DNA from: Methyloceanibacter stevinii | GTDB lineage: Bacteria > Pseudomonadota > Alphaproteobacteria > Rhizobiales > Methyloligellaceae | Direction: 5' to 3' | Assembly: GCF_001723355.1 (NCBI RefSeq) | Contig: NZ_LPWE01000013.1 | Span: forward strand, 1-64,000 | Length of the DNA stretch: 64,000 bases | Part shown: piece by piece, positions 1-64,000 of the stretch | Position numbering within the stretch: position 1 is the stretch's first letter | How the letters are laid out: the number at the start of each line of letters is the position of its first letter | Made by a program: the position numbers and the translations under genes | Notes under the pieces: model-generated | Told to the model about the DNA's origin: nothing | What the model saw: the letters and a program-made list of their open reading frames with translations, nothing else | Databases searched by the model: none

Positions 1-165
1 CGCCGGAAGGCTGCCCAACAAACAAAAACGGACGGCGGCCGACCAGCGCCCCGCACGTCCCTTCGGGACGAAGTCCCCGCTTCGCGGGTCTGACTTAGGA
101 AACGTAGAGAGATTTTGGTGAACCTGGTGCCGGACGGAGCGGGGGTCTTGGCGCGCCTTCTCGGC
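1..165. other. Non-coding stretch, no gene seen
   Basis: No convincing reading frame. It holds two short GC-rich hairpins around 58-90. Its last 15 bases (151-165) recur almost exactly at 283-297, each time directly before a TGTCAT palindrome. Confidence 0.5.
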
Positions 166-197
166 TGTCATGCCCCGACTGATCGGGGCATCCAGTA
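166..197 (+). repeat. TGTCAT/CCAGTA palindromic repeat, copy A
   Basis: The unit starts TGTCAT and ends ATCCAGTA, with arms GCCCCG and CGGGGC around a 6-base loop. It is the same family as the copies at 232-264, 298-368 and 689-721. Confidence 0.8.
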
Positions 198-231
198 GAC
201 ACCGCCCGTCGTGATCCGGCACGTCACGGAT

Positions 232-264
232 TACTGGATCGCCCGGTCACGCCGGGCGATGACA
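232..264 (-). repeat. TGTCAT/CCAGTA palindromic repeat, copy B (inverted)
   Basis: It starts TACTGGAT and ends ATGACA, with arms CGCCCGG and CCGGGCG around a 5-base loop. It is in the opposite orientation to copy A, so A and B together form a 99-bp unit with TGTCAT ends and no gene inside. Confidence 0.8.
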
Positions 265-297
265 AACAAGAGGGATGCTTTAGCGTGCCTTCTCGGC

Positions 298-368
298 TGT
301 CATACCCGCACCGGCGCTCAAGTAGCGCGAAGCGCGGTAGCGCATAAAACACATGCGGGCATCCAGTA
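298..368 (+). repeat. TGTCAT/CCAGTA palindrome, copy C, interrupted by a GCGCTCAAG hairpin
   Basis: Left half TGTCAT then CCCGCA; right half TGCGGG then ATCCAGTA. The loop, normally 5-6 bases, is here expanded to about 45 bases and contains a complete copy of the other repeat family (314-343). Confidence 0.75.
314..343 (+). repeat. GCGCTCAAG hairpin repeat, copy 1
   Basis: A 30-bp element: outer arms GCGCT and AGCGC, a constant CAAGTA after the left outer arm, inner arms GCGC and GCGC around GAA, and a constant GGT before the right outer arm. It is identical to the copy at 3480-3509. Confidence 0.85.
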
Positions 369-371
369 AGC

Positions 372-671
372 TTAGGTGGTTGCGATTGATGGGTAGAGGT
401 CGTCCCAGTTGGCGTTACGCTCCTCGATCAGCTCGATCTTCCAGGCCCGGTTCCATTTCTTCAGCCGCTTTTCGCGCTCGATTGCGGCCGTGATGTCGTC
501 GAACTGTTCGAAGTAGACCAGTCGCGCTACGCCATATCGCTTTGTGAAGCCTTCAGCGGTTTTGGTTCTGTGTTCATGAACACGCCGGATGAGATCGTTG
601 GTCACACCGACATAAAGCGTGCCGCCGATGCGGCTCGCGAGAATGTAGACGTAGTAGCGACGGTCCTTCAC
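372..671 (-). CDS. GIY-YIG nuclease superfamily protein (COG2827/UPF0213-like)
   Basis: A small single-domain GIY-YIG protein of about 99 residues. The family signature is split as YYVYIL, then GTLYVGVTND with an Arg-Arg-x-x-Glu-His helix, then an R-LVYFE strand and a basic EKRLKKW-R-WK tail, typical of the short stand-alone members. Family members are presumed DNA endonucleases; the cellular role is unknown. A longer frame starts with ATG at 722, but its first residues are the translation of the palindromic repeat at 689-721, so the GTG at 671 next to VKDRRYYVY is preferred. The gene is tightly enclosed by inverted repeats, which suggests that nuclease and repeats move or persist together. 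Confidence 0.85.
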   Translation of the reverse strand: MKDRRYYVYILASRIGGTLYVGVTNDLIRRVHEHRTKTAEGFTKRYGVARLVYFEQFDDITAAIEREKRLKKWNRAWKIELIEERNANWDDLYPSIATT

Positions 672-688
672 ATCGCTAGATTGGTGAG

Positions 689-721
689 TACTGGATCGCC
701 CGGTCAAGCCGGGCGATGACA
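689..721 (-). repeat. TGTCAT/CCAGTA palindromic repeat, copy D
   Basis: It reads TACTGGAT, arm CGCCCGG, loop TCAAG, arm CCGGGCG, ATGACA, differing from copy B by one loop base. It overlaps the possible 5' extension of the GIY-YIG gene. Confidence 0.8.
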
Positions 722-739
722 AAGGCGCGTTAGGGTCGT

Positions 740-757
740 GCGCTCAAGCAGGCCGCT
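740..757 (+). repeat. GCGCTCAAG hairpin repeat, left half only
   Basis: Bases 740-757 match the left half of the 31-bp elements near 2.2 kb (GCGCTCAAGCA then GGCCGCT); the right half is missing. Confidence 0.6.
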
Positions 758-823
758 TATTGGATTTCTTGGGCCGCCGTGTTTTGCTCTGGCGAAAGTC
801 TCACCGTCGCCTAGAGAGGAAGC

Positions 824-2140
824 ATGTCGCTCAGCACGCTCCTGAAGACCAGATCGCTGCGGTTTTGGACGGGCTTCAGTCTGGCGATCGCGATCCTGCC
901 GCTCGCCCTGTCCGCGGTCGGGGGATTTTTCCTTCTCCACCATGGCGTGATCGCGGGGTTCAAGGATGTGTCCTATCGCCATCACGAGCAGATCGCGCCG
1001 ACGCAACGGCTGCGCCTGTCGATCTTGGAGAGCATCAGTCCGGTCGATGAGTATGTGGACGGGGCCGGCGCGACCCGGCCGCTGATGTATCGTGAGCTGC
1101 GTAAGCGGATCGAGACGGAATTTGCCGCGCTGACCAAATCATTGCGCGCCGAACCCGAGGCTCAAGAGCTGGTTCGGCGTGCCTACGAGGATTGGTCGAA
1201 GGCCGACCATGATGCGGCAGAGCTTATTGCGAGGTCTGGCGGAAACTTGGGGCCGGGCGTGCTCGAGAAGGTCGAGCAGTTCCACGGCGATGTCTTCAGC
1301 GCCGTCGACAAGCTGTCGGCCGTCTACGACCGGGTTTCCCAGGACATCGAGAAGGACCACGAGGTCGCGCTGCGCTCCTACGAGCGTGCCATATGGCTCG
1401 GCGGCATCGCGGCCGGCGTGTCGCTCCTGACCGCCATCTTCGGCATTATCCTCATTGGACGGATCATTTCCGGCAGTGTCGACCGCTTGGTCGATGGCGC
1501 GTCGCGATTTGCGGAAGGCGACAGAAGTCACCGTATCAATGTGGCGGTGCCTCCCGAACTGCACCGTGTTGCCGAGGAATTCAACCGCATGGCCGGGCGC
1601 GTGCGTCAATCGGAAGAGGTTTTGGCCGATCTGGCGCATCGCGACGCCCTGACCCGGCTCTTGAACAGACGGGCCTATGACGAAGCGCTCGATGAGATGT
1701 TTGCGCGCGCGCAGCGGTTAGGCGAACGGGGCGCGGTGATCGCGCTCGATGTCGATCATTTCAAGACGATCAACGACACCTACGGGCACGCCGCCGGCGA
1801 CGAGGTGCTGCAGGGCATCGCGGACGTGATGGCGTCCGAAGTGCGGCCGACCGACAAAGTGTTCCGGACCGGCGGCGAGGAATTCGCCATTCTGCTGGCG
1901 GCGGCGGACATAACGAAAGCGGCCGAGACGGCGGAGCGCATCCGCCAAGCCGTCAAGTCGCGTCGTTTCCGGTTCAAAGACACGGTGCTCGATGTGACGG
2001 TCAGCGCCGGCGTGGCGGCTGCGACGGACCGCATCGGCGCCGACAAGCTGACCGAGGCCGTCGATGCCGCGCTTTATGAGGCCAAGGAAACCGGCAGAGA
2101 CCGCGTCGTGGTCAGCGGCCAGAGCGGGACGTCACAGTAA
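824..2140 (+). CDS. Membrane diguanylate cyclase with HAMP and GGDEF domains
   Basis: Predicted to make cyclic di-GMP from two GTP at the inner membrane. Of 438 residues, a transmembrane helix lies at about 15-40, an extracytoplasmic helical sensor at 41-188, a second helix at about 190-212, HAMP at about 213-265, and GGDEF from 268 to the end. The catalytic motif is GGEEF (350-354), expected to be active. An RxxD inhibitory site (341-344) lies exactly five residues before it, implying product feedback. The start follows a clear GAGAGGAAG ribosome site. The sensor part resembles a four-helix-bundle ligand or stress sensor but its ligand is unknown. It is a single gene between repeat clusters, so the context gives no pathway. 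Confidence 0.93.
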   Translation: MSLSTLLKTRSLRFWTGFSLAIAILPLALSAVGGFFLLHHGVIAGFKDVSYRHHEQIAPTQRLRLSILESISPVDEYVDGAGATRPLMYRELRKRIETEFAALTKSLRAEPEAQELVRRAYEDWSKADHDAAELIARSGGNLGPGVLEKVEQFHGDVFSAVDKLSAVYDRVSQDIEKDHEVALRSYERAIWLGGIAAGVSLLTAIFGIILIGRIISGSVDRLVDGASRFAEGDRSHRINVAVPPELHRVAEEFNRMAGRVRQSEEVLADLAHRDALTRLLNRRAYDEALDEMFARAQRLGERGAVIALDVDHFKTINDTYGHAAGDEVLQGIADVMASEVRPTDKVFRTGGEEFAILLAAADITKAAETAERIRQAVKSRRFRFKDTVLDVTVSAGVAAATDRIGADKLTEAVDAALYEAKETGRDRVVVSGQSGTSQ

Positions 2141-2167
2141 AGCGTCGCATAGGCGACAGCGCAAATC

Positions 2168-2348
2168 GCGCTCAAGCAGGCCGCTAGGCCGGTAGCGCTA
2201 ATCAACCGCGCCCAAGCAGGCCGCGCCCTCAAGTAGCGAAGCGGTAGGGTAAATAGGAAGGCCGGTAGCGCAAATCAACCGCGCTCAAGCAGGCCGCTAG
2301 GCCGGTAGCGCCAACAAACCAGCTCAAGTAGCCGCTAGGCGGTAGCGC
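2168..2348 (+). repeat. Cluster of five GCGCTCAAG hairpin repeats, one nested in another
   Basis: Full 31-bp copies at 2168-2198 and 2281-2311, a 28-bp copy at 2321-2348, and an interrupted copy with halves 2208-2224 and 2259-2271. The gap of the interrupted copy holds a complete short copy (2226-2249) whose outer arms are CCCT and AGGG. Copies are separated by short AT-richer links such as AATCAACC. Confidence 0.85.
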
Positions 2349-2362
2349 CAACAAGAAGACTC

Positions 2363-3031
2363 TTACAAATCCCCTTCGGACACCATCAGGGCGGCGTCGT
2401 TGGGGTCGCGGTGCACATGCAGGTTGAGGCTGTGGGCGAGTTGGAGCATGGGGCCATTCTCCGAATGGATCGTGCCCCAGATATGGGTGTAGCCCATCTC
2501 GCGCGCCGCTTCGAACACGAGCTCGAGCGCCTTGTGGGCGAGACCGAGCCCTTCGGCTTCCGGGCGGAGCGTCACGGAATATTCGGCCGTCTTGCCGTCC
2601 TTGCTGCCGGTGATGCGTGCGCCGCCCAGGATCTCGCCTTCGAGCGGCCCGTCGCCTTCCAGCACGATGCACAGATCGCGCTCGGGGTCGGGCGTGCAGA
2701 AGTCGCGCGCCATGTCTTGCGTGAGATGGGGCAGGTGATGCAGCACGCGGAACCAGCGGCCCCGGTCCGTCATGGCGTCGTAGCAGCGGATGAGCCTTCC
2801 TGCGTCCGTCTCGTTAATGGGGCGGGCGAGATGGGGATGGCCGTCCTTGCCGGCGATGGTCACCTTGCGGCGGAGGAGCCTTTCGCGCAGCGGCGAGAGG
2901 GGCCGTGCCGACGTTAGCGTCGACACCTTGTTGATGGGCGCACGGGCGGCGGGCGCCGCATTGATGGCAGGCGCCGTGATGGCGCCCGTCGTGATAGCGC
3001 CCACGGGGTCGGTGTCGAGCGCATGGCTCAT
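2363..3031 (-). CDS. GNAT family N-acetyltransferase
   Basis: A cytosolic acyl-CoA-dependent acetyltransferase of about 222 residues. The first 70 residues are low-complexity Ala/Ile/Thr-rich sequence without a known domain. The GNAT fold follows, with KTAEYSVTLRPEAEGLGLAHKA as the acetyl-CoA-binding region, an ELVFEAAREMGYTHIWG helix-strand and an ENGPMLQLAHSLN helix. The C-terminal part resembles the acetyltransferase domain attached to Pat-type lysine acetyltransferases, but no nucleotide-binding domain is present. The ATG at 3031 was chosen over an in-frame start at 3103 because the extra residues look non-conserved. Substrate unknown. It is flanked on both sides by hairpin repeats. Confidence 0.75.
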   Translation of the reverse strand: MSHALDTDPVGAITTGAITAPAINAAPAARAPINKVSTLTSARPLSPLRERLLRRKVTIAGKDGHPHLARPINETDAGRLIRCYDAMTDRGRWFRVLHHLPHLTQDMARDFCTPDPERDLCIVLEGDGPLEGEILGGARITGSKDGKTAEYSVTLRPEAEGLGLAHKALELVFEAAREMGYTHIWGTIHSENGPMLQLAHSLNLHVHRDPNDAALMVSEGDL

Positions 3032-3324
3032 CCGAGTGGCCCGGCGGGTCTGCCCGGTTTGGCCGTCTCGAAGGGCTTGGCTGTTATGGTGGGCTTGGCC
3101 CATAAATTCTGCGTCCGGTCTTGTTTCTCGAAAAAGCCTCTTAGAGGCTAGGCCTCTTCAGAGGCCCTTTGGCCGACCTTGACGCTGCTCCCTTGGCTGT
3201 GCCGCCGATTCACTCGGCTGTTGTCATTGGAGATAGGCATAGCTTGGGCAAAAGCCATGGCCGGATGGTGAAGTTTTTGCGGCGCAACAAGCGGCGTTTC
3301 GTCTCACGCGCTCTGGGTGTTTCT
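3032..3324. other. Non-coding stretch with two short palindromes
   Basis: No gene is supported. Two inverted repeats lie upstream of the GNAT gene: GCCTC/GAGGC at 3136-3148 and GGCCTCT/AGAGGCC at 3151-3166. They could be promoter elements of the GNAT gene or a further hairpin type. Confidence 0.4.
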
Positions 3325-3548
3325 CGCTCGAGCAGCCGCTAGGCGGTAGGGCAACGAGCCCGCCCCGCGCTCAAGTAGGCCGGAGGCCGGTAGGGCAAGC
3401 GATCAAGCCCTCAAGCAGCCGCTAGGCGGTAGGGCAAGCGATCAAGCCCTCAAGCAGCCTCTAGGCGGCAGGGCGTATCGCGCTCAAGTAGCGCGAAGCG
3501 CGGTAGCGCAAATAAGGCGCGCTCAAGTAGGCCAGAGGCCGGTAGCGC
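3325..3548 (+). repeat. Cluster of six GCGCTCAAG hairpin repeats
   Basis: Copies at 3325-3352, 3367-3396, 3407-3435, 3446-3474, 3480-3509 and 3519-3548. Outer arms switch together between GCGCT/AGCGC and GCCCT/AGGGC. Inner arms switch between GCGC/GCGC, GGCC/GGCC and CCGC/GCGG. The copies at 3407 and 3446 are part of a 39-bp tandem duplication that includes the linker AAGCGATCAA. Confidence 0.85.
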
Positions 3549-3558
3549 CCACAAAAAC

Positions 3559-4905
3559 TTGAGCATCGGCCCCGATGCGGACACCGGGATGCGTGATAAG
3601 GTCCGCGTCATGACGGATACGTTGATTCACCATCTCAAGGACGCGCCGCCGCCCCCGCTGGGGCCGAGCGACACGGAGGCGTGCGTCTCCGGGCAGATCG
3701 CCGATGCGATCATCGCCTCGGGGCTCACCGACCGCCCAATCGGCGATTTGATCCAGACGGTCATGGACCGGCTGACCCAGGCCGGCGTGCCTCTGGCGCG
3801 GATGATGGTTGGCTTTCGTATCCTGCACCCGCTGTTCGACGGCATGACCATTGCCTGGACGGCCGAGAACGGCGTGGAGGTCGAGTATTATCAAGCCCTT
3901 ACGGAGGACAATCCGGATTTCACGCTGAGCCCGTTCTACTGGATGATCAAGGGCCAGGTTCCGGAACTGCAATTGCGGATCGACCGGGACGCACTGGTCG
4001 ACAAGTTCCCGCTGCTGCAGCGCCTGCGCGACCAAGGCTTCACCGGCTATTACGCGCGCGTGGTCACGTTTGGGGAAGGGCCGATGCAGGTCGGCACCAC
4101 GGACGGGCTGGCGCTGTCCTGGTCGACGAAATCGCCCGCCGGCTTCTCGGAGCGGGACGTCTGCATCATGCAGCAGATCCTGGCGCCGCTTTCTCTGGCC
4201 TTGCGGGTGATGATCAAGGATCAGATCGCGAAGAATACCCTCAACGCGTTTCATGGGCCGCTGGTGGGCGAGCGCATCCTGTCCGGCACGGTCAAGCGCG
4301 GGGACGGCGAACGGCTCGCCGCGGCGCTGTGGTACAGCGATTTGCGCAACTCGACGGGCCTTGCGGACCAGCTTTCCGTGGAGGGTTTCCTCGAATTGCT
4401 GAACGTCTATTTCGATTGTGCGGCCGGCGCCGTGATCGAGGAGGGCGGTCAGGTGCTCGACATTGTGGGCGACGCGATCCTCGCCTTCTTCCCGGCCGAT
4501 GCGGCCGGCGAAGAAGCGGCGGCCACGTCCGCCTTGCGGGCGGCGCTCAAGGCGCAGGAGCGGCTGGTCGAGGCCAAGGCGGCCGAGTGCAAATGCGCCG
4601 TCGAGATCAATTTCGGCGTCGGCGTCCATTTCGGCGATGTGGTGTTCGGCAATGCGGGCACGCGCGAGCGTTTGAAATTCGGCGTCATCGGCCGCGCCGT
4701 GAACGAGGTCGCCCGGACTCAAGACATGTCGAAGCTATTGGGCCAGCCGATCGTGGCGACGGACCAGGTGGTGAGCCGCGCGCGGCCCGACGCGGGCCTC
4801 AGGTTGAACGATATGGGCTTGCACGATTTGCGCGGAATTCCGGCAGCGAAGCGTCTGTGGGCCCTGCGGCACAATGCCGATATTGCGCCCGCTAACGCCG
4901 GGTAA
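3559..4905 (+). CDS. Class III adenylate/guanylate cyclase with N-terminal sensor-like domain
   Basis: Predicted to form a cyclic nucleotide in the cytosol; there are no transmembrane helices in about 448 residues. The first 230 residues form an alpha/beta region resembling those before many alphaproteobacterial cyclase domains, and probably sense a signal. The cyclase domain spans about 252-430. Metal-binding Asp lies in YSDLRNST (261) and in GDAILAFF (305). The transition-state Asn lies in the GVIGRAVNEVAR stretch. The usual Asp of the GDAVN-type motif is Arg here, so base specificity is uncertain. The start is unclear: TTG at 3559 lies 10 bp after a repeat, and ATG codons at 3589 or 3610 are equally possible. 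Confidence 0.88.
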   Translation: MSIGPDADTGMRDKVRVMTDTLIHHLKDAPPPPLGPSDTEACVSGQIADAIIASGLTDRPIGDLIQTVMDRLTQAGVPLARMMVGFRILHPLFDGMTIAWTAENGVEVEYYQALTEDNPDFTLSPFYWMIKGQVPELQLRIDRDALVDKFPLLQRLRDQGFTGYYARVVTFGEGPMQVGTTDGLALSWSTKSPAGFSERDVCIMQQILAPLSLALRVMIKDQIAKNTLNAFHGPLVGERILSGTVKRGDGERLAAALWYSDLRNSTGLADQLSVEGFLELLNVYFDCAAGAVIEEGGQVLDIVGDAILAFFPADAAGEEAAATSALRAALKAQERLVEAKAAECKCAVEINFGVGVHFGDVVFGNAGTRERLKFGVIGRAVNEVARTQDMSKLLGQPIVATDQVVSRARPDAGLRLNDMGLHDLRGIPAAKRLWALRHNADIAPANAG

Positions 4906-5072
4906 CTGTGGATTTTTTTCTAGAACTGTCACAATTGACGGGTAGAAAATCGCAGATTCGCGCGGATGTTGCGTTGCAACACCTCCACTCTTGCTCTATA
5001 TCCACAAACGAGAGCAATGGGTCCTCGGAAGGGCCTGCTTGGGATTCATATTAGGAATCTTGGGGCGAACAA
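4906..5072. promoter_or_regulatory. AT-richer leader of panD
   Basis: A locally AT-rich intergenic region after the cyclase gene, with a small GTTGC/GCAAC inverted repeat near 4970-4982. It presumably carries the panD promoter; no specific operator is recognised. Confidence 0.35.
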
Positions 5073-5429
5073 TTGTTCCTGACCATGTTGAAGACAAAGC
5101 TGCACCGGGCCACGGTGACCGGCGCCGATTTGCATTATGAAGGCTCGATCGGGATCGATCGGGACCTGCTTGATGCGTCCGGCATCCTGCCCCATGAGCA
5201 GGTGGATGTGCTGAACATCAACACCGGCGCACGCTTCACCACCTACGCTATCGAGGCTCCGCGCGGCTCGTCAGAGATTGCCGTGAACGGTGCCGCGTCC
5301 CGTCTCGTACAGAAGGGCGACAAGGTCATCATCGTCGCCTATTGCCAGCTCCCGGCGGAGGAAGCCCGCAACTATCATCCCAGCGTGGTCTTGCTCGGCG
5401 AAGGCAACGAGATCGTCTCGACGTCTTAG
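5073..5429 (+). CDS. panD: Aspartate 1-decarboxylase (proenzyme)
   Basis: Converts L-aspartate to beta-alanine for pantothenate and coenzyme A synthesis in the cytosol. The 118 residues match the family length. The hallmark YEGS motif places Gly24-Ser25 at the self-cleavage site that generates the pyruvoyl group. Counting from the TTG at 5073 gives exactly the position known for E. coli PanD, which supports this rare start. Further conserved segments are [19 protein letters not shown]-like [25 protein letters not shown] and the YHPSVVLL end. It stands alone between a cyclase gene and a convergent esterase-like gene; no other pantothenate gene is nearby. Confidence 0.97.
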
Positions 5430-5450
5430 AAGCGCGCCACGCGAATACGC

Positions 5451-6782
5451 CTACAGACCAAACGGATAGGTTTCGTCGGGCCCATGAGGATGGGCTTGCG
5501 GCCTTGCATCGACGGCCTGGGTTTCGGTGAACCAGATCCACGCGTCGAACTGTTTCGACAGTTCCGCCTGGAAGTAGTGCGACAGCAGTTCCGTCTCCGG
5601 CCGGTAGATGACGCCGATGGCCCGTTCCAGCATGGGTTCGGCAAGCGCCTCACGCACGCTGTCCGTTTGTCCCGCGCCCGTCTCCAGGAAGAAGGCCTCG
5701 ATGCCGGCGTCGCGGGAGCGTCCCTCATAGGAGTCGTTCCGGGCAGGGCGCACGCGCTTGATCTCCATGGGCTCGTCCCAGTTGGAGGCGGCAGCGACCG
5801 TGCCGCGATCCGTGCCGAAACCGATAAGCGCACACTCCTTGCCAAAACGCGCACGCGCCAGCTGACCGATATTCAGCTCACCGCGTACCTGGCCCATCTC
5901 GGTGAACTCCGCATTGCCGATATGGGAGTTGTGGGCCCAAACCACAGCCTTCGCGTCGGGACCGCGGTGCTCCAGAACGCGCTCCAGCGTGTCGAACATG
6001 TGCTGGTCCCGCAGGTTCCATGACTGCGCGGCGCCGTAATACATGATGCGGTAGTATTGCTCGGCGGCAACGACGATGCGGGCGTTCTGCTCCGCATTGA
6101 AAAAGGCGCTGCCGTCGCGGGCAAGATAGCCCAGACGCTTCTTCAATAGATCGACCAGGGCCTGGGTTACGGGCTTCTCGCATACGGCATAGCCCTGCGA
6201 CAGCGCCATGCGGCCATAACGGGCCGGGTCCGAGCGGAACGGCGCCAGGCAGCCGTAGCGCTCGCGTGCGATGCGGGCGGTTTCAGGATCGACATTGTCC
6301 AGATAGTTGAGGACCGCGCCGATCGAGGTCGCCAGGCTGTAGACGTCGAGCCCGTAAAACCCTGCGCGCTTGTCGGGGTCGGTGATGGTCTCGTTGATGG
6401 CCTTCAGCCGTTGCAGGAAACCATTGACCTGACCGTTGCGCCACATCCAGGCGGGGAAACGGGTGAATGCGCTGGCGGGAGTCTCAGGCCTGGGAAGGCC
6501 ACGCACGAAAGCGTCGTAGACCGCAGCGTCCGGCCAGTCGGCCTCCACGGCAACGACATTGAAGCCATGTTTTGCGACGAGCATCTCGGTGATGTGGGCA
6601 CGCGCTTCGTAGAATTCGGCGGTGCCGTGCGTCGCCTCGCCGAGAAGCACGACGCGCCGGTCCGCGAAGCGCTCCGCGAGCGCGGTCAGTTCGGTGAAGT
6701 TAGCAAACGGTTCCGCCGCGCCGGCGATCACGTGGCTGAGGCTCGTGCGGGGAGCCCGTGCCTGCGGCGCGGGCTTCAACAA
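5451..6782 (-). CDS. Erythromycin esterase family protein
   Basis: A 443-residue member of the erythromycin-esterase-like fold. Family motifs include LLGEATHGTAEFYEARA near residue 47, VEADWPDA near 80, YGLDVYS near 124, VVWAHNSHIGN near 289 and an IGFGTDRGTVAAA segment. The paired His and Glu residues of the active site (GEATHG, AHNSHIG) are present, so hydrolytic activity is plausible. Most chromosomal members are not antibiotic resistance enzymes, so macrolide resistance should not be assumed. There is no signal peptide. The TTG start at 6782 overlaps the end of the upstream methyltransferase gene by 7 bp, so the two are probably co-transcribed. Confidence 0.85.
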   Translation of the reverse strand: MLKPAPQARAPRTSLSHVIAGAAEPFANFTELTALAERFADRRVVLLGEATHGTAEFYEARAHITEMLVAKHGFNVVAVEADWPDAAVYDAFVRGLPRPETPASAFTRFPAWMWRNGQVNGFLQRLKAINETITDPDKRAGFYGLDVYSLATSIGAVLNYLDNVDPETARIARERYGCLAPFRSDPARYGRMALSQGYAVCEKPVTQALVDLLKKRLGYLARDGSAFFNAEQNARIVVAAEQYYRIMYYGAAQSWNLRDQHMFDTLERVLEHRGPDAKAVVWAHNSHIGNAEFTEMGQVRGELNIGQLARARFGKECALIGFGTDRGTVAAASNWDEPMEIKRVRPARNDSYEGRSRDAGIEAFFLETGAGQTDSVREALAEPMLERAIGVIYRPETELLSHYFQAELSKQFDAWIWFTETQAVDARPQAHPHGPDETYPFGL

Positions 6783-7549
6783 CCCATTGGCAAAACCAGA
6801 CGTTTCGGAATCAATTTGGGTTTCCGCCTTGGCTTGGCGTGGGGCCTCCCAGCTTCTTCACCGATAAGGGGAACGAAGGTCACCCCGCCATGGTCTTCCT
6901 GCTCGAACGTATCCTCTCCGGTACGGCGTACGCGAATGAGGGTCTGGTACACGTCACGGCCGACGGGGATGACGAGACGGCCGCCAATGGCGAGCTGCTG
7001 CTTCAAGGCCTCCGGAACTTTGGGACCGCCCGCCGACACGATGATCGCGTCGAACGGTGCCTCCGGCGGCCAGCCTTTGGTGCCGTCGCCGCAGATGATG
7101 TCGACATTGTCGTAGCCAAGATGCGCCTCCCGCTCGCGCGCCAGGTCGGCAAGTTCTTCGTGTCGCTCAATGGCATAGACGGACGACGCGATACGGCCCA
7201 TCACGGCGGCGGCGTATCCGGAACCGGCTCCGACCTCGAGGACGGTGTCGCCGGGGCGGATCTCGGCCAGTTCGATCATCCGCGCGACGATATAGGGCTG
7301 CGAAATGGTCTGCCCCGCCGCGATCGGCAGGGCCGAGTCCTCATAGGCGAATTCGGAGAGGGGCTGTGACACGAAGACTTCGCGCGGCACCTGGGCCATT
7401 GCGGCAAGCACATGGGCGTCGCTGATACCGCGGGCCTCGAGATGGCGCGTGACCATCAAAGCCCGGTCGTGGGCGTGCGGGTCTTCGGTATGCGGGTCTT
7501 GGGCATGGATGTCGTCCACGCCCGGGGAGTTTCCGGGTGATGACATCAT
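6776..7549 (-). CDS. pcm: Protein-L-isoaspartate O-methyltransferase
   Basis: Repairs damaged proteins by methylating L-isoaspartyl residues with S-adenosylmethionine. It has 257 residues, with a His/Asp-rich non-conserved head of about 25. The family start is LEARGISDAHVLAAMAQVPREVFV; then QTISQPYIVARM, the SAM-binding loop LEVGAGSGYAAAVMG near 100, AIERHEELADLAR, GDGTKGWPPEAPFDAIIVSAG and PVG. The last 30 residues are basic and unusual. Translation ends 7 bp inside the following esterase-like gene. Two adjacent ATG codons (7549, 7546) could start it. Confidence 0.9.
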   Translation of the reverse strand: MMSSPGNSPGVDDIHAQDPHTEDPHAHDRALMVTRHLEARGISDAHVLAAMAQVPREVFVSQPLSEFAYEDSALPIAAGQTISQPYIVARMIELAEIRPGDTVLEVGAGSGYAAAVMGRIASSVYAIERHEELADLAREREAHLGYDNVDIICGDGTKGWPPEAPFDAIIVSAGGPKVPEALKQQLAIGGRLVIPVGRDVYQTLIRVRRTGEDTFEQEDHGGVTFVPLIGEEAGRPHAKPRRKPKLIPKRLVLPMGC

Positions 7550-7670
7550 CCTGGAAGACTACACGATGCCGCGAATGCCGACCTTGATTCTGATCAGGGG
7601 GACGGCGGGATTCGGCGGTTTCGTCCGAAACCGCCCGAGGCGCACCGTTTTCCCGGATTCCAGGTTAGCC

Positions 7671-8390
7671 CTACCTGAGTTCCCAAGAGACCTGGACTTT
7701 GGCTTCGACCGACATCGTGCCGCCCTCCACGGGGACCTGCTTTGCTTCGGCCATCATCGGGGCCGCGGTTGCCATGGCGCGATAGGGGCGGGGCGTGTAG
7801 TCGCCGCTTTCGGTAATCTTGACGACGGGTCCGAGCTCCACGCCGGCCGCTTCCGCGTAGAGCTTGGCGTTGTCGATCGCGTTGGTCATGGCGAGCTTGC
7901 GGGCCTCGTCCTTCATCTTTTCCGGTTCGGCGATGCCGAAGCTGATCGAGTTGATCTCATTGGCGCCCGCCTGCACCACCTTGTCTAGGACGTCGCCGAG
8001 CTTGTCGATGTCGCGCACGGTGATGTTGACGTTGTTGCTGACCCGATAGCCGGTGATGAACGCGGCCTGTTCGTCCTTTTTGCGTTCGTAGACCGGCGAG
8101 ACGTTGAAGTCCGTCGTTTGGATGTCCTTCGCCTTGAGGCCGGCCTCCTTGAGCGTGCTGACCACCTTGGTCATTGCGTCCGTGTTCTTGGACAGCGCGT
8201 CCTGCGCGGTCTGCCCTTCGGAGGTTACGCCTGTGGAGATGCTCGCCATGTCCGGCGCCGCCTTGACGGTCCCGGAGGCTGACAGGGTGATGGTCCGCTT
8301 GGCGCCGGCTGCGGAAGCCGAGAGAGGAAGCGCGGCGGCGAGCACGGCGATGGCTGGGACAAGCATCCGAAGGGGGCGGGCAAAGGTCAT
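7671..8390 (-). CDS. SIMPL domain (DUF541) periplasmic protein
   Basis: A 239-residue exported protein of the SIMPL/DUF541 family, whose best-known relatives are linked to oxidative stress protection; the molecular role is unknown. The ATG at 8390 follows a GGAG site and opens a signal peptide (about residues 1-27, ending SASA). The domain follows: ITLSASGTVKAAPDMASI at the start, a Lys-rich LKEAGLKAKDIQTTDFNVSPVYE strand pair, GYRVSNNVNITVRDIDKLG, and the ARKLAMTNAIDNAKLYAEAAGV helix. The frame extends upstream to 8507 but that part has no conserved features. It stands apart from its neighbours. Confidence 0.88.
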   Translation of the reverse strand: MTFARPLRMLVPAIAVLAAALPLSASAAGAKRTITLSASGTVKAAPDMASISTGVTSEGQTAQDALSKNTDAMTKVVSTLKEAGLKAKDIQTTDFNVSPVYERKKDEQAAFITGYRVSNNVNITVRDIDKLGDVLDKVVQAGANEINSISFGIAEPEKMKDEARKLAMTNAIDNAKLYAEAAGVELGPVVKITESGDYTPRPYRAMATAAPMMAEAKQVPVEGGTMSVEAKVQVSWELR

Positions 8391-8563
8391 GGGAGGCTCC
8401 AGGTCTTTCGAGGTGGTCCTTGAGTTTGGGACACATAAGGAATCTGTTATGAGGCGGAATTGTGAGGCTGGGCAGAACGCTCTACAAGGCCAGCCTCTGC
8501 CGCGCACGACTCGTTACGCGCGGCGTGTGACATTCGGATCATCATCCGTCATTCGCACATCGG

Positions 8564-8640
8564 GGGCCCGTAGCTCAATTGGTTAGAGCCGGCGGCTCAT
8601 AACCGTCTGGTTGCTGGTTCGAGTCCAGCCGGGCCCACCA
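8564..8640 (+). tRNA. tRNA with CAU anticodon (Ile2 or elongator Met)
   Basis: Full cloverleaf with encoded CCA. The acceptor stem GGGCCCG pairs with CGGGCCC; D arm GCTC/GAGC; anticodon stem GGCGG/CCGTC with loop CTCATAA (anticodon CAT at 8598-8600); T arm with GGTTCGAGTCC. It lacks the three consecutive G-C pairs of an initiator tRNA. The anticodon and T-arm resemble E. coli tRNA-Ile2, read after lysidine modification, more than elongator Met. The identity is undecided. Confidence 0.93.
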
Positions 8641-8678
8641 ACCTTGGAGCGCTCAACGACATAGGCGCGGACGCGCGC

Positions 8679-10232
8679 TCACAAACTCGGGAAAGTCGGC
8701 TTTCGTAACATCCGGCCGGGGAGTTGTTTCTTTGCGAGAGGAATCAGAACGCCGGCCATCAGGATGAGGCCGCAACCGGCCAGAAGCCCGTCGATGATCC
8801 AGGACACTGGATCGGCCATGCCCTCACTGCGGAACGTTGCGATATGCGCCGCGGCGACGGCGCACAAGGTCAACCCGGTCAAGAGCCGCAAAATCCGGGC
8901 GCAGGCGGATTCCCCCGGGGCGAAGTAGCCGATGACGAGCGCAAGCCCGAAACACACGAGATAGGTCGTGAGTGCGAGATTAGACGCGACGGCGAGCACA
9001 ACGAGAGCCGTGGCGGCCAGCGCGAAGGGCTGGCTCCATGCGAGGGCGGCCCAGATCCGCTCCCAGAACGGTTCGGGATTTCCCTTTTCGCGCTTCCGGT
9101 GAAGCCAGATGGTCACGCCGGTATGCGTGACGATCGTCAGCGCCAGCCCAAGCAGGCCGTAAGCGATCTTGACGAGCGTGCCGCCGAACCACCCGAAATG
9201 GATCGGATGAAGCGCACCGAGAATCTGCTGCCCCACCGACCCCCGCTCGAGGCCGCCATCCCCCACGAGATCACCGGACCCGTCGAAATAATAAGGGTTT
9301 GCTGACGACAGATGCCCAGGCGTCTGCATGGACAGATGGGTCATCTGCCCGGCGGTGCCCGCATGTTCGACGTGGACGCTTCTGAACTCCGCCTCGGGGT
9401 GCTCCTTCCTCACATGCGAGATCATGGCGTCGAGATCGGGGAGCGGCGCCAACTTGTGATCCTTGCCCGCTTGCGGACCGATGAGCACCGCGAATGCCTT
9501 TTCGGAGTCGCCTTCATACGCCGCCAGCGCCAGCACCCCGATGACCAGGACGGACAAGCCCAGAAGGGCGCCGGTCAGCGAAACGGCAATGTGAAAAGGC
9601 AGCCCCCACACGCCGAGCCTGTTGTGCAAATCGGCATCCTGCAGCCGGCGTGACCCGCCCAAGCGAAACGAAAAGGCGTCGCGGAATATTCTCGGGTGGG
9701 ACAGCACGCCCGAAATCAGCGAGGAGAGGAGTGCGACGCCGGTTAGCCCGACGATGAACAGGCCATAGGTTTGCGGCAGATGCAGATGGATATGCAGCTT
9801 GGCGAGAAATTCGGACCAAGGTGCATGAGCCTTGTCGACGATCCGACCTTGCTCGTTGGCGAGCCATTCGCCCTGGGCGCTGCTCTCATGGTCGTGGAAG
9901 CTGACGTCGAAATGAAGCGTTCGCGATCCGTCCCACGCGAGGAAGAGGTCGGGGACCTTCGAGCCCATCTTCGCACGGCCATAGGCCGCGCGCATGGCGG
10001 CTTCGAGTGCCGCCGGCGCGGGCTCCGTGGCGACCAGCGGGGCATTGGGTTGTTCCCAGCGCTTGAACTCGAGCACGAACACAGCAAGCGTTCCCGACAG
10101 ACATACGATGTAGATGAGCGCCGCAAAGGCGAGGCCGAGCGCGGAGTGGCCGGCCAGCATGGCGCGCACGAAGTCCGGCGAGAGCCAGTTCTTCTTACGG
10201 GGCGCGTTGTTTGAACTCGATGTGTCGGTCAT
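8679..10232 (-). CDS. PepSY-associated transmembrane protein (iron-regulated, siderophore reductase-like)
   Basis: A 517-residue inner-membrane protein of the PepSY_TM family, members of which sit with siderophore receptors and are thought to reduce or release iron in the periplasm. After a short polar head, helices are predicted near 33-55, 178-200 and 228-250 and as a C-terminal group near 365-505. Long periplasmic PepSY segments lie between them. His-containing helices such as HIHLHLPQTYGL and HPIHFGWFGG fit haem or metal binding in this family. The ATG at 10232 overlaps the preceding gene's stop as ATGA and has no Shine-Dalgarno site, implying translational coupling. It is the last gene of the receptor operon. 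Confidence 0.85.
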   Translation of the reverse strand: MTDTSSSNNAPRKKNWLSPDFVRAMLAGHSALGLAFAALIYIVCLSGTLAVFVLEFKRWEQPNAPLVATEPAPAALEAAMRAAYGRAKMGSKVPDLFLAWDGSRTLHFDVSFHDHESSAQGEWLANEQGRIVDKAHAPWSEFLAKLHIHLHLPQTYGLFIVGLTGVALLSSLISGVLSHPRIFRDAFSFRLGGSRRLQDADLHNRLGVWGLPFHIAVSLTGALLGLSVLVIGVLALAAYEGDSEKAFAVLIGPQAGKDHKLAPLPDLDAMISHVRKEHPEAEFRSVHVEHAGTAGQMTHLSMQTPGHLSSANPYYFDGSGDLVGDGGLERGSVGQQILGALHPIHFGWFGGTLVKIAYGLLGLALTIVTHTGVTIWLHRKREKGNPEPFWERIWAALAWSQPFALAATALVVLAVASNLALTTYLVCFGLALVIGYFAPGESACARILRLLTGLTLCAVAAAHIATFRSEGMADPVSWIIDGLLAGCGLILMAGVLIPLAKKQLPGRMLRKPTFPSL

Positions 10233-10788
10233 GAAAGGAGGCTCGGGAGGAAGGCGATCCCATAGCCGGCAACGCAGATGGCGAAGAGGATGGCAGTTGC
10301 CCGCAGGAGCTTCGAGTCGGCCAGCGTCCAAGCCATGCCCGCGCCCCACAGCACCGGAACCATGATGCCGCCGATGACCATCTTGTCCGTTGCGGGCATG
10401 GGCATGGCAACGGCGAAGGCGACGCCGACACCGATCGACGCAGCGCCCGCAAGCACGATGGCCAACAGGCTCTTGGCGATCGCCCGCGTCCAATTGGTGT
10501 TGCGCTGCTCGGGTTCCGCCGGCTTGTCGCGTCCATTGGAGCGCCTCTCACGGAACTGAACCGTAGCGCCGACGCCGAGCAGTGCCACCAGCGAGAAGAC
10601 GATCAGGCAAAGGCCGTTCCGCGCTCGCCCCCAAACGCGTCCGCGAAGATGGCGAAGCTTGCGCCGATCGCAAGCCAGCCGGTTAGGACGACGGCCGTCA
10701 TGCCGTTGCGTCGTTTCGCGAGCCAAGCCCACCTTAGGAGTGCGATACCCGTGGCGAGCAGGCCAACGGCCACCGCGATCAGGCCCAA
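10229..10788 (-). CDS. DUF3325/DUF3649-like small membrane protein(s), frame broken near 10615
   Basis: Two reading frames abut here. The first (TTG at 10788, stop at 10603) gives a 61-residue peptide with two helices, like the start of DUF3325 proteins. The second runs to 10229 and gives a hydrophobic segment continuing that domain, then a charged linker and a three-helix region resembling DUF3649 (MPMPATDKMVIGG-like). One missing base near 10605-10625 would join them into one protein of about 185 residues. Otherwise they are two overlapping genes, the second starting at GTG 10588. Both families are known companions of TonB-dependent siderophore receptors and PepSY proteins, which fits the position. 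Functions are unknown. Confidence 0.6.
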
Positions 10789-10904
10789 CTCCGAACTCCC
10801 TCAAACATCTTTCGCCTTCTTTCCCAGCCGTCTCATGCAGCGGTGCCCACCCGCCACCGCATGGGGCAGGGGGTGAGCGCCGGAACCTTAGTCTTGAGCG
10901 CGGA

Positions 10905-13845
10905 TCAGTATCTGTATGTCGCGCTGCCGATAATCGTGCGTGCTTGGCCAATGCCGCAGGTGAGGCTGAACGCGCCGCACGACACGAGATACTCCGTGTC
11001 CGCGATGTTCTGTCCGGTAACGGCCAGCCGCCAATGCTCGGTTTCGTAGCCGATCGAGGCATCGAACAACGTGACGTCGGGCGTCGTGACCGTGTACTGC
11101 AGCCCGGTCAACAGGTCCTCGCCTACGTCCGTGACCTCGCCGATGTAGCGGACGCCACCGCCGACCGACACGCCTTCGAGGAAGCCCCCACCGAACGTGT
11201 AGATGCCCCAGAGGGACGCCAAGTGTTCCGGCATGTTCGGATCTTCGGTACCGATCTTGTAGCCGAGCGGATCGGGATAGTCGGTGAATTCGGAGTCCGT
11301 GTAGGTGTAGGACGCGATCACCTTGAGCTCGGGGGTGAGGTTGCCGATCGCCTCGAACTCGAAGCCCCTGATCCGCCGCGCGGCGCCGATCAAAGTCTCG
11401 AAGAGCGTGTCCGGCGACACGGTGAGATTCTCTTCTTCGATCTCGTAAGCAGCGAGATTCACGGCGAATTGCGATCCGCGCGGCTGGATCTTCAGGCCGA
11501 CCTCGATCTGATTGCCTTCGCGTGGTGTCGCACCCCGGCCGTTTGTTCTGACATAGAGCGTGTCGGAAACGATCACGCCCGGCTGAGGCGTAAAGGACTG
11601 CGACCAGGACACGTAGGGTGCGAACCCGGCGTCGAACTCGTACATGAGCGCGGCCCGGCCCGAGACGGCTTGCTCGTGATCGTCGGGCGATCCTTCGAAC
11701 CCGATATTGACCCAATCCTGCCGGATACCCGCAACGCCGATCCAGTTTCCAAGACGCATCTGATCCTGAAGGTAGATGCCCGTCTGGTACTGAGCCTGAT
11801 TGGGGTTCCGTGTCGGTTTGACGTCTTTCGGGCTGACGGGCTGCAGGTTGTCGAGGTTAACCTGATAGCTGGAGCGCTTATGATTGCCCTTGAAGACGTT
11901 GTACTTCTTCTGCGTGCCCGGATAGCCGGCGAAGTCGAGTATGTAGTTGCGGTCGATGCCGAGCCCCGCGACATAGTCGTTCGACAGCCCGGACGTAATG
12001 CCCGGCGCTTGCGTGAGGGCCTCTGCGAGAACCGAATCCCGATAGCCCGGCGGCAGGAAGGGAAGAAACGGCGCCAGCTCCGCGTCTACGGCTGACGTGA
12101 TGCCGGCCCTCACCTGCGGCAGGATGAACGAGTACGCCTGATCGTAAGCCAATGCCTCGGCGGCCGGGATGGTCGCCGGATTGACGCCCGATGCGGTCAG
12201 AAGATTGTCGATCAGGTTGATGTCGGAGGAACTCTCCCTGAAGCTCATATAGTCGGCGCCGCCGGTGACTTCGTGCTCGAGCTTCCCGGTGTCGAATTCG
12301 CCGGTCAGGTACGTGTCCGTGGTGAACACGCGTGTGTCCGTCTCGGACACATACCGAGACCTGGCGAGCTCCGTTTCGTCGGCGTTCAGATACGGGGCGT
12401 AGTCGGGAATGACCAGCGGCACACCGAGGAATTCCTCGAACGGCCCGTTGAGGATGTTCAGCCGGGCACTCGTCAATCCTGCAGGGTAAGTGGAATCGTA
12501 TTGGTTCTTGGTGTGCGTGTAGCGCATGCCTGTGTGGAACTTCAGGCCGCTGTCGAACTTCTTGTCGACCAAGAGCGTGCCGGATTCCTGCTCTGTGTCG
12601 TAATAGTCCGTCGGAATGCCGGCAAACGTGTTCGGGGGAATCTTGCGGCCTTGCGCGTTCGGATAGAGCGTTCCCTCCAGGGGGAAGAACTGGGCCGAGG
12701 AGCCGGAGTCGTCCTGTTGGAAATTACCCAGCAGCAGAACCTCGGTATCCGCATCCGGCCGGTACGCAATCGACGGCTGAAGCATCCAGCGGTCGTTGTC
12801 GACGTAGTCGACTTGCGTCTCCGAAAGGCGGCCAAGGCCGGTGATGCGGTAGTAGAGACCGGCCTCCTTGGAAATCGGGCCGCTGAGGTCGCCTCTGAGC
12901 TGCTTGAACTCGAACGACCCGTAGTCGATGCCCGCTTCGGCAGAGGCTCGAGCGTTGGGCGCTTCGAAATGCCGTTCACGATGCCGCCGACGCTCGTGGC
13001 GCCGTACAGCATGGCGGATGGGCCGCGCAGAACCTCGATGCGCTCGAGGGCGTAAGGCTCGATTGGAATTGTATTGTAGTAATAGCCGCCGTGGATGCTT
13101 TTCGCCAAACCGTCGACGAATAGCGAGCCCTCAGTGCCGCGAATGACGATGTTGTCGTTCCGTGTGTCGACGCCGAAACCGTTGGCGAAAACGCCAGGGG
13201 TATAGCGAACGGCTTCGTCGAGGGTCTGGACGCCCTGCTCCTGCATTTGCTCTACACCGATGACGCTGATGGACTGCGGCGTTTCGATGAGGGGCGTGTC
13301 GGTTTTCGTGCCCGTCGCGGAGCGCGTCGCCACATAGCCTTCGACGGGGCTGTACGCCGTCGGCTCGCCTCCGGCGAGGGAGTCTTTAACGCCTTCCGGC
13401 GCCGGGACGTCAACGGAGCGGGGACGGCCGTCCGAACGGGAGCGACAGGCTGCCGTGGGGCCGGGGTGCGAACGTAGCTGGTGGTGCGGCGTGGCGTAGC
13501 CGCCGGGGCCGGGTCGGCCTCAGGCGTGGGCTCGCGCCCTTCGACCACCATGGGGTCGAGTTCGACGCCCGAAGCGGTGTCCGCTTCCTGGAGTGCATCG
13601 GGCTCGGACCCGGTGTCGGCCTGTTCTGTCGGGGCGGAGTCCGACGGTTCCGTTGAAGACTCCGAGGTGCCGGATGAAGACTCTGAAACCTCGGCGGACG
13701 ACTCCGAGACGGTCGGTGAGGCCTCTTGCGCCTTGGCGATGCCTAGACCCGTGCACGCTGTTACAAGAAGCAGCGCAGCCGAGTGAAAGCGAACATAACC
13801 GAGCAGGCTGCCAGTAACGGCAGCCGTCTTAGCGAAAATCCTCAA
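10905..13845 (-). CDS. TonB-dependent siderophore receptor, two frame breaks
   Basis: An outer-membrane receptor for ferric siderophore uptake, about 980 residues if repaired. The TTG at 13845 opens a signal peptide ending near AKAQ. A Ser/Glu/Pro-rich stretch of about 120 residues follows, then a plug domain (LIETPQSISVIGVEQMQ, RYTPGVFANGFG, RGTEGSLFVDGL, ALERIEVLRGPSAMLYG). The barrel ends in a Tyr-Arg-Tyr C-terminus, as barrel proteins do. Frames change near 13,400-13,430 and 12,935-12,960; each fits one deleted base. Downstream beta-strand sequence is intact. The PQSISV plug signature is typical of siderophore receptors. The divergent exbB-exbD-tonB genes provide the energy. Confidence 0.88.
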
Positions 13846-14330
13846 TTTAACCCCCCAATCACTTCCAAAAGGCCGGGTCTTTGACCCATTAACCTTCCGT
13901 TAAGCGTAGACGGAGGGGTGTTCAGATCAGTACTGAATTCTCCTCAACAAGTTTGTTGAGAGCTGTTGTGCGACAACTTGTTCAGCAACGCATTCTCGGA
14001 ACAGTACTGCGGGGGGATCAAGAGTCGAAAGCATACCAATTAGTATCCAGGTCTGCTTTAGACCTTCTCAGAGGCTTCAATTCTACGGTCGCGGGGAAAT
14101 AATCATCTAAGTATATTTGGTCGCAGATGCACTCACAAGGTGCAATGCGGCTAGGGCCATTGGCGCCGCTGACACAGCGTTTAGCGAGCCAACGCGGGCG
14201 AGAATGAATGCTCGCAGGCCTTCGGTGCTTCGCGCAGGCGCCCACGTTCGCACACGTGCAGCCAGGGCCGGGTCTTGACAGACCCAGGTCGGTGGGAGAA
14301 GAGAGCGGTGCTGGGCGTTGGAGAATATTA
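13846..14330. promoter_or_regulatory. Divergent promoter region of the iron-uptake island
   Basis: A 485-bp gap between the receptor (minus strand) and exbB (plus strand) with no supported gene. It is locally AT-rich around 13,900-14,060 and carries several palindromes, listed separately. Both transcription units presumably start here. Confidence 0.6.
13927..14009. promoter_or_regulatory. Cluster of operator-like palindromes upstream of the receptor
   Basis: Seen directly: TCAGTACTGA at 13927-13936; CTCAACAA-GT-TTGTTGAG at 13943-13960; GTTGT-GCG-ACAAC at 13965-13977; and a second CAGTACTG at 14002-14009. The four sites lie within 83 bp, 82-165 bp upstream of the receptor start. An iron-responsive regulator (Fur, Irr or RirA type) is the natural candidate, but no site matches a consensus I can name with confidence. 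Confidence 0.55.
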
Positions 14331-15342
14331 GTGCGCTTCTTGAATTTCGGGAGGCGGCCCGCGCTCAGTGCTGCCAGCCTTCTTACGCTTCTCGCGTGGG
14401 TTTTCGGAGGAATTCCGAGCCCGCTTGCACCCATCGTTGTGCCTGCCGCCTATGCGCAGGAGGCACCGCAATCCGCGCGCGAGTGCCGGTTTCGCCGCTC
14501 GGCGAGACCCCCTTGCAGTCCGAGGAGCGCCGCCGCCGGACAGCGAGTCCTCTGCTTCTGAGGCCGTTCCGGAGCCCGAGGCGACACCGGAACAGTCCGA
14601 GCCTGCCGACGACGAGACGGCCGTAAGCGAGGGCGACACCCTTCCGCATAATCTATCTCCGTGGGGCATGTTCATGGCCGCGGACATCATGGTGAAGGCG
14701 GTGATGATCGGGCTGGTCATCGCATCGATTGTCACCTGGACGGTGTTCCTGGCCAAGTCGCTGGAGCTGTCGGCGGCCGGAGGCAAGGCGCGTCGTGCGC
14801 TGGGACTCATCGCCAAAGAGACGTCCCTGGCCGGCTCCGCGCGGCGACTCGGGAAGGCGCGCGGGGTGGTTCCCGCGTTCGTCGACGCCGCGAGGACGGA
14901 ACTGAAACTCTCTCAGGGCGGCGCGGACGCGGCCGGGATAAAGGAGCGAGTGGAGTCGCGTCTCGACGGGCTGCGTGTCGCCGCGGTCCGTCAGATGAAC
15001 GCGGGCACGGGCGTGCTGGCCACGATCGGCTCGACGGCGCCGTTTGTCGGTCTGTTCGGCACGGTCTGGGGCATCATGAACAGCTTCATCGGCATCTCGA
15101 AAGCACAGACGACCAACCTTGCCGTGGTGGCACCCGGCATCGCCGAAGCGCTGCTGGCGACGGCTCTGGGACTGGTCGCGGCCATCCCGGCGGTGATCGT
15201 CTACAACTACTTCGCCCGGTCGATCGCGGGCTACCGCGCGCTCGTAAGCGACGGCGCGGCCGAGGTCATGCGGCAGCTTTCGCGCGACCTTGATGCGTCA
15301 CCGAGCACGGACAAGCCTGAGATTCAGGCGGCGGCGGAGTAG
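14331..15342 (+). CDS. exbB: TonB-system energiser ExbB with N-terminal extension, frame broken near 14,480-14,530
   Basis: An inner-membrane proton-channel subunit that, with ExbD, drives TonB. The GTG at 14331 has a GGAG site and opens a signal-like segment ending [11 protein letters not shown]. This is followed by an acidic Pro/Glu-rich linker, as in long ExbB proteins. The frame is lost in the linker and regained before [11 protein letters not shown], consistent with two single-base deletions. The MotA/TolQ/ExbB domain follows: helix one in [20 protein letters not shown], then [30 protein letters not shown] and the last helix in [22 protein letters not shown], all strongly conserved. exbD starts 4 bp after the stop. 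Confidence 0.9.
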
Positions 15343-15346
15343 CGCG

Positions 15347-15799
15347 ATGTCGATGAAGTTCAACGACGACGGCGAGGATCTCACGGAGAACGGCGAGATC
15401 AACGTCACGCCGTTCATCGACGTGATGCTGGTTCTCCTGATCATCTTCATGGTGGCGGCGCCGCTGTCGACGGTCGACGTTCCTGTGGATCTGCCGGTCT
15501 CGACGGCCGCCCCGAAGAAGAAGCCGGATAAGCCGCTCTACCTGACCATCAAGTCGGACTTCACGATCGCGGTCGGCAACGACACCTTGGCGCGCGGCGG
15601 CATGGCCGCCGCACTCGACAAGGAGACGAACGGGGACCGGAAGCGCCGCGTGTTTCTTCGGGCGGACAAGACCGTGCCCTATAGCGAGCTGATGGAGGTC
15701 ATGAACCTTCTGCGCGCCGCCGGCTATCTCAAGGTGGCGCTGGTCGGCCTCGAGGGTACGACGGTGGGCGAGGGGCAGCAGCACGTTGACGCTCCATAG
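15347..15799 (+). CDS. exbD: Biopolymer transport protein ExbD
   Basis: Partner of ExbB in the proton-driven TonB motor. It has 150 residues: a short cytoplasmic tail, one membrane helix (about 24-41), and a periplasmic domain. The proton-carrying Asp is at position 25 in the conserved NVTPFIDVMLVLLIIFMV segment, the same position as in E. coli ExbD when counted from the ATG at 15347. The periplasmic end has the LRADK and MNLLRAAGYLKVALVG segments usual for the family. The last codons overlap the start of tonB by 14 bp. Confidence 0.95.
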   Translation: MSMKFNDDGEDLTENGEINVTPFIDVMLVLLIIFMVAAPLSTVDVPVDLPVSTAAPKKKPDKPLYLTIKSDFTIAVGNDTLARGGMAAALDKETNGDRKRRVFLRADKTVPYSELMEVMNLLRAAGYLKVALVGLEGTTVGEGQQHVDAP

Positions 15800-16591
15800 C
15801 GATGTCTTCAAGGAAAGCGCCCCGAGCTTCCACCGGTGGTGCGAGATTGCGGCGCTGATCCTCGTCCTTCATGTGGGGGGAGGGATCGCGGCGACGGTCA
15901 CCTGGCCGAAAGAGGTCGAGCCGGATCCTGCCGGTGCGGTGGTGATGGAACTCTCCGCGATGGCGGTCGCGCCGCTCCGGCCTGAGGACCTCGCCATCGG
16001 CCCCCTTTTGCGGGAGTCGGTGCCGACGCTTCAGCCCATCGACGAAGCCGTGCCCGAAGAGTCCGAGTTTCCCGAGCTCGCGGAGGCGCCCCTGGCGCCG
16101 GACCCCGAGGTCGCATTGCCCAAGGCCGAAATGGTGGAGACGGTGCAGGAGGCCGAAACGGTCGACACGCTGCGCGAGGCTCAGCCGGGCATCGAGTTGA
16201 ATGCAGCCGCGGCGGTCGCCACGGCGCCGCCGAAATTGGATGCGGTTCCCGGTGAGACCATCACGGCGCAATCCCTTGGCGCGAATATCCGTTCCAACCC
16301 CGCCGAGATCGCGTGGCAAAAGGAAATCCTGTTCCACCTCAACCGGTACAAGCGCTACCCCGCGGCCGCGCGCGCCCGCGGCGTTCAGGGTGTAACCAAG
16401 GTCGAGTTCAAGATCGCGCGGCGGGCAAGCTGGTGGATGCGCGGCTCATTCGCGGATCGGGGTCGGAGCCCTTGGACGAAGAGGCATTGGCCGTGCTGCG
16501 CCGGGCGAGCCCGTTTCCGGAGCCGCCGGACCGGCAGCCCGGCGAGCAGGTCCATCTCGTGCTGCCGATCGAGTTCCTCATTCGGCGCTGA
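15786..16591 (+). CDS. tonB: Energy transducer TonB, frame broken near 16,418
   Basis: Transmits energy from ExbB-ExbD to outer-membrane receptors. It has a cytoplasmic tail, a single N-terminal helix (about 21-40) and a long acidic Pro/Glu/Ala-rich periplasmic spacer. The C-terminal domain has YKRYPAAARARGVQGVTKVEFKI, then in another frame GKLVDARLIRGSGSEPLDEEALAVLRRASPFPEPP and LVLPIEFLIRR. A single missing base near 16,415-16,424 explains the break. The spacer is Glu-rich rather than the more usual Pro-Lys-rich. The gene overlaps exbD and completes an exbB-exbD-tonB operon divergent from the receptor. Confidence 0.88.
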
Positions 16592-16674
16592 GCCGACATT
16601 CACGGTTGACACCGAGGCGATAGAGATGCGGCACTCGAACCGCTTCCTTTCGGCCCGCTTGAGGAGAAATCTCG

Positions 16675-17969
16675 GTGCGCAAGCTTGCACTCCATTGGCA
16701 AATACTCATCGCCATCGTTCTTGCGGCCGTCGTCGGGTCGATCGTCAGGCAAGTCACCACCGACACTTTCGCGCCGGGGTTCTTCGGCGTCAGCTTTGTT
16801 TCGGTGTTCGAGTTTGTCGGCGCGATCTTTCTCAACGCCCTGAAGATGATCATCGTGCCGCTGATTACGTCGTCGATCATCGTCGGCGTTGCCGGGATCG
16901 GATCCGGCGGCAATATCGGCGCGCTCGGCATACGTACATTGCTCTTTTATGCGGTGACGACGCTGGCCGCTATTCTGATCGGCCTCATCACGATCAACAT
17001 CATGACGCCCGGCCATGTCGACGGCCAACCCGCCGGCGACATTCTGGCGCTCGAGGCGCCACCCGAAGACATCAGCGACAGGATCGAAGGGAGGGGCGTG
17101 GGCGACGTCGTGGAATTGTTCAAGCGCCTGGTTCCGCCGAATATCGTCATGGCGGCGGCCGAGGGGCAGATGCTCGGGCTGATCTTCTTTGCCATTCTGT
17201 TCGGTTTCTTCATGACGAGGCTCCAGCACGACTATGCCGAGCCCTTGTTCAAGTTCTGGAATGGCGTCTTTCACGTCATGATGCACATGACCGAGTTCAT
17301 CATGAAGTTCGCACCGATTGGCGTGTTTGCCCTCATCGCTGCGGTGATCTCTCAAACAGGTTTGCGGCTGCGAGACCGCTGGCCAATTTCGCGCTGGCGG
17401 TTGTCGCAGCGCTGCTTCTGCATTCGCTGATCACGTTGCCGCTGCTCTTGCGGTTCGTCGGCCGGGTCAAACCGTTTGCGACGATGCGGGCGATGTCGCC
17501 GGCCTTGCTCACAGCCTTCTCGACCTCGTCGTCCTCGGCAACCTTGCCGGTCACAATGGATACGGTCGAAGAGAAGGTCGGTGTGTCGAACCAAGTGTCG
17601 AGCTTTGTTTTGCCGCTGGGCGCCACGGTGAACATGAACGGGACGGCGCTTTATGAATGCGCGGCGGCGATGTTCCTGGCTCAGGCTTATGGGCTGGAAC
17701 TTAGCTTCGGCGTGCAGTTCACGATCGTCACGATTGCGCTCCTGACATCGATCGGCGTTGCCGGGGTCCCGTCCGCATCGCTGGTTGCGATCGCGATCAT
17801 TCTCGCCGCCGTTGGCTTGCCGGTGGAAGCCATCGGCGTGCTCATGGTCTTTGATCGGGTGCTCGATATGTGCCGCACCAGCGTGAATGTCTGGGGCGAT
17901 GCGTGCTGCGCCACCATTATTGCGCGGCTGCGGGGCGAGGAGACCAAGGTCGCGATTGGCGCGCCCTAG
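16675..17969 (+). CDS. Dicarboxylate/amino acid:cation symporter (SLC1/DAACS), frame broken near 17,360
   Basis: A secondary transporter of the glutamate/aspartate/dicarboxylate family in the inner membrane, about 431 residues. The GTG at 16675 has a GAGGAG site. The N-terminal half shows KMIIVPLITSSIIVGVAG and helix-rich sequence. The second half holds the family hallmarks: AFSTSSSSATLPVT in hairpin 1, LPLGATVNMNGTALYE in helix 7, and GVAGVPSASLVAIAIIL in hairpin 2, then the FDRVLDMCRTSVNVWGDA segment of helix 8. One missing base near 17,360 separates the halves. NMNGT replaces the more common NMDGT. Substrate is not deducible. It lies 83 bp after tonB and could share its transcript. Confidence 0.9.
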
Positions 17970-18098
17970 AGGCCACGGTCATCGGGCGGCGAGGCCAGCT
18001 TCGCAACGCGGGGGAGTTGGCTTGGCGTGAGATCGGCGCCGGGCATCGGAGGCACAATTCAGGTCATTTCAGGGCACGCTGCCTTAGTTCGCCCGCGA

Positions 18099-18123
18099 GG
18101 GAACCAACCTCCAGACCGGCGTT
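18099..18123 (+). promoter_or_regulatory. Possible general-stress (EcfG-type) promoter
   Basis: GGAAC at 18099-18103, 16 bp spacing, then GGTT at 18120-18123. This is close to the alphaproteobacterial EcfG pattern GGAAC-N16/17-CGTT and lies about 50 bp before a small secreted protein gene. Evidence is motif only. Confidence 0.3.
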
Positions 18124-18174
18124 TTTTCGTCCGCCTGCAGCAATCGCAGGTGCGTTCAAACGGAGGAAAAGACC

Positions 18175-18315
18175 ATGAAGTATTTCGTCACCATGCTCGC
18201 TCTCGCTACCACGCTTGCCGCCGCTGCACCGGCTTTCGCCGGCCCGGACAACCAGGCCGACTGTGAGGCCGCTGGCGGTACGTGGAACGCCGACAGCAGC
18301 TCCTGCACGGAGTAG
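18175..18315 (+). CDS. Small secreted cysteine-containing protein (46 aa)
   Basis: Not recognised as a named family. A clear CGGAGG site precedes the ATG. The first 22 residues form a textbook signal peptide with a cleavage site after APAFA. The mature part is only about 24 residues: a Cys, then EAAGGTWN, then a second Cys near the end, so one disulfide is possible. This Cys/Gly-Gly-x-Trp/Cys pattern occurs in other short exported alphaproteobacterial proteins. It stands alone between the symporter and a convergent sulfotransferase gene. The clear signal peptide and ribosome site argue that it is real. Confidence 0.75.
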   Translation: MKYFVTMLALATTLAAAAPAFAGPDNQADCEAAGGTWNADSSSCTE

Positions 18316-18383
18316 GTCGTCGCGCGGAGCGGCGGGCCGGACGCGGCCTGCCGCACGCGCCCACGACACCATCAGACCACTGA

Positions 18384-19079
18384 TCAGAAATCGTAACCCA
18401 GCAGCTCGATTTCCGGCTGATACCAGTTCGCCACCTGCTCTTGGAGCGCCGGCGTGTAGTAGCTGCGGTAGCTGCGTTCCGAATCCTTGTTCGGCGTCAC
18501 ATTGACTTTCGGCACGCTGACCTTCGTCTCGACACCGGCTTGGCGGAGCGCCGTGTTCAGATCCTCTTCCAAATTCTCATAGCGGCCGAGGAAGTCGACG
18601 GCCAACGCTCCGTCCAGCATGTAGAGTTCGTGATTGTCCACATAGGCCGTGGGCCGCTGCATGTAGCGCTCGAAGCTTGGACGGGTTTTCTTCGACTTGG
18701 TCTTGTAGTTGTACCAGGACACCTGCCGGTCCCACGGATTCCGGTCGAACGCGAACTTGAAGTAGCTGTTCCAGATATCCTCGCCCACATAGTTGCGGAT
18801 GCGCCAGGCGGGCATGTGCTCGTAGTAGCCGATGGTGGGATGCCAATAACGTTCGGGGCGGCCGAGGAGCTTGCGCCAGAGCGGCCGCTGCGGCTTGAGC
18901 GGATGCTCGATCCGGTAATTTTGCGGGCCGAGACCCTTGCGGTCTTTCTCGCTCGCCGCGCGATAGGGCGTGATGACGTCGTCCGGCCCGCAGAGCTGCG
19001 AGATCGCGGCTTCGATCGCCGTTCCGGCCGTCTTCTTCGTCTTGATGAAGATGAATTTGTGCTTGTGTGAGAGGATCAT
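18384..19079 (-). CDS. Sulfotransferase family protein
   Basis: A 231-residue protein of the sulfotransferase family 2 type, expected to transfer sulfate from PAPS to an acceptor. The 5' phosphosulfate-binding loop is visible right at the start (FIFIKTKKTAGTAIEAA, residues about 9-25). A 3' phosphate-binding-like region follows in FKFAFDRNPWDRQVSWYN near 120-137, with Arg and Ser in the usual places. A YENLEEDLNTALRQAGV segment near 178 matches the family's C-terminal helix. No signal peptide or membrane helix. The acceptor is unknown; neighbours do not help. Confidence 0.8.
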   Translation of the reverse strand: MILSHKHKFIFIKTKKTAGTAIEAAISQLCGPDDVITPYRAASEKDRKGLGPQNYRIEHPLKPQRPLWRKLLGRPERYWHPTIGYYEHMPAWRIRNYVGEDIWNSYFKFAFDRNPWDRQVSWYNYKTKSKKTRPSFERYMQRPTAYVDNHELYMLDGALAVDFLGRYENLEEDLNTALRQAGVETKVSVPKVNVTPNKDSERSYRSYYTPALQEQVANWYQPEIELLGYDF

Positions 19080-19153
19080 GGGTCCGTGTGCCGCGAGACG
19101 TGCGGGCGGGACCCTAGTCGGTTCCGGGGCGCCTTCGCAAGCCGGATTGGCGC

Positions 19154-19546
19154 TTACTCGTGGAGCGAGGCGGCGAGTTCCTCGAGGAGCGCGCTGAGGT
19201 GAATCTCCGAGATATGAAGGGCCCTGGCCATCTCATGCAGCTCCTTGCGCTCTTCGCCGGCCACCCGGTTGTCCGCCAGCAGCACGCGATAGGCGGCGCA
19301 CAGGATCTCGTCCTTCGTGGTCAGGTCTAGGGAGGGAGCCAGATCCGCGAGAACGTTGCGGATATCCTCGGCTTCGTTCTGGTGGGCCGCGCGCGCGACC
19401 GCATCCGCCCCCAGCGTCTTTCCGGTGCAGTCCTTGAAGATATCTTGAATGAGGCCGACCTCGCGCGAATCCAGGTGCCCGTCGGCGCTCGCCATGGCCA
19501 CCATGGCTTTCAAGATCACGTCGCAGCTGCCAATTTCGTCGCTCAC
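19154..19546 (-). CDS. TerB-like protein
   Basis: A 130-residue all-helical protein of the TerB-like (tellurite-resistance B/DjlA) fold. Two Asp/Glu-rich motifs fit this: MVAMASADGHLDSREVGLIQDIF near 18 and YRVLLADNRVAGEERKELHEMA near 87, the usual paired acidic turns. The GTG at 19546 is preferred over a GTG at 19570 because AAGGAG lies six bases before it. TerB-like domains are linked to membrane or metal stress but no tellurite operon is present. A second TerB-like protein, fused to a J domain, is encoded at 45552. Confidence 0.75.
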   Translation of the reverse strand: MSDEIGSCDVILKAMVAMASADGHLDSREVGLIQDIFKDCTGKTLGADAVARAAHQNEAEDIRNVLADLAPSLDLTTKDEILCAAYRVLLADNRVAGEERKELHEMARALHISEIHLSALLEELAASLHE

Positions 19547-19702
19547 GGAGGGCTCCTTTTCTCGCGTCACGGCTCGGCCGCGTAGCGGCTGGGCGGATTG
19601 TGCTGAAACGCGTCCGGTTTGCCAAGCACACTTGAAGGGCTTTGAAGAGGCCGCCAGGGTGCGGTATCAACCTGCCGCCGGTCCAGAAGGGTTGCCGCAT
19701 CG

Positions 19703-20745
19703 ATGTCAGACACAACGCCCCTTCGGGTCATCTTCCTCGCCGACACGCGGCCCGGGCACTACCACATCGCCCAGGGCGTGATCGCGGCCCTGGCGCGGCT
19801 GCGGCCCGTCGACGTCACCCGGATCGAGGTGAAACGCAAATGGATCGTCCCGACACGGTGGCTGCGGGCGCGCATCAACGCCGACAGCTTCTATCCGCCG
19901 CGCATGCTGCGCATGGCCTACCGCATCGACGCGGACACGCTCCCCGAAGCCGACCTTGTGGTCTCCGCGGGCGGTGAGACGCATATGCCGAATATTTGCG
20001 TCACGCGGTTATTGGACGTGCCCAACATCTTTTGCGGCTCGCTCCTGCGGGGGCTTGAGCCGGACAATTTCAGCTTGATCATCTCTTCCTACGAGCGCGA
20101 TGAGGGCAGCGACAAGCATCTGGTCGTGCTGAAGCCATCCTCAATCGATCCGGACGAGCTTGGGCGGCCTGCGACCGTGCCGCGCTATGGACCGGACAAC
20201 CTGCCGAAGACTTTGGGCTTGCTTGTCGGCGGTCAGGCAGGGAGCTTCCGGTATCGCGACAGCGAGTGGGCCGCATTGCTCGCCTTTGTCGCGGCCGTGT
20301 CGAAGTCCTGGGGTACGCGGTGCTGATCTCTACCTCCCGGCGCACGCCGGACAGCGTGGCCGACCGGATCGCCGAGATGGCGCACGATGAAAGCGTGGTG
20401 GAAAAGTTCATTGATTTCCGCGCCGCGGGGCCAGGCACCCTGCCGCAAATCTTCGCCAAGTCGGACGCCATCGTCTGCACCGAAGATTCCAGCTCGATGA
20501 TCTCCGAGGCGGTGTCGGCGCGGCTGCCCGTCATTGGCGTGTCGCCGCGTGCCGCCCGCTTCACCGAGGACGAGCAGCTCTACCGGGACTTCCTGATGGG
20601 CAAGGGCTGGTCGCGCACGATCCCCATCGCCGACCTCACTCCGGAGCACTTCGCAGAGGTTCTGTCCACGATCGAGCCCTTGCAGGAAAACCCGCTCGAT
20701 GCCCTGGCGCAGAAGCTGAAAGCCCGATTGCCCGAACTATTCTGA
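19703..20745 (+). CDS. ELM1/GtrOC1-like family protein, frame broken near 20,297
   Basis: A protein of about 347 residues related to the mitochondrial fission ELM1 family, widespread in alphaproteobacteria but of unclear bacterial function. The fold resembles GT-B glycosyltransferases. The N-terminal part has LADTRPGHYHIAQGVIAAL and VSAGGETHMPNICVTRLL. After the break come VLISTSRRTPDSVADRI and SDAIVCTEDSSSMISEAVSARLPVIG, a typical nucleotide-sugar-type loop. The frame is lost between 20,285 and 20,305, fitting one missing base. In ELM1-bearing bacteria it is often near envelope genes; here neighbours are unrelated. Confidence 0.85.
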
Positions 20746-20784
20746 CCGCCACGATTCGCCTTTTAGTTACCTAGACAATGATAT

Positions 20785-20799
20785 ACACTTTTTAAGTGT
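20785..20799. promoter_or_regulatory. Perfect inverted repeat in a promoter region
   Basis: ACACTT-TTT-AAGTGT in an AT-rich 78-bp gap, 25 bp before the next start codon. It could be an operator or part of a terminator for the preceding gene; there is no following T run. Confidence 0.4.
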
Positions 20800-20823
20800 G
20801 CATTTGGCTCTAGAGGTATTGAT

Positions 20824-21351
20824 ATGGCAAACGGCGAGGGTGGACTGAGTGACTTCCTGCATACGCAGTCGATGATAACGCCTGGTGCCGCAGGCGGGCT
20901 GACGTTGACCATCACCAACACCGTGGGGAATGTTTTTCATCTGCCGCTTGGATATGTCGCGCTAGGCGTGAGCGCACTGTTCGGTGTTGTGATTTTGGCC
21001 GTGACGGCAACCGCCCCCGTTTGGCAGAGGTGTGCATTTTTCGTGATCAACACGCTGATCATCTTTTGCGTCGCCATGGGCTCCAATGCGGCCGGTCAGC
21101 AGATCGTCCATGCACGTACACAAACCGCGTCGTTTTCGCTGTTCGGGTCTGCCCATGCGCAGAGCCCCGAGGCCGAGGACGAAGCGAGTAAGATTGTCGA
21201 AGAGGTCGAAGCGATAACGCGGGATTCAAAACTGACGGCGCAGCAGAAGGTGGATGACATCGCGGCTGAGCTAGAGGCCGGAGAATCCGCGGACACTCAG
21301 TCGGACTCCCTGAGCGGTTCAAAGGGCTTCTTCCAGACCTGGGGATTCTAG
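20824..21351 (+). CDS. Unknown two-helix membrane protein (175 aa)
   Basis: Family not recognised. A polar N-terminus of about 38 residues (MANGEGGLSDFLHTQ) is followed by two transmembrane helices (about 40-62 and 68-88). A segment with ASFSLFGSAHAQSPEAED near 105 looks like a signal-peptidase site inside the protein. An acidic, helical soluble tail with a VDDIAAELEAGES stretch ends in GFFQTWGF. The ATG has a moderate site (AGAGGTATTG). Base composition before the gene is clearly AT-richer than the surroundings. It is a single gene with its own palindromic promoter element. Confidence 0.65.
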   Translation: MANGEGGLSDFLHTQSMITPGAAGGLTLTITNTVGNVFHLPLGYVALGVSALFGVVILAVTATAPVWQRCAFFVINTLIIFCVAMGSNAAGQQIVHARTQTASFSLFGSAHAQSPEAEDEASKIVEEVEAITRDSKLTAQQKVDDIAAELEAGESADTQSDSLSGSKGFFQTWGF

Positions 21352-21432
21352 GCGGCCAAATAAGCGGCAAGGCGCGGGCCCTGCCGCGCGGGGCCCGCGT
21401 GTTCGAGCCGTGCCAACCGTATTGGGGTCCGG

Positions 21433-21701
21433 CTAGCGCCTGTGGCGCTTGTCGTAGTTGCGGCGCTGACGGCGCCTGTCCTTCTGGATTTCGTTGCCGA
21501 CCACGCCGCCGACCAGCGCCCCTCCAATCACGCCCACCGCGCTGCCGCGCGTGAGCGCGGCGCCGACGCCAATGCCGATCGCGCCACCGACCAGCGCCCC
21601 CTCTTGAGCACTGCGGGACGAGGAGCGGTCATCGCCATGGTGGTGATCGCCACACCAGCCAAGAGGGCGAGAGCACGTTTGTGAAACTTGGAAACGGTCA
21701 T
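21433..21701 (-). CDS. Glycine-zipper exported protein, frame broken near 21,640
   Basis: A short secreted or outer-membrane-associated protein. The ATG at 21701 opens a signal peptide (residues 1-24). After one missing base near 21,630-21,650 the frame continues as a Gly-rich zipper with alternating GALVGGAIGIGVGAAL and GVIGGALVGGVVGNEI segments. A very basic tail rich in Arg, Gln and Tyr ends the protein. Repaired length is about 89 residues. Glycine zippers of this kind occur in Rick_17kDa/OmpA-like lipoproteins and related proteins. It begins 3 bp after the end of the EF-hand gene, so the two form one operon. Confidence 0.65.
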
Positions 21702-21703
21702 GG

Positions 21704-22102
21704 CTAGTTCCCCTCGCTCTTCTTCGTTTCGTACTTGGTGACTTCGTCGACGTTCAACGCGCCGTCCTTGTTGGTGTCGGCCGCCTCGAAATCGGCGAGC
21801 TTCTCCGCGATGACTTCCTCAAGCGACAGGCTCCCGCTCTTGTCGCTATCGCCGTCGGCGAATTCGGCATCCTTGGCCAGGTCACCCAGTTCCTCAGGCT
21901 CAAGCGCGTTGTTGGCGTTCGTATCGAGCTTTTGGAAAACCTCGATGGGCGCGAGCAGATATTCGGTCTTGCTGAGGAGCAAGTCCCCATCCTTGTCGGC
22001 CAGGATGAAGTTGACTTCCACGACGGTGTAGTCAGCCTCGGCGCGCCCTGCGGGCAGCGCGAGCAGGCATAGGGCAAGCAGCCCCAATACAGCATTTTTC
22101 AA
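21704..22102 (-). CDS. Secreted EF-hand calcium-binding protein
   Basis: A 132-residue exported protein with a signal peptide (1-24) and four EF-hand loops: DKDGDLLLSKTE (36-47), DTNANNALEPEE (60-71), DSDKSGSLSLEE (85-96) and DTNKDGALNVDE (109-120). Positions 1, 3, 5 and 12 of each loop carry acidic or polar ligands except for Asn at position 5 of loop two, so most should bind calcium. The protein is almost entirely EF hands, suggesting a periplasmic calcium buffer or sensor. It is translated just ahead of the glycine-zipper protein in the same operon. Confidence 0.85.
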   Translation of the reverse strand: MKNAVLGLLALCLLALPAGRAEADYTVVEVNFILADKDGDLLLSKTEYLLAPIEVFQKLDTNANNALEPEELGDLAKDAEFADGDSDKSGSLSLEEVIAEKLADFEAADTNKDGALNVDEVTKYETKKSEGN

Positions 22103-22328
22103 GCTTTCCTCCCTGGGCTCCGGTCTTGGCTCTGTCGTCGGCCTCTTGACCGCGCCAGCTGCCGGGAGCTGGCGGAACTATCATCCTGCCCCCGAGCCAT
22201 TTCAACCCTGTGATGAGGGAAACATGTTTCGACTCTGATAGGCCGCTACGACATTGAGTTCGCGCGCACGACCCGCTAAAGCTGCGGGCAAATTTCCTCA
22301 ATTCGAGACACACGCCAAGGGACCCCGA

Positions 22329-23986
22329 ATGGCCAATCCCCAATACGTCTACGTCATGACCAAACTCAACAAGACCTATCCCGGCGGGAAGCAGGTCTTG
22401 AAGGATGTGACCCTCGCTTTTCTCCCCGGCGCGAAGATTGGCGTGGTGGGCGTGAACGGCGCCGGTAAGTCCACGCTGCTGCGGATCATGGCCGGCGACG
22501 AGAAGGAGTTCACGGGCGAGGCTTGGGCCGCGGAGGGCGTGCGCGTCGGCTATCTGCCGCAGGAGCCCCAGCTCGATCCGGCCAAGGACGTGATGGGCAA
22601 TGTCATGGAAGGCGTGGCCGAGAAGAAGGCCAAGCTCGACCGCTACAACGAGCTCGCGGTGAACTACTCCGACGAGACGGCCGACGAGATGGCGCAGCTC
22701 CAGGACGAGATCGATGCCCAGGATCTGTGGGATCTCGATACCCAGGTCGAACAGGCCATGGATGCGTTGCGCTGCCCGCCCGGCGATGCGGATGTGAGCA
22801 AGCTGTCGGGCGGTGAGCGCCGCCGCGTGGCCTTGTGCAAGCTGCTGCTCGCGAAGCCCGACATCCTGTTGCTCGACGAGCCGACCAACCATTTGGATGC
22901 GGAGAGCGTCGCCTGGCTCGAACATCACTTACGCGACTATCCCGGCACGATCGTGATGGTGACCCATGATCGCTACTTCCTGGACAACATCACCGATTGG
23001 ACGCTCGAACTCGATCGCGGGCAGGGCGTCCCCTACAAGGGCAACTACTCGTCCTGGCTCGAGCAGAAGCAGAAGCGGCTGGAGGTCGAGGGCAAGCAGG
23101 AAGAGGCCAAGCAGCGCACGCTCGCCCGTGAGCTCGACTGGATCCGGGCGAGCCCCAAGGCGCGGCAAGCCAAGTCCAAGGCCCGCATCAAGGCTTATGA
23201 CGAACTGCTCGCGGAGGCCGGCGCAGACAAAACGACGAAGGCGCAGATTACCATTCCGCCGGGCCCGCGGCTGGGCGACGTCGTGATCGAGGCCGAGGGC
23301 CTGGAGAAGGCTTTCGGCGACCGGCTGCTCGTGGATGATCTGTCCTTCAAGCTGCCACCCGGCGGCATCGTGGGCGTGATCGGGCCGAATGGCGCGGGCA
23401 AGACTACCCTGTTCCGCATGATCGTGGGGCAGGAGACGCCGGACAACGGCGCCATCCGTGTCGGCGATACCGTCAAGCTCGGCTATGTGGATCAGTCCCG
23501 CGACGCGCTCGACGAGAAAAAGTCGGTCTATGAAGAAATCTCCGAAGGCGCCGAAGTGGTGACGCTTGGCAAGCGCGAAGTGCCGTCGCGCGCCTATGTG
23601 GGTTGGTTCAACTTCAAGGGCGGCGATCAGCAGAAGAAGGTCGGCCAGCTTTCGGGCGCGAGCGCAACCGCGTTCACCTCGCCAAGATGCTGAAGTCCGG
23701 CGCCAACCTGATCCTACTCGACGAACCGACCAACGACCTCGACGTCGAGACGCTATCGTCGCTGGAAGCCGCACTGGAAGACTTCGCAGGCTGCGCCGTC
23801 ATCATCAGCCATGATCGCTTCTTCCTCGATCGCATCGCCACCCACATACTAGCCTTCGAGGGCGACAGCCATGTGGAATGGTTCGAAGGCAACTTCGAGG
23901 ACTACGAGGAAGACAAGAAGCGCCGCCTCGGTGAGGACTCGATCGTGCCGAAGCGGATCAAGTACAAGAAGTTCGCCCGGACCTGA
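22329..23986 (+). CDS. ettA: Energy-dependent translational throttle protein EttA (ABC-F), frame broken near 23,660
   Basis: A cytosolic ABC-F ATPase that binds the ribosomal E site and tunes translation to energy state; about 552 residues. Domain one has [12 protein letters not shown], the [15 protein letters not shown] signature and [11 protein letters not shown]. The linker carries the arm-like [20 protein letters not shown] segment. Domain two has [12 protein letters not shown], then LSG followed by the frame break, [24 protein letters not shown], and the [16 protein letters not shown] end. The break is one missing G in what should encode SGGER. The ATG at 22329 ([10 protein letters not shown]) matches the family start. 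Confidence 0.94.
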
Positions 23987-24009
23987 GTGTGCCCGGGCGT
24001 CTTTATGGC

Positions 24010-24846
24010 CTAGCTCGCGGGCTTGACGAATTTCAGCGTCATCCGGTCGCTCTCGCCGATCGCCATATATTTCTCGCGATCCTCGTCGCCGAGAGTTAGC
24101 GAAGGGGGCAGAGTCCACACGCCCTTGTCGTAGTCTTTCGTATCCTTCGGATTGGCGTTGATCTCGGATTTCTCAGCGAGTTCGAAGCCCGCCTTCTCGG
24201 CAATCGCGATCACGTAGTCTTCGGTTACGTACCCTTTGCCGCCTTTGGGGTCCTGCTCCACGTCGGGATCGCCACGATGCTGGACGACGCCGAGCACGCC
24301 GCCGGGCTTCAATGCATTGAACATGGCGGTGAAGGTCGCATCCTCAGCACCCCTTCTCATGAGACTATGGGTGTTGCGAAAGGTGAGGACGAGATCGGCC
24401 GGTTCCGAAAGCTCCATGTCCCCCTCGTTGGTGAGCGTTGTGCGTTTCACGTTGCCGTAAAGCTCGGGCGCGTCCTTCATTTTCTGGTCGAAAGCCTCGA
24501 CCGCTCTCTGACCCGGCGCGTAGGAGGGGTCGCTCGGGCGTTGGGCGGCATAGAACGTGCCGCTGTCCTTGAGGTAGGGCGCGAGAATTTCCGTGTACCA
24601 GCCGCGGCCGGGATAGATCTCGACGACCGTCATGTCCGGCTTGATTCCAAAGAAAGTCAGCGTCTCGTATGGGTGGCGGTACGCATCGCGTGCCGTGTTG
24701 TCGGCGGATCTGTGATCACCAGCAATCACCTCCTTCAAGTGACTGTCTTCTGCCGGCGACTGTTCCGCGCTTGCGCCTGTAGACACAAGCGCCAAGCATC
24801 CGGCGATTAGGGACAGAAGGGTGGTTCTGGTGCGTCCTGAGATCAT
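24010..24846 (-). CDS. Exported class I SAM-dependent methyltransferase-like protein
   Basis: A 278-residue protein with a clear signal peptide (1-27, ending GASA) followed by a methyltransferase-like fold: HPYETLTFFGIKPDMTVVEIYPGRGWYTEILAPYL near 58-92, DLVLTFRNTHSLMRRG near 150 and ALKPGGVLGVVQHR near 180. This matches a family of predicted periplasmic methyltransferase-like proteins. Whether it uses SAM is doubtful, since SAM is not expected in the periplasm and the loop reads EIYPGRG rather than a standard EhGCGtG-type motif. It stands alone with its own start after the preceding intergenic gap. Confidence 0.82.
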   Translation of the reverse strand: MISGRTRTTLLSLIAGCLALVSTGASAEQSPAEDSHLKEVIAGDHRSADNTARDAYRHPYETLTFFGIKPDMTVVEIYPGRGWYTEILAPYLKDSGTFYAAQRPSDPSYAPGQRAVEAFDQKMKDAPELYGNVKRTTLTNEGDMELSEPADLVLTFRNTHSLMRRGAEDATFTAMFNALKPGGVLGVVQHRGDPDVEQDPKGGKGYVTEDYVIAIAEKAGFELAEKSEINANPKDTKDYDKGVWTLPPSLTLGDEDREKYMAIGESDRMTLKFVKPAS

Positions 24847-25004
24847 GATCTTCCCTTGGCTGGTGAGCCCTTGAATTGTGCGTGGGGATGCAGTCTGCGA
24901 TCCCGCAGGGACCGTCGCACCGATTCAAGACCAGGAGAAGGCAGCGCGCCGTCGGCTGCGCAGTCATCGTCAGGCATACCCCCCGCGCGGGGGGTATGGC
25001 AGGA

Positions 25005-25814
25005 TCAGGCCGCCTTCTTTTTGGCGGTCCTCTCCAGCGCCGTCCACGTCTTCTTGCCGACAATGCCATCGGCCTTAAGCCGGTGCGCCGACTGGAACTC
25101 CATCACGGCGAGTTCTGTGGCAGGCCCGAAGTCGCCGTCGATGGCGAGAGGATAGCCCAGCTCGTGCAGTTGTTCCTGGAGGTCGCCCACGGCCTCTCCC
25201 ACCGAGCCCCGATGCAAGACGGGGCGCTTGTCGGGATTACCACCGGCGATGATGAAGCCCTCGATGCGTGCAACGGCGGCCTTGGCCTTGGCGGTATAAT
25301 GGCGCCGGTCCTCAAGTCCCCTCAGGCCACCGTTGATCTTCCTGGTAACCGTGATGATGTCGTCGCGGTCGCAATCCGGGTTGATCTTACGGTCCTTCCA
25401 ATATTCGCAAGCGATCCGCAGCGAAAGTCTAGGCTCGGCGGCTTGGTAGGGATCACTCTCGAGGTCAATCCCCAGAGCCTTCCCGAACTTGCGGTAGTTG
25501 AATTTGCCGGTGAGCTGAATTAGGCCCCGGCCCTTGTATTTGGGTCCGTCGCGCTTCTTGTCATTCCCGAGATCGAGCCGGCCCTCGTAGGCCTCGCCGC
25601 TGGCAAACTCCTCCGTCGTCCTGAATCCTGCCGCCTCATGGCAGGTCTGGCCGATGAAATGGGCAATCCGGAGTCGATTGTTGATGTCGTACTCGTCGAG
25701 CGTCGAGGCCAATACCGGGCTGATCTCGTCGATGATCTCCTTCTGACGCCTGGCCCTTGCGCCGCTGAATCGGGGGGCGACGTCGTACATAAGCTGTCCA
25801 TCGATCGGAATCAT
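25005..25814 (-). CDS. GH19 chitinase/endolysin-like protein with C-terminal peptidoglycan-binding domain
   Basis: A 269-residue lytic enzyme. GH19-type catalytic domain at about 20-195: the catalytic Glu lies in FIGQTCHEAAGFRTTEEFASGEAYEGR, followed by YKGRGLIQLTGKFNYRKFG, the family hallmark, and TRKINGGLRGLEDR. PG_binding_1 domain at about 205-262 (GSVGEAVGDLQEQLHELGYPLAIDGDFGPATELAVMEFQ). The ATG at 25814 has a strong AAGGAG site. There is no signal peptide. This architecture is typical of phage or gene-transfer-agent endolysins, yet no phage gene is nearby, so it may be a domesticated remnant. Confidence 0.85.
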   Translation of the reverse strand: MIPIDGQLMYDVAPRFSGARARRQKEIIDEISPVLASTLDEYDINNRLRIAHFIGQTCHEAAGFRTTEEFASGEAYEGRLDLGNDKKRDGPKYKGRGLIQLTGKFNYRKFGKALGIDLESDPYQAAEPRLSLRIACEYWKDRKINPDCDRDDIITVTRKINGGLRGLEDRRHYTAKAKAAVARIEGFIIAGGNPDKRPVLHRGSVGEAVGDLQEQLHELGYPLAIDGDFGPATELAVMEFQSAHRLKADGIVGKKTWTALERTAKKKAA

Positions 25815-25887
25815 GCTCGGTCTCCTTGGAAGCTTCCACTTGCCTGACGGCATGGATGCAATGCCCGGTATACGAACAATAACATAA

Positions 25888-25901
25888 CTATACACGTATA
25901 G
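25888..25901. promoter_or_regulatory. Perfect palindrome upstream of the endolysin-like gene
   Basis: CTATAC-AC-GTATAG in an AT-rich gap, 74 bp before the endolysin-like start and 69 bp before the divergent regulator gene. Operator function is inferred. Confidence 0.4.
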
Positions 25902-25950
25902 GTAGATATCAATCCGGGCGGCGGCTTTCGCTATTGCGCATCGCTCAGTG

Positions 25951-25976
25951 CTGACATAAACATATCTTTATGTCAG
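25951..25976. promoter_or_regulatory. SahR-like operator overlapping the regulator's start codon
   Basis: A perfect 10-bp inverted repeat, CTGACATAAA and TTTATGTCAG, separated by 6 bp. The right arm contains the ATG of the regulator gene (25970). The core ACATAAA/TTTATGT resembles operators described for SahR-type methionine-cycle regulators. Autoregulation of the whole operon is the likely role. Confidence 0.7.
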
Positions 25977-27082
25977 ATGGTCTCCAGCATACCGCTCAAT
26001 CGCCCGAGGCACCGTCGGCCGTGGCCGGGAAACGCACGGCTGCGCAAGGCCTGGACTCGGGGCAGGGGCTGTCCAGCGCGCAAGTGCTTGCGGCTCTGCG
26101 CGGTGCGGGCGAGGCCACGCGCTTGCGCATTCTAGCGCTGCTGGCGGCGACCGAGCATAACGTGAAGGACCTCACCCAGATTCTGGTGCAGAGCCAGCCC
26201 CGTATCAGCCGGCATTTGAAACTGATGGCCGAGGCCGGGATCATCACGCGTTTCCGCGAGGCTCGTGGGTTTTCTTCCGCATCGCCGATAGGGCCCAGGC
26301 GCGCTCGCACGCGCATCGTCGACAGCCTCGATCCGTCCGACCTGACGCTGGCACGCGACCGGGCGCGGGCGGAGGCGGTTCAGAAAGCGCGGGCCGAGGC
26401 CGCACAGGACTACTTCAAAGCCCATGCCGCCGAATGGGACTCGATCCGGGCTCTGCACGTGGCCGAGAGCCAGGTCGAAGAGGCGATGGAACAGGCGCTG
26501 GGCCCCGGGCCGTTCGAGCTCCTGGTCGATCTCGGGACCGGCACGGGCCGCATTCTCGAGCTGTTCGGTCCCCGCGCGGATAAGGCGTTGGGGTTCGACC
26601 TCAACCACGACATGCTGGCCTACGCACGGGCGAAGCTGGAACGCGAGGGGCTTGCCCAGGCCCAGGTGCGCCACGGCGACCTCTACAACATTCCGCTGCC
26701 CGACGGCGCGGCCGATGCGGTCGTCGTCCATCAGGTGCTGCACTTTCTCGACGATCCGGCGGCCGCCGTTGCGGAAGCCGCGCGTCTGCTCGCGCCTGGC
26801 GGCCGGCTGCTCGTGGTCGATTTCGCGCCGCACGAGCTCGAGTTCTTGCGGGAGCAATCGGCACATCGACGGTTGGGATTTGGCCGCGCGCAGCTCGGCC
26901 GCATGATGGAGACAACGGGGCTCAAGCTTTTGAGCTTCCAGGATATGAACCCGCTTGGTTCCGCGTCGCCGGACAAGGCGTCTCCGGAAGGCAAGTTGAC
27001 GGTCTCTCTGTGGCTCGGCGAAAAGCCGGCCGCGACGGGCAAGACAAGAAGACGGAATGGCAAGGTGGAGGTCGCCGCATAA
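25970..27082 (+). CDS. ArsR-family regulator fused to a methyltransferase domain (SahR-like)
   Basis: Predicted transcriptional regulator of the methionine/SAM cycle. An ArsR-type winged helix lies at about 38-115 (ALRGAGEATRLRILALLAATEHNVKDLTQILVQSQPRISRHLKLMAEAGII). A class I methyltransferase domain lies at about 140-320 with SAM/SAH loop LVDLGTGTGRILELFG, then FDLNHDMLAYARAKLE and VVHQVLHFLDDPAAAV. The tail is basic. Proteins of this architecture in Proteobacteria sense S-adenosylhomocysteine. No ribosome site precedes the ATG, and it sits inside a palindrome, so the transcript may be leaderless or the start internal. The stop overlaps metF as TAATG. Confidence 0.88.
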   Translation: MSDGLQHTAQSPEAPSAVAGKRTAAQGLDSGQGLSSAQVLAALRGAGEATRLRILALLAATEHNVKDLTQILVQSQPRISRHLKLMAEAGIITRFREARGFSSASPIGPRRARTRIVDSLDPSDLTLARDRARAEAVQKARAEAAQDYFKAHAAEWDSIRALHVAESQVEEAMEQALGPGPFELLVDLGTGTGRILELFGPRADKALGFDLNHDMLAYARAKLEREGLAQAQVRHGDLYNIPLPDGAADAVVVHQVLHFLDDPAAAVAEAARLLAPGGRLLVVDFAPHELEFLREQSAHRRLGFGRAQLGRMMETTGLKLLSFQDMNPLGSASPDKASPEGKLTVSLWLGEKPAATGKTRRRNGKVEVAA

Positions 27083-28053
27083 TGTCCGGGACTAAAGACA
27101 CGCAAGGACAGCAACCGCCGAAGCGCCGGTTTCTCGGTCGCGGTGACATTGAGGTTTCGTTCGAGTTCTTCCCGCCGAAGAACCCGGCGATGGAGGAGAC
27201 GCTCTGGCGCGCGATCAGGCGGCTGGAGCCGCTGCGCCCGAAATACGTCTCTGTGACCTACGGGGCCGGGGGGTCGACGCGCGAACGCACGCATGCCACC
27301 GTGGCGCGCCTCTTGAGCGAAACGACACTCATTCCGGCGGCACATCTCACGTGCGTAAACGCGACCAAGCAAGAGATCGACGAGATCATTCGTGAGTATT
27401 GGGACCTTGGGGTTCGCAACCTTGTGGCCTTGCGCGGCGACCCGCCGGAGGGCGTCGGCGAACGCTATGTTCCGACCCCGGGCGGCTATGAAAACGCTGC
27501 GGGGCTGGTTGCCGGCATCAAGAACATTGCGCCCTTTGTGACGTCCGTGGCCTGCTACCCCGAGAAGCACCCGGAGTCGCCGTCGGTCGAAGCCGACATC
27601 GACATGCTGAAAGCCAAAGTCGATGCCGGTGCGGATGGAGCCATCACGCAGTTCTTCTTCGATAACGAAGTTTATTTCCGCTATCTCGACAGGGTGCGGG
27701 CCGCGGGCATCGACATTCCGATCATCCCAGGCCTCATCCCCATCAACAATTTCAAGCAAGCTGCCAGTTTCGCGAAACGATCGGGTGCGAGCGTCCCCGA
27801 TTGGCTGGAGCGGCGCTTCGAAGGGTTGGAGGACGATGCCGAAACGCGCCATCTCGTGGCCGCCGCGGTTGCGGCGGAGCAGGTACTTGGTCTCGTCGAC
27901 CAGGGCATCACCTCGTTCCACTTCTATACGCTGAACCGGGCCGATCTCGTCTATGCGATCTGCCATCTGCTTGGCTTGCGGCCGGCCAAGGCGTTCGCGC
28001 ATAAGGCGGACGAGAGTTCGGAGCCGACAAAGATCGCAAAGGTGGCGTCATGA
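27082..28053 (+). CDS. metF: Methylenetetrahydrofolate reductase
   Basis: Reduces 5,10-methylene-THF to 5-methyl-THF, the methyl donor for methionine synthase. It has 323 residues. Family segments: [18 protein letters not shown] with the catalytic Glu, [94 protein letters not shown] and [11 protein letters not shown]. The first 20 residues are variable and polar. It overlaps the regulator gene upstream (TAATG) and metH downstream (ATGA), so this is a tightly coupled operon. Confidence 0.97.
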
Positions 28054-29111
28054 CCCGCGAAGAACGTATCAAGCGTCTCTACGAAGCCGTCAAAGAACGC
28101 ATCCTCATCTTGGATGGCGCCATGGGCACCATGATCCAGCGCCACAAGTTGGACGAGGACGGCTATCGGGGCGAGCGCTTCAAGGATTTCGACCGCGATC
28201 TGAAGGGCAACAACGACCTCCTGGTCCTCACCCAGCCCGATATCATCCGCGATATCCATAGTGCTTACTTGGAAGCGGGCGCGGATATCATCGGGACGAA
28301 CACGTTCAATGCGCAAGCTATCAGCCAGTCCGACTACGGTCTGGAGGATCAGAGCTACGAAATGAACGTCGCGGCCGCGAAGCTCGCGCGCGAAGCGGCC
28401 GACGAGTGGGAGGCCAAGACGCCGGACCGGCCGCGTTACGTCGCCGGTGCCATGGGCCCGACCAACCGCACCGCGTCCATCTCACCCGACGTCAACAATC
28501 CCGGATTCCGCAATGTGAGCTTCGACGAGTTGGTGGAGGCCTACTCGACGCAGGTGCGCGGGCTGATCGAAGGCGGCGTTGATCTGATCCTGATTGAGAC
28601 CGTGTTCGATACCTTGAACGCAAAGGCCGCGGGCTTCGCGGTCGAGGAGGTGTTCGACGAGATGGGTGTGCATTTGCCCATCATGATTTCGGGGACGATC
28701 ACGGACCTGTCCGGGCGCAACCTGTCCGGCCAGACGCCGGAAGCGTTCTGGTATTCCATGCGCCATTTGCGGCCGTTCTCCATCGGCTTCAATTGCTCGT
28801 TCGGCGCCGAACAGTTGCGGCCGTCCGTGGACGAGATCTCGAACGTGACCGACACCTATGTCAGCATCTATCCCAATGCGGGGCTCCCCAACGAGATGGG
28901 CGCGTATGACGAGACCCCCGGACACATGGCGGGGCTACTGGAGGATTGGGCCAAGAACGGGCTGATCAATATCGTCGGCGGCTGCTGCGGCACGACGCCC
29001 GAGCACATCCGGGCGATTGCGGAAGCCGTGGCGCCGTACCCGCCCCGGAAAATTCCGGAGGTCGAGCACAAGCTGCGTCTCTCCGGTCTCGAGCCCTTTG
29101 TGCATGGGTGA
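28050..29111 (+). CDS. metH: Methionine synthase, homocysteine-binding N-terminal half
   Basis: The first of two genes that together make B12-dependent methionine synthase. It has 353 residues covering only the homocysteine S-methyltransferase barrel: [15 protein letters not shown] near 22, [20 protein letters not shown] near 76, [26 protein letters not shown]. The zinc ligands are Cys249 in FNCSFGA and Cys312-Cys313 in [11 protein letters not shown]. The pterin, cobalamin and activation domains are absent here and encoded separately at 29858. It starts as an ATGA overlap with metF. Splitting of metH in this way occurs in many Hyphomicrobiales. Confidence 0.95.
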
Positions 29112-29808
29112 GCAGATGACAGCCCTGAAGTTTGAGGATCAGGAGCTTCCTGATCTGGATGAGTATGCCTCGCTCGCCGAGAAATTTATTCCGGGCCGGC
29201 AGGCGATCTTCGCCATTGTCGAGGCCTCGCTGCTGGAACTCGTCCCCAAAGGTCCTGCGAATATCTTGGTGGCCGGTGCCGGCGGCGGCGAGGAAATCCT
29301 ACGTCTCGGGAGCAACAATCCGGACTGGTCTTTTGTCGGATTCGACACGCATCCGCCCATGGTCGAGTTGGCGCGCCGCCGCTTGGTCGAAACCCCGGTC
29401 GGCGCACGCGCACGCGTGGAGGCAGTGACAATCGAGGAACTCGAGGACAGGGACTTCGACGCCGCCACTTGTGTCCTCACAGCACATTTTGTCCCGGACG
29501 ATGGAGCCAAGCTCGCTTTCTTCAAGGCGATGCATCTGCGTTTGAAGCCGGGAGCGCCGCTCGCGATTGTCGATGGTGTCGGTGTTGCGGGAGATCCTGA
29601 GACCGAGTTACTGCGCCGCATTTGGATGCGCCATGCCGTCCTGAAGGGCGTGGCGGAAGAAACCGCCGCGCGCAATGCGGACAATTTCAAGAAGGTCGCG
29701 GTCGTCTCGGCGGAACGCGAGGAAGAACTGCTCAAGGGCGCCGGGTTCGAACGCCTGACGCCGATCTTCCGCGGCCTTGCCATCAAGGGCTGGCTAGCCT
29801 TCGCATGA
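29104..29808 (+). CDS. Class I SAM-dependent methyltransferase between the metH halves
   Basis: A 234-residue cytosolic methyltransferase-like protein. Typical blocks are [18 protein letters not shown] (SAM loop, near 57), [61 protein letters not shown], and the C-terminal strand [16 protein letters not shown]. Its substrate is unknown. It begins inside the last codons of the metH N-half (ATG at 29104, or 29116) and ends 50 bp before the C-half, so it is part of the methionine operon. It could use the SAM made from the pathway's product, but this is inference from position. Confidence 0.8.
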
Positions 29809-29857
29809 TGCAATCTCTTTCGTCCGTCACGGCTAACAAGAACTGGGAACCGACTGA

Positions 29858-32536
29858 ATGACTTCCTCAGCAGCGCAAAGTTTTGTGATGGTTGGTGAGC
29901 GGACCAATGTCACGGGGTCCGCCCGCTTCCGCAAATTGATCGAGGCCAACGACTACGCAACCGCGCTCGAAGTCGCGCGCCAGCAGGTCGAGAATGGCGC
30001 GAACATGATCGACATCAACATGGACGAGGGCATGTTGAACTCTGAGGAGGCCATGCAGACCTTCCTCAATCTGATCGCGTCGGAGCCCGATATCTCGCGC
30101 GTTCCCATCATGCTGGATTCGTCCAAATGGTCCGTGATCGAGACGGGGCTCAAATGCGTGCAAGGCAAGGCGGTGGTGAACTCCATCAGCATGAAGGAAG
30201 GCGAGGCGCCGTTCCTGGAACACGCGCGCAAGGTTTTGCGCTACGGCGCGGCCGTGGTCGTGATGGCGTTCGACGAAACGGGTCAGGCGGAAACGGCGGA
30301 GCGCAAATTCAAGATTTGCAAGCGGGCCTACGATCTGTTGACGAAAGAGGTCGGTTTTCCGCCCGAGGACATCATCTTCGATCCCAACATCTTCGCCGTT
30401 GCGACCGGCATCGAGGAACACAATGATTACGGCCGCGCCTTCATCGAGGCCACGCGGCGGATCAAGGCTGAACTGCCGTACGTGCATATTTCGGGCGGCG
30501 TCTCGAATCTGTCGTTCGCGTTCCGCGGCAACGAGCGCGTGCGCGAGGCCATGCACACGGTGTTTCTTTACCACGCATCAGCGGCATGGGACATGGGCAT
30601 CGTCAATGCGGGTCAGCTCGGCCAGTACGACGACATCGAGCCGGAACTGCGCGAGCTTGCCGAGGATGTGATCCTCAATCGCCGCGACGACGCCACGGAT
30701 CGTCTGCTGGAGGCTGCCGAGCGCTACAAGGGTGGCGCGTCGCAGAAGAAAGAAGCGGATCTGTCCTGGCGCGAGAAGCCGGTCGAGGAGCGGCTGACTT
30801 ACGCGCTCGTGCACGGGATCGGCACCTATGTCGAGGAAGACACAGAAGAAGCGCGGCAGCGCGCCGAGCGCCCCCTGCACGTGATCGAGGCCCCGCTGAT
30901 GGACGGCATGAACGTGGTGGGTGATCTGTTCGGCGCAGGGAAAATGTTCCTGCCGCAGGTCGTGAAGTCCGCGCGCGTGATGAAGCAGGCTGTCGCCTAT
31001 CTCATGCCCTTCATGGAGAAGGAAAAGGAGGAACTCGGCATCGTCGACCGGCCCGCGGCCGGCAAGGTCCTCCTCGCGACCGTGAAGGGCGATGTCCACG
31101 ACATCGGCAAGAACATCGTGGGCGTCGTACTCCAGTGCAACAATTACGAGGTCATCGACCTGGGCGTCATGGTGCACTCCCAGGTCATCCTCGATACCGC
31201 GAAGGAAAAGAACGTCGACATTATTGGCCTGTCGGGCTTGATCACGCCGTCTCTCGACGAGATGTGTCATGTCGCGTCCGAGATGGAGCGGGAGGGTTTC
31301 GATATTCCACTGCTCATCGGCGGCGCGACAACGAGCAAGGTCCATACCGCCGTCAAAATCAGCCCCAACTACCAACGCAACCAGGCGATCTACGTTACGG
31401 ACGCAAGCCGCGCGGTGGGCGTTGTCTCCGGCTTGATCTCGAAGGAGCACCGGGATGCCCACATCGCAAAGGTTCGCGCGGAATACGTTCAGATGGCCGA
31501 GAAGTACGCTCGCGGCCAGGCGGAGAAGTCACGGGCGAGCATCGCGCAGGCGCGCGCCAATGCGCTCAAGCTCGACTGGAAAGACTATACGCCGCCAAAG
31601 CCATCGTTCGTGGGAACCCGGACTTTCGAGGCCTACGACCTCGCGGAGCTTGCGCGTTACATCGACTGGACGCCGTTCTTCCATGCCTGGGAACTGAAGG
31701 GGACGTATCCGCGCATTCTCGACGACGACAAATATGGCGAGGCCGCGCGGCCGCTCTTCGAAGACGCGCAAGCCATGCTGAAGCAGCTGATCGAGGAGAA
31801 ATGGCTGACGGCAAATGCCGTGGTGGGCTTCTGGCCTGCAAACAGCGTCGGCGACGATATCGAACTCTATACGGACGAGAGCCGGGAGAAGCCGTTCGCG
31901 ACCTTCCATACGCTACGCCAGCAAATGGCGCGCGATACGGGCAAGCCGAACCTGGCCTTGGCCGATTTTGTCGCGCCGAAGGAGACGGGACTCCCCGACT
32001 ATTTGGGCGGCTTCGCCGTGACGACCGGCATCGGCGAGGACGAGGTCGCGCGCCGCTTCGAACTCGCCAATGACGACTATTCGAAGATCCTGGTGAAGGC
32101 GCTTGCAGACCGTCTGGCCGAGGCTTTCGCAGAAGCTATGCATGAAAAGGTGCGTCGTGAACTCTGGGGCTACGCGCCGGACGAGAAGCTGTCGAACGAC
32201 GCGCTGATCGCAGAGGACTATGCGGGCATTCGCCCAGCGCCCGGCTATCCGGCCCAGCCTGACCACACGGAGAAGCGTACGCTCTTCCGCACGCTGGATG
32301 CTGAGAAGGAGATCGGCATCAAGCTCACGGAGTCCTGCGCCATGTGGCCGGGAGCAGCCGTGTCCGGCATGTACTTCTCGCACCCGGACGCCCGGTATTT
32401 CGGCGTCGGTAAGATCGGCCGCGACCAGGTCGCCGATTACGCGGCGCGCAAGGGCTGGTCGCTGGACGAGGCCGAGAAGTGGCTCGGGCCGATCCTCAAC
32501 TACGATCCGAAGCGGGTCACCGACGCGGCGGCGTAA
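29858..32536 (+). CDS. metH: Methionine synthase, pterin-, cobalamin- and activation-domain half
   Basis: The second half of B12-dependent methionine synthase, 892 residues. Pterin-binding barrel at about 8-270 ([57 protein letters not shown]). Cobalamin cap near 300-395, then the Rossmann-type B12 domain with the cobalt-ligating His414 in [11 protein letters not shown] and the [13 protein letters not shown] and [10 protein letters not shown] loops. SAM-dependent reactivation domain at about 560-890, ending with [33 protein letters not shown]. All key motifs are intact. It is the last gene of the operon. It needs the product of 28050 to supply the homocysteine/zinc module. Confidence 0.97.
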
Positions 32537-32607
32537 AAGCCAACACAACAGAGGAGGCGCCAAGACGGGATCGTCCGTCTACGGCGTTTGTTCTCTGTTG
32601 GCTTGAT

Positions 32608-32632
32608 GTTGGCGGCCCTTTGGGCCAATAAC
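32608..32632 (+). terminator. Possible terminator of the methionine operon
   Basis: A hairpin with GGCCC/GGGCC core extended by TTGG/CCAA lies about 70 bp after the metH stop. A second imperfect repeat pairs AAGCCAAC (32537-) with its complement near 32,600. No long T run follows, so confidence is low. Confidence 0.4.
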
Positions 32633-32637
32633 TCCCC

Positions 32638-32721
32638 TTAGATCATTCCCAGAATGACGAGGGCGAGAAAGCTGAACGATAATACGACCGAAGCCACGGT
32701 CAGTTTGGCTGTGAATTCCAT
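32638..32721 (-). CDS. Very small membrane peptide (27 aa)
   Basis: Unrecognised. A strong AAAGGAG site lies 7 bp before the ATG. The product is essentially one transmembrane helix: a short MEFTAKLT head and a hydrophobic VASVVLSFSFLALVILGMI body. Such peptides often accompany membrane complexes or act as regulators, but no partner is visible; the next gene on this strand is a GNAT protein. The frame extends upstream without a good start. Confidence rests on the ribosome site and clean helix. Confidence 0.5.
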   Translation of the reverse strand: MEFTAKLTVASVVLSFSFLALVILGMI

Positions 32722-33036
32722 CGGAAGTTCTCCTTTCCGATTGGAGGGGTGCCCGTTCTGCAAGGTCGTCATTTTACAAACTCCCCGAATTACGTGCCAA
32801 GCTGTTTTCTTGTTGCGCCGCACAAATGAATGAACGCCGCAAGCGTTGCCATTCAACGCGTCAAGTGCAATTCGGTTCGCGCGTGATGCATTTTTTTTGA
32901 TTTTCGGCGCTGGATTGAGCGCCGTGCAGAGGGCTGGCCGGTGCGACATCGTTGCGCGCGGGCCGGTGCATAGCGTGTGGACAATTAGCCCGGCGAATCG
33001 GGCTCGAGGCCTTGCTCGCGCCCAAAAACGGCGGTG
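32722..33036. other. Non-coding stretch, no gene seen
   Basis: A 315-bp AT-richer gap between the small peptide gene and the acetyltransferase gene. It probably carries the promoter of the small peptide; no conserved motif recognised. Confidence 0.4.
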
Positions 33037-33531
33037 TTAGGCGAGCGCCTTTCTGAACAGCACTTCGGCAAAACCGTCCGTGACGAGATCGGGCAGCGTC
33101 CCGACTTCGACGAATCCGCGGCGTTCGTAGAAGCGCCGTGCGAGGCCGTTGAACTCAGAGGCGCAGACCCAGACATTGCGTGCCCCGGCCCGCTTGGCTT
33201 CGGCCTCGACGAACGTCAGAGCCTTGGTCCCGAGCCCGTGTCCTTGATGACCGGGAAGGACGGCAAGGAGCTCGACATAAGGACCTTTGAGCCAGGGAAA
33301 GCGCGTGCAGACGACGCCTGCCGTCGCGCCGTCGACGGTGATGGCGTATTGCCGCGTGCCTTCGTCCCCGCCAGCCAGAAAGCGGGAAAGGCCGTCTTCC
33401 GGAATTGCCAGGGTCGACCACGGCGCCATTGTCGCGAGAACCGCAGCTAACGTCCGCCGCGCGTCGTCCGTGATGGGGCACAACCACGCGGACCCGAGAT
33501 CGGCCGTTGGCGGGAAGGCGGAGGCCGTCAC
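33037..33531 (-). CDS. GNAT family N-acetyltransferase
   Basis: A 164-residue acetyltransferase. The last strands and helices are well conserved: YVELLAVLPGHQGHGLGTKALTFVEAEAKRAG (acetyl-CoA loop Q-G-x-G-L/G, near 95-125), NVWVCASEFNGLARRFYERRGFVEVGTLP near the end. The GTG at 33531 overlaps the stop of the polysaccharide deacetylase gene as GTGA, the best evidence for the start; the open frame further upstream is not conserved. Co-transcription with the deacetylase is likely. Substrate unknown. Confidence 0.85.
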   Translation of the reverse strand: MTASAFPPTADLGSAWLCPITDDARRTLAAVLATMAPWSTLAIPEDGLSRFLAGGDEGTRQYAITVDGATAGVVCTRFPWLKGPYVELLAVLPGHQGHGLGTKALTFVEAEAKRAGARNVWVCASEFNGLARRFYERRGFVEVGTLPDLVTDGFAEVLFRKALA

Positions 33532-34548
33532 TTGCTTTGCGCCCGGCGGCGCTTCTTGACTTGCGCGTAGCGGTGCTGGTCGCCCGGATGTTCGGTGTAG
33601 CAGCTCTGCGCGATCACCGGGTCGCCGGCCGCGAGTAACTCGCTCACGGTCACGAAGCGATAGCCGTCCTCTTTCAGCTTGGGGATGGCGATCTTGAGGG
33701 CCTCGGCCGTATTGCGGCCATGCCCGTTCGCGTGACCGATCACGATGGCGCCGGAATGGGCCTGGTCGACGATGGCCTTGGCGATGCGCTTGGCGGAGAG
33801 GCCGGGATCCGGATCGCCGGTCACGATGTCCCATTGTATGGCGAGCTGTCCCGCATCGGCGACGGCGGACAAAGACTTGGCGTTGCACCAGCCGTACGGG
33901 AACCGCATCAGGGTCAGGTCCTCTTGCGGCGTGGCATGCTCCGCGAGGTTCGCGGCGCAGCTCTTCGCCATGAGCTGATCGCGGGCGCGGAGGAAGGCAG
34001 CTCCGTTAGGTGAATTTCATCGTCGATTGTGGCCGCGCTCGCTTTCGTGAAATCGCGGTGGGCGAGACCATGGCCGCCGATCTCGAAGCGGCTGTCGGCG
34101 ATGAGCTGGCCGGCCCGCTCGGGGTGGGACTCGAACCATTTGCCGCTCACGAACAGCGTGGCTTTGACATCCTCCGCGCGCAGATAGTCGATGACATGCC
34201 CGTCATAACCCGTCCGATGCCCATTGCTTTCGCAAAGGTCGAAGGTGAGGGCGATGATCTTGTCGTCGGTGGGGACCTTCACGCTGCGGATCGAACCGCG
34301 CAACGGTTTGGCCACCGGCGACCGCTCGGGCCGTGCCACCTTGCGCAAGGCCTCGAGGTCCACGCGCGTCGGTCGAAGGTGGAAGCGCGCTCCTTGTCGG
34401 TGCCTGTAAGCGCGTCGCTGCTCCAGCAGTGAGAGAGGAGGCTGTCTTCCGGGTCCGCCGCTGTGGGGACACGATCGTCCGCCACGGCAAGCGACAGTCC
34501 GGCTATCAGGATGCCAAGGCCGCCGAATGCCCGCCTGCACAGAACCAT
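33528..34548 (-). CDS. Polysaccharide deacetylase family protein, two frame breaks
   Basis: A secreted carbohydrate esterase (NodB-homology) of about 340 residues when repaired. The ATG at 34548 starts a signal peptide (MVLCRRAFGGLGILIAGLSLAVA); an in-frame TTG at 34611 is an alternative. After a break near 34,385 comes the core: KIIALTFDLCESNGHRTGYDG with the metal/catalytic Asp, KATLFVSGKWFESHPER, GGHGLAHRDFTK with the His pair. After a second break near 33,992 come RFPYGWCNAKSL, IQWDIVTGDPDPG and AIVIGHANGHGRNTAEAL. Each break fits one missing base. It likely modifies peptidoglycan or surface glycan. It is coupled to the GNAT gene. Confidence 0.85.
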
Positions 34549-34651
34549 TGCCGCCCATCCCCAAAGAACCCGATCGACGGCTTCTTGAGCCGGTTTGCCG
34601 GCACGCGTCAATGAAAAGATCGGCGATGAAAAGCGAGGGAGCCTTGGCGCC

Positions 34652-35392
34652 CTAGCGGACTGCGCCCATAGACAATGGCGCCTGCGAAATCATCGGGCAG
34701 TCCAGCGTCTTCTCGAGGGCGTCGGCGAGCTCTTCCTCGTTGTTGGCCTTGATGTAGAGCCCGTTGTTCTCATTCGCGAGACACATCAGATCCATGACGC
34801 TGTTCTGGCCCGTCCAGGAATAGCCCGAGTAGCGAAAGCCGATCACATGGATGGTGAGCCGCGCCGCGTTGTCGTGAAGCCGCTTGGCGAGCTCGCACGG
34901 GGCCCGGCCGCAGGTCTCCTCGCCGTCCGTCACGACGACGATCACGCCGGGATTGTTGCGATAGTCCAGTGCCTCGGCCGCCTGCTCGACCCCGGACGTG
35001 AGGGGCGTTTTACCCGCCGGGATGATCCGGTTGACGGCCCGCATGATTTTCTTGGCCGCGTTAGCGGTCGGTTTCAGGGCGAGCGACACGTTGCACTGAT
35101 TGTAGGGTCCGGGACCGTATGTCACGAGACCGACGCGGCGGTAGCGTGTCGCGCTTGGAAGGACCTGCGCCAGCGCCCAGCGCACTTCATCGATGCGGGG
35201 CTTGGAATTGGGAATGCCGAGTTCCTGGTTTCCCGACATGGAGCCCGAAGCGTCGAAGACGATCATGGCGTCGTCCGTGCAGGGCGCCTTCGACGGATCA
35301 GCCGTCTCGGCATCCTCCGCCTGCGCAATGGCGGACGTGCCGACCAAGGCGGTGGCTGCAATGCCAGCGACCAACCATTTGCGCCAACGCAT
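34652..35392 (-). CDS. Secreted von Willebrand factor A domain protein
   Basis: A 246-residue exported protein. The signal peptide runs to about residue 25 (GTSAIAQA). A VWA domain follows with the metal-ion-dependent adhesion site FDASGSMSG (DxSxS) near 46, a conserved Thr in GKTPLTSGVEQA near 130 and the Asp in VVVTDGEETCG near 152. Cys residues after the DGEETCGRAPC segment may form disulfides. The ATG at 35392 was chosen because it directly precedes the signal peptide. Ligand or partner unknown; it is alone on this strand between the deacetylase and a cation exchanger gene. Confidence 0.85.
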   Translation of the reverse strand: MRWRKWLVAGIAATALVGTSAIAQAEDAETADPSKAPCTDDAMIVFDASGSMSGNQELGIPNSKPRIDEVRWALAQVLPSATRYRRVGLVTYGPGPYNQCNVSLALKPTANAAKKIMRAVNRIIPAGKTPLTSGVEQAAEALDYRNNPGVIVVVTDGEETCGRAPCELAKRLHDNAARLTIHVIGFRYSGYSWTGQNSVMDLMCLANENNGLYIKANNEEELADALEKTLDCPMISQAPLSMGAVR

Positions 35393-35524
35393 TGCAATTC
35401 CGCTGCCACGATCTTGCATTTTGTCTGGGCTCCCTAGGCAATTTTGCGCAGCATAACCTAACTCCATTTTGTGCGGAATGGCAGAAAATGAGGGAATTTG
35501 AGGGGGCAACCGCCACGCCTGACG

Positions 35525-36658
35525 CTACGGGCTGAAGATCAGGATCACGTAGACCAAGAATAGCAGCAGGTGCACCACGCCATTGATCACGTTGGTCCGG
35601 CCGCCGCCGAAGGTCATGCCGCTCACGAACAGGGTCAGGACCAGCAGGACCGTTTCCAGCTGCGTCAGCCCGAGTTCCGCGTCGCGCCCGGTGATCATGC
35701 CGATGGCCAGAACCGCCGGCACTGTCAGCCCGATCGTCGAGAGTGCCGATCCGAGGCAGATATTGATCGATCGCTGCAGCCGGTTCGCCAGGGCGGCGGA
35801 GAAGGCGCTCAGGCCCTCCGGCGTTAAGACCAGCACTGCGATCAGCACGCCGCCGAGTTGGTCCGGCAGCCCCAAGTCCTCGATGCCGTAGTTGACGATT
35901 TCACCGAGATACTCGGCGAGGATCACCACCGGCAGAAGACAGAGGATCAGCATGATCGTGTGGAAGGCCAGGGAATGGGATGTCTTCCCTTCCTCGCCGG
36001 TATCCGAACCGACCTTGCTCGCCGAGGCTGCTGTCCCGTTCTGCTCCGGCTCGTCGAAAAACGAGCGGTGACGCATGGTCTGAATGACCACGAAGGCCGC
36101 GTAGAAGAGAAGGGTGATCGCCCCGAACAGGATCGCCTTTCCGGGAGCATTCACCGGATCCGGCGCCGTCTCCGTATAATTGGGAACGACCAGAGCGAAC
36201 ACGGACAGTGCTGTGAGCACCACGAGGAAGGCGCGCGCACCGGCGAGGTTGTAGTCCTGCTCCCAATAGCGTAGCGCCCCCATGATCAGGGCAAGGCCCA
36301 CCATGCCGTTGAGCACGATCATCAGCGTGGCGAACATGGCGTCGCGCGCCAGCGTCGGGTTGTTCTCGCCTTGCAGCATGATCGAGGCGAGCATCGCGAC
36401 CTCGATGATGATCACCGAGAACGTCAGGATCAGCGTGCCGTAGGGTTCGCCGAGTTCCTCGGCCACGGCCTCGCCCTGCTGCATCACGGCATAGGCGCAC
36501 CACATCATGACCGGAAACAGCCAAACGAAGAGCAGGGTGGACTTCAGGTGGTTTTCGAGGTTCGACAGGAGGTCGGCGCCAAACAGGACGAAGATTACGG
36601 CCGTAAGGCCGCCGACCACTGTCGGCGCGATTGCGTGCAACAGGATGTGCTTGTTCAT
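35525..36658 (-). CDS. Ca2+/H+ (ChaA-type) cation antiporter
   Basis: A 377-residue inner-membrane antiporter of the CaCA superfamily, with about eleven helices. The two alpha repeats are visible: GEPYGTLILTFSVIIIEVAMLAS near 75-97 and GGVLIAVLVLTPEGLSAFSAALANRLQRSINICLGSALSTIGLTVP near 290-335. The Glu residues (GEPYG, TPEG) expected to bind the cation are present. A soluble acidic/polar loop (EPEQNGTAASASKVG) sits in the middle. The ATG at 36658 was chosen over an upstream frame because membrane sequence starts there. It is divergent from a TetR-type regulator gene that may control it. Confidence 0.88.
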   Translation of the reverse strand: MNKHILLHAIAPTVVGGLTAVIFVLFGADLLSNLENHLKSTLLFVWLFPVMMWCAYAVMQQGEAVAEELGEPYGTLILTFSVIIIEVAMLASIMLQGENNPTLARDAMFATLMIVLNGMVGLALIMGALRYWEQDYNLAGARAFLVVLTALSVFALVVPNYTETAPDPVNAPGKAILFGAITLLFYAAFVVIQTMRHRSFFDEPEQNGTAASASKVGSDTGEEGKTSHSLAFHTIMLILCLLPVVILAEYLGEIVNYGIEDLGLPDQLGGVLIAVLVLTPEGLSAFSAALANRLQRSINICLGSALSTIGLTVPAVLAIGMITGRDAELGLTQLETVLLVLTLFVSGMTFGGGRTNVINGVVHLLLFLVYVILIFSP

Positions 36659-36792
36659 GACTGCTCTATGAGACGGGGCCTGCGGGAAGGTCCGCCCCTT
36701 GGAATGGCTTGCGGGAACGACTTTGGACTGATTCTGGTACCGGTATAACAGGGGGGAGGTGACGGTGAAGCTAGCCGAGTGACCGGCTTTTA

Positions 36793-36809
36793 TGTAATAG
36801 CCGTTTACA
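36793..36809. promoter_or_regulatory. TGTAA-N7-TTACA palindrome at the TetR start
   Basis: The inverted repeat lies in the gap between the divergent antiporter and TetR genes and its last base is the A of the proposed ATG. This is a typical place for a TetR autoregulatory operator. The sites are short, so chance is possible. Confidence 0.4.
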
Positions 36810-37489
36810 TGACCGATCCCAGCCGCCGTTGGCAGCGGCGCTCCTATCACCACGGCAACCTCAAAGAGGTGTTGGTGGAAGCCGCGCGCAAACTCATCGA
36901 AGAGCACGGCGCCTTCGGCTTCAGCCTTACCGAAGCGGCGCGGCTGGCCGGCGTCAGCCCGGCGGCGCCTTATCGGCATTTCCGTGACAGGGACGCCTTG
37001 CTTGCGGAAGTCGCCCGCAGCGGGTTCGAGCGTTTCGCGGCGCGTTTGGACGCAGCCTGGAATAACGGTATCCCGACGCCGCTATCGGCATTCGAGGCTT
37101 TGGGCCGCGCGTATCTCACCTTCGCCCGCGATGAGCCGGCCAGCTATGCGGTCATGTTCGAGACAGGCGCGTCGGCGGACGAGGGCGGTGATGCGATCCA
37201 AGCGGCCTCCTCGTCGCCGGCTGCCGAAAAGGCCTTCAACGTGCTTCTCGAGGCGGCCGCCGCGCTATGCCGGCAGTTGCCGGAGAGCGAACGCCCGCCG
37301 CTGAAACTCGTCGCTATGCACATCTGGACGATGTCCCATGGTGTCGCCTCGCTCTTCATTCAGGAGGGCAGTGCGGCCAAGAAGGTCCCGCTCTCGGCTG
37401 AAGAGGTACTGGAGAGCGGCCTGCTCATCTATTTGAAGGGGCTTGGTGTGCTGCCCGAGTCGCCGGACGAGGGCGCGTCCGCGGAGTAG
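36809..37489 (+). CDS. TetR/AcrR family regulator with WHG-type C-terminal domain
   Basis: A 226-residue repressor-type regulator. The helix-turn-helix is at about 10-60 (HHGNLKEVLVEAARKLIEEHGAFGFSLTEAARLAGVSPAAPYRHFRDRDALLAEVA). The C-terminal ligand domain contains LGRAYLTFARDEPASYAVMFE and a Trp-x-x-x-His-Gly-like WTMSHGVASLFI stretch near 175, the WHG signature. ATG at 36809 preferred over TTG 36779. It is divergent from the ChaA-type antiporter and convergent with a lysozyme gene 2 bp away. A role in controlling the antiporter is an inference. Confidence 0.88.
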   Translation: MTDPSRRWQRRSYHHGNLKEVLVEAARKLIEEHGAFGFSLTEAARLAGVSPAAPYRHFRDRDALLAEVARSGFERFAARLDAAWNNGIPTPLSAFEALGRAYLTFARDEPASYAVMFETGASADEGGDAIQAASSSPAAEKAFNVLLEAAAALCRQLPESERPPLKLVAMHIWTMSHGVASLFIQEGSAAKKVPLSAEEVLESGLLIYLKGLGVLPESPDEGASAE

Positions 37490-37491
37490 CG

Positions 37492-38299
37492 CTAGCGGCT
37501 GGCGGTTCTGGAGACCTGGCCCGCTTGCGTGGCGCTCGCCTCGAGCCATCTTAGGACCTGATTCCAGTCCGCCCGCGACCCGTTGTAGATGTTGCGGTCG
37601 CACTTGCCCGGCACGCCCGGCACGCTTCCCGTTGCGGTGAACTGCCAGAAGGCCCATTTGCGGCCGGGATATCTCTTGTGTGGTTCCGCAGCGACCGACC
37701 GGAGCCAGAATGATAGTCCTCGAATTGGCCCTGGAGGATGTCCCTGTGAAATCTCGGGTCGGTGTAGATGATCGGCCGCTTGCCGGTATGGCGCTCCATG
37801 GCCTCGAGAATGATCTTGATCTTCTTGAGCGCGAGTTCCCGTGAGACCTTCTTGGGGCAGGTCTTCGAATCCGGGTGCCACTCGAGATCCAAAACCGGCG
37901 GCAGCGCATCGGGATCGGCCGGAACGTTCCGGACGAACCAGTCGGCCTGCTCCGAGGCATAGCGGCACCAATAGATGAAGTGATAGCGCCGCGCGCGACG
38001 CCTGCGCGCTTGGCCGCATACCAGTTCTGACGAAACTTCGGATCGAGGTGGTCGCCGCCCTCGGTCGCTTTGATATAGGCGAACTCGATGCCCGCCTGGC
38101 GGACCCGGTTCCAGTCGATGTCGCCCTGCCAGTAGGAGACGTCGATTCCTTGGACCGGCATGGAATGGGCGCGCTTCACGCCCGCATGCGGCTTGTGGTC
38201 CTTCAGCGACCGGGCAACGGCCGTGCCGCTCCCGAACGCGCCGGCAGCAACGGCTACCGCGACGGCAAAACTGATGACTTGGCGATACGCAGAACTCAT
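37492..38299 (-). CDS. GH25 lysozyme, two frame breaks
   Basis: A secreted muramidase of about 270 residues when repaired. The ATG at 38299 opens a signal peptide ending near GTAVARS. The GH25 barrel follows: VQGIDVSYWQGDIDWNRVRQAGIEFAYIKATEGG with the catalytic Asp and Glu-type residues, then after a break near 37,985 RYHFIYWCRYASEQADWFVRNV, LPPVLDLEWHPDS, RPIIYTDPRFHRDIL. After a second break near 37,712 come PGRKWAFWQFTATGSVPGVPGKCDRNIYNGS. Both breaks fit a single missing base. It likely trims peptidoglycan in the periplasm or outside. Convergent with the TetR gene. Confidence 0.88.
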
Positions 38300-38535
38300 A
38301 GTGACACCCCCAGAAAACGCCCGATAACCGTACATTTTTCGGCGAATTGACGGGGAACTCTCGCGACTTGCGGTTAATTTTCTCTTGGCCGGTGGCGCAC
38401 CTTGAGTCGCACCGGTGGCCTCCGAAAACCGCAAAAGGTAGACGAGAATCAGGCGCGGGGGCGTTGAACGGCTTGTCAGCAGGGCCCATATATGTGAATG
38501 TGAATAACATTCACTTACCCCCTGAAAGGACCCCG

Positions 38536-38910
38536 ATGCAGCTAGCTGCGACCCTCGACGAGTACGGAAAGCCCGCTTGGTTCGCCGCGACGATCCTCGG
38601 CTTTATCGTCTGGTGGCCAATCGGCCTTGGTGTTTTGGCTTATCTAATCTGGAGTGGACGAATGGGATGCGGAAATAAGAAGGCTTGGCGCTCGTACTTC
38701 AAGGAAGAGGCGCAGCGGTTCCAAAGTGGTTTCGGCTCGACCGGCAACCGTGCCTTCGACGCCTACCGTGAGGAAACCCTGAAGCGGCTCGAAGAAGAAG
38801 CCGATGAGTTTCAGGCTTTTCTGAAACGGCTTCGCGATGCCAAGGACAAGGCGGAGTTCGACCAGTTCATGGCCGAGCGGAAGCAGGTTCAACCAGTCCA
38901 GACAAGCTAG
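38536..38910 (+). CDS. DUF2852 family membrane protein
   Basis: A 124-residue alphaproteobacterial DUF2852 protein of unknown function. It has one predicted helix pair near 12-40 (WFAATILGFIVWWPIGLGVLAYLIWSGRMGCG), a charged linker, and the family's long helical tail containing FGSTGNRAFDAYREETLKRLEEEADEFQAFLKRLRDAKDKAEFDQFMAERK, which should form a coiled coil. GAAAGGA precedes the ATG at 38536. A strong terminator follows, so the gene is monocistronic. Confidence 0.9.
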   Translation: MQLAATLDEYGKPAWFAATILGFIVWWPIGLGVLAYLIWSGRMGCGNKKAWRSYFKEEAQRFQSGFGSTGNRAFDAYREETLKRLEEEADEFQAFLKRLRDAKDKAEFDQFMAERKQVQPVQTS

Positions 38911-38940
38911 GCGCGTTCGTCCCCTGCGAACGGGCGCTGG

Positions 38941-38976
38941 AAGGCGCGGGGCTTTTCCCCCGCGCCTTTAATTTTG
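38941..38976 (+). terminator. Rho-independent terminator after the DUF2852 gene
   Basis: An 11-bp stem AAGGCGCGGGG/CCCCGCGCCTT around a short loop, followed by a T-rich tract (TTTAATTTT). It lies 30 bp after the stop codon. Confidence 0.88.
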
Positions 38977-39083
38977 TGTGCAGTCCGGTCTTTTCATCGC
39001 CAAGGTGCCTTGTAGGATGCGGCCCAACGCGCTCGCGCAAGGGGCGCGGCACTGAAACCCGTAAGCGTTCGAGGTAGGAAGCG

Positions 39084-39479
39084 ATGACTAATTTCATGAG
39101 TCGCCACGCGGCTTCTCTTGTTGCCGGCGTAGGCTTGTTCGCATGCGTCACGCAGGTCCAGGCCAGCGAGATCGAGGATCTCGTCAAGAGCCCCCAGAAA
39201 TATCTCGGGCAGCAAGTCGAGATGAAGGCGCACTGCACCAAGGGCGGCCGGTCGGGCGACGTGTTGGGCTATGAGTGCACGACAAAGGACGGCGTCTATC
39301 TCGACACGGACGACATCACCCCGGACGAGGCGAAGGAAAAGTTTGCCGATGACTGCGCGGGTGGAAAATGCGAAGCGACGGTCACCTTCGAACCGCACTC
39401 CTACTCGGTGTCCGGCGTGATCGAGCCGGACAAAGAAGTCGTTATCTTCAACGCCAAGACCGCGAAGGTCAGCTTCTAG
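39084..39479 (+). CDS. Secreted protein of unknown function (131 aa)
   Basis: Family not recognised. A signal peptide (1-28, ending VQA) is followed by a small beta-rich domain with four Cys residues (AHCTKG, YECTTKD, DDCAGGKC), so two disulfides are possible. SPQKYLGQQVEMKAHC and VYLDTDDITPDEAKEKFADDC suggest an OB-fold-like protein similar to other short periplasmic proteins that begin with a Pxxxxgkxvxvxg motif. A TAGGAAG site precedes the ATG. Convergent with the monooxygenase gene. Confidence 0.75.
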   Translation: MTNFMSRHAASLVAGVGLFACVTQVQASEIEDLVKSPQKYLGQQVEMKAHCTKGGRSGDVLGYECTTKDGVYLDTDDITPDEAKEKFADDCAGGKCEATVTFEPHSYSVSGVIEPDKEVVIFNAKTAKVSF

Positions 39480-39500
39480 GCGAACGCATTTTCGGCGTGC

Positions 39501-40700
39501 CTAGGCCTCTTCATTTTCATCGTTTTCGTTCTCGAGGATGCTCTTCGATCCGAAGTAGCGAAGGGCGAACGGCAGGACGAGCGGGTTGAAGCCGGCCTGG
39601 ATGACGAGGCGCCGCAGCCAAGGCTTCGACTGCGCCGTGGGCATGAAGATCTTGGCGAAGGCCGCGGCGTCCTCCTGCCGTCTAGCGATCTCGGGCTTCA
39701 TCATCGCCTCGTAGGAGGTGAAGGCGGCAACATGGTTGCCGTCATAACGCTGCAGCTCCTGCGCAAGCAGATACGCGCCTGCCATCGCCATGTGCGAGCC
39801 CTGTCCGGCCAGCAGCGTCAGGCATCCGCATGCATCGCCGAGCAACGTGACCCGGCCGCGCGACCAGCGCGGTATCGCGATCTGTGTCAGCGTGTCGAAA
39901 TAGAGCGGCGCGGTCCCCTTGTACGCGTCGAGCAGCGCCTCACCGATCCAGCCAGAGCCTTTGAAGGAGCGCCGAACGAACGAAAGCTGCTGGTTAGGCG
40001 GGACGTCCACCTCGTCGAGCCGGAACACGAAGGTCGCGTCGAGCGAGCGGTCGCCGAGCGGATAATAGAAGGCGACGCGGTTCGGCTCTTCGTGGATTTG
40101 TGCCGTCCGGCGCACCGGCAGATCGTGGTCCTCGATATGGAACGCCGCGACATAGGCCCCGAGAAAACGCGCGAACTGGCTCTCCTCGCCGAACATCAGG
40201 CGGCGAACGCCCGAGTGTACGCCGTCGGCCCCGAACACGAGCGCGAATTCGTCGGAGCTGCCGTCGTCGAACTTGACGTCGACATGCTCTTCACGCTCTC
40301 TCAGGTCCGCGATCTCTTTGCCGAACCGGACTTGAACACCGAGGGCCTCGGCGCGGTCGAAAAGAATGCGCACGAGATCGGGGCGTCGCAGATAGACGTA
40401 CTTCCCGTCCAACGCGCGCTTGATGCGCTTGATCGGCACCGATGTGTACGGCTTCCCCTCCGCATTCACGAACTGAAGCTTGTCGATGGGATAGCGCAGT
40501 GCACGGAGCTTGTCGGTGAGACCCATCCGCTCAGCCACATCCCAGCCGGAGCCGAAGAAGTCCATCATGTAGCCTTGGTCGGGCAGTTCGGGACTCTGCT
40601 CCACCACGACGGGGTCCTCGCCGTACTCTTTGAGGCAAATGGCAAGCGTGAGCCCAGCGATCCCTGCGCCGGAAATTAAGACCCTGCCGTTGATCGCCAT
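39501..40700 (-). CDS. FAD-dependent monooxygenase (aromatic hydroxylase/TetX type)
   Basis: A 399-residue flavoprotein of the PHBH-fold class A monooxygenases. The dinucleotide motif VLISGAGIAGLTLAICLKEYG is at about 6-26. The second motif FGADGVHSGVRRLMF (the DG motif) is near 158, and the third, GRVTLLGDACGCLTLLAGQGSHMAMAGAYLLAQEL (GD motif), is near 283. The ATG at 40700 places the first motif at the usual distance. There is no membrane anchor; the acidic C-terminus is unusual. The substrate is unknown. It is close to an oxoprolinase-type gene upstream on the same strand; the two could be co-transcribed. Confidence 0.9.
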   Translation of the reverse strand: MAINGRVLISGAGIAGLTLAICLKEYGEDPVVVEQSPELPDQGYMMDFFGSGWDVAERMGLTDKLRALRYPIDKLQFVNAEGKPYTSVPIKRIKRALDGKYVYLRRPDLVRILFDRAEALGVQVRFGKEIADLREREEHVDVKFDDGSSDEFALVFGADGVHSGVRRLMFGEESQFARFLGAYVAAFHIEDHDLPVRRTAQIHEEPNRVAFYYPLGDRSLDATFVFRLDEVDVPPNQQLSFVRRSFKGSGWIGEALLDAYKGTAPLYFDTLTQIAIPRWSRGRVTLLGDACGCLTLLAGQGSHMAMAGAYLLAQELQRYDGNHVAAFTSYEAMMKPEIARRQEDAAAFAKIFMPTAQSKPWLRRLVIQAGFNPLVLPFALRYFGSKSILENENDENEEA

Positions 40701-40783
40701 GCACTCTTGCCCTTCACGCGCGAACGTTCTTGCCAATTGCCCCAGGCATCGGCGCGCCCACACCTCGCGCCAACGCTTATCAT

Positions 40784-43700
40784 CTAGGCGGACTTATCCC
40801 CGGACGGCTTACCATACCCGCCGCCGGTCGGTGTTCTGATTATCACGGCTTCGCCGGCAGCGATTGAGGTTTGATCGGACCCTTTGAGCCGCTCCAGAGT
40901 TCCCGTGTGCCGGCGCACCGAGTTCTCCCCGGTGCGGCCTGGTGCGCCACCCTTTGTGCCAAATGGCTGCTGCTTGCGAAAGCCCGACAGGATCGCGCAG
41001 TCCATCTCCTCCAAAAATCTCAGCGTCCGGACCGTCCCGTCGCCCGCGCGCCAACGCCCCGCGCCGCCCGAGCCGCGTTCGATCTCGAAGCGCTCCAGCA
41101 ACACCGGGTAGCGTAGTTCGAGGACCTCCGGGTCTGTCAGACGGGAATTTGTCATATGCGTCTGGACCGCCGAGGCGCCGTCGAAGCCGGGTCCTGCCGG
41201 CGCGCCGGAGCAGATGGTCTCGTAATACTGCACCCGCGCGTTGCCGAAGGTCAGATTGTTCATCGTGCCTTGCGCCGACCCAAGGACACCCAGCGCACCG
41301 TAAAGGCAGTTCACGACAGTTTGGCTCGTCTCCACATTCCCGCCCGCGACCGGTGCCGGATAGCGCGGTTTCAGGAGCGACCCTTCAGGCACGACGATGT
41401 CGATATGCCGGAGGCAGCCCGCATTCAGCGGAATGTCCTCATCCACCAGGGTGCGGAACACGTAAAGCACACAGGCCCGCGTTGATGGCTCGGGCGCGTT
41501 GAAGGTCGTCTCCGTCTGTCCGCTCGTGCCGGTGAAATCGACGAGTGCCTTGTTGGTCTCGCGGTCGACCGTGATGGCCACCGCGATTCGGCTCCCCTGA
41601 TCCGTCTCGAGCGAGAAACGCGAATCCTTCAGCGTGCCGATGACCTGGCGCACCGCCTCGGCCGCGTTGTCCTGGACGTGACCCATATAAGCCGCGACCG
41701 TCGCGAGCCCGTACTGGCGGACCATCTTGCGCAGCTCGATGACGCCTTTCTCGTTGGCAGCGACCTGCGCTTTCAGGTCCGCGATATTCTGCTCGACGTT
41801 CCGGGCCGGGTAGGGCGCGTCGGTGAAGAGGCGCCGCACGGCGTCTTCCTGAAAGCGTCCCCCGCCCACAAGCCGGAAGGGATCGATATAAATGCCTTCC
41901 TCTTCGATCGTTGCGGCTTGCGGGCTCATGGATCCCGGCGCGATGCCCCCGACATCGGCGTGGTGGCCGCGCGCGGCGACGAAGAAGAGTATCTCCACGC
42001 CCGCCTCGTCGAACACGGGCGTCACGACGGTGATGTCGGGCAGATGCGTGCCGCCGTTGTAGGGCGCGTTCAGCATCCACACGTCCCCGGGGCGAAGTTC
42101 GCGGCCCACCTCCCGCACGATGGTTTCCACGCTCTTGTCCATGGAGCCGAGATGCACGGGGATGTGCGGCGCGTTCGCGATCAGCGCGCCGCTCGCATCG
42201 AATATGGCGCAGGAGAAGTCGAGCCGTTCCTTGATGTTGACCGAGCGCGCCGTGTTCTGCAGCGCATAGCCCATCTGTTCGGCGATCGAGACGAAGAGGC
42301 TGTTGAATACTTCCAGCATGACCGGATCGGCTTCGGCGCCGACGGCCTCTTTGGTCTGCTTCTCGCGCGTGCGCGTCAGCAGGAGGTGGTTCTTCACCGT
42401 AACGGCCGCGCGCCACGCGGGTTCGACCACGACGGTCTGGTGGTCCTCGATCAGAAGGGCGGGACCCTCGATAGCGGCGCCCGGCGTCAGATCGGTGCGG
42501 GTGTAGACGGGAACGTCGTGCCAGTTCCCATGGGTGAACATGTCGGCCCGCGTGTGTGGGGCAGGCTCGGAGCGCTCGCCGGGAAGTGAGATGTCGGTCT
42601 CGGTGATGGGGACGCCGCCGCCAATGGCTTCCACTTCGACGGCTTCGATCTCGATTTCCTTTTCGGGGCTGATGAAGCCGAAGCGCTTCTGATGGGCCGC
42701 CTCGAACGCCGACCGCATCGCTGCCAGCGAAGCGACGGGAATGGGCAATGAACTGTCCGTGCCCGCGTACCGCAGATGCGCCTGCGCCTCGACCGTGGCC
42801 TTGTCGGCATCGATGCCCTGAAGGGAAAGTTCGTGCCGGGCGTCGCGCTCCATGGGAGCTTGGGTCTCGGCGAGTTCGTCAAGTCCCTCGGCGTCGAGCG
42901 GTGCGAGCACCGCCTGCGTGCGCGTCGCGCGGACGCTCGCGAGCCCCATGCCATAGGCGGACAACACGCCCGAGAACGGATGCAGCAGCACGTTTTCGAT
43001 ACCGAGCGCGTCGGCAACGAGGCAGGCGTGCTGCCCGCCCGCGCCGCCGAAACAGTTCAGCACGTAGCCGGCGACGTCGTAGCCCCGCTGCACGGAAATC
43101 GTCTTGATGGCGTTGGCCATGTTGGCGACAGCGATCTTGATGAAGCCTTCGGCGATCTCTTCCGGTTGGCGCCCGTCGCCGAGCTGCCGGGCAAGTCCAT
43201 GAAACGCCTTCACCACCGCGCGGCGGTCGAGAGGCTGGTCTTGCTCGGGACCGAAGATGCGCGGGAACAGGTCAGGCTGGAGCTTGCCCGTCATCACATT
43301 GGCGTCCGTGACGGTCAGGGGACCGCCACGGCGGTAGGCGCACGGTCCAGGGTCGGCGCCGGCCGAGTCCGGCCCCACCCGGAACCGGGACTCGTCGCAA
43401 TGAAGGATCGATCCGCCGCCCGCTGCGACCGTATGGATGAGCATCATCGGTGCGCGGACGCGCGCGCCCGCCACGACGCTTTCGAAGGTGCGCTCCAACT
43501 GGCCGTCGTAGTGGCACACATCGGTCGAGGTGCCGCCCATGTCGAAGCCGATGACTCTGCCGAAGCCGGCCGCTTCCGCCGTCTCCACGGCGCCGACGAC
43601 GCCACCGGCGGGGCCCGACAGGATCGCGTCCTTGCCGCGGAACAAATGCGCGGATGTGAGCCCACCCGAGGACTGCATGAACAGCAGCGCGGCGCGTGCC

Positions 43701-44417
43701 CCGTTGGCGTCTTCGCTGCCGTGGGCGGACAGCGCACCCGCCACGCGGTCCACATAGCGGCTGAGCAGGGGCGACAGATACGCATCCACCACGGTGGTGT
43801 CGCCCCGGCCGACGAACTTCACCAAGGGACTGACTTCGTGGCTCACGGAGACCTGCGCGAAGCCCATCTCGCGGGCGAGCTTTGCCGCCGCGTGCTCGTG
43901 ACCGGGATGGGCGTAGGCATGCATGAAGACGATGGCGACGGACTCGATGCCGTCCTTGCGGGCATCTCCGAGAACCGCACGCGTGGCATCGAGGTCGAGG
44001 GCAACCTCGACCGCGCCGTCGGTGCGCACGCGCTCGGGCACCTCGACGACGCGCTCATAGAGCATCGACGGTTTCTCGATATGTCGCGCGAAGATTTTCG
44101 GCCGCGCCTGGTAACCGATCTCCAATGCGTCGCGAAAGCCCTCGCTCACGATCAGGAGAACGCGGTCGCCCTTGCGCTCGAGCAGCGCATTGGTGGCGAC
44201 GGTCGTGCCCATGCGCACGGTTTCGATGAGGTGAGGGGGTAGGCGTGTGTCGCGCGGCACTCCGATCAGATCGGCGATCCCGGCAATGGCGGCGTCCTCA
44301 TACGACTCCGGATTCTCCGAGAGCAGTTTCGCGGTAAGCAGCGTGCCGTCGGGCGCGCCCGACAATGTCGGTGAACGTGCCGCCCCGGTCGATAAAGAAC
44401 TGCCACTTGCCGGTCAT
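40784..44417 (-). CDS. Hydantoinase/5-oxoprolinase (HyuA-HyuB fusion), frame broken near 44,362
   Basis: A cytosolic ATP-dependent amidohydrolase of about 1,210 residues that opens 5-oxoproline or a related cyclic amide. The N-terminal 700 residues are HyuA-like: [20 protein letters not shown] in the first frame, then [43 protein letters not shown] and [16 protein letters not shown]. The C-terminal half is HyuB-like: [55 protein letters not shown] and the [11 protein letters not shown] segment. The frame break comes after codon 18 and best fits loss of two bases in a CG run. Automated calls will miss the ATP-loop-bearing N-terminus. Confidence 0.9.
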
Positions 44418-44436
44418 GCCGCGGTGTATCCGCCTG

Positions 44437-44967
44437 TCACGCGATCCGCTTCAAGCCTGCCGCGTATTGCTTCCAGCGCCGGACATAGACGTCGGCGCCC
44501 CGGGCGATCATGGCGCGCATCTTGTCGTCCACCTCGCGCACGGTCTTGGCGGGCGATCCTATGATCATGGAGTTGTCGGGGAACTCCTTGCCCTCGGTAA
44601 CCACGGCGCCAGCCCCGACAAGACAGTTGGAGCCGATCTTGGCACCGTTGAGCACGATCGCGCCCATACCGATCAGCGTATTGTCGCCGATCGTGCAGCC
44701 ATGAAGGATAACGTTATGCCCGATGACGCAGTCCTGGCCGATGGTCAGCGGGAGGCCTGGATCGGTGTGGAGCGTGGAGTTGTCCTGAACCTGCGAGCGC
44801 GTCCCGATCTCGATCCACTCGTTGTCGCCGCGCAGCACCGAGCCATACCAGACGCTGGCGTCCGACTTCAGCCGCACCTTGCCCGTCAGCACGGCTGTTT
44901 CGGCGACCCAATAAAGCCCGTCTTCCGGAAATTCGGGTGCCTGCCCGTCAAGCTCGTAGACCGCCAT
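44437..44967 (-). CDS. Gamma-carbonic anhydrase family protein
   Basis: A 176-residue left-handed beta-helix protein with hexapeptide repeats (VRLKSDASVWYGSVLRGDNEWIEIGTRSQVQDNSTLH, LTIGQDCVIGHNVILHGCTIGDNTLIGMGAIVLNGAKIG). His residues in STLH, IGHNV and LHGCT match the metal ligands of this family. The ATG at 44967 follows an AAAGGAG site. Family members range from real carbonic anhydrases to PaaY-type proteins of unknown activity. It sits 20 bp upstream of the oxoprolinase gene on the same strand and may be co-transcribed with it. Confidence 0.9.
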   Translation of the reverse strand: MAVYELDGQAPEFPEDGLYWVAETAVLTGKVRLKSDASVWYGSVLRGDNEWIEIGTRSQVQDNSTLHTDPGLPLTIGQDCVIGHNVILHGCTIGDNTLIGMGAIVLNGAKIGSNCLVGAGAVVTEGKEFPDNSMIIGSPAKTVREVDDKMRAMIARGADVYVRRWKQYAAGLKRIA

Positions 44968-45138
44968 CGTTACTCCTTTCGCCGTTTCGCTGCCGTGGAT
45001 ACAATTCTGAGGCATCCTTGTCATGCAAGTTCGGGACGGACTTCAGGCCGCCCGGCGTGCTTGAACCTCTTGTAACAAGGGGATCGCCCCGGTAAGGAAA
45101 AGCGCCCCTAGAAGATTCTCAAGGGTTTGAGCGAGCTG

Positions 45139-45441
45139 ATGAGCACCGAAGACACCAAAAAGGGCGGAAATCCGCTGACGATCTTTATCGTTTCGCTTTG
45201 CGCCGCCATCGTGATGGCAGGCGGCTTCGCGATTGTGATCGAGGCCTTTATCCTTGCCGCAGCCAATCTCTTCGAACTGGGATCGACTTTTGTCTGGGTC
45301 GCGAGCGGCGCCAACGCCCTTCTGGCGCTGTGGTTCGCCGTCTGGACCTTCGTCCGGTCGTGGCATGTGGAGCGGCGCCTTGGGGCCGGCCTCGAGGTCG
45401 ATGAGCCGAAAATGTCGATACTGGCCAATCTGCGAGGATAG
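45139..45441 (+). CDS. Small two-helix membrane protein
   Basis: No family assigned. Length is 100 residues from the ATG at 45139 (a TTG at 45127 would add four). A polar STEDTKKGGN head is followed by two hydrophobic helices (about 12-39 and 50-72) and a basic, Arg-rich C-terminus ending ILANLRG. Ribosome site is weak. It is followed 110 bp later by the TerB/J-domain protein on the same strand. Confidence 0.6.
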   Translation: MSTEDTKKGGNPLTIFIVSLCAAIVMAGGFAIVIEAFILAAANLFELGSTFVWVASGANALLALWFAVWTFVRSWHVERRLGAGLEVDEPKMSILANLRG

Positions 45442-45551
45442 CAGCAGGCAACGCACCCGGTAGCGAGGCGCTACGGGGACGAATATCCCATGCGGTGCAG
45501 CTGAAAAGCCCGTATGGTTTAATAGGATCAAGAGTTTCAAGGGGGTCCACT

Positions 45552-46277
45552 ATGTCGGTTTGGGGAAAGCTCGCAGGTGCAGCCGCAGGTCTCGCGGTCG
45601 GAGGGCCGATCGGTGCGCTGGTCGGCGGTGTCGCCGGACACTATGTGATCGACCGGGACGGTGAACAGAAGGGCGCCGGCGACGGTGAGGACCAGGTGGC
45701 CTTCACAGTCGGTGTCATCGCCCTCGGCGCCAAAATGGCCAAGGCGGACGGCGTCGTCACCATGGACGAGGTGAATGCCTTCAAAGAGGTCTTCAAGGTC
45801 CCCGACGGTGAAATGAAGAACGTGGCGCGGGTGTTCAACCTCGCCAAGCAAGAGGTCTCCGGCTACGAGGCCTATGCCGACCAGCTCGCAGGGATGTTCA
45901 AGGGCAACCGCAAACTGCTTGAAGATGTCCTGGACGGTCTGTTCCACATCGCCAAGGCCGACGATGAGTTCGATCCCAGCGAAGAACAGTTCCTGCATCA
46001 GGTTGCCAAGCGTTTCGGGTTCACCGACACCGAATTCAGCTACATCAAGGCGCGGCACGTGGTGGCGTCGAAGCGCAATCCCTACGAGGTGCTCGAGGTC
46101 CAGCCGACCATCTCCAACGATGAGCTCAAGGCCCAGTACCGCAAGCTGATCGCGGACAACCACCCGGACAAGCTGATTGCCCGCGGCGTACCGGAAGAGT
46201 TCATCGCCATCGCCACGGACAAGGTCGCCGCTATCAACGAGGCCTATCAGCAGATTGCGAAAGAGCGCGGTCTCTAG
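45552..46277 (+). CDS. DjlA-like protein: glycine-rich N-terminus, TerB domain, J domain
   Basis: A 241-residue co-chaperone-like protein. The first 35 residues are Gly-rich and hydrophobic (GAAAGLAVGGPIGALVGGVAGHYVI), a possible membrane anchor. A TerB-like domain at about 48-160 carries acidic motifs MAKADGVVTMDEVNAF and IAKADDEFDPSEEQF. The C-terminal J domain (about 172-238) keeps the HPD triad in IADNHPDKLI, so it should stimulate an Hsp70/DnaK partner. This matches DjlA-type proteins. It precedes an amidase gene on the same strand. Confidence 0.9.
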   Translation: MSVWGKLAGAAAGLAVGGPIGALVGGVAGHYVIDRDGEQKGAGDGEDQVAFTVGVIALGAKMAKADGVVTMDEVNAFKEVFKVPDGEMKNVARVFNLAKQEVSGYEAYADQLAGMFKGNRKLLEDVLDGLFHIAKADDEFDPSEEQFLHQVAKRFGFTDTEFSYIKARHVVASKRNPYEVLEVQPTISNDELKAQYRKLIADNHPDKLIARGVPEEFIAIATDKVAAINEAYQQIAKERGL

Positions 46278-46385
46278 GCCTGCGTATTCCGCTGCTGCCA
46301 CGCGTGCGGGAATCCTGGGGCCGGCTCAGCGCCAGTGCAGGGACCGACTTGCATCGTGGACTATCTTGCATGAGGACCCGGTGGG

Positions 46386-47150
46386 ATGACGTCTTCGCCC
46401 GACAGTAAGCTCGCCGCGCACTGGGTTCCGTCGCCCAATTTCGAGCCGCGTCGCGAGGGACGGCGGCCCGACATGCTGATCCTCCATTACACGGGCATGG
46501 AAACCCACGATGCCGCGCGCGATTGGCTCGCATCGGAGGAGTCCAAGGTGTCCGCGCACTATGTCGTCGACGAAGATGGGACGATCACCCAGATGGTGCC
46601 GGAGTCCGAACGGGCCTGGCACGCGGGACAAAGCCACTGGGCCGGCGAGACGGATCTGAACTCCGCATCGATCGGCATCGAGATTCACAATCCCGGTCAT
46701 GATTTCGACTATCCGCCGTTTCCGGACGTGCAGATGCAGGCGGTCGAGGCATTGTGCCAGGACATTTTGTGCCGCCATGCGATTCCGGCCGCACGCATAC
46801 TGGCTCATTCGGACATCGCACCAGGACGCAAGCGCGACCCGGGCGAGCGCTTCGATTGGGCGCGGCTCGCCCGCGCCGGCATCGGCCTCTGGACCGAGCC
46901 GGTACCGGCCGGCGAGGATTCCGGCCTTGGTCTTGGCGACGAGAGCGCGGCGGTCGCCGAACTGCAGCAGGACCTCTTGGACTTCGGCTACGGGGTGGAG
47001 GCCACCTCGACCTACGGCCGCGGCACCGAGAGCGTCGTGGAAGCGTTTCAGCGGCACTATCGGCCGGAGCGCGTCGATGGCCGGGCGGACCGCTCCACGT
47101 GCGAGACGCTGAAGAAGCTGCTTGTGATCCGCGCGGGCGCTGCCGTCTGA
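46386..47150 (+). CDS. N-acetylmuramoyl-L-alanine amidase (Amidase_2, AmpD/AmiD-type) with C-terminal peptidoglycan-binding domain
   Basis: A 254-residue zinc amidase acting on muropeptides. The catalytic domain (about 10-170) has zinc ligands His34 in LILHYTG and the His and Asp of AHSDIAPGRKRDPG. SAHYVVDEDGTITQMVPE and IGIEIHNPG mark the family core. A PG_binding_1-like region occupies about 190-245 (SAAVAELQQDLLDFGYGVEATSTYGRGTESVVEAFQRHYRP). No signal peptide is seen, so it may recycle anhydromuropeptides in the cytosol like AmpD, though some such proteins are exported otherwise. It follows the DjlA-like gene by 108 bp. Confidence 0.92.
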   Translation: MTSSPDSKLAAHWVPSPNFEPRREGRRPDMLILHYTGMETHDAARDWLASEESKVSAHYVVDEDGTITQMVPESERAWHAGQSHWAGETDLNSASIGIEIHNPGHDFDYPPFPDVQMQAVEALCQDILCRHAIPAARILAHSDIAPGRKRDPGERFDWARLARAGIGLWTEPVPAGEDSGLGLGDESAAVAELQQDLLDFGYGVEATSTYGRGTESVVEAFQRHYRPERVDGRADRSTCETLKKLLVIRAGAAV

Positions 47151-47186
47151 GCCTGCCGCGCTGTCTTAGCCTTGGCCGCCACGAAA

Positions 47187-47215
47187 AAGGCCCGCCCAAG
47201 AGTTGGGCGAGCCTT
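47187..47215 (-). terminator. Terminator at the end of the YHS-like cluster
   Basis: Stem GGCTCGCCCAA/TTGGGCGGGCC read on the minus strand, with one mismatch, directly followed by a CTTTTTC tract. It lies about 40 bp after the last YHS-like gene and could also slow plus-strand transcription from the amidase. Confidence 0.8.
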
Positions 47216-47256
47216 CGCAGCCGTGCCGTTCGGCGCTGAAAGCGCCGTAGGCCTAA

Positions 47257-47526
47257 CTAGTTGTCGTTGTAGAAGCTCTCGGCCTTGGCCACGTTGCCTT
47301 CGGGGTCCTTCATGAACTCCTCTTTGGCTTCCTGCTTGCTGAAGCAGTAGAGCTTGTCGCCGACCTTTTCGTGGACCGAGCAGTCCGTGTATTTCTTCGT
47401 GCCCTGGGTCAGGCCCCAGGCGCAGTTGTTGCCGAATTCACCGAGAGCACCGGCGGCAAGAGCAGCGGAACCGGAAAGAGCAATCACGGTGCCGGCAACC
47501 GCAGCGGCAAGAACAACCTTCTTCAT
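47257..47526 (-). CDS. Secreted YHS-like three-cysteine protein (paralogue 1)
   Basis: An 89-residue exported protein with a signal peptide ending near ALAA. The mature domain of about 60 residues contains NNCAWGL, YTDCSV, a GDKLYCFSKQ strand and FMKDPEGNVAKAESFY. The same three-Cys pattern is found in the next two genes and resembles a YHS domain, a small metal-binding fold. Function is unknown; metal (copper or iron) binding by the Cys is a plausible inference. The ATG at 47526 has an AGGA-containing site. Third and last gene of the cluster. Confidence 0.75.
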   Translation of the reverse strand: MKKVVLAAAVAGTVIALSGSAALAAGALGEFGNNCAWGLTQGTKKYTDCSVHEKVGDKLYCFSKQEAKEEFMKDPEGNVAKAESFYNDN

Positions 47527-47754
47527 AAATTTTTCCTCCAAGACTTTGCGTACGAGACTTTCGTGTATCTGGCGTATTCGGCCGATGAGACGGCATTGAA
47601 TCGTCAGAAATGCCCGCGCCGTCAATGGACAATTGCTCTGCCAACTCAAGGTCGGTCAGCAAGACGGCGGGAAGGTCCGGCGCCGCGCACCGGATCTTCC
47701 CGCGACACGTCATTGCGAACGTTGTCGGCATGCGCCTTGGAAAGGGGGCAGGGC

Positions 47755-48015
47755 CTACTGATTGTCGTCGTAGAAGCTCTGCGCCTTTTTGAGGTTCCCC
47801 TCGGTGTCCTTCATGAACAGGGTCTTGGCCGTCTCGTTGCCGAAGCAATAGGTCTTGCCGTCGATCTCCGCGTTTACCGAGCAATCGGTCTCGACCTTCT
47901 TGTCGAGCGCCAGACCCATGGCGCACATGTTGTCGTACTCGCCGGTCGCGGCGATCGCCGAGCCGGTGAAGAGAAGAACGCCTGTGATAAGGACGGGGGT
48001 CAGAAATTTCGTCAT
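47755..48015 (-). CDS. Secreted YHS-like three-cysteine protein (paralogue 2)
   Basis: An 86-residue exported protein with a signal peptide ending SAIA. The mature part repeats the cluster signature: NMCAMGL, ETDCSV, IDGKTYCFGNE, LFMKDTEGNLKKAQSFYDDN. Identity to paralogue 1 in the mature domain is high by eye, and spacing of the Cys is conserved, so this is a tandem duplication. The ATG at 48015 follows an AGGAAAC site. A 230-bp gap separates it from paralogue 1, so it may have its own promoter. Confidence 0.75.
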   Translation of the reverse strand: MTKFLTPVLITGVLLFTGSAIAATGEYDNMCAMGLALDKKVETDCSVNAEIDGKTYCFGNETAKTLFMKDTEGNLKKAQSFYDDNQ

Positions 48016-48190
48016 GGTTTCCTCCACTATTCTGTCTGTTCCATGTCTCCGCTTTCCGGGCAGGCCGAGTTGGTCCCGCCTACCGCGAGCGTTTGACAAT
48101 GTTACAGAGGGATAACGCGCCGGAAGTGTGACTGGGATCACGCAGAGACCATCACAACTTCGCGATTTCCAGCCGGAACTTTGGCAAAGA

Positions 48191-48220
48191 AAAGCCGCCC
48201 CGTTGGCATGAGGGGCGGCG
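48191..48220 (-). terminator. Terminator after the third YHS-like gene
   Basis: An 8-bp perfect stem GCCGCCCC/GGGGCGGC around a 10-base loop, followed on the minus strand by CTTTTCTTTG. It lies 40 bp after the stop of the long paralogue and suggests that the two short genes downstream are transcribed separately. Confidence 0.75.
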
Positions 48221-48260
48221 GATCGTTTCTGGCGGGCCGTCCGAAGACGGGCCCGCACCA

Positions 48261-49328
48261 CTAAAGCGTTTCGTCGAAGTCCATGCCTTCGAACGTGTAA
48301 CGGTCGACCTGGGTCCAGATGCCGTCCTCTTGGACCGGGACCTTGTGAACCTTCACATTGCCGACCTTTAGCGAGCCGTCCTTCTCGTCGACCCAGAAGT
48401 CGAGATCGTAATACTCGTCCTTGCTGCCGGGTTTGCGGAAGTCGGTGCAGGCAAAGTATTTGTCCTCGCCTTTGAGGCGGCGCACCGGCCGGTGCATCTC
48501 GACGAATTGCAGTGTCAGATCCTCGCCGGTCTTGTCATCCTTGACGGTGATGTTCCCATCTTCGTCCTTGTTCTCGAGGATGTAGTCGTGGATCGAAGCC
48601 ATCACTTCCCACGCCCGCGTGCCTTCGATGCTGCCCGGATGTTCCTGCACCGGCAGCCACCACCAGGCCACGGGGAGGCGCGTGATCATGAAGTAGCCGT
48701 CGCCGTCGCGCTTGGGGCCCTTTTGCACGCGGATGTCCTGGAGCGTGAGCTGCTGTCCTTCGGGCTTGAACCAAAAGTCGAGGGCGTATTGCTTCTTCGG
48801 CTCTTCGATATCGCTGAAGATGACATTGGCGAACCAGCCGTACCCTTCCATGCCGCGCACAATCTTGATCTCGTCGAACTTCAGATTGAGGTCGGTGTTA
48901 AGCTTGGGGTCATGGAACACGAAGGCGCCACCGTCAGAGCGTTCCTTGATGACTTCCTCGACCCGCGCATTCACGTCCTTGTCGGTGAAAACCTTCTGGC
49001 CGGAGGCCGCCTTGGCCTCCTGCTCGTCGAGAAACATCTTGGCCTTGGCGATATTGCCTTTCGGGTCCTTCAGGAACGCGGACTTCGAATTCTCGGACGA
49101 GAAGCAGTAGACCTTGCCGTCCTCGTCGGTCCAACTGACCGAGCAATCCGTCTTCACCATCTGCCCGTCGGCAAGTCCCATGGCACAGCTCTCGTCGAAC
49201 TCTGCGTCGGTGTCTCCGTGACCATCCATGGCGACCGCAATCGCCGGGAGGCCAGTTGCAAGCATGCCCGCCAAGAGCGCTCGCAATGTCAGCCGGGTAA
49301 TAAACCGTGTCGGTGTCGTGTCTGTCAT
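48261..49328 (-). CDS. Secreted protein: YHS-like domain fused to a novel C-terminal domain (paralogue 3)
   Basis: A 355-residue exported protein. Signal peptide to about residue 33. A YHS-like domain at about 42-105 keeps Cys48 (CAMGL), Cys62 (TDCSV) and Cys75 (GKVYCF) with FLKDPKGNIAKAKMF. The remaining 250 residues do not match a family I can name. They show a repeated pattern of YALDFWFKPEG and YYDLDFWVDEKDG strands and a lone Cys in FACTDFRKPGS, suggesting two related beta-rich repeats. Start at 49328 (second ATG) because AAGGA lies nine bases before it, against three for 49334. It lies between the Crp/Fnr gene and the short paralogues. Confidence 0.75.
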   Translation of the reverse strand: MTDTTPTRFITRLTLRALLAGMLATGLPAIAVAMDGHGDTDAEFDESCAMGLADGQMVKTDCSVSWTDEDGKVYCFSSENSKSAFLKDPKGNIAKAKMFLDEQEAKAASGQKVFTDKDVNARVEEVIKERSDGGAFVFHDPKLNTDLNLKFDEIKIVRGMEGYGWFANVIFSDIEEPKKQYALDFWFKPEGQQLTLQDIRVQKGPKRDGDGYFMITRLPVAWWWLPVQEHPGSIEGTRAWEVMASIHDYILENKDEDGNITVKDDKTGEDLTLQFVEMHRPVRRLKGEDKYFACTDFRKPGSKDEYYDLDFWVDEKDGSLKVGNVKVHKVPVQEDGIWTQVDRYTFEGMDFDETL

Positions 49329-49463
49329 TGTCATGAGTCCTTGGGCGTTTCGTCTCGTTGGCCACGCGTTGGTGTTTGTTCGTTTTTGAGGAGCGTTGGT
49401 CCTCAACCTCCTTAGGTCCTGATCACGGCGCTCGTCTGTGACCTGAGTTACGTTGCGCGCGCG

Positions 49464-50183
49464 TCACGCTTGCGAGCCCGATTGCAGCGTCGCGCCGTGG
49501 GAGGCGCTATCGCCCGCACCGTAAGCGGCGAGGGCGCTTCGGTTCAGAACTTCGATCGATCCGCGCGAGGAGCGCACCCAGCCCATGCGCTCCCATTCGG
49601 AGATGTAGCGGCTGATGACTTCGCGTACGCTCCCGAGATCCAGAGCCAGTTGTTGATGCGTTTTCGAAATAACGCTCGCGTCCTCCGCCTCCGCGAGCAG
49701 GCGCCGGGCCAGGCGAAGATCGAGGCTTGCGAAGGCCACCTCGTCCACCAGCATGATCAGGCTCGACAACAAGTCTCCGTAGTTCGACAGGACGTAGTTC
49801 CGGAACTTCGGCGAGGCGGACATGAGCCGATGAAACACGTCGGCGGGTATGGCTGCGAGCAAGAGGTCGGCCTGGACAGTGCTTTCGGCGGGGAAGGGGT
49901 TCCCGGCGATCAAACAGGACGTCGTCAGGACGCAGGTTTCGCCGGCCCCGACCTGGTAGAGCATGATCTCCCGGCCGGTCTCCGAGGTCTTGAAGACGCG
50001 CGTCTGCCCCTCAATGCACATGAGGTAGTTCAGGCAAAGCTGACCCTGATAGTAGGCCACGTCGCCGCGCCGCAGCCGTTGGAACTGCGTGACGTCGAAC
50101 AGGGTGTCTTTCGTCTCCGCCTCAAGCTCTGCCAGTTCCGGAAAGACGGTGAGCCAGCGTGCGATGAGAACCTGATTGGTCAT
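49464..50183 (-). CDS. Crp/Fnr family transcriptional regulator
   Basis: A 239-residue regulator. Cyclic-nucleotide-type effector domain at about 10-130 (TQFQRLRRGDVAYYQGQLCLNYLMCIEGQTRVFKTSETGREIMLYQVGAGE), dimer helix with VLSNYGDLLSSLIMLVDEVAFASLDLRLARRLL, and a helix-turn-helix at about 175-200 (HQQLALDLGSVREVISRYISEWERMGWV). It lacks the N-terminal Cys cluster of FNR, so an iron-sulfur oxygen sensor is unlikely. The ATG at 50183 fits the family start. It lies 135 bp upstream of the YHS-like cluster on the same strand, making those genes candidate targets. Confidence 0.9.
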   Translation of the reverse strand: MTNQVLIARWLTVFPELAELEAETKDTLFDVTQFQRLRRGDVAYYQGQLCLNYLMCIEGQTRVFKTSETGREIMLYQVGAGETCVLTTSCLIAGNPFPAESTVQADLLLAAIPADVFHRLMSASPKFRNYVLSNYGDLLSSLIMLVDEVAFASLDLRLARRLLAEAEDASVISKTHQQLALDLGSVREVISRYISEWERMGWVRSSRGSIEVLNRSALAAYGAGDSASHGATLQSGSQA

Positions 50184-50417
50184 TGCTCGAAGTCGTGTTG
50201 CCCAGGGTTGCAGCGTGTCCGCGCGCGGCGGAAACGCTCTGTTTTTGCCATTATGCGGCAAGTTGACGCGAGCATATGGGAACATTGGTAACCCGGGGAT
50301 CAAAAAGCCGTGACGAGTTCGGAAGGTTTGCAACCGGGACGTCGCCGGGTTTCGAGCGAGAAATCGCAACAGCCAGAGCACTTGACGATAGGCTCCCGTT
50401 CCCCCTTATGTCGGGCA

Positions 50418-50807
<390 letters not shown>

Positions 50808-50815
50808 ATGTTTAG

Positions 50816-50845
50816 GGCCGGCGTGAGGAAAACCTCACGCCGGCC
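50816..50845. terminator. Long perfect hairpin after rnpB
   Basis: A 13-bp perfect stem GGCCGGCGTGAGG/CCTCACGCCGGCC with an AAAA loop, 9 bp after the RNase P RNA end. There is no T run, so it may be a processing/stability hairpin rather than a classical terminator. Confidence 0.6.
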
Positions 50846-50887
50846 TCCAATTTCCAGCCCCTTGAGCGTACTGATGCGGCGTCTTTG

Positions 50888-50912
50888 GGAACAACGCTCC
50901 CGTTTCCGTGTT
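50888..50912 (+). promoter_or_regulatory. Possible general-stress (EcfG-type) promoter
   Basis: GGAAC at 50888-50892, 16 bp spacing, TGTT at 50909-50912, about 40 bp before the DUF1328 gene. Genes of this family are often stress-induced in alphaproteobacteria, which supports the motif. Confidence 0.4.
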
Positions 50913-50951
50913 TATTCGAGTAGACTGTAAACTCAACGAAAGGAGATCGTC

Positions 50952-51122
50952 ATGCTTGGATGGGCTTTGACATTTCTCGTAATCGCTTTGATCGCAGGAC
51001 TACTTGGCTTTGGCGGCATCGCCGGTGCATCGGCTGGTATCGCCAAGATTTTGTTCTTTATTTTCCTCGTCCTCCTCGTCGCATCGCTGATCATGCATGT
51101 GGTGCGAGGCGCAGCGCGCTGA
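50952..51122 (+). CDS. DUF1328/UPF0391 small membrane protein
   Basis: A 56-residue protein with two membrane helices and the family pattern [50 protein letters not shown] lies eight bases before the ATG. Members are common, function unknown, and often part of the general stress response. A bidirectional terminator follows and separates it from the convergent katG. Confidence 0.92.
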
Positions 51123-51151
51123 CGCGCGGGCATATCAGCCGACAGAATAGA

Positions 51152-51186
51152 AGAACGGCCGGCGGTGGAATCACGCCGGCCGTTCT
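51152..51186. terminator. Bidirectional terminator between the DUF1328 gene and katG
   Basis: A 13-bp stem AGAACGGCCGGCG/CGCCGGCCGTTCT with T-containing tracts on both sides (TTCTCTTA on plus, TTCTTCTATTCT on minus). It sits between two convergent genes. Confidence 0.8.
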
Positions 51187-51258
51187 CTTAGGAAGCGCCG
51201 CGATGGGGGGAGGGGCGCTTCAGCTTTGGCTCAGTGGCGACGCGCGTCGCCCTGTCTC

Positions 51259-54581
<3,323 letters not shown>

Positions 54582-55038
54582 AGCCGCCAATCGCGCATCG
54601 CCATCCCGTCAATGGCTTGTCTCAGGCCGTCAGTAGGCGTCGCAATTGCGCCGGCTATGTGACCATGAAGATCAGCCTCGCCGGGCGTCCTCGAACTCAC
54701 GTCGGTCGCGCCCCTGAAGCACATCTAGCGCGGTTCGCGGCTTGCCGACAATCGGCGGGCGCACACGTTTCATTGCGCGAAAGGCTGATGAGCACCCATT
54801 TCCCATGAAATCGCAGTAAATCCCGGCCGTTTCCATTGACGCCCATGATATCCCATGCTATCCCATAAATGCCCGTTCGGTGAGTGGGGTGGAGGAAGCA
54901 AGGCAGCGCTTCCTTTGAGGCCACGGGGGGATCCGCGCCGCTTCCTCCACCCGTTACCGAATTCGCGGAAGGCCAGCGCCGAAGCGCAGTTTTTAGTTCC
55001 GTGTTCATCCAGTCGGCTTCGTAGCGCGTGAGGGGGAG
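54582..55038. promoter_or_regulatory. Upstream region of the dcw cluster
   Basis: No gene is supported in this 457-bp gap. It holds the MraZ-box repeats at 54842-54875, an isolated CCCAT pair at 54795-54806, and the GTGAGGGGGAG ribosome site of mraZ at its end. Confidence 0.6.
54842..54875 (-). promoter_or_regulatory. MraZ-box operator: four phased GGG repeats
   Basis: CCC occurs at 54842, 54852, 54862 and 54872, exactly one every 10 bp; three copies read CCCAT. On the minus strand this is ATGGG repeated with 5-bp spacers, the pattern bound by the MraZ regulator in other bacteria (TGGG repeats with 5-6 bp spacing). It lies about 165-195 bp before mraZ, in the orientation opposite to E. coli. 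Confidence 0.75.
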
Positions 55039-55614
55039 ATGGATCAGTTTGTCTCATCATTCACCAATAGGATCGACGCCAAGGGCCGTGTCTCGGTTCC
55101 CGCATCCTTCCGCACGGTTCTCGCCAAGGACGGGCTCGACGGCATCTACTGCTATCCATCGCTTGATGCGCCCGCGCTCGACGCCGGCGGCCAGCGCCTC
55201 GTGGATAAAATCAATTCTCTCGTCGAAGACATCGCGCCGTACTCCGATGAGCGCGATCAGCTCGCCACGGCCCTCTTCGGCACATCCGAAATTCTCTCAA
55301 TCGATCAAGACGGTCGTACGATTCTTCCCGAGCGCCTGCGCGAACACGCCGGCATCACCAGCCACATCACCTTTGTGGGGCTGGGGGAAAAATTTCAGCT
55401 CTGGGAGCCGAAACGTTTTGAAGCGCATTTGGCGGAGGCGCGGGACAAAGTCCGCGACCTTCGCAAGTTACTCGGCGCGGGGCGCGCGGAAGCGGCGGTG
55501 CAGAGGGAACACGGGAATGATGACGGACCGCGGCAGGCCATCGTCTGTCGCTGGCGGACTGGTCCGTCACATTCCCGTGTTGCTTTCCGAGGTTCTGACG
55601 GCGCTCGGGCCTGA
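55039..55614 (+). CDS. mraZ: Transcriptional regulator and division-cluster repressor MraZ
   Basis: First gene of the dcw cluster; the AbrB-like MraZ protein represses its own operon. Two SpoVT/AbrB-like repeats are visible: FTNRIDAKGRVSVPASFRTVL near 8-28, and EILSIDQDGRTILPERLREHAGI near 84-106, followed by FVGLGEKFQLWEPKRFEAHLAEAR. The frame then runs about 30 residues into the rsmH gene with no conserved features. The real C-terminus may end earlier if bases are missing there: one other frame stops at TGA 55518-55520, giving the ATGA overlap usual for this gene pair. ATG at 55039 has a GAGGGGGAG site. Confidence 0.93.
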   Translation: MDQFVSSFTNRIDAKGRVSVPASFRTVLAKDGLDGIYCYPSLDAPALDAGGQRLVDKINSLVEDIAPYSDERDQLATALFGTSEILSIDQDGRTILPERLREHAGITSHITFVGLGEKFQLWEPKRFEAHLAEARDKVRDLRKLLGAGRAEAAVQREHGNDDGPRQAIVCRWRTGPSHSRVAFRGSDGARA

Positions 55615-56554
55615 AGACGGCGACATCATCATCGACGGCACGTTTGGAGCGGGGGGCTATTCGAGAGCCATTCTCGAAGCGGCCGACTGCCGTATGTTCG
55701 CGATCGATCGCGATACGGAGGCGCTGGCCAACGCGCCGGCGCTCGCAACGGACTTCCCGGGTCGCTTCGAGGCCGTGCTCGGCCGCTACAGCGACATGGA
55801 AAGCCTCGCTACTGAAAACGGCATCGAGGCTGCCGACGGCATCGTGCTCGATATCGGGGTGTCGTCGATGCAGCTCGATGAGCCGGAACGCGGCTTCTCC
55901 TTCGCCAAAGACGGTCCGCTCGACATGCGCATGGGCGCGGATGGGCTCTCGGCGGCCGACGTCGTCAACACCTTTGAAGAAGCTCAGATTGCTGAAATCA
56001 TTTATGTTTTTGGAGAAGAGCGCCGCTCGCGCGCCATCGCCAAGGCCATTGTCAGGGCCCGCGCGGAGGCGCCGATCGCGCGGACCGGCACGCTGGCGGA
56101 CATCGTGGCCGGTGTCCTCGGCCGCGGCCGGGACCACACGAAACACCCCGCCACGCGGACGTTTCAGGCCCTTCGGCTTTATGTGAATGCGGAATTGGAG
56201 CAACTCGCCGAGGGGCTTAGCGCCGCCGAACGGCTCTTGAAGCCCGGCGGACGCCTGGTGGTGGTGACGTTTCACTCTCTGGAAGACCGGATCGTTAAGC
56301 GTTTCTTCACCAGCCGCAGCGCGCCGCCCCAAAAAGGGTCGCGGCATCTGCCCGATCACGAAGGCAAAGAATTTTTGCCAAGCTTCCAGCTTCTTAACCG
56401 TCGCCCCGTAGAACCGAGTGAGGATGAGGTCCGAAGCAACCCGCGGGCCCGGTCAGCCCGGCTCAGAGCCGGGCGCAGGACCGAGGCTCCGGCCAAAAAA
56501 CCGGACTTCGCCGGGCTTGGGGTGCCCGAACTGCGCCGAACGGGGAGCGCTTGA
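55517..56554 (+). CDS. rsmH: 16S rRNA (cytosine(1402)-N(4))-methyltransferase
   Basis: Methylates C1402 of 16S rRNA with SAM; conserved second gene of the dcw cluster (also called mraW). It has 345 residues from the double ATG at 55517/55520. Motifs: RHIPVLLSEVLTAL at the start, DGTFGAGGYSRAILE (SAM loop, near 40), IDRDTEAL, DGIVLDIGVSSMQLDEPERGFSF, LDMRMG, HPATRTFQALRLYVNAEL near 215, KPGGRLVVVTFHSLEDRIVKRFF. The C-terminal 60 residues are basic and Arg/Pro-rich. It overlaps mraZ's open frame by 98 bp. Confidence 0.96.
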   Translation: MMTDRGRPSSVAGGLVRHIPVLLSEVLTALGPEDGDIIIDGTFGAGGYSRAILEAADCRMFAIDRDTEALANAPALATDFPGRFEAVLGRYSDMESLATENGIEAADGIVLDIGVSSMQLDEPERGFSFAKDGPLDMRMGADGLSAADVVNTFEEAQIAEIIYVFGEERRSRAIAKAIVRARAEAPIARTGTLADIVAGVLGRGRDHTKHPATRTFQALRLYVNAELEQLAEGLSAAERLLKPGGRLVVVTFHSLEDRIVKRFFTSRSAPPQKGSRHLPDHEGKEFLPSFQLLNRRPVEPSEDEVRSNPRARSARLRAGRRTEAPAKKPDFAGLGVPELRRTGSA

Positions 56555-56597
56555 AAATTTGCGTTGAGGGGGCGCGTCGCTGATTGGACGCGGTGTC

Positions 56598-56954
56598 GTG
56601 ATGTTGCGTTTTGTGAATATCTGCCTGGTCCTCGGCCTCGCCGCCTTGGCCACCGTGATCTACCAAGTGAAATACGAGGCACGGAGCCTCGACGAGAAGA
56701 TCGTACTGCTGAAGCGGCAGATCGAGGAAGAGCGCGATTCGCTGGCCGTGGCCCGGGCCGAATGGAGCCTTCTCAACAGCCCGGAGCGCATCGAGCGCCT
56801 CGCCAAGAAGTACCTCGAACTCAACCCTGCTAATCCGCAGCAGATCGTCATTCTCGACGAAGTCACCGAGAACGATTTTGCGCGGGTTCGCCAGTTGGCG
56901 CAGTCTGCCAAGACGGGTGATGCCAAAGCCGCAAACTACAAGGCGGCGAACTAG
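56598..56954 (+). CDS. ftsL: Cell division protein FtsL
   Basis: A 118-residue bitopic membrane protein of the divisome FtsQLB complex. A short N-terminus and one helix (about 4-22, FVNICLVLGLAALATVIYQV) are followed by a leucine-zipper coiled coil in the periplasm (LDEKIVLLKRQIEEERDSLAVARAEWSLLNSPERIERLAKKYLELNP). GTG at 56598 or the adjacent ATG at 56601 can start it. Sequence similarity in this family is weak, so the call rests on topology and position between rsmH and ftsI. ftsI begins 12 bp later. Confidence 0.9.
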   Translation: MMLRFVNICLVLGLAALATVIYQVKYEARSLDEKIVLLKRQIEEERDSLAVARAEWSLLNSPERIERLAKKYLELNPANPQQIVILDEVTENDFARVRQLAQSAKTGDAKAANYKAAN

Positions 56955-56966
56955 GCACGGATCCGA

Positions 56967-58667
56967 ATGGCACAGCCCGAAAACCAGACTCCAACCCCAG
57001 CCGAAGCGCGCGCGGCGCGCGCCTATCACGCACGCTGCCGTACAAGGTTCCGGCTGGCCTGCCTGGGCTTCGCCTTGGCGTTCGTCTTGATTGGCGGACG
57101 GCTCGTATCGCTCGGCCTTGCCGGCAGCGGGCCGGGACGCGGCGGCGCCTACGACATCTCGACCACCATCCATCGCCCGGACATCCTCGACCGCAACGGT
57201 CAATTGCTGGCGACCGACATTCGCGGCGCGACGCTCTTCGCCGATCCCAAGCGCATCCTCGATGCCGATGAAGTGGTGAATGGCGTCGCGAGCGTGCTGC
57301 CGGACATCAACCGGGCCAAGCTCCGCAAGCAACTCTCAGGACGCGGGCGCTTCGTGCGCATCGCGCGCGAGCTGGCGCCCAGCCAGCAGCAGCGGGTGCA
57401 CGATCTGGGGCTTCCGGGCCTAGGCTTCATTCAGGAGTACCGCCGCTTCTATCCGGTCGGACCGACCGCAAGTCATGTTGTCGGGCTGGTCGACGTGGAC
57501 AATCGCGGTCTCGGCGGCATCGAGAAGTTCATCGACAACAACCCGCAGCTGACCATGATGAACCCGCAGACCGAGTCGGGCGGCGAGACCGTGGCGGTGT
57601 CGCTCGACGTTGGTGCACAGCACGTCCTGCGGGAAGAGCTCGCGAACGCAATGAAGCTCTATGAGGCCAAGGCCGCGTCGGGCATCGTCATGGATGTGAA
57701 TACTGGAGAAGTCGTCGCCCTCGCATCGCTTCCCGATTTCGATCCTCATCGCCGCGAGGAGGCGCTGGACAAGAACCGGATCAACCGCGTCGGCTTCGGC
57801 GTCTACGAATTGGGCTCGGTCTTCAAGACCATCACGGTCGCCGGCATCCTCGATTCCGGTTTGGCGAACCTCAATTCCGTCTACGACGCTACCAGCCCCA
57901 TCTATTTCGGCCGCTTCTCGATCAGCGACTTCCACGGCAAGCGCCGCCCGCTCACCGTCACCGAGGCCTTCATTTACTCCTCGAATATCGCCTCGGCGAA
58001 AATGGCGGTGCATATGGGTGTGCCGGCCCATCAAGCGTTTCTCAGGAAGCTCGGTCTGCTCGATCCCGTCGTCACCGAACTCGGTCCGAGCGCCGCACCG
58101 ATCGTGCCCAAGCATTGGAAGAAGCTGAACACGATGACGATCGCCTTCGGGCACGGACTTTCGGTGACGCCGCTTCAGTTGGCGACGGCGACCGTACCGC
58201 TTATGAATGGCGGTCTTGCCATTCCGCCCACGTTCCTGCCGCGCACCCGCACCGAAGCGATGGCGGAGGCGAAACGTGTCGTCTCGCCGGAGACCAGCGC
58301 CGCGATGGTGAAGCTGATGCGGGAGAATGTGCTGCGCGGTTCGGGCAAGCGCGCGAACGCGGAAGGCTACCGCGTCGGCGGCAAGACCGGAACGGCGGAG
58401 AAGGTGGTCAACGGGCGCTATGCGCGGCACTCGCTGCTGAACAGTTTTCTGTCCGTCTTCCCCTCCGACGATCCGCAATACGTTGTCCTCGTGACCTTGG
58501 ACGAGCCTCAGCGCGTCGAAGCCACGAACTGGAATTCGACGGCCGGCGTGAACGCGGCCCCGACCGTCGGGAAGGTCGTGGCACGGATCGCACCGATCCT
58601 CGGGGTTCAGCCCAGGCTCAGCGAGACGGCATCGCGGTTTGACGCCAAGACATCGGCCACCTATTAG
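56967..58667 (+). CDS. ftsI: Peptidoglycan D,D-transpeptidase FtsI (PBP3)
   Basis: The septal cross-linking enzyme of cell division, 566 residues. A cytoplasmic head and single helix (about 30-50) come first. The pedestal domain starts near DISTTIHRPDILDRNGQLLATDI. The transpeptidase domain has the catalytic Ser of the SxxK motif in GSVFKT (near 283), SxN in YSSNIASAKMAVH (near 338) and KTG in VGGKTGTAEKV (near 472). It works with FtsW and FtsQLB at the septum. All motifs are intact in one frame. Confidence 0.96.
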   Translation: MAQPENQTPTPAEARAARAYHARCRTRFRLACLGFALAFVLIGGRLVSLGLAGSGPGRGGAYDISTTIHRPDILDRNGQLLATDIRGATLFADPKRILDADEVVNGVASVLPDINRAKLRKQLSGRGRFVRIARELAPSQQQRVHDLGLPGLGFIQEYRRFYPVGPTASHVVGLVDVDNRGLGGIEKFIDNNPQLTMMNPQTESGGETVAVSLDVGAQHVLREELANAMKLYEAKAASGIVMDVNTGEVVALASLPDFDPHRREEALDKNRINRVGFGVYELGSVFKTITVAGILDSGLANLNSVYDATSPIYFGRFSISDFHGKRRPLTVTEAFIYSSNIASAKMAVHMGVPAHQAFLRKLGLLDPVVTELGPSAAPIVPKHWKKLNTMTIAFGHGLSVTPLQLATATVPLMNGGLAIPPTFLPRTRTEAMAEAKRVVSPETSAAMVKLMRENVLRGSGKRANAEGYRVGGKTGTAEKVVNGRYARHSLLNSFLSVFPSDDPQYVVLVTLDEPQRVEATNWNSTAGVNAAPTVGKVVARIAPILGVQPRLSETASRFDAKTSATY

Positions 58668-58745
58668 AAGACGGCCGGGGCGCAAAACCAGCCGTCGCGG
58701 CCCTGAGTTTTTCTTTTGATATGAGCCGGTTGCGGGCAATCCGAC

Positions 58746-60194
58746 ATGACCCTCGGTGAATTGGTAGGACCGGAGGCGAAGCTGAGCGCGGCGGTTGCGG
58801 CACTCCCGATTGCAGGCATTGCCGCCGACAGCCGGGAGGTGAAGCCGGGCTTTCTCTTCGCGGCCCTGCCAGGCGTCAACACGGACGGAGCCCGGTTTGC
58901 GGCCGACGCCGTGGCGAGGGGAGCCGTCGCCGTCTTGGCATCCGAGCCGATGGATGTGGGCGCGCCGGTCATCGCGGTCCCTGATCCCCGCCGAACCCTT
59001 TCATTGATCGCGGCGCGCTTCTTCGGCGCACAGCCCGAGACGACGGTGGCCGTTACAGGCACCAACGGCAAGACATCGGTCGCTGCCTTCACGCGCCAAC
59101 TCTGGAGCGATGGAGGCCACGCGGCGGCGAGCCTCGGCACGGTCGGCGTCGTATCGCCAAGCGGCACCAAGGTTCTACGGCACACCACCCCCGATCCGAT
59201 CGAACTGCATGGTCTTCTCGCCGGCCTCGCGGGGGATGGCGTAACGCATCTCGCGCTGGAAGCCTCCAGTCACGGGCTGCAGCAACGGCGGCTCGACGGC
59301 GCCGTCCTGAAGGCGGGCGCGTTCACCAATATCTCGCGCGACCATTTGGACTATCACGCAAGCTTCGAAGACTATTTCGCGCAGAAGCTGCGACTGTTCA
59401 CCGAACTCCTGCAGCCTGGCGCGACCGCGGTCATCGACATGGACAGCGCGGAGAGCGCGCGTGTTGCCGATGCCGCCAAACAACGCGGCCTGGAAATTCT
59501 CAGCGTGGGGCGGGCGGGCGAGACGCTGCGCCTCGTCTCGGCGGAGATCGAAGGCTTCGCGCAGCGGCTCGAGATCGAACACGCAGGCAAAATCTACGCG
59601 GTGCTGTTGCCGCTTGTCGGCGAGTTTCAGGCGAGCAATGCGCTGGTGGCCGCCGGTCTCGTCATGGCGACGGGCGCGAGCGCGGAAGAGGTGCTGCCGC
59701 GTCTCGGACAATTGCAGGGTGCGACGGGACGTTTGGAACTTGCGGGAACGTCTCACTACGGCGCACCGATCTTCATCGACTACGCCCACACGCCCGACGC
59801 GCTCACCAAAGCGCTCGACTCTTTGCGGCCTTACGCAGACAAACGGCTCTTCGTGGTCTTCGGCTGCGGCGGCGATCGCGATCGCGGCCGCCCGCAGATG
59901 GGCGCGGCCGCGGCGGCCAAGTCCGATGTGGTCATCGTCACGGACGACAATCCGCGCAGCGAAGACCCCGCCGCCATTCGCGACGAGATTCTGGTCGCCG
60001 TTCCGGGCGGCCGCGAGATCGGCGACCGCGCCACGGCGATCTCCGAGGCGATCCGCATGATCCGCGCGGGCGACGTCTTGCTCGTGGCTGGCAAGGGGCA
60101 CGAGACCGGCCAGACCGTTGGAACGACCGTCATCCCGTTTTCCGATCACGACGCGGTCGCCGCTGCGCTGACCAAGGGGGCTCGACTTGGCTGA
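58746..60194 (+). CDS. murE: UDP-N-acetylmuramoyl-L-alanyl-D-glutamate-2,6-diaminopimelate ligase
   Basis: Adds meso-diaminopimelate to the growing muropeptide in the cytosol, 482 residues. N-terminal substrate domain with GIAADSREVKPGFLFAALPG; ATP loop VTGTNGKTSVAAF near 102; HTTPDPIELHGLL and ALEASSHGLQQRR; FTNISRDHLDYHASFEDYF. The DNPRSEDPAAI motif near 401 marks the diaminopimelate-specific enzymes rather than the lysine type. The stop lies inside the first codons of murF (8-bp overlap), as usual in this cluster. Confidence 0.97.
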   Translation: MTLGELVGPEAKLSAAVAALPIAGIAADSREVKPGFLFAALPGVNTDGARFAADAVARGAVAVLASEPMDVGAPVIAVPDPRRTLSLIAARFFGAQPETTVAVTGTNGKTSVAAFTRQLWSDGGHAAASLGTVGVVSPSGTKVLRHTTPDPIELHGLLAGLAGDGVTHLALEASSHGLQQRRLDGAVLKAGAFTNISRDHLDYHASFEDYFAQKLRLFTELLQPGATAVIDMDSAESARVADAAKQRGLEILSVGRAGETLRLVSAEIEGFAQRLEIEHAGKIYAVLLPLVGEFQASNALVAAGLVMATGASAEEVLPRLGQLQGATGRLELAGTSHYGAPIFIDYAHTPDALTKALDSLRPYADKRLFVVFGCGGDRDRGRPQMGAAAAAKSDVVIVTDDNPRSEDPAAIRDEILVAVPGGREIGDRATAISEAIRMIRAGDVLLVAGKGHETGQTVGTTVIPFSDHDAVAAALTKGARLG

Positions 60195-61635
60195 TCCACT
60201 CTGGACGTTGGGTGAGGTTGTGAGCGCCACGGATGGCCGTTGCGAGGGAGACCCCGCCGCGCCGATTGCCGGGTTCTCCATCGACAGCCGCGCCATCGAA
60301 CCGGGCGAAGGCTTCATCGCGATCCGCGGACCGAACCGCGACGGTCACGACTTCGTTCCGAAGGCCCTGGAGGCGGACGCCGCTGCGCCGTGGTCGAGGA
60401 GACGTTTCCGGCGGACACTTCAATCGCGCCGCGCGACGCCGATGCACCAACCGAGTTCGACGAGACGCGTCTGGTCCGGGTGCGCGACACGTTCGATGCG
60501 CTCAACGATCTCGGCCGGGCGGGCCGCGACCGCACCGACCATGGCTGTCGTAATCGCGGTGACCGGCAGTGCGGGCAAGACGGGAACGAAGGAAGCGCTG
60601 CGCGTCGCGCTGCAGCCGAGCGGCAGCGTTCATGCCTCGGCGAAGTCCTTCAACAATCATTGGGGCGTGCCACTCACCCTCGCGAACATGCCGCGCGATA
60701 TCGATTACGGCGTGTTCGAAGTGGGCATGAACCACGCCGGGGAAATTGCGGCGCTCACGCGGCTTGTGCGCCCCCATATCGCGATCGTCACGACCGTGGC
60801 GCCGGTCCATCTCGGCTTCTTCGCTTCGGTGGAGGAGATCGCGGATGCCAAGGCGGAGATCTTCGAGGGGCTGGTACCGGGCGGGTCCGCCGTAATCAAT
60901 CGCGACAACCCACATTTCGAACGCCTGGCTGCGGTCGCGCGCAGTGAGGGCGCGGAGGTTGTGTCGTTCGGCGAGCATGAGCAGTCGAAGGTTCGGGTCA
61001 TGCACTGCGATCTCGGGCCGGACGGCTCGACGGTCACCTCGGACATCCTCGGCGAAACACTGACCTACCGTGTTGGCGCGCCGGGACGCCATGTGGTTCA
61101 GAACACGCTTGGCGTTCTGGCTGCGGTGAAACTCGCCGGCGCCGATCTCAAGGCTGCCGCCGACGCACTCGGCGCGCTTCAGCCGCCGGCGGGCCGCGGC
61201 CAGCGGTTTGTCATTGCGACGGAACGAGGACCCGTCTGCATCGTTGATGAGTCCTACAACGCCAATCCGGCATCCATGCGCGCGGCGCTCGCAACCCTGG
61301 GGCTCACGCCCCGCAGCGAATACAAGCGGCGGGTTGCCGTGCTTGGCGACATGCTCGAACTCGGCACGGAAGGCCCAAGACTTCATAAAGAACTGGCGGA
61401 AGCCGTTGACGCGGCTGGTATAGATGTTGTCTTTGCGTCCGGCACGGATATGGCCTCGTTGTTCGAAGCGGTGCCGAAAGAGCGCCGTGGGGCTTACGCC
61501 AAAACGTCTGAGGAACTGGCGCCGGTGCTATTGTCGAGTGTGCAGCCCGGCGACATCGTGATGGTGAAGGGCTCGCTGGGCAGCCGCATGGCGCCGCTTG
61601 TCGAGGGGCTCAAGCGCGAGTTCGAATACCGTTAA
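60187..61635 (+). CDS. murF: UDP-N-acetylmuramoyl-tripeptide-D-alanyl-D-alanine ligase, internal frame anomaly 60,385-60,545
   Basis: Completes the muropeptide by adding D-Ala-D-Ala, 482 residues as read. TTG start at 60187 overlaps murE. Intact parts: [24 protein letters not shown], then ATP loop [80 protein letters not shown] and VLGDMLELG. Between 60,385 and 60,545 the frame gives Arg-rich nonsense; the other frame gives [15 protein letters not shown] and [15 protein letters not shown], as expected for MurF. So one base is probably missing near 60,390 and the frame is regained near 60,540. Confidence 0.95.
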
Positions 61636-61694
61636 TTCCGGCCGCTGGAGCCGCGGGGCCCGCAGGGCCGTCGAACAAGGGGGGTAGAAACGCG

Positions 61695-62782
61695 ATGTTT
61701 TACTGGTTGGCGGAACTTGCGCCTGACGTCGCCGTTCTCAATATCTTCCGCTACATAACGTTCCGCACCGGCGGGGCCATCGTCACCGCGTTGCTGTTCG
61801 TGTTCTTCTTCGGGCCGCGCGTGATCCGCTCCTTGCGCGTGCGCCAGGGCAAGGGGCAGCCGATCCGCACCGAAGGCCCCCAGAGCCACATCATCCAGAA
61901 GCAGGGCACACCGACCATGGGCGGCCTGATGATCCTTTCGGGCCTCGTGGTTTCGGTGCTGCTGTGGGGCAACCTCTCCAACCCCTACGTCTGGGTCGTG
62001 CTGCTGCTGACGCTGGTCTACGGCGCGGTCGGTTTGTACGACGACTATCTCAAGGTCACGAAGCAGTCGGTGCTGGGTTTCGCGGGCCGCATCAAGATCG
62101 TCATCGAGGCGGGCGCGGCCATCATCGCGACCTACATCATCGCCTCTGTCGGAGAGCCGCCGCTCTCGACGACTCTGACTATTCCCTTTTTCAAGGACAC
62201 CGTAATCCCGCTAGGGATGTGGCTGTTCGTGATCTTCGGGACTTTCATCATCGTGGGCGCCGGCAACGCGGTGAACCTCACCGACGGTCTGGACGGTCTC
62301 GCGATCGTTCCCGTCATGATCGCCGCCGCGACCTTCGGCTTCATCGCCTATGTGGTCGGCAACTCGCTCTTCGCCGACTACCTCCAGATCCATTTCGTGA
62401 ACGGCACCGGCGAGCTGGCCATCATCTGCGGCGCGCTGGTAGGAGCGGGGCTCGGCTTCCTCTGGTTCAATGCGCCACCCGCGCTCATCTTCATGGGCGA
62501 TACCGGCTCGCTCGCGCTTGGCGGCGCGCTCGGCACGATCGCGGTGGCGACGAAGCACGAACTGGTGCTGGCGATCGTCGGCGGTCTTTTTGTTCTCGAG
62601 GCCGTCTCGGTGATCGTGCAGGTCGCGTCCTTCAAGATGTTCGGCAAGCGCGTATTCCGTATGGCGCCGCTGCACCATCACTTCGAACAGAAGGGCTGGC
62701 CGGAATCGACCGTCGTCATCCGCTTCTGGATCATCTCCGTGTGCTCGCGCTCGCCGGTCTGGCGACCCTGAAATTGCGGTAG
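61695..62782 (+). CDS. mraY: Phospho-N-acetylmuramoyl-pentapeptide-transferase, frame broken near 62,741
   Basis: Makes lipid I at the inner membrane by joining the muropeptide to undecaprenyl phosphate. About ten helices. Family segments: [55 protein letters not shown] with catalytic Asp pair, [29 protein letters not shown] and [15 protein letters not shown] (the HHH motif). The normal end ([14 protein letters not shown]) is reached only if one base near 62,741 is restored; as read, the frame runs to 62,771 with a wrong tail. The ATG at 61695 follows AAGGGGGG. Confidence 0.96.
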
Positions 62783-62794
62783 ACTTCGTCCATC

Positions 62795-64000
62795 ATGATT
62801 CCCGTTACGATCTTCGCTGGGCGCAAGCTGGCGGTCGTCGGCGCTGGCCTCAGCGGTCTTGCGACAGCGCGGTCCCTGCAAGAGGGCGGCGCGGACGTCG
62901 TCCTATGGGACGATAAGGACGCGGGCCGTGCCCAGGCCGCCGCAGCCGGCTTTACCGTCGAGGATCTGTCCGAGGCGGATTTGGGCGCGTTTGCCGCGCT
63001 CGTACTCGCGCCCGGCATCCCGTTGACCCACCCCGAACCCCATTGGAGCGTGAAGAGCGCGCGCGCCGGCATCGAAGTCATCGGCGACGTGGAGCTATTC
63101 TTCCGAGCGCGTGAGGCCTCCGGCGTCGACTGCAAGGTCGTCGCCATCACCGGTACCAACGGCAAGTCCACCACGACGGCGCTGACGGCGCATCTTCTGG
63201 AATCGGCGGGGAGGGACGTCGCCCTCGGCGGCAATATCGGTAACGCCGTTCTCGACCTCGCCCCGTTCGCGCAGGAGCGCATCTACGTCCTCGAACTGTC
63301 GTCCTACCAGATCGACCTCACGCCCTCGCTGAAGCCCGACGCAGCGGCGCTCCTGAACATCACCCCCGACCATCTGGATCGCCACGGGTCGCTCGAAGGC
63401 TATGCAAGCGTCAAGGCGCGAATATTCGCGCAGCTTGCGCCCGACGCGACCGCCGTGATCGGCGTCGACGACGTACCGTGCCGGGCCATCGCAGAAACGC
63501 TTCAGGACTCCTATGCGGTCAAGCGCATCTCGATCTCCGGCACCGTGCAGAACGGGGTCTGGGCGAGCGATGCGACGCTCATGGAAATGGAGGGCGGCAA
63601 GGAGGTCGCGCGCGCCGCCCTTGCAGGCGTCGGGTCGCTGCGTGGCGCTCACAACTGGCAGAACGCCGCCACCGCCTATGCGCTGGCCCGTAGCCAAGGC
63701 GTCGAGCCGGGCGTGCTCCAAGAGGGCCTGCGGAGTTTCGGTGGCCTCGCCCACCGCATGGAGCAGGTGGGACGAGCCGGCAAGGTGCTGTTCGTGAACG
63801 ACTCCAAGGCCACCAACGCGGATGCCGCCGGGAAGGCCCTGGGCAGCTTCGACACCATCTATTGGATCGTCGGCGGCGTGGCCAAGGAGGGCGGTCTCGC
63901 GGGGCTCGAGTTCTTCTACCCTCGGATTGCGCGCGCCTATCTCATCGGCGAAGCCTCCGACGCGTTCGCGGGCCAACTCGGGGACGCCATCCCCCATATT
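62795..64000 (+). CDS. murD: UDP-N-acetylmuramoylalanine-D-glutamate ligase, cut by window end
   Basis: Adds D-glutamate to UDP-MurNAc-L-Ala, cytosolic. About 402 residues are present; the C-terminal 50-70 or so lie beyond the window. The start ATG at 62795 comes 12 bp after the mraY end. N-terminal dinucleotide-like domain KLAVVGAGLSGLATARSLQEGGADVVLWDD; ATP loop VVAITGTNGKSTTTALTAHLL near 112; GGNIGNAVLD; LELSSYQIDLTPSLKPDAAALLNITPDHLDRHGS; GAHNWQNAATAYALA; NDSKATNADAAGKAL near 333; IVGGVAKEGG. Next genes by synteny should be ftsW and murG. Confidence 0.96.
   Translation, partial: MIPVTIFAGRKLAVVGAGLSGLATARSLQEGGADVVLWDDKDAGRAQAAAAGFTVEDLSEADLGAFAALVLAPGIPLTHPEPHWSVKSARAGIEVIGDVELFFRAREASGVDCKVVAITGTNGKSTTTALTAHLLESAGRDVALGGNIGNAVLDLAPFAQERIYVLELSSYQIDLTPSLKPDAAALLNITPDHLDRHGSLEGYASVKARIFAQLAPDATAVIGVDDVPCRAIAETLQDSYAVKRISISGTVQNGVWASDATLMEMEGGKEVARAALAGVGSLRGAHNWQNAATAYALARSQGVEPGVLQEGLRSFGGLAHRMEQVGRAGKVLFVNDSKATNADAAGKALGSFDTIYWIVGGVAKEGGLAGLEFFYPRIARAYLIGEASDAFAGQLGDAIPHI

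Follow-up and report, generated by a model that had tools for sequence, protein, structure and literature searches.

At the very start of a contig of Methyloceanibacter stevinii, a small GIY-YIG nuclease gene lies between two inverted palindromes, and a reading made from the sequence alone had proposed that gene and repeats form a REP/RAYT-like unit whose parts move together. The locus thus raises the question of whether the nuclease and the palindromes belong to one another. We pursued it in the window (the whole 64,000-nucleotide stretch of DNA analysed), in the rest of the genome and in related genomes. The appropriate reference is the superfamily of CGTC REPs described by Di Nocera et al. 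2013 (PMC3733652), which have a [CT]GTC head, an 8-9 bp stem starting AT and a CCA tail, occur mostly as inverted dimers and include dRS3 of Neisseria, and for which no associated transposase gene was reported. CGTC REPs are widespread: Neisseria has them as dRS3, and many Alphaproteobacteria carry from tens to well above a hundred of them. How they are mobilised has been unresolved since 2013, with no responsible enzyme known.

The locus and its genome

The following features were identified at the left end of the window.

148..165, + strand: 18 nt ahead of the gene-less unit, duplicated at 280-297 ahead of the gene-bearing unit; family D2 (28 nt, 89%)
166..197, + strand: left REP of a neighbouring gene-less REP pair (REPIN)
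232..264, - strand: right REP of the same pair; within a direct repeat of 38 nt (95%) shared with 686-723
298..368, + strand: left CGTC-type REP; head TGTC, arms ATACCCGCA (302-310) and TGCGGGCAT (354-362), 8/9 pairs, tail CCAGTA
311..353, no strand: 43-nt interruption in the left-REP loop, holding a copy of another local repeat, GCTCAAG.AG...GGTAGCGC
372..671, - strand: GIY-YIG nuclease gene, 99 aa, likely GTG start at 671
372-722, - strand: longest frame of the nuclease ORF, from TTG at 722, inside the right REP
689..721, - strand: right CGTC-type REP, TGTCATCGCCCGGCTTGACCGGGCGATCCAGTA

Inspection confirmed the gene between inverted palindromes, with TGTCAT at both outer ends (298-303, and as ATGACA at 716-721) and CCAGTA at both inner ends (363-368, and as TACTGG at 689-694), as the sequence-only reading had it. 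Its claim of two copies of one palindrome failed: the repeats are of one family, sharing head and tail, but their stems differ and the left loop is interrupted. It must further be corrected in that a second, gene-less REP pair adjoins the first, and the gene-less and gene-bearing units are in tandem, since the 18 nt before each left REP are duplicated. The longest frame does start inside the repeat, as claimed, but its REP-coded N-terminus is probably untranslated, the start at GTG 671 being inferred from the ends of homologues; both this start and the homologous part of the ORF lie outside the right repeat, while only 3 nt separate the stop codon from the left repeat's inner end.

The window repeats fit the published description of CGTC REPs, from which the locus differs in the nuclease family associated with it. 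The TGTC head is present in 4/4 window REPs, and those at 166, 232 and 689 have the 8-9 bp stem beginning AT, the short loop and the CCA tail; the REP at 298 has the stem and tail, its loop being broken by the 43 nt. The core of the right REP is also that of a nuclease-free REP pair at G000:C5:91974-92068. The left flank of the cassette is short because window position 1 is the contig end. On the other side a HAMP-GGDEF diguanylate cyclase gene (824-2140), whose position is not conserved in the genus, adjoins the cassette. The short repeat GCTCAAG(C/T)AG...GGTAGCGC, found within the left-REP loop, recurs at 740-751 and is arrayed at about 2170-2352 after the GGDEF gene.

The window ORF matches PF01541 (E=5e-16), and its nearest solved chains are the UPF0213 proteins 1ZG2 and 1YWL, small nucleases which it resembles in length, domain and catalytic residues and for which a REP association is undescribed in the literature searched. 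The active-site Tyr, Tyr, Arg and Glu are each at least 99% conserved among 161 homologues, and dN/dS is 0.06 at a Bradyrhizobium site considered below, indicating purifying selection. We therefore infer, from sequence, that the nuclease is kept as an active enzyme. It has weak similarity to phage homing GIY-YIG profiles, and no close homologue was found in phage records.

The genome contains one further homologue, a frame-broken remnant on contig C3 that is also bracketed by inverted REPs, so that flanking on both sides is seen at 2/2 nuclease copies. About 26 matches to the REP pattern occur in 3.2 Mb (mirror-pattern control 0), most forming + / - pairs about 57-69 bp apart, so the dispersed, mainly inverted pairs of the CGTC superfamily are also found here. 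At this density, by simple arithmetic, REPs on both sides within 200 bp would be expected at random for about 1 in 1e5 genes. The pairs carry either CCAG tails or other, mostly CCAC, tails, and CCAG-tailed REPs pair only with each other; the intact nuclease copy has CCAG REPs and the decayed copy has REPs of the other class, CCAC. The genome contains no match to Y1_Tnp (PF01797).

Association of the nuclease family with CGTC REPs

The 80 best loci from a search with the full ORF, a query that included REP-coded residues, comprised a first set. REPs were found within 200 bp in 70/76 loci with complete flanks, and on both sides in 46/76; the set includes Omnitrophota, Chloroflexota, Chlorobiota, Bacteroidota, Myxococcota, Thermodesulfobacteriota and several candidate phyla. 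These loci could not be accepted as 80 independent cases, as flank comparison showed that about 40 Bradyrhizobium loci are mostly one orthologous site between rmuC and an MFS gene. Because of this orthology, and because a REP-coded N-terminus could bias ranking, statistics were based on 144 alphaproteobacterial genomes drawn evenly over the class, searched with a 97-aa query lacking the REP-coded N-terminus. In this class sample a REP lies within 200 bp of 40/79 nuclease genes, and on both sides of 18/79. REP density is 2.69 per kb near nuclease genes vs 0.185 further out, a 14.5-fold enrichment, and mirrored and scrambled pattern controls near the genes gave 0. Across tests the enrichment ranged from 14.5- to 23.6-fold with pattern controls zero or near zero, and REPs on both sides were seen at 38/76 nuclease genes vs 13/383 control ORFs. 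The strict REP finder (GTCAT...ATCCA) overlooked some variants and was supplemented by a general finder and by a comparison of flanks that needs no REP model. In this comparison the upstream flank matched the reverse-complemented downstream flank more closely than the 99th percentile of the null for 30/80 genes vs 1/156 shifted controls. The enrichment predicted for homologues was therefore upheld against both background and pattern controls. These data show, by sequence, that a UPF0213-like GIY-YIG family is associated with CGTC REPs across phyla.

About half of the class-sample homologues have no REP by the finder. This in part reflects finder stringency (CCTC-headed and other variants), and in part may be real; since CCTC-headed variants of Sinorhizobium are missed, the REP counts are lower bounds. 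Close to the homologues in Sinorhizobium and Rhizobium tumorigenes (L274, L269) are palindromes with a CCTC head, or related ones (CTCATTCCTGTGCTTGTCACAGGAATCCAG), which escaped the finder. The Neisseria homologue sits in a dRS3 cluster. On a Planktothrix plasmid (L273) a homologue is located between genes for a type IIL restriction enzyme and a DISARM helicase, flanked by TGTCATTCTGAGTGAAACGAAGAATCTC repeats of a different palindrome class. Homologues L194 and L195 (genome G110) are near GTCATTGCGAGG...GCAATCCA repeats, another common palindrome type, which may have a nuclease lineage of its own.

The association extends to whole genomes, as REP density is 7.7/Mb in the 46 genomes with the nuclease vs 2.2/Mb in the 98 without it (p=1.3e-11). 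Presence of Y1_Tnp has no link to CGTC-REP density in the class sample (p=0.19). Seven REP-rich genomes have neither a nuclease of the family nor Y1_Tnp; REP-rich alphaproteobacterial genomes in which neither was detected include G119, G106, G118 and G129.

Nuclease and repeat type also correspond. One genome, G145, encodes ten nuclease paralogues with differing flanking repeats, and across the 20 genomes that have more than one paralogue, repeat similarity is far higher between both sides of a single gene (25.7) than between sides of separate paralogues of that genome (11.3), a difference reached in 0/20,000 permutations. Similar REPs within a pair could by themselves explain this result, and repeat types were therefore also set against the phylogeny of the nuclease. 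On that tree loop type needs 21 changes (mean of shuffles 29.8, minimum 25), and protein distance correlates with REP distance between genomes, both in the class sample (Mantel rho 0.16, p=0.022) and overall (rho 0.31, p <1/300). The tail base alone proved a weak marker of specificity (29 changes, shuffled minimum 29). At the Bradyrhizobium site A-type REPs accompany 17/17 A-clade nucleases vs 1/11 others (p ~8e-7, a hypergeometric count that ignores relatedness). Each nuclease lineage thus goes with its own REP type, and an enzyme gene that is flanked by REPs and matched to its own type is a feature of RAYT/REP systems that the nuclease meets.

Cassettes at orthologous sites

The sequence-only reading inferred co-mobility, and its proposed check for empty sites found cassettes to be polymorphic at orthologous sites in close relatives. 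In Azospirillum lipoferum (AZO_p3) a REP pair, the nuclease and a second REP pair lie between sufB and sufC, while neither gene nor REP is present between sufB and sufC in A. ramasamyi, A. oryzae, A. sp. B510 and A. thermophilum, the first of these being 97.9% identical around the site. Seven Sphingobium plasmids carry, next to fnrL, a region of REP, nuclease and REP, with a disrupted reading frame in TomTYG73; this region is absent from TomTYG72, TomTYG65 and S. herbicidovorans, and replaced in TomTYG64 and TomTYG74 by a single palindrome with a head at each end. As outgroups are without REPs, insertion is suggested to be the derived state in both genera.

At the rmuC-MFS site in Bradyrhizobium, compared in 59 usable genomes, the alleles comprise empty sites, a lone REP pair of A type or of a third type, an A cassette, a B cassette, hybrids, and one cassette (L266, 373-651) in which the nuclease gene, lying between two B-type REPs, is inverted by comparison with every other genome at this site. 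The many copies at one conserved site indicate that much of the Bradyrhizobium persistence is vertical inheritance. The L231 allele has a double-headed palindrome that is precisely what a deletion between corresponding arms of the two B REPs should yield. Among the collected loci there were 5 double-headed palindromes and 0 double-tailed or control forms. Double-headed palindromes, with GTC at both ends, occur in L231 (278), L279 and L280 (near 1060-1160), L057 (5453) and L113 (1790). They resemble fused halves of two inverted REPs and could be excision scars, precursors or targets, a choice on which we are tentative.

Co-mobility is thus supported by joint presence and absence: these comparisons show, for three genera, that the cassette is gained or lost together with its REPs. 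This support does not extend to the window locus, for which no empty site was identifiable among 40 relatives, the neighbouring GGDEF gene not being conserved there. In none of 90 syntenic clusters could an exact point of insertion or a target-site duplication be defined for REP pairs, the flanks being too diverged, and no target-site duplication is visible at cassette ends, where intergenic flanks diverge at the joints. As to empty alleles of the homing type, in which the cleavage site would be intact, Bradyrhizobium has REPIN-only alleles and the Azospirillum empty sites are without a REP.

Interpretation and rival explanations

The REP-nuclease-REP cassette is probably a gene-bearing REPIN, that is, two inverted CGTC REPs enclosing a gene, in a system like that of RAYTs and REPs but built on an unrelated nuclease. 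REP cleavage and the route of copying are inferred, there being no biochemical evidence that the nuclease binds or cuts a REP. The substrate of the nuclease would be the REP hairpin (GTC head, stem-loop and CCA tail), probably in single-stranded or cruciform form, which it would recognise and then nick or cut. When the break is repaired, REP pairs, whether or not they enclose the gene, would be removed or copied to new intergenic sites. Since strand joining is not a known activity of GIY-YIG enzymes, copying is most likely the work of host repair, in a homing-like manner, and not of transposase chemistry. If the DNA between corresponding arms of the two palindromes were deleted, one double-headed palindrome would remain, as found in Bradyrhizobium and Sphingobium.

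As in the RAYT/TnpA-REP system with its GTAG REPs and REPINs, inverted REPs flank the gene of a DNA-processing enzyme, gene-less inverted REP pairs are dispersed, and enzyme and repeat lineages are cognate. Unlike that system, the enzyme is GIY-YIG (PF01541) with no HUH/Y1 domain (PF01797), the window heads are TGTC, of the CGTC superfamily, rather than GTAG-tagged, and several different paralogues may coexist in a genome (ten in G145). As two defining RAYT features, a Y1/HUH gene and GTAG REPs, were tested and not met, this is not a RAYT, and the REP/RAYT-like unit of the sequence-only reading is supported by analogy only. GIY-YIG homing endonucleases of the I-TevI type share the nuclease domain and a gene within or next to a repeated putative target, but the window nuclease has no separate DNA-binding domain, intron or intein, and target cleavage has not been shown.

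The rival that survives best, though we consider it unlikely, is that the nuclease is a homing-endonuclease-like passenger which uses REPs as a safe harbour or target, the REPs being spread by something else. It is favoured by the gene's ability to sit within a REP pair (the window and the Bradyrhizobium B cassette), by REPIN-only alleles at the same Bradyrhizobium site, by the REP-rich genomes without the nuclease, and by the weak similarity to phage homing profiles. However, it predicts on its own neither that REP abundance tracks the nuclease nor that repeat types are specific to paralogues. There is little to recommend a second view, in which a domesticated nuclease gene has kept the REPs as regulatory or terminator hairpins and neither gene nor REPs are mobile. 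Strong purifying selection and vertical persistence at the Bradyrhizobium site are in its favour, but it is inconsistent with close relatives lacking the cassette, REPs included, with the inverted nuclease in L266 and with numerous gene-less REP pairs. Less likely still is that RAYT (Y1/HUH) transposases, the known partner of GTAG REPs (PMC3733652), mobilise CGTC REPs with the nuclease gene as bystander: the M. stevinii genome is without Y1_Tnp, CGTC-REP density is predicted by the nuclease and not by Y1_Tnp, and RAYTs were rejected as the driver on this distribution. Chance, in that common REPs land near any small gene, has in its favour that REPs are intergenic and numerous in some genomes, but it is virtually ruled out by the enrichment and by the control ORFs.

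We therefore return to the gene-bearing REPIN. Although biochemical evidence is lacking, the nuclease family is the best candidate so far for the missing CGTC-REP partner. A GIY-YIG-REP link was not found in the literature searched, but preprints and most subscription journals were outside its scope and a prior report cannot be excluded; a 2025 REP survey (PMC12306157) mentions neither nuclease, transposase nor RAYT. A bolder reading, which we can neither favour nor discount, is that CGTC REPs in many phyla, Neisseria dRS3 among them, are the non-autonomous form of a distinct minimal class of mobile element whose only protein is a GIY-YIG nuclease of about 95 aa. This would cut the REP hairpin and, relying on host repair and on no transposase, spread both its own gene and pairs of REPs; both cleavage and movement are inferred. 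With a single small nuclease, cognate repeat types and natural empty sites, the question of what moves CGTC REPs is directly testable in the laboratory. A nuclease partner for these REPs would also provide a function for the many small genes of a large family now annotated by domain only, as 'GIY-YIG nuclease family', and would mean that the arrangement of REP and enzyme arose with two unrelated nuclease folds.

Follow-up and report, generated by a model that had tools for sequence, protein, structure and literature searches.

Three tandem genes in a 64,000-nucleotide stretch of the Methyloceanibacter stevinii genome (here, the window) encode proteins with one three-cysteine domain in common, and this domain is, as judged from profile comparisons, YHS-like and placed in a lineage-specific branch near the second half of the YHS (seleno)proteins, not in the metal-type YHS. 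The domain and the C-terminal partner to which it is fused in the largest of the three proteins each also occur separately in PQQ methanol-oxidation loci, as the gene neighborhoods indicated. Because these relatives recur in or beside xox and SoxYZ gene sets, we consider it plausible, just short of probable, that the array proteins are periplasmic thiol/sulfur accessories of PQQ (lanthanide-type, XoxF) methanol oxidation, with the array as an inducible set. The locus comprises the following features.

47257 to 47526, minus strand: P0001, putatively exported single-domain three-Cys protein 1, 89 aa from its ATG (ORF, GGAGG-type site before the ATG, domain identity to P0002 and P0003)
47755 to 48015, minus strand: P0002, putatively exported single-domain three-Cys protein 2, 86 aa (ORF, domain identity, AlphaFold2 model of the mature domain)
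48127 to 48142, no strand assigned: CRP-type palindrome TGTGACTGGGATCACG, upstream of gene 2
48261 to 49334, minus strand: P0003, large, putatively exported protein of 357 aa with a three-Cys domain and a duplicated C-terminal part
48264 to 48995, minus strand: C-terminal part of P0003, two repeats of a helix plus beta-sheet, with a solo form in xox operons
49017 to 49205, minus strand: three-Cys YHS-like domain of P0003, residues about 44 to 106
49437 to 49452, no strand assigned: CRP-type palindrome TGTGACCTGAGTTACG, upstream of the large gene
49464 to 50183, minus strand: CRP/FNR-family regulator (profile matches), with four Cys invariant in its orthologues (C50, C56, C84, and C90)

The first-pass annotation had described three tandem genes with signal peptides and a shared three-Cys domain, two of them encoding single-domain proteins and one carrying a large extra domain, and this description held: the ORFs lie on the minus strand at the positions given above, the products measure 89, 86, and 357 aa, and their N-termini, judged by eye, look like Sec signals (basic start, hydrophobic stretch, A-x-A). 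The alignment likewise confirmed the Cys motif pattern in all three (C-A-x-G-L, T-D-C-S-V, [G/D]K-x-Y-C-F, and F-x-K-D-x-x-G-N) within a common domain of ~60 residues, of which 26 columns are identical throughout. P0001 and P0002 consist of the signal-like N-terminus and this domain and nothing more, and AlphaFold2 predicted the mature domain of P0002 confidently as a small alpha/beta fold (pLDDT, >90). The gene for P0003 starts at either 49334 or 49328, and the C-terminal part of the protein is an internal duplication (31% identity over 91 aa; E, 3e-8) for which, as for its solo paralogue, searches of Pfam and NCBIfam found no family. The full model of P0003 had a mean pLDDT of 64, too low for its weak NTF2/cystatin-type Foldseek matches to be used.

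We do not regard the array as a chance arrangement, because it is conserved across the genus Methyloceanibacter. Clustering of the genes in other genomes had been proposed as a check, and the array indeed recurred in nearly all sequenced relatives. The large gene was present in 15 of the 17 Methyloceanibacter genomes examined (some copies being split or cut), and in most cases it is preceded by the regulator and followed by one or two single-domain genes. Array genes numbered from one to three per genome, and the locus is flanked by katG/RNase P RNA on one side and by an ampD-like gene on the other. In the window, the RNase P RNA gene (Rfam RF00010) occupies 50419 to 50810, between katG and the regulator. 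Methyloligella keeps the order katG, single three-Cys gene, ampD (L087). Frame changes interrupt both the regulator and the large gene in the M. methanicus assembly (L046:3789-5699), and at another locus (L047), the regulator is recognizable over its first 45 residues only. Dispersed copies of the domain were found in Methyloligella, in members of two further families of the order, and in two betaproteobacterial bins, but beyond its own family the domain is rare. Among 289 genomes of the class, the matches beyond the window's own were only weak, and all lay in YHS (seleno)protein-type ORFs of 158 to 273 aa; a sample of 398 genomes from across the phylum yielded one two-Cys member, and a plasmid search gave no match.

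A relationship to YHS had been suggested for the domain, together with a profile search to examine it, and the search supported the relationship, with the C-terminal half of NF041384 (YHS [seleno]protein) as the closest relative. This model was the only NCBIfam match of the array proteins; the match spanned only positions 53 to 111 of 113 and scored 20 to 30 bits, below the cut-off of 70, and the array proteins are not full-length members of that family. In hhalign comparisons, the array domain proved homologous to the C-terminal half of YHS_seleno (probability, 98.6%; E, 9e-16; 57 columns) and, at the profile level, to canonical YHS (probability, 75%; E, 2.5e-5; 28 columns), the latter represented by a profile built from domains in related genomes. 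By these comparisons, the domain is YHS-like but falls on the selenoprotein side. Pfam YHS (PF04945; cut-off, 30.3 bits) matched P0003 at 18.3 bits and left P0001 and P0002 unmatched, so that none of the three is a member by that model, while 6 of 22 homologues matched it (best E, 1.9e-6), one Methyloligella copy scoring 29.0 bits. With the DPVCGM type of PF04945, as found in ATPase-sized proteins, the array domain has in common the superfamily, the GKxYxF...F..dP core, and the position of Cys1. The second half of NF041384 aligns across the whole array domain, and Cys1 falls at its Cys/Sec position, aligned with GGxC; however, the NF041384 proteins carry an extra first YHS half that is absent from the array proteins, and they lack the Cys2 and Cys3 that the array proteins have. 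Given that the Sec motif of the YHS seleno family is GxU, according to a review of prokaryotic selenoproteins (PMC13188914), and that this motif aligns with Cys1, Cys1 stands at the selenocysteine position of some relatives.

The remaining cysteines set the array branch apart from metal-type YHS. Canonical YHS has its cysteines in DPVCGM, FC, and GC, forming the triad C(GM)...FC...(G)C, and only Cys1 corresponds: FC and GC align with Gly/Ser and Ala/Ser in the array branch, where Cys3 precedes Phe (YCF) instead of following it (YFC). Cys2 (TDCS) and Cys3 are additions relative to canonical YHS. These differences give no support to the periplasmic copper or iron handling that the first-pass annotation had suggested as a candidate role. 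A periplasmic function in binding copper, iron, or some other metal, perhaps with delivery to a cytochrome or dehydrogenase, seems unlikely to us: three cysteines could form a site, and the domains are distant kin of DPVCGM-type YHS, which resides mostly in ORFs of 780 to 890 aa, the size of Cu-ATPases, but two of the three canonical cysteines are missing and the third Cys is displaced, Asp replaces Cys1 in 10 of 67 members while Cys2 and Cys3 persist, the Met of CAM is not conserved, and the array is not adjoined by metal exporter or chaperone genes. Cys2 and Cys3 were present together in all 67 distinct sequences that have either of them, never singly, and Cys1 varied independently of both. 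This co-occurrence suggests that Cys2 and Cys3 act as a pair, probably a disulfide, and that Cys1 is a separate site; the hairpin register predicted by AlphaFold2 for P0002 does not by itself place Cys2 opposite Cys3. In a second subfamily, Asp-Pro or Asp-Ala replaces the first Cys motif and only Cys2 and Cys3 are kept (L088:5052, L089, L090, L096, L100, L112, and L223:5678), sometimes in tandem, e.g., at L090.

The C-terminal part of P0003 has a solo homologue in the window's own genome (G000:C11:375710-376543), inside a xox cluster with two xoxF-type genes (TIGR03075), a xoxJ-type binding protein (TIGR03871), a xoxG-like cytochrome, TIGR03863, TIGR03866, and a formate-dehydrogenase-like gene. 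The name XoxF was given here from sequence and gene company, TIGR03075 being a broader methanol/ethanol family model. In 11 Methyloceanibacter genomes (a few with a contig end or split ORF), this solo gene lies downstream of xoxJ and ahead of xoxG; this count, like the other neighborhood counts from related genomes, represents few evolutionary events. In a xox operon from another family of the order, the duplicated-domain gene occurs twice in tandem, again between xoxJ and xoxG (L267:7070-8688), and the two copies have diverged differently (60% and 41% identity). In genome G020, the slot between xoxJ and the xoxG-like gene holds a two-Cys relative of the array domain, beginning 2 bp downstream of xoxJ. 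By its gene order, the xoxJ-solo gene-xoxG cluster would correspond to the GL4_1360-1370 region of M. caenitepidi Gela4, where expression of xoxF3 and xoxF4, and their response to co-culture, have been reported (PMC6417678). The xoxJ-type binding protein of G000:C11 is fused to C-terminal ankyrin repeats (L086:4808-6706; also at L224 and L267), with TIGR03871 at residues 90 to 323 and ankyrin-type matches at 380 to 627.

In 9 Methyloceanibacter and 2 Methyloligella genomes (11 in total), single-domain genes were convergent with a gene for a TIGR04557 SoxYZ-like carrier, and at those loci a TIGR04559 hydrolase usually comes next after the carrier; in another family (L221), a fused gene lies about 4 kb from a SoxYZ-like gene. 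In a review of the Pseudomonas ped cluster, SoxYZ/SoxH genes are associated with quinoprotein dehydrogenases whose active sites contain adjacent cysteines, and the roles put forward for these genes are disulfide formation, an aid to redox state or maturation, cofactor stabilization, or keeping sulfur species away from PQQ (PMC12997753). The XoxF/XoxJ/XoxG clusters and the SoxYZ/SoxH "quinoprotein relay" (TIGR04557 and TIGR04559) encode relatives of both array parts, although a three-Cys or duplicated-domain protein is not described for these systems in the literature searched. Conserved neighborhoods with PQQ dehydrogenase or relay genes were seen for the homologues, from which all these links come; the array locus has none, and in the window's own genome it is not beside xox or SoxYZ genes. 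Since most genomes of the class that have SoxYZ relay genes carry no three-Cys gene nearby, the three-Cys protein would be at most an optional accessory. As a special case of our preferred explanation, the proteins might work with the SoxYZ-like carrier to trap sulfite, thiosulfate, or persulfide that would otherwise form PQQ adducts. The adjacency of the carrier and the MBL hydrolase would fit this, as would the shielding of PQQ from sulfur nucleophiles given as an alternative role of SoxYZ/SoxH genes (PMC12997753), but the array itself is without sulfur-oxidation genes and sulfur binding is putative, and we find this special case improbable.

The Crp/Fnr regulator reported directly upstream of the large gene on the same strand was recovered there by its domains (HTH_Crp_2, E, 1.8e-12; cNMP_binding, E, 8.4e-9), and it travels with the array. 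The regulator lacks the N-terminal Cys cluster of FNR, having cysteines at 50, 56, 84, and 90 instead, and the putative operator is of the TGTGA-N6-TCACA type, not TTGAT-N4-ATCAA, so that low-oxygen control is not indicated. The recognition helix reads RExxxR, which is of the CRP type and fits TGTGA. E. coli CRP binds cAMP through an Arg of which this protein shows no apparent counterpart, so the signal would more likely be redox or sulfur than cAMP. The palindrome, close to TGTGAC-N4-GTCACA and at about -90 to -130 from array genes, precedes two paralogous genes: 11 of 13 loci have it ahead of the large gene and 8 of 9 ahead of gene 2, but only 1 of 8 ahead of gene 1. The threshold was at least 8 of 10 matches, which 5.5% of random 300-bp pieces also reach, and the loci are related, so that the counts are not independent. 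The two loci without an adjacent regulator (L054 and L058) are also without the palindrome, which is absent as well from the xox- and SoxYZ-linked copies. Family f197 shows the same combination at L222, where a three-Cys gene is accompanied by a regulator of 52% identity and a perfect palindrome lies about 94 bp ahead of the start. A genome-wide scan gave only 3 to 11 sites per genome at two mismatches and 0 to 7 in controls, so we claim no wider regulon. A perfect TGTGACCCACGTCACA also occurs 135 bp ahead of the start of a betaproteobacterial single-domain gene (L059:5806-5821), whose 12-kb locus contains no related regulator gene.

With its four invariant cysteines, the regulator would also suit a general redox or peroxide stress array close to KatG, in which the proteins serve as periplasmic thiol buffers or sensors and the links to methanol are coincidental. 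Most Methyloceanibacter genomes, and Methyloligella, keep KatG, RNase P RNA, and the array as neighbors, and the f197 regulator-gene pair has no xox genes nearby. Such a role would, however, leave unexplained both the repeated adjacency to the SoxYZ relay and the companion domain in xox operons, and we consider it rather unlikely.

For a role in methanol oxidation, we infer a disulfide, a reactive Cys1, partners, and a signal from what was directly observed, namely, the homology, the Cys pattern, the neighborhoods, and the co-occurrence of regulator and operator. Cys2 and Cys3 would form the pair, probably a disulfide, and Cys1 would be the reactive thiol. The SoxYZ-like carrier might be the partner of the array proteins in an exchange of disulfide or sulfane sulfur, or these proteins might instead maintain the proper thiol state of the dehydrogenase or its cytochrome. 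The four-Cys CRP-type regulator probably activates both the large gene and gene 2 through the palindrome lying about 100 bp ahead of each, and in P0003 the thiol domain is fused to the duplicated domain found elsewhere as a solo protein between XoxJ and XoxG. In its most specific form, the proposal is a periplasmic thiol/sulfur relay of lanthanide-dependent methanol oxidation, in which the SoxYZ-like carrier and XoxF/XoxG are connected by YHS-like Cys proteins that transfer disulfides or sulfane sulfur and have their own Cys-rich CRP-type regulator, the XoxJ-XoxG duplicated domain being a further component; this we offer tentatively, as possible but doubtful.

We found no expression or biochemical data on the array, and the literature searched on YHS with methylotrophy or lanthanides held no description of such proteins. 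By sequence, the array branch belongs to a known superfamily; we found no paper on a link of this branch to lanthanide-type methanol oxidation. The helper genes of the lanthanide-dependent methanol dehydrogenase (maturation, redox upkeep, and the role of SoxYZ/SoxH) are a known gap, for which the neighborhoods name two more candidate helper families, with M. methanicus, M. caenitepidi, and Methyloligella as named isolates in which to study them. The hypothesis of a reactive Cys1 and a paired Cys2-Cys3 may also bear on the second half of the YHS selenoproteins, of whose function we found no account in the literature.

Among solved structures, the best sequence match was to the YHS-like repeats of adenylate kinase 9 from cilia (PDB 9fqr and 9d2f), with a whole-chain E of 2.5e-9 and the pattern GEF..C.V.LA....DCS matched; the Foldseek match was weak, and the protein differs in being a eukaryotic multi-domain kinase whose single repeats each reach an E of 0.026 or worse. 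Sequence matches to HINT1 and FAP206 were rejected as being at chance level. Foldseek matched P0002 to toluene monooxygenase at an E of >1, which would fit the C-terminal YHS domain of that enzyme. Several repeats of adenylate kinase 9 (9fqr_Xf and 9d2f_A) resemble the bacterial domain, and one of them keeps both the C.V.LA and the DCS motifs.
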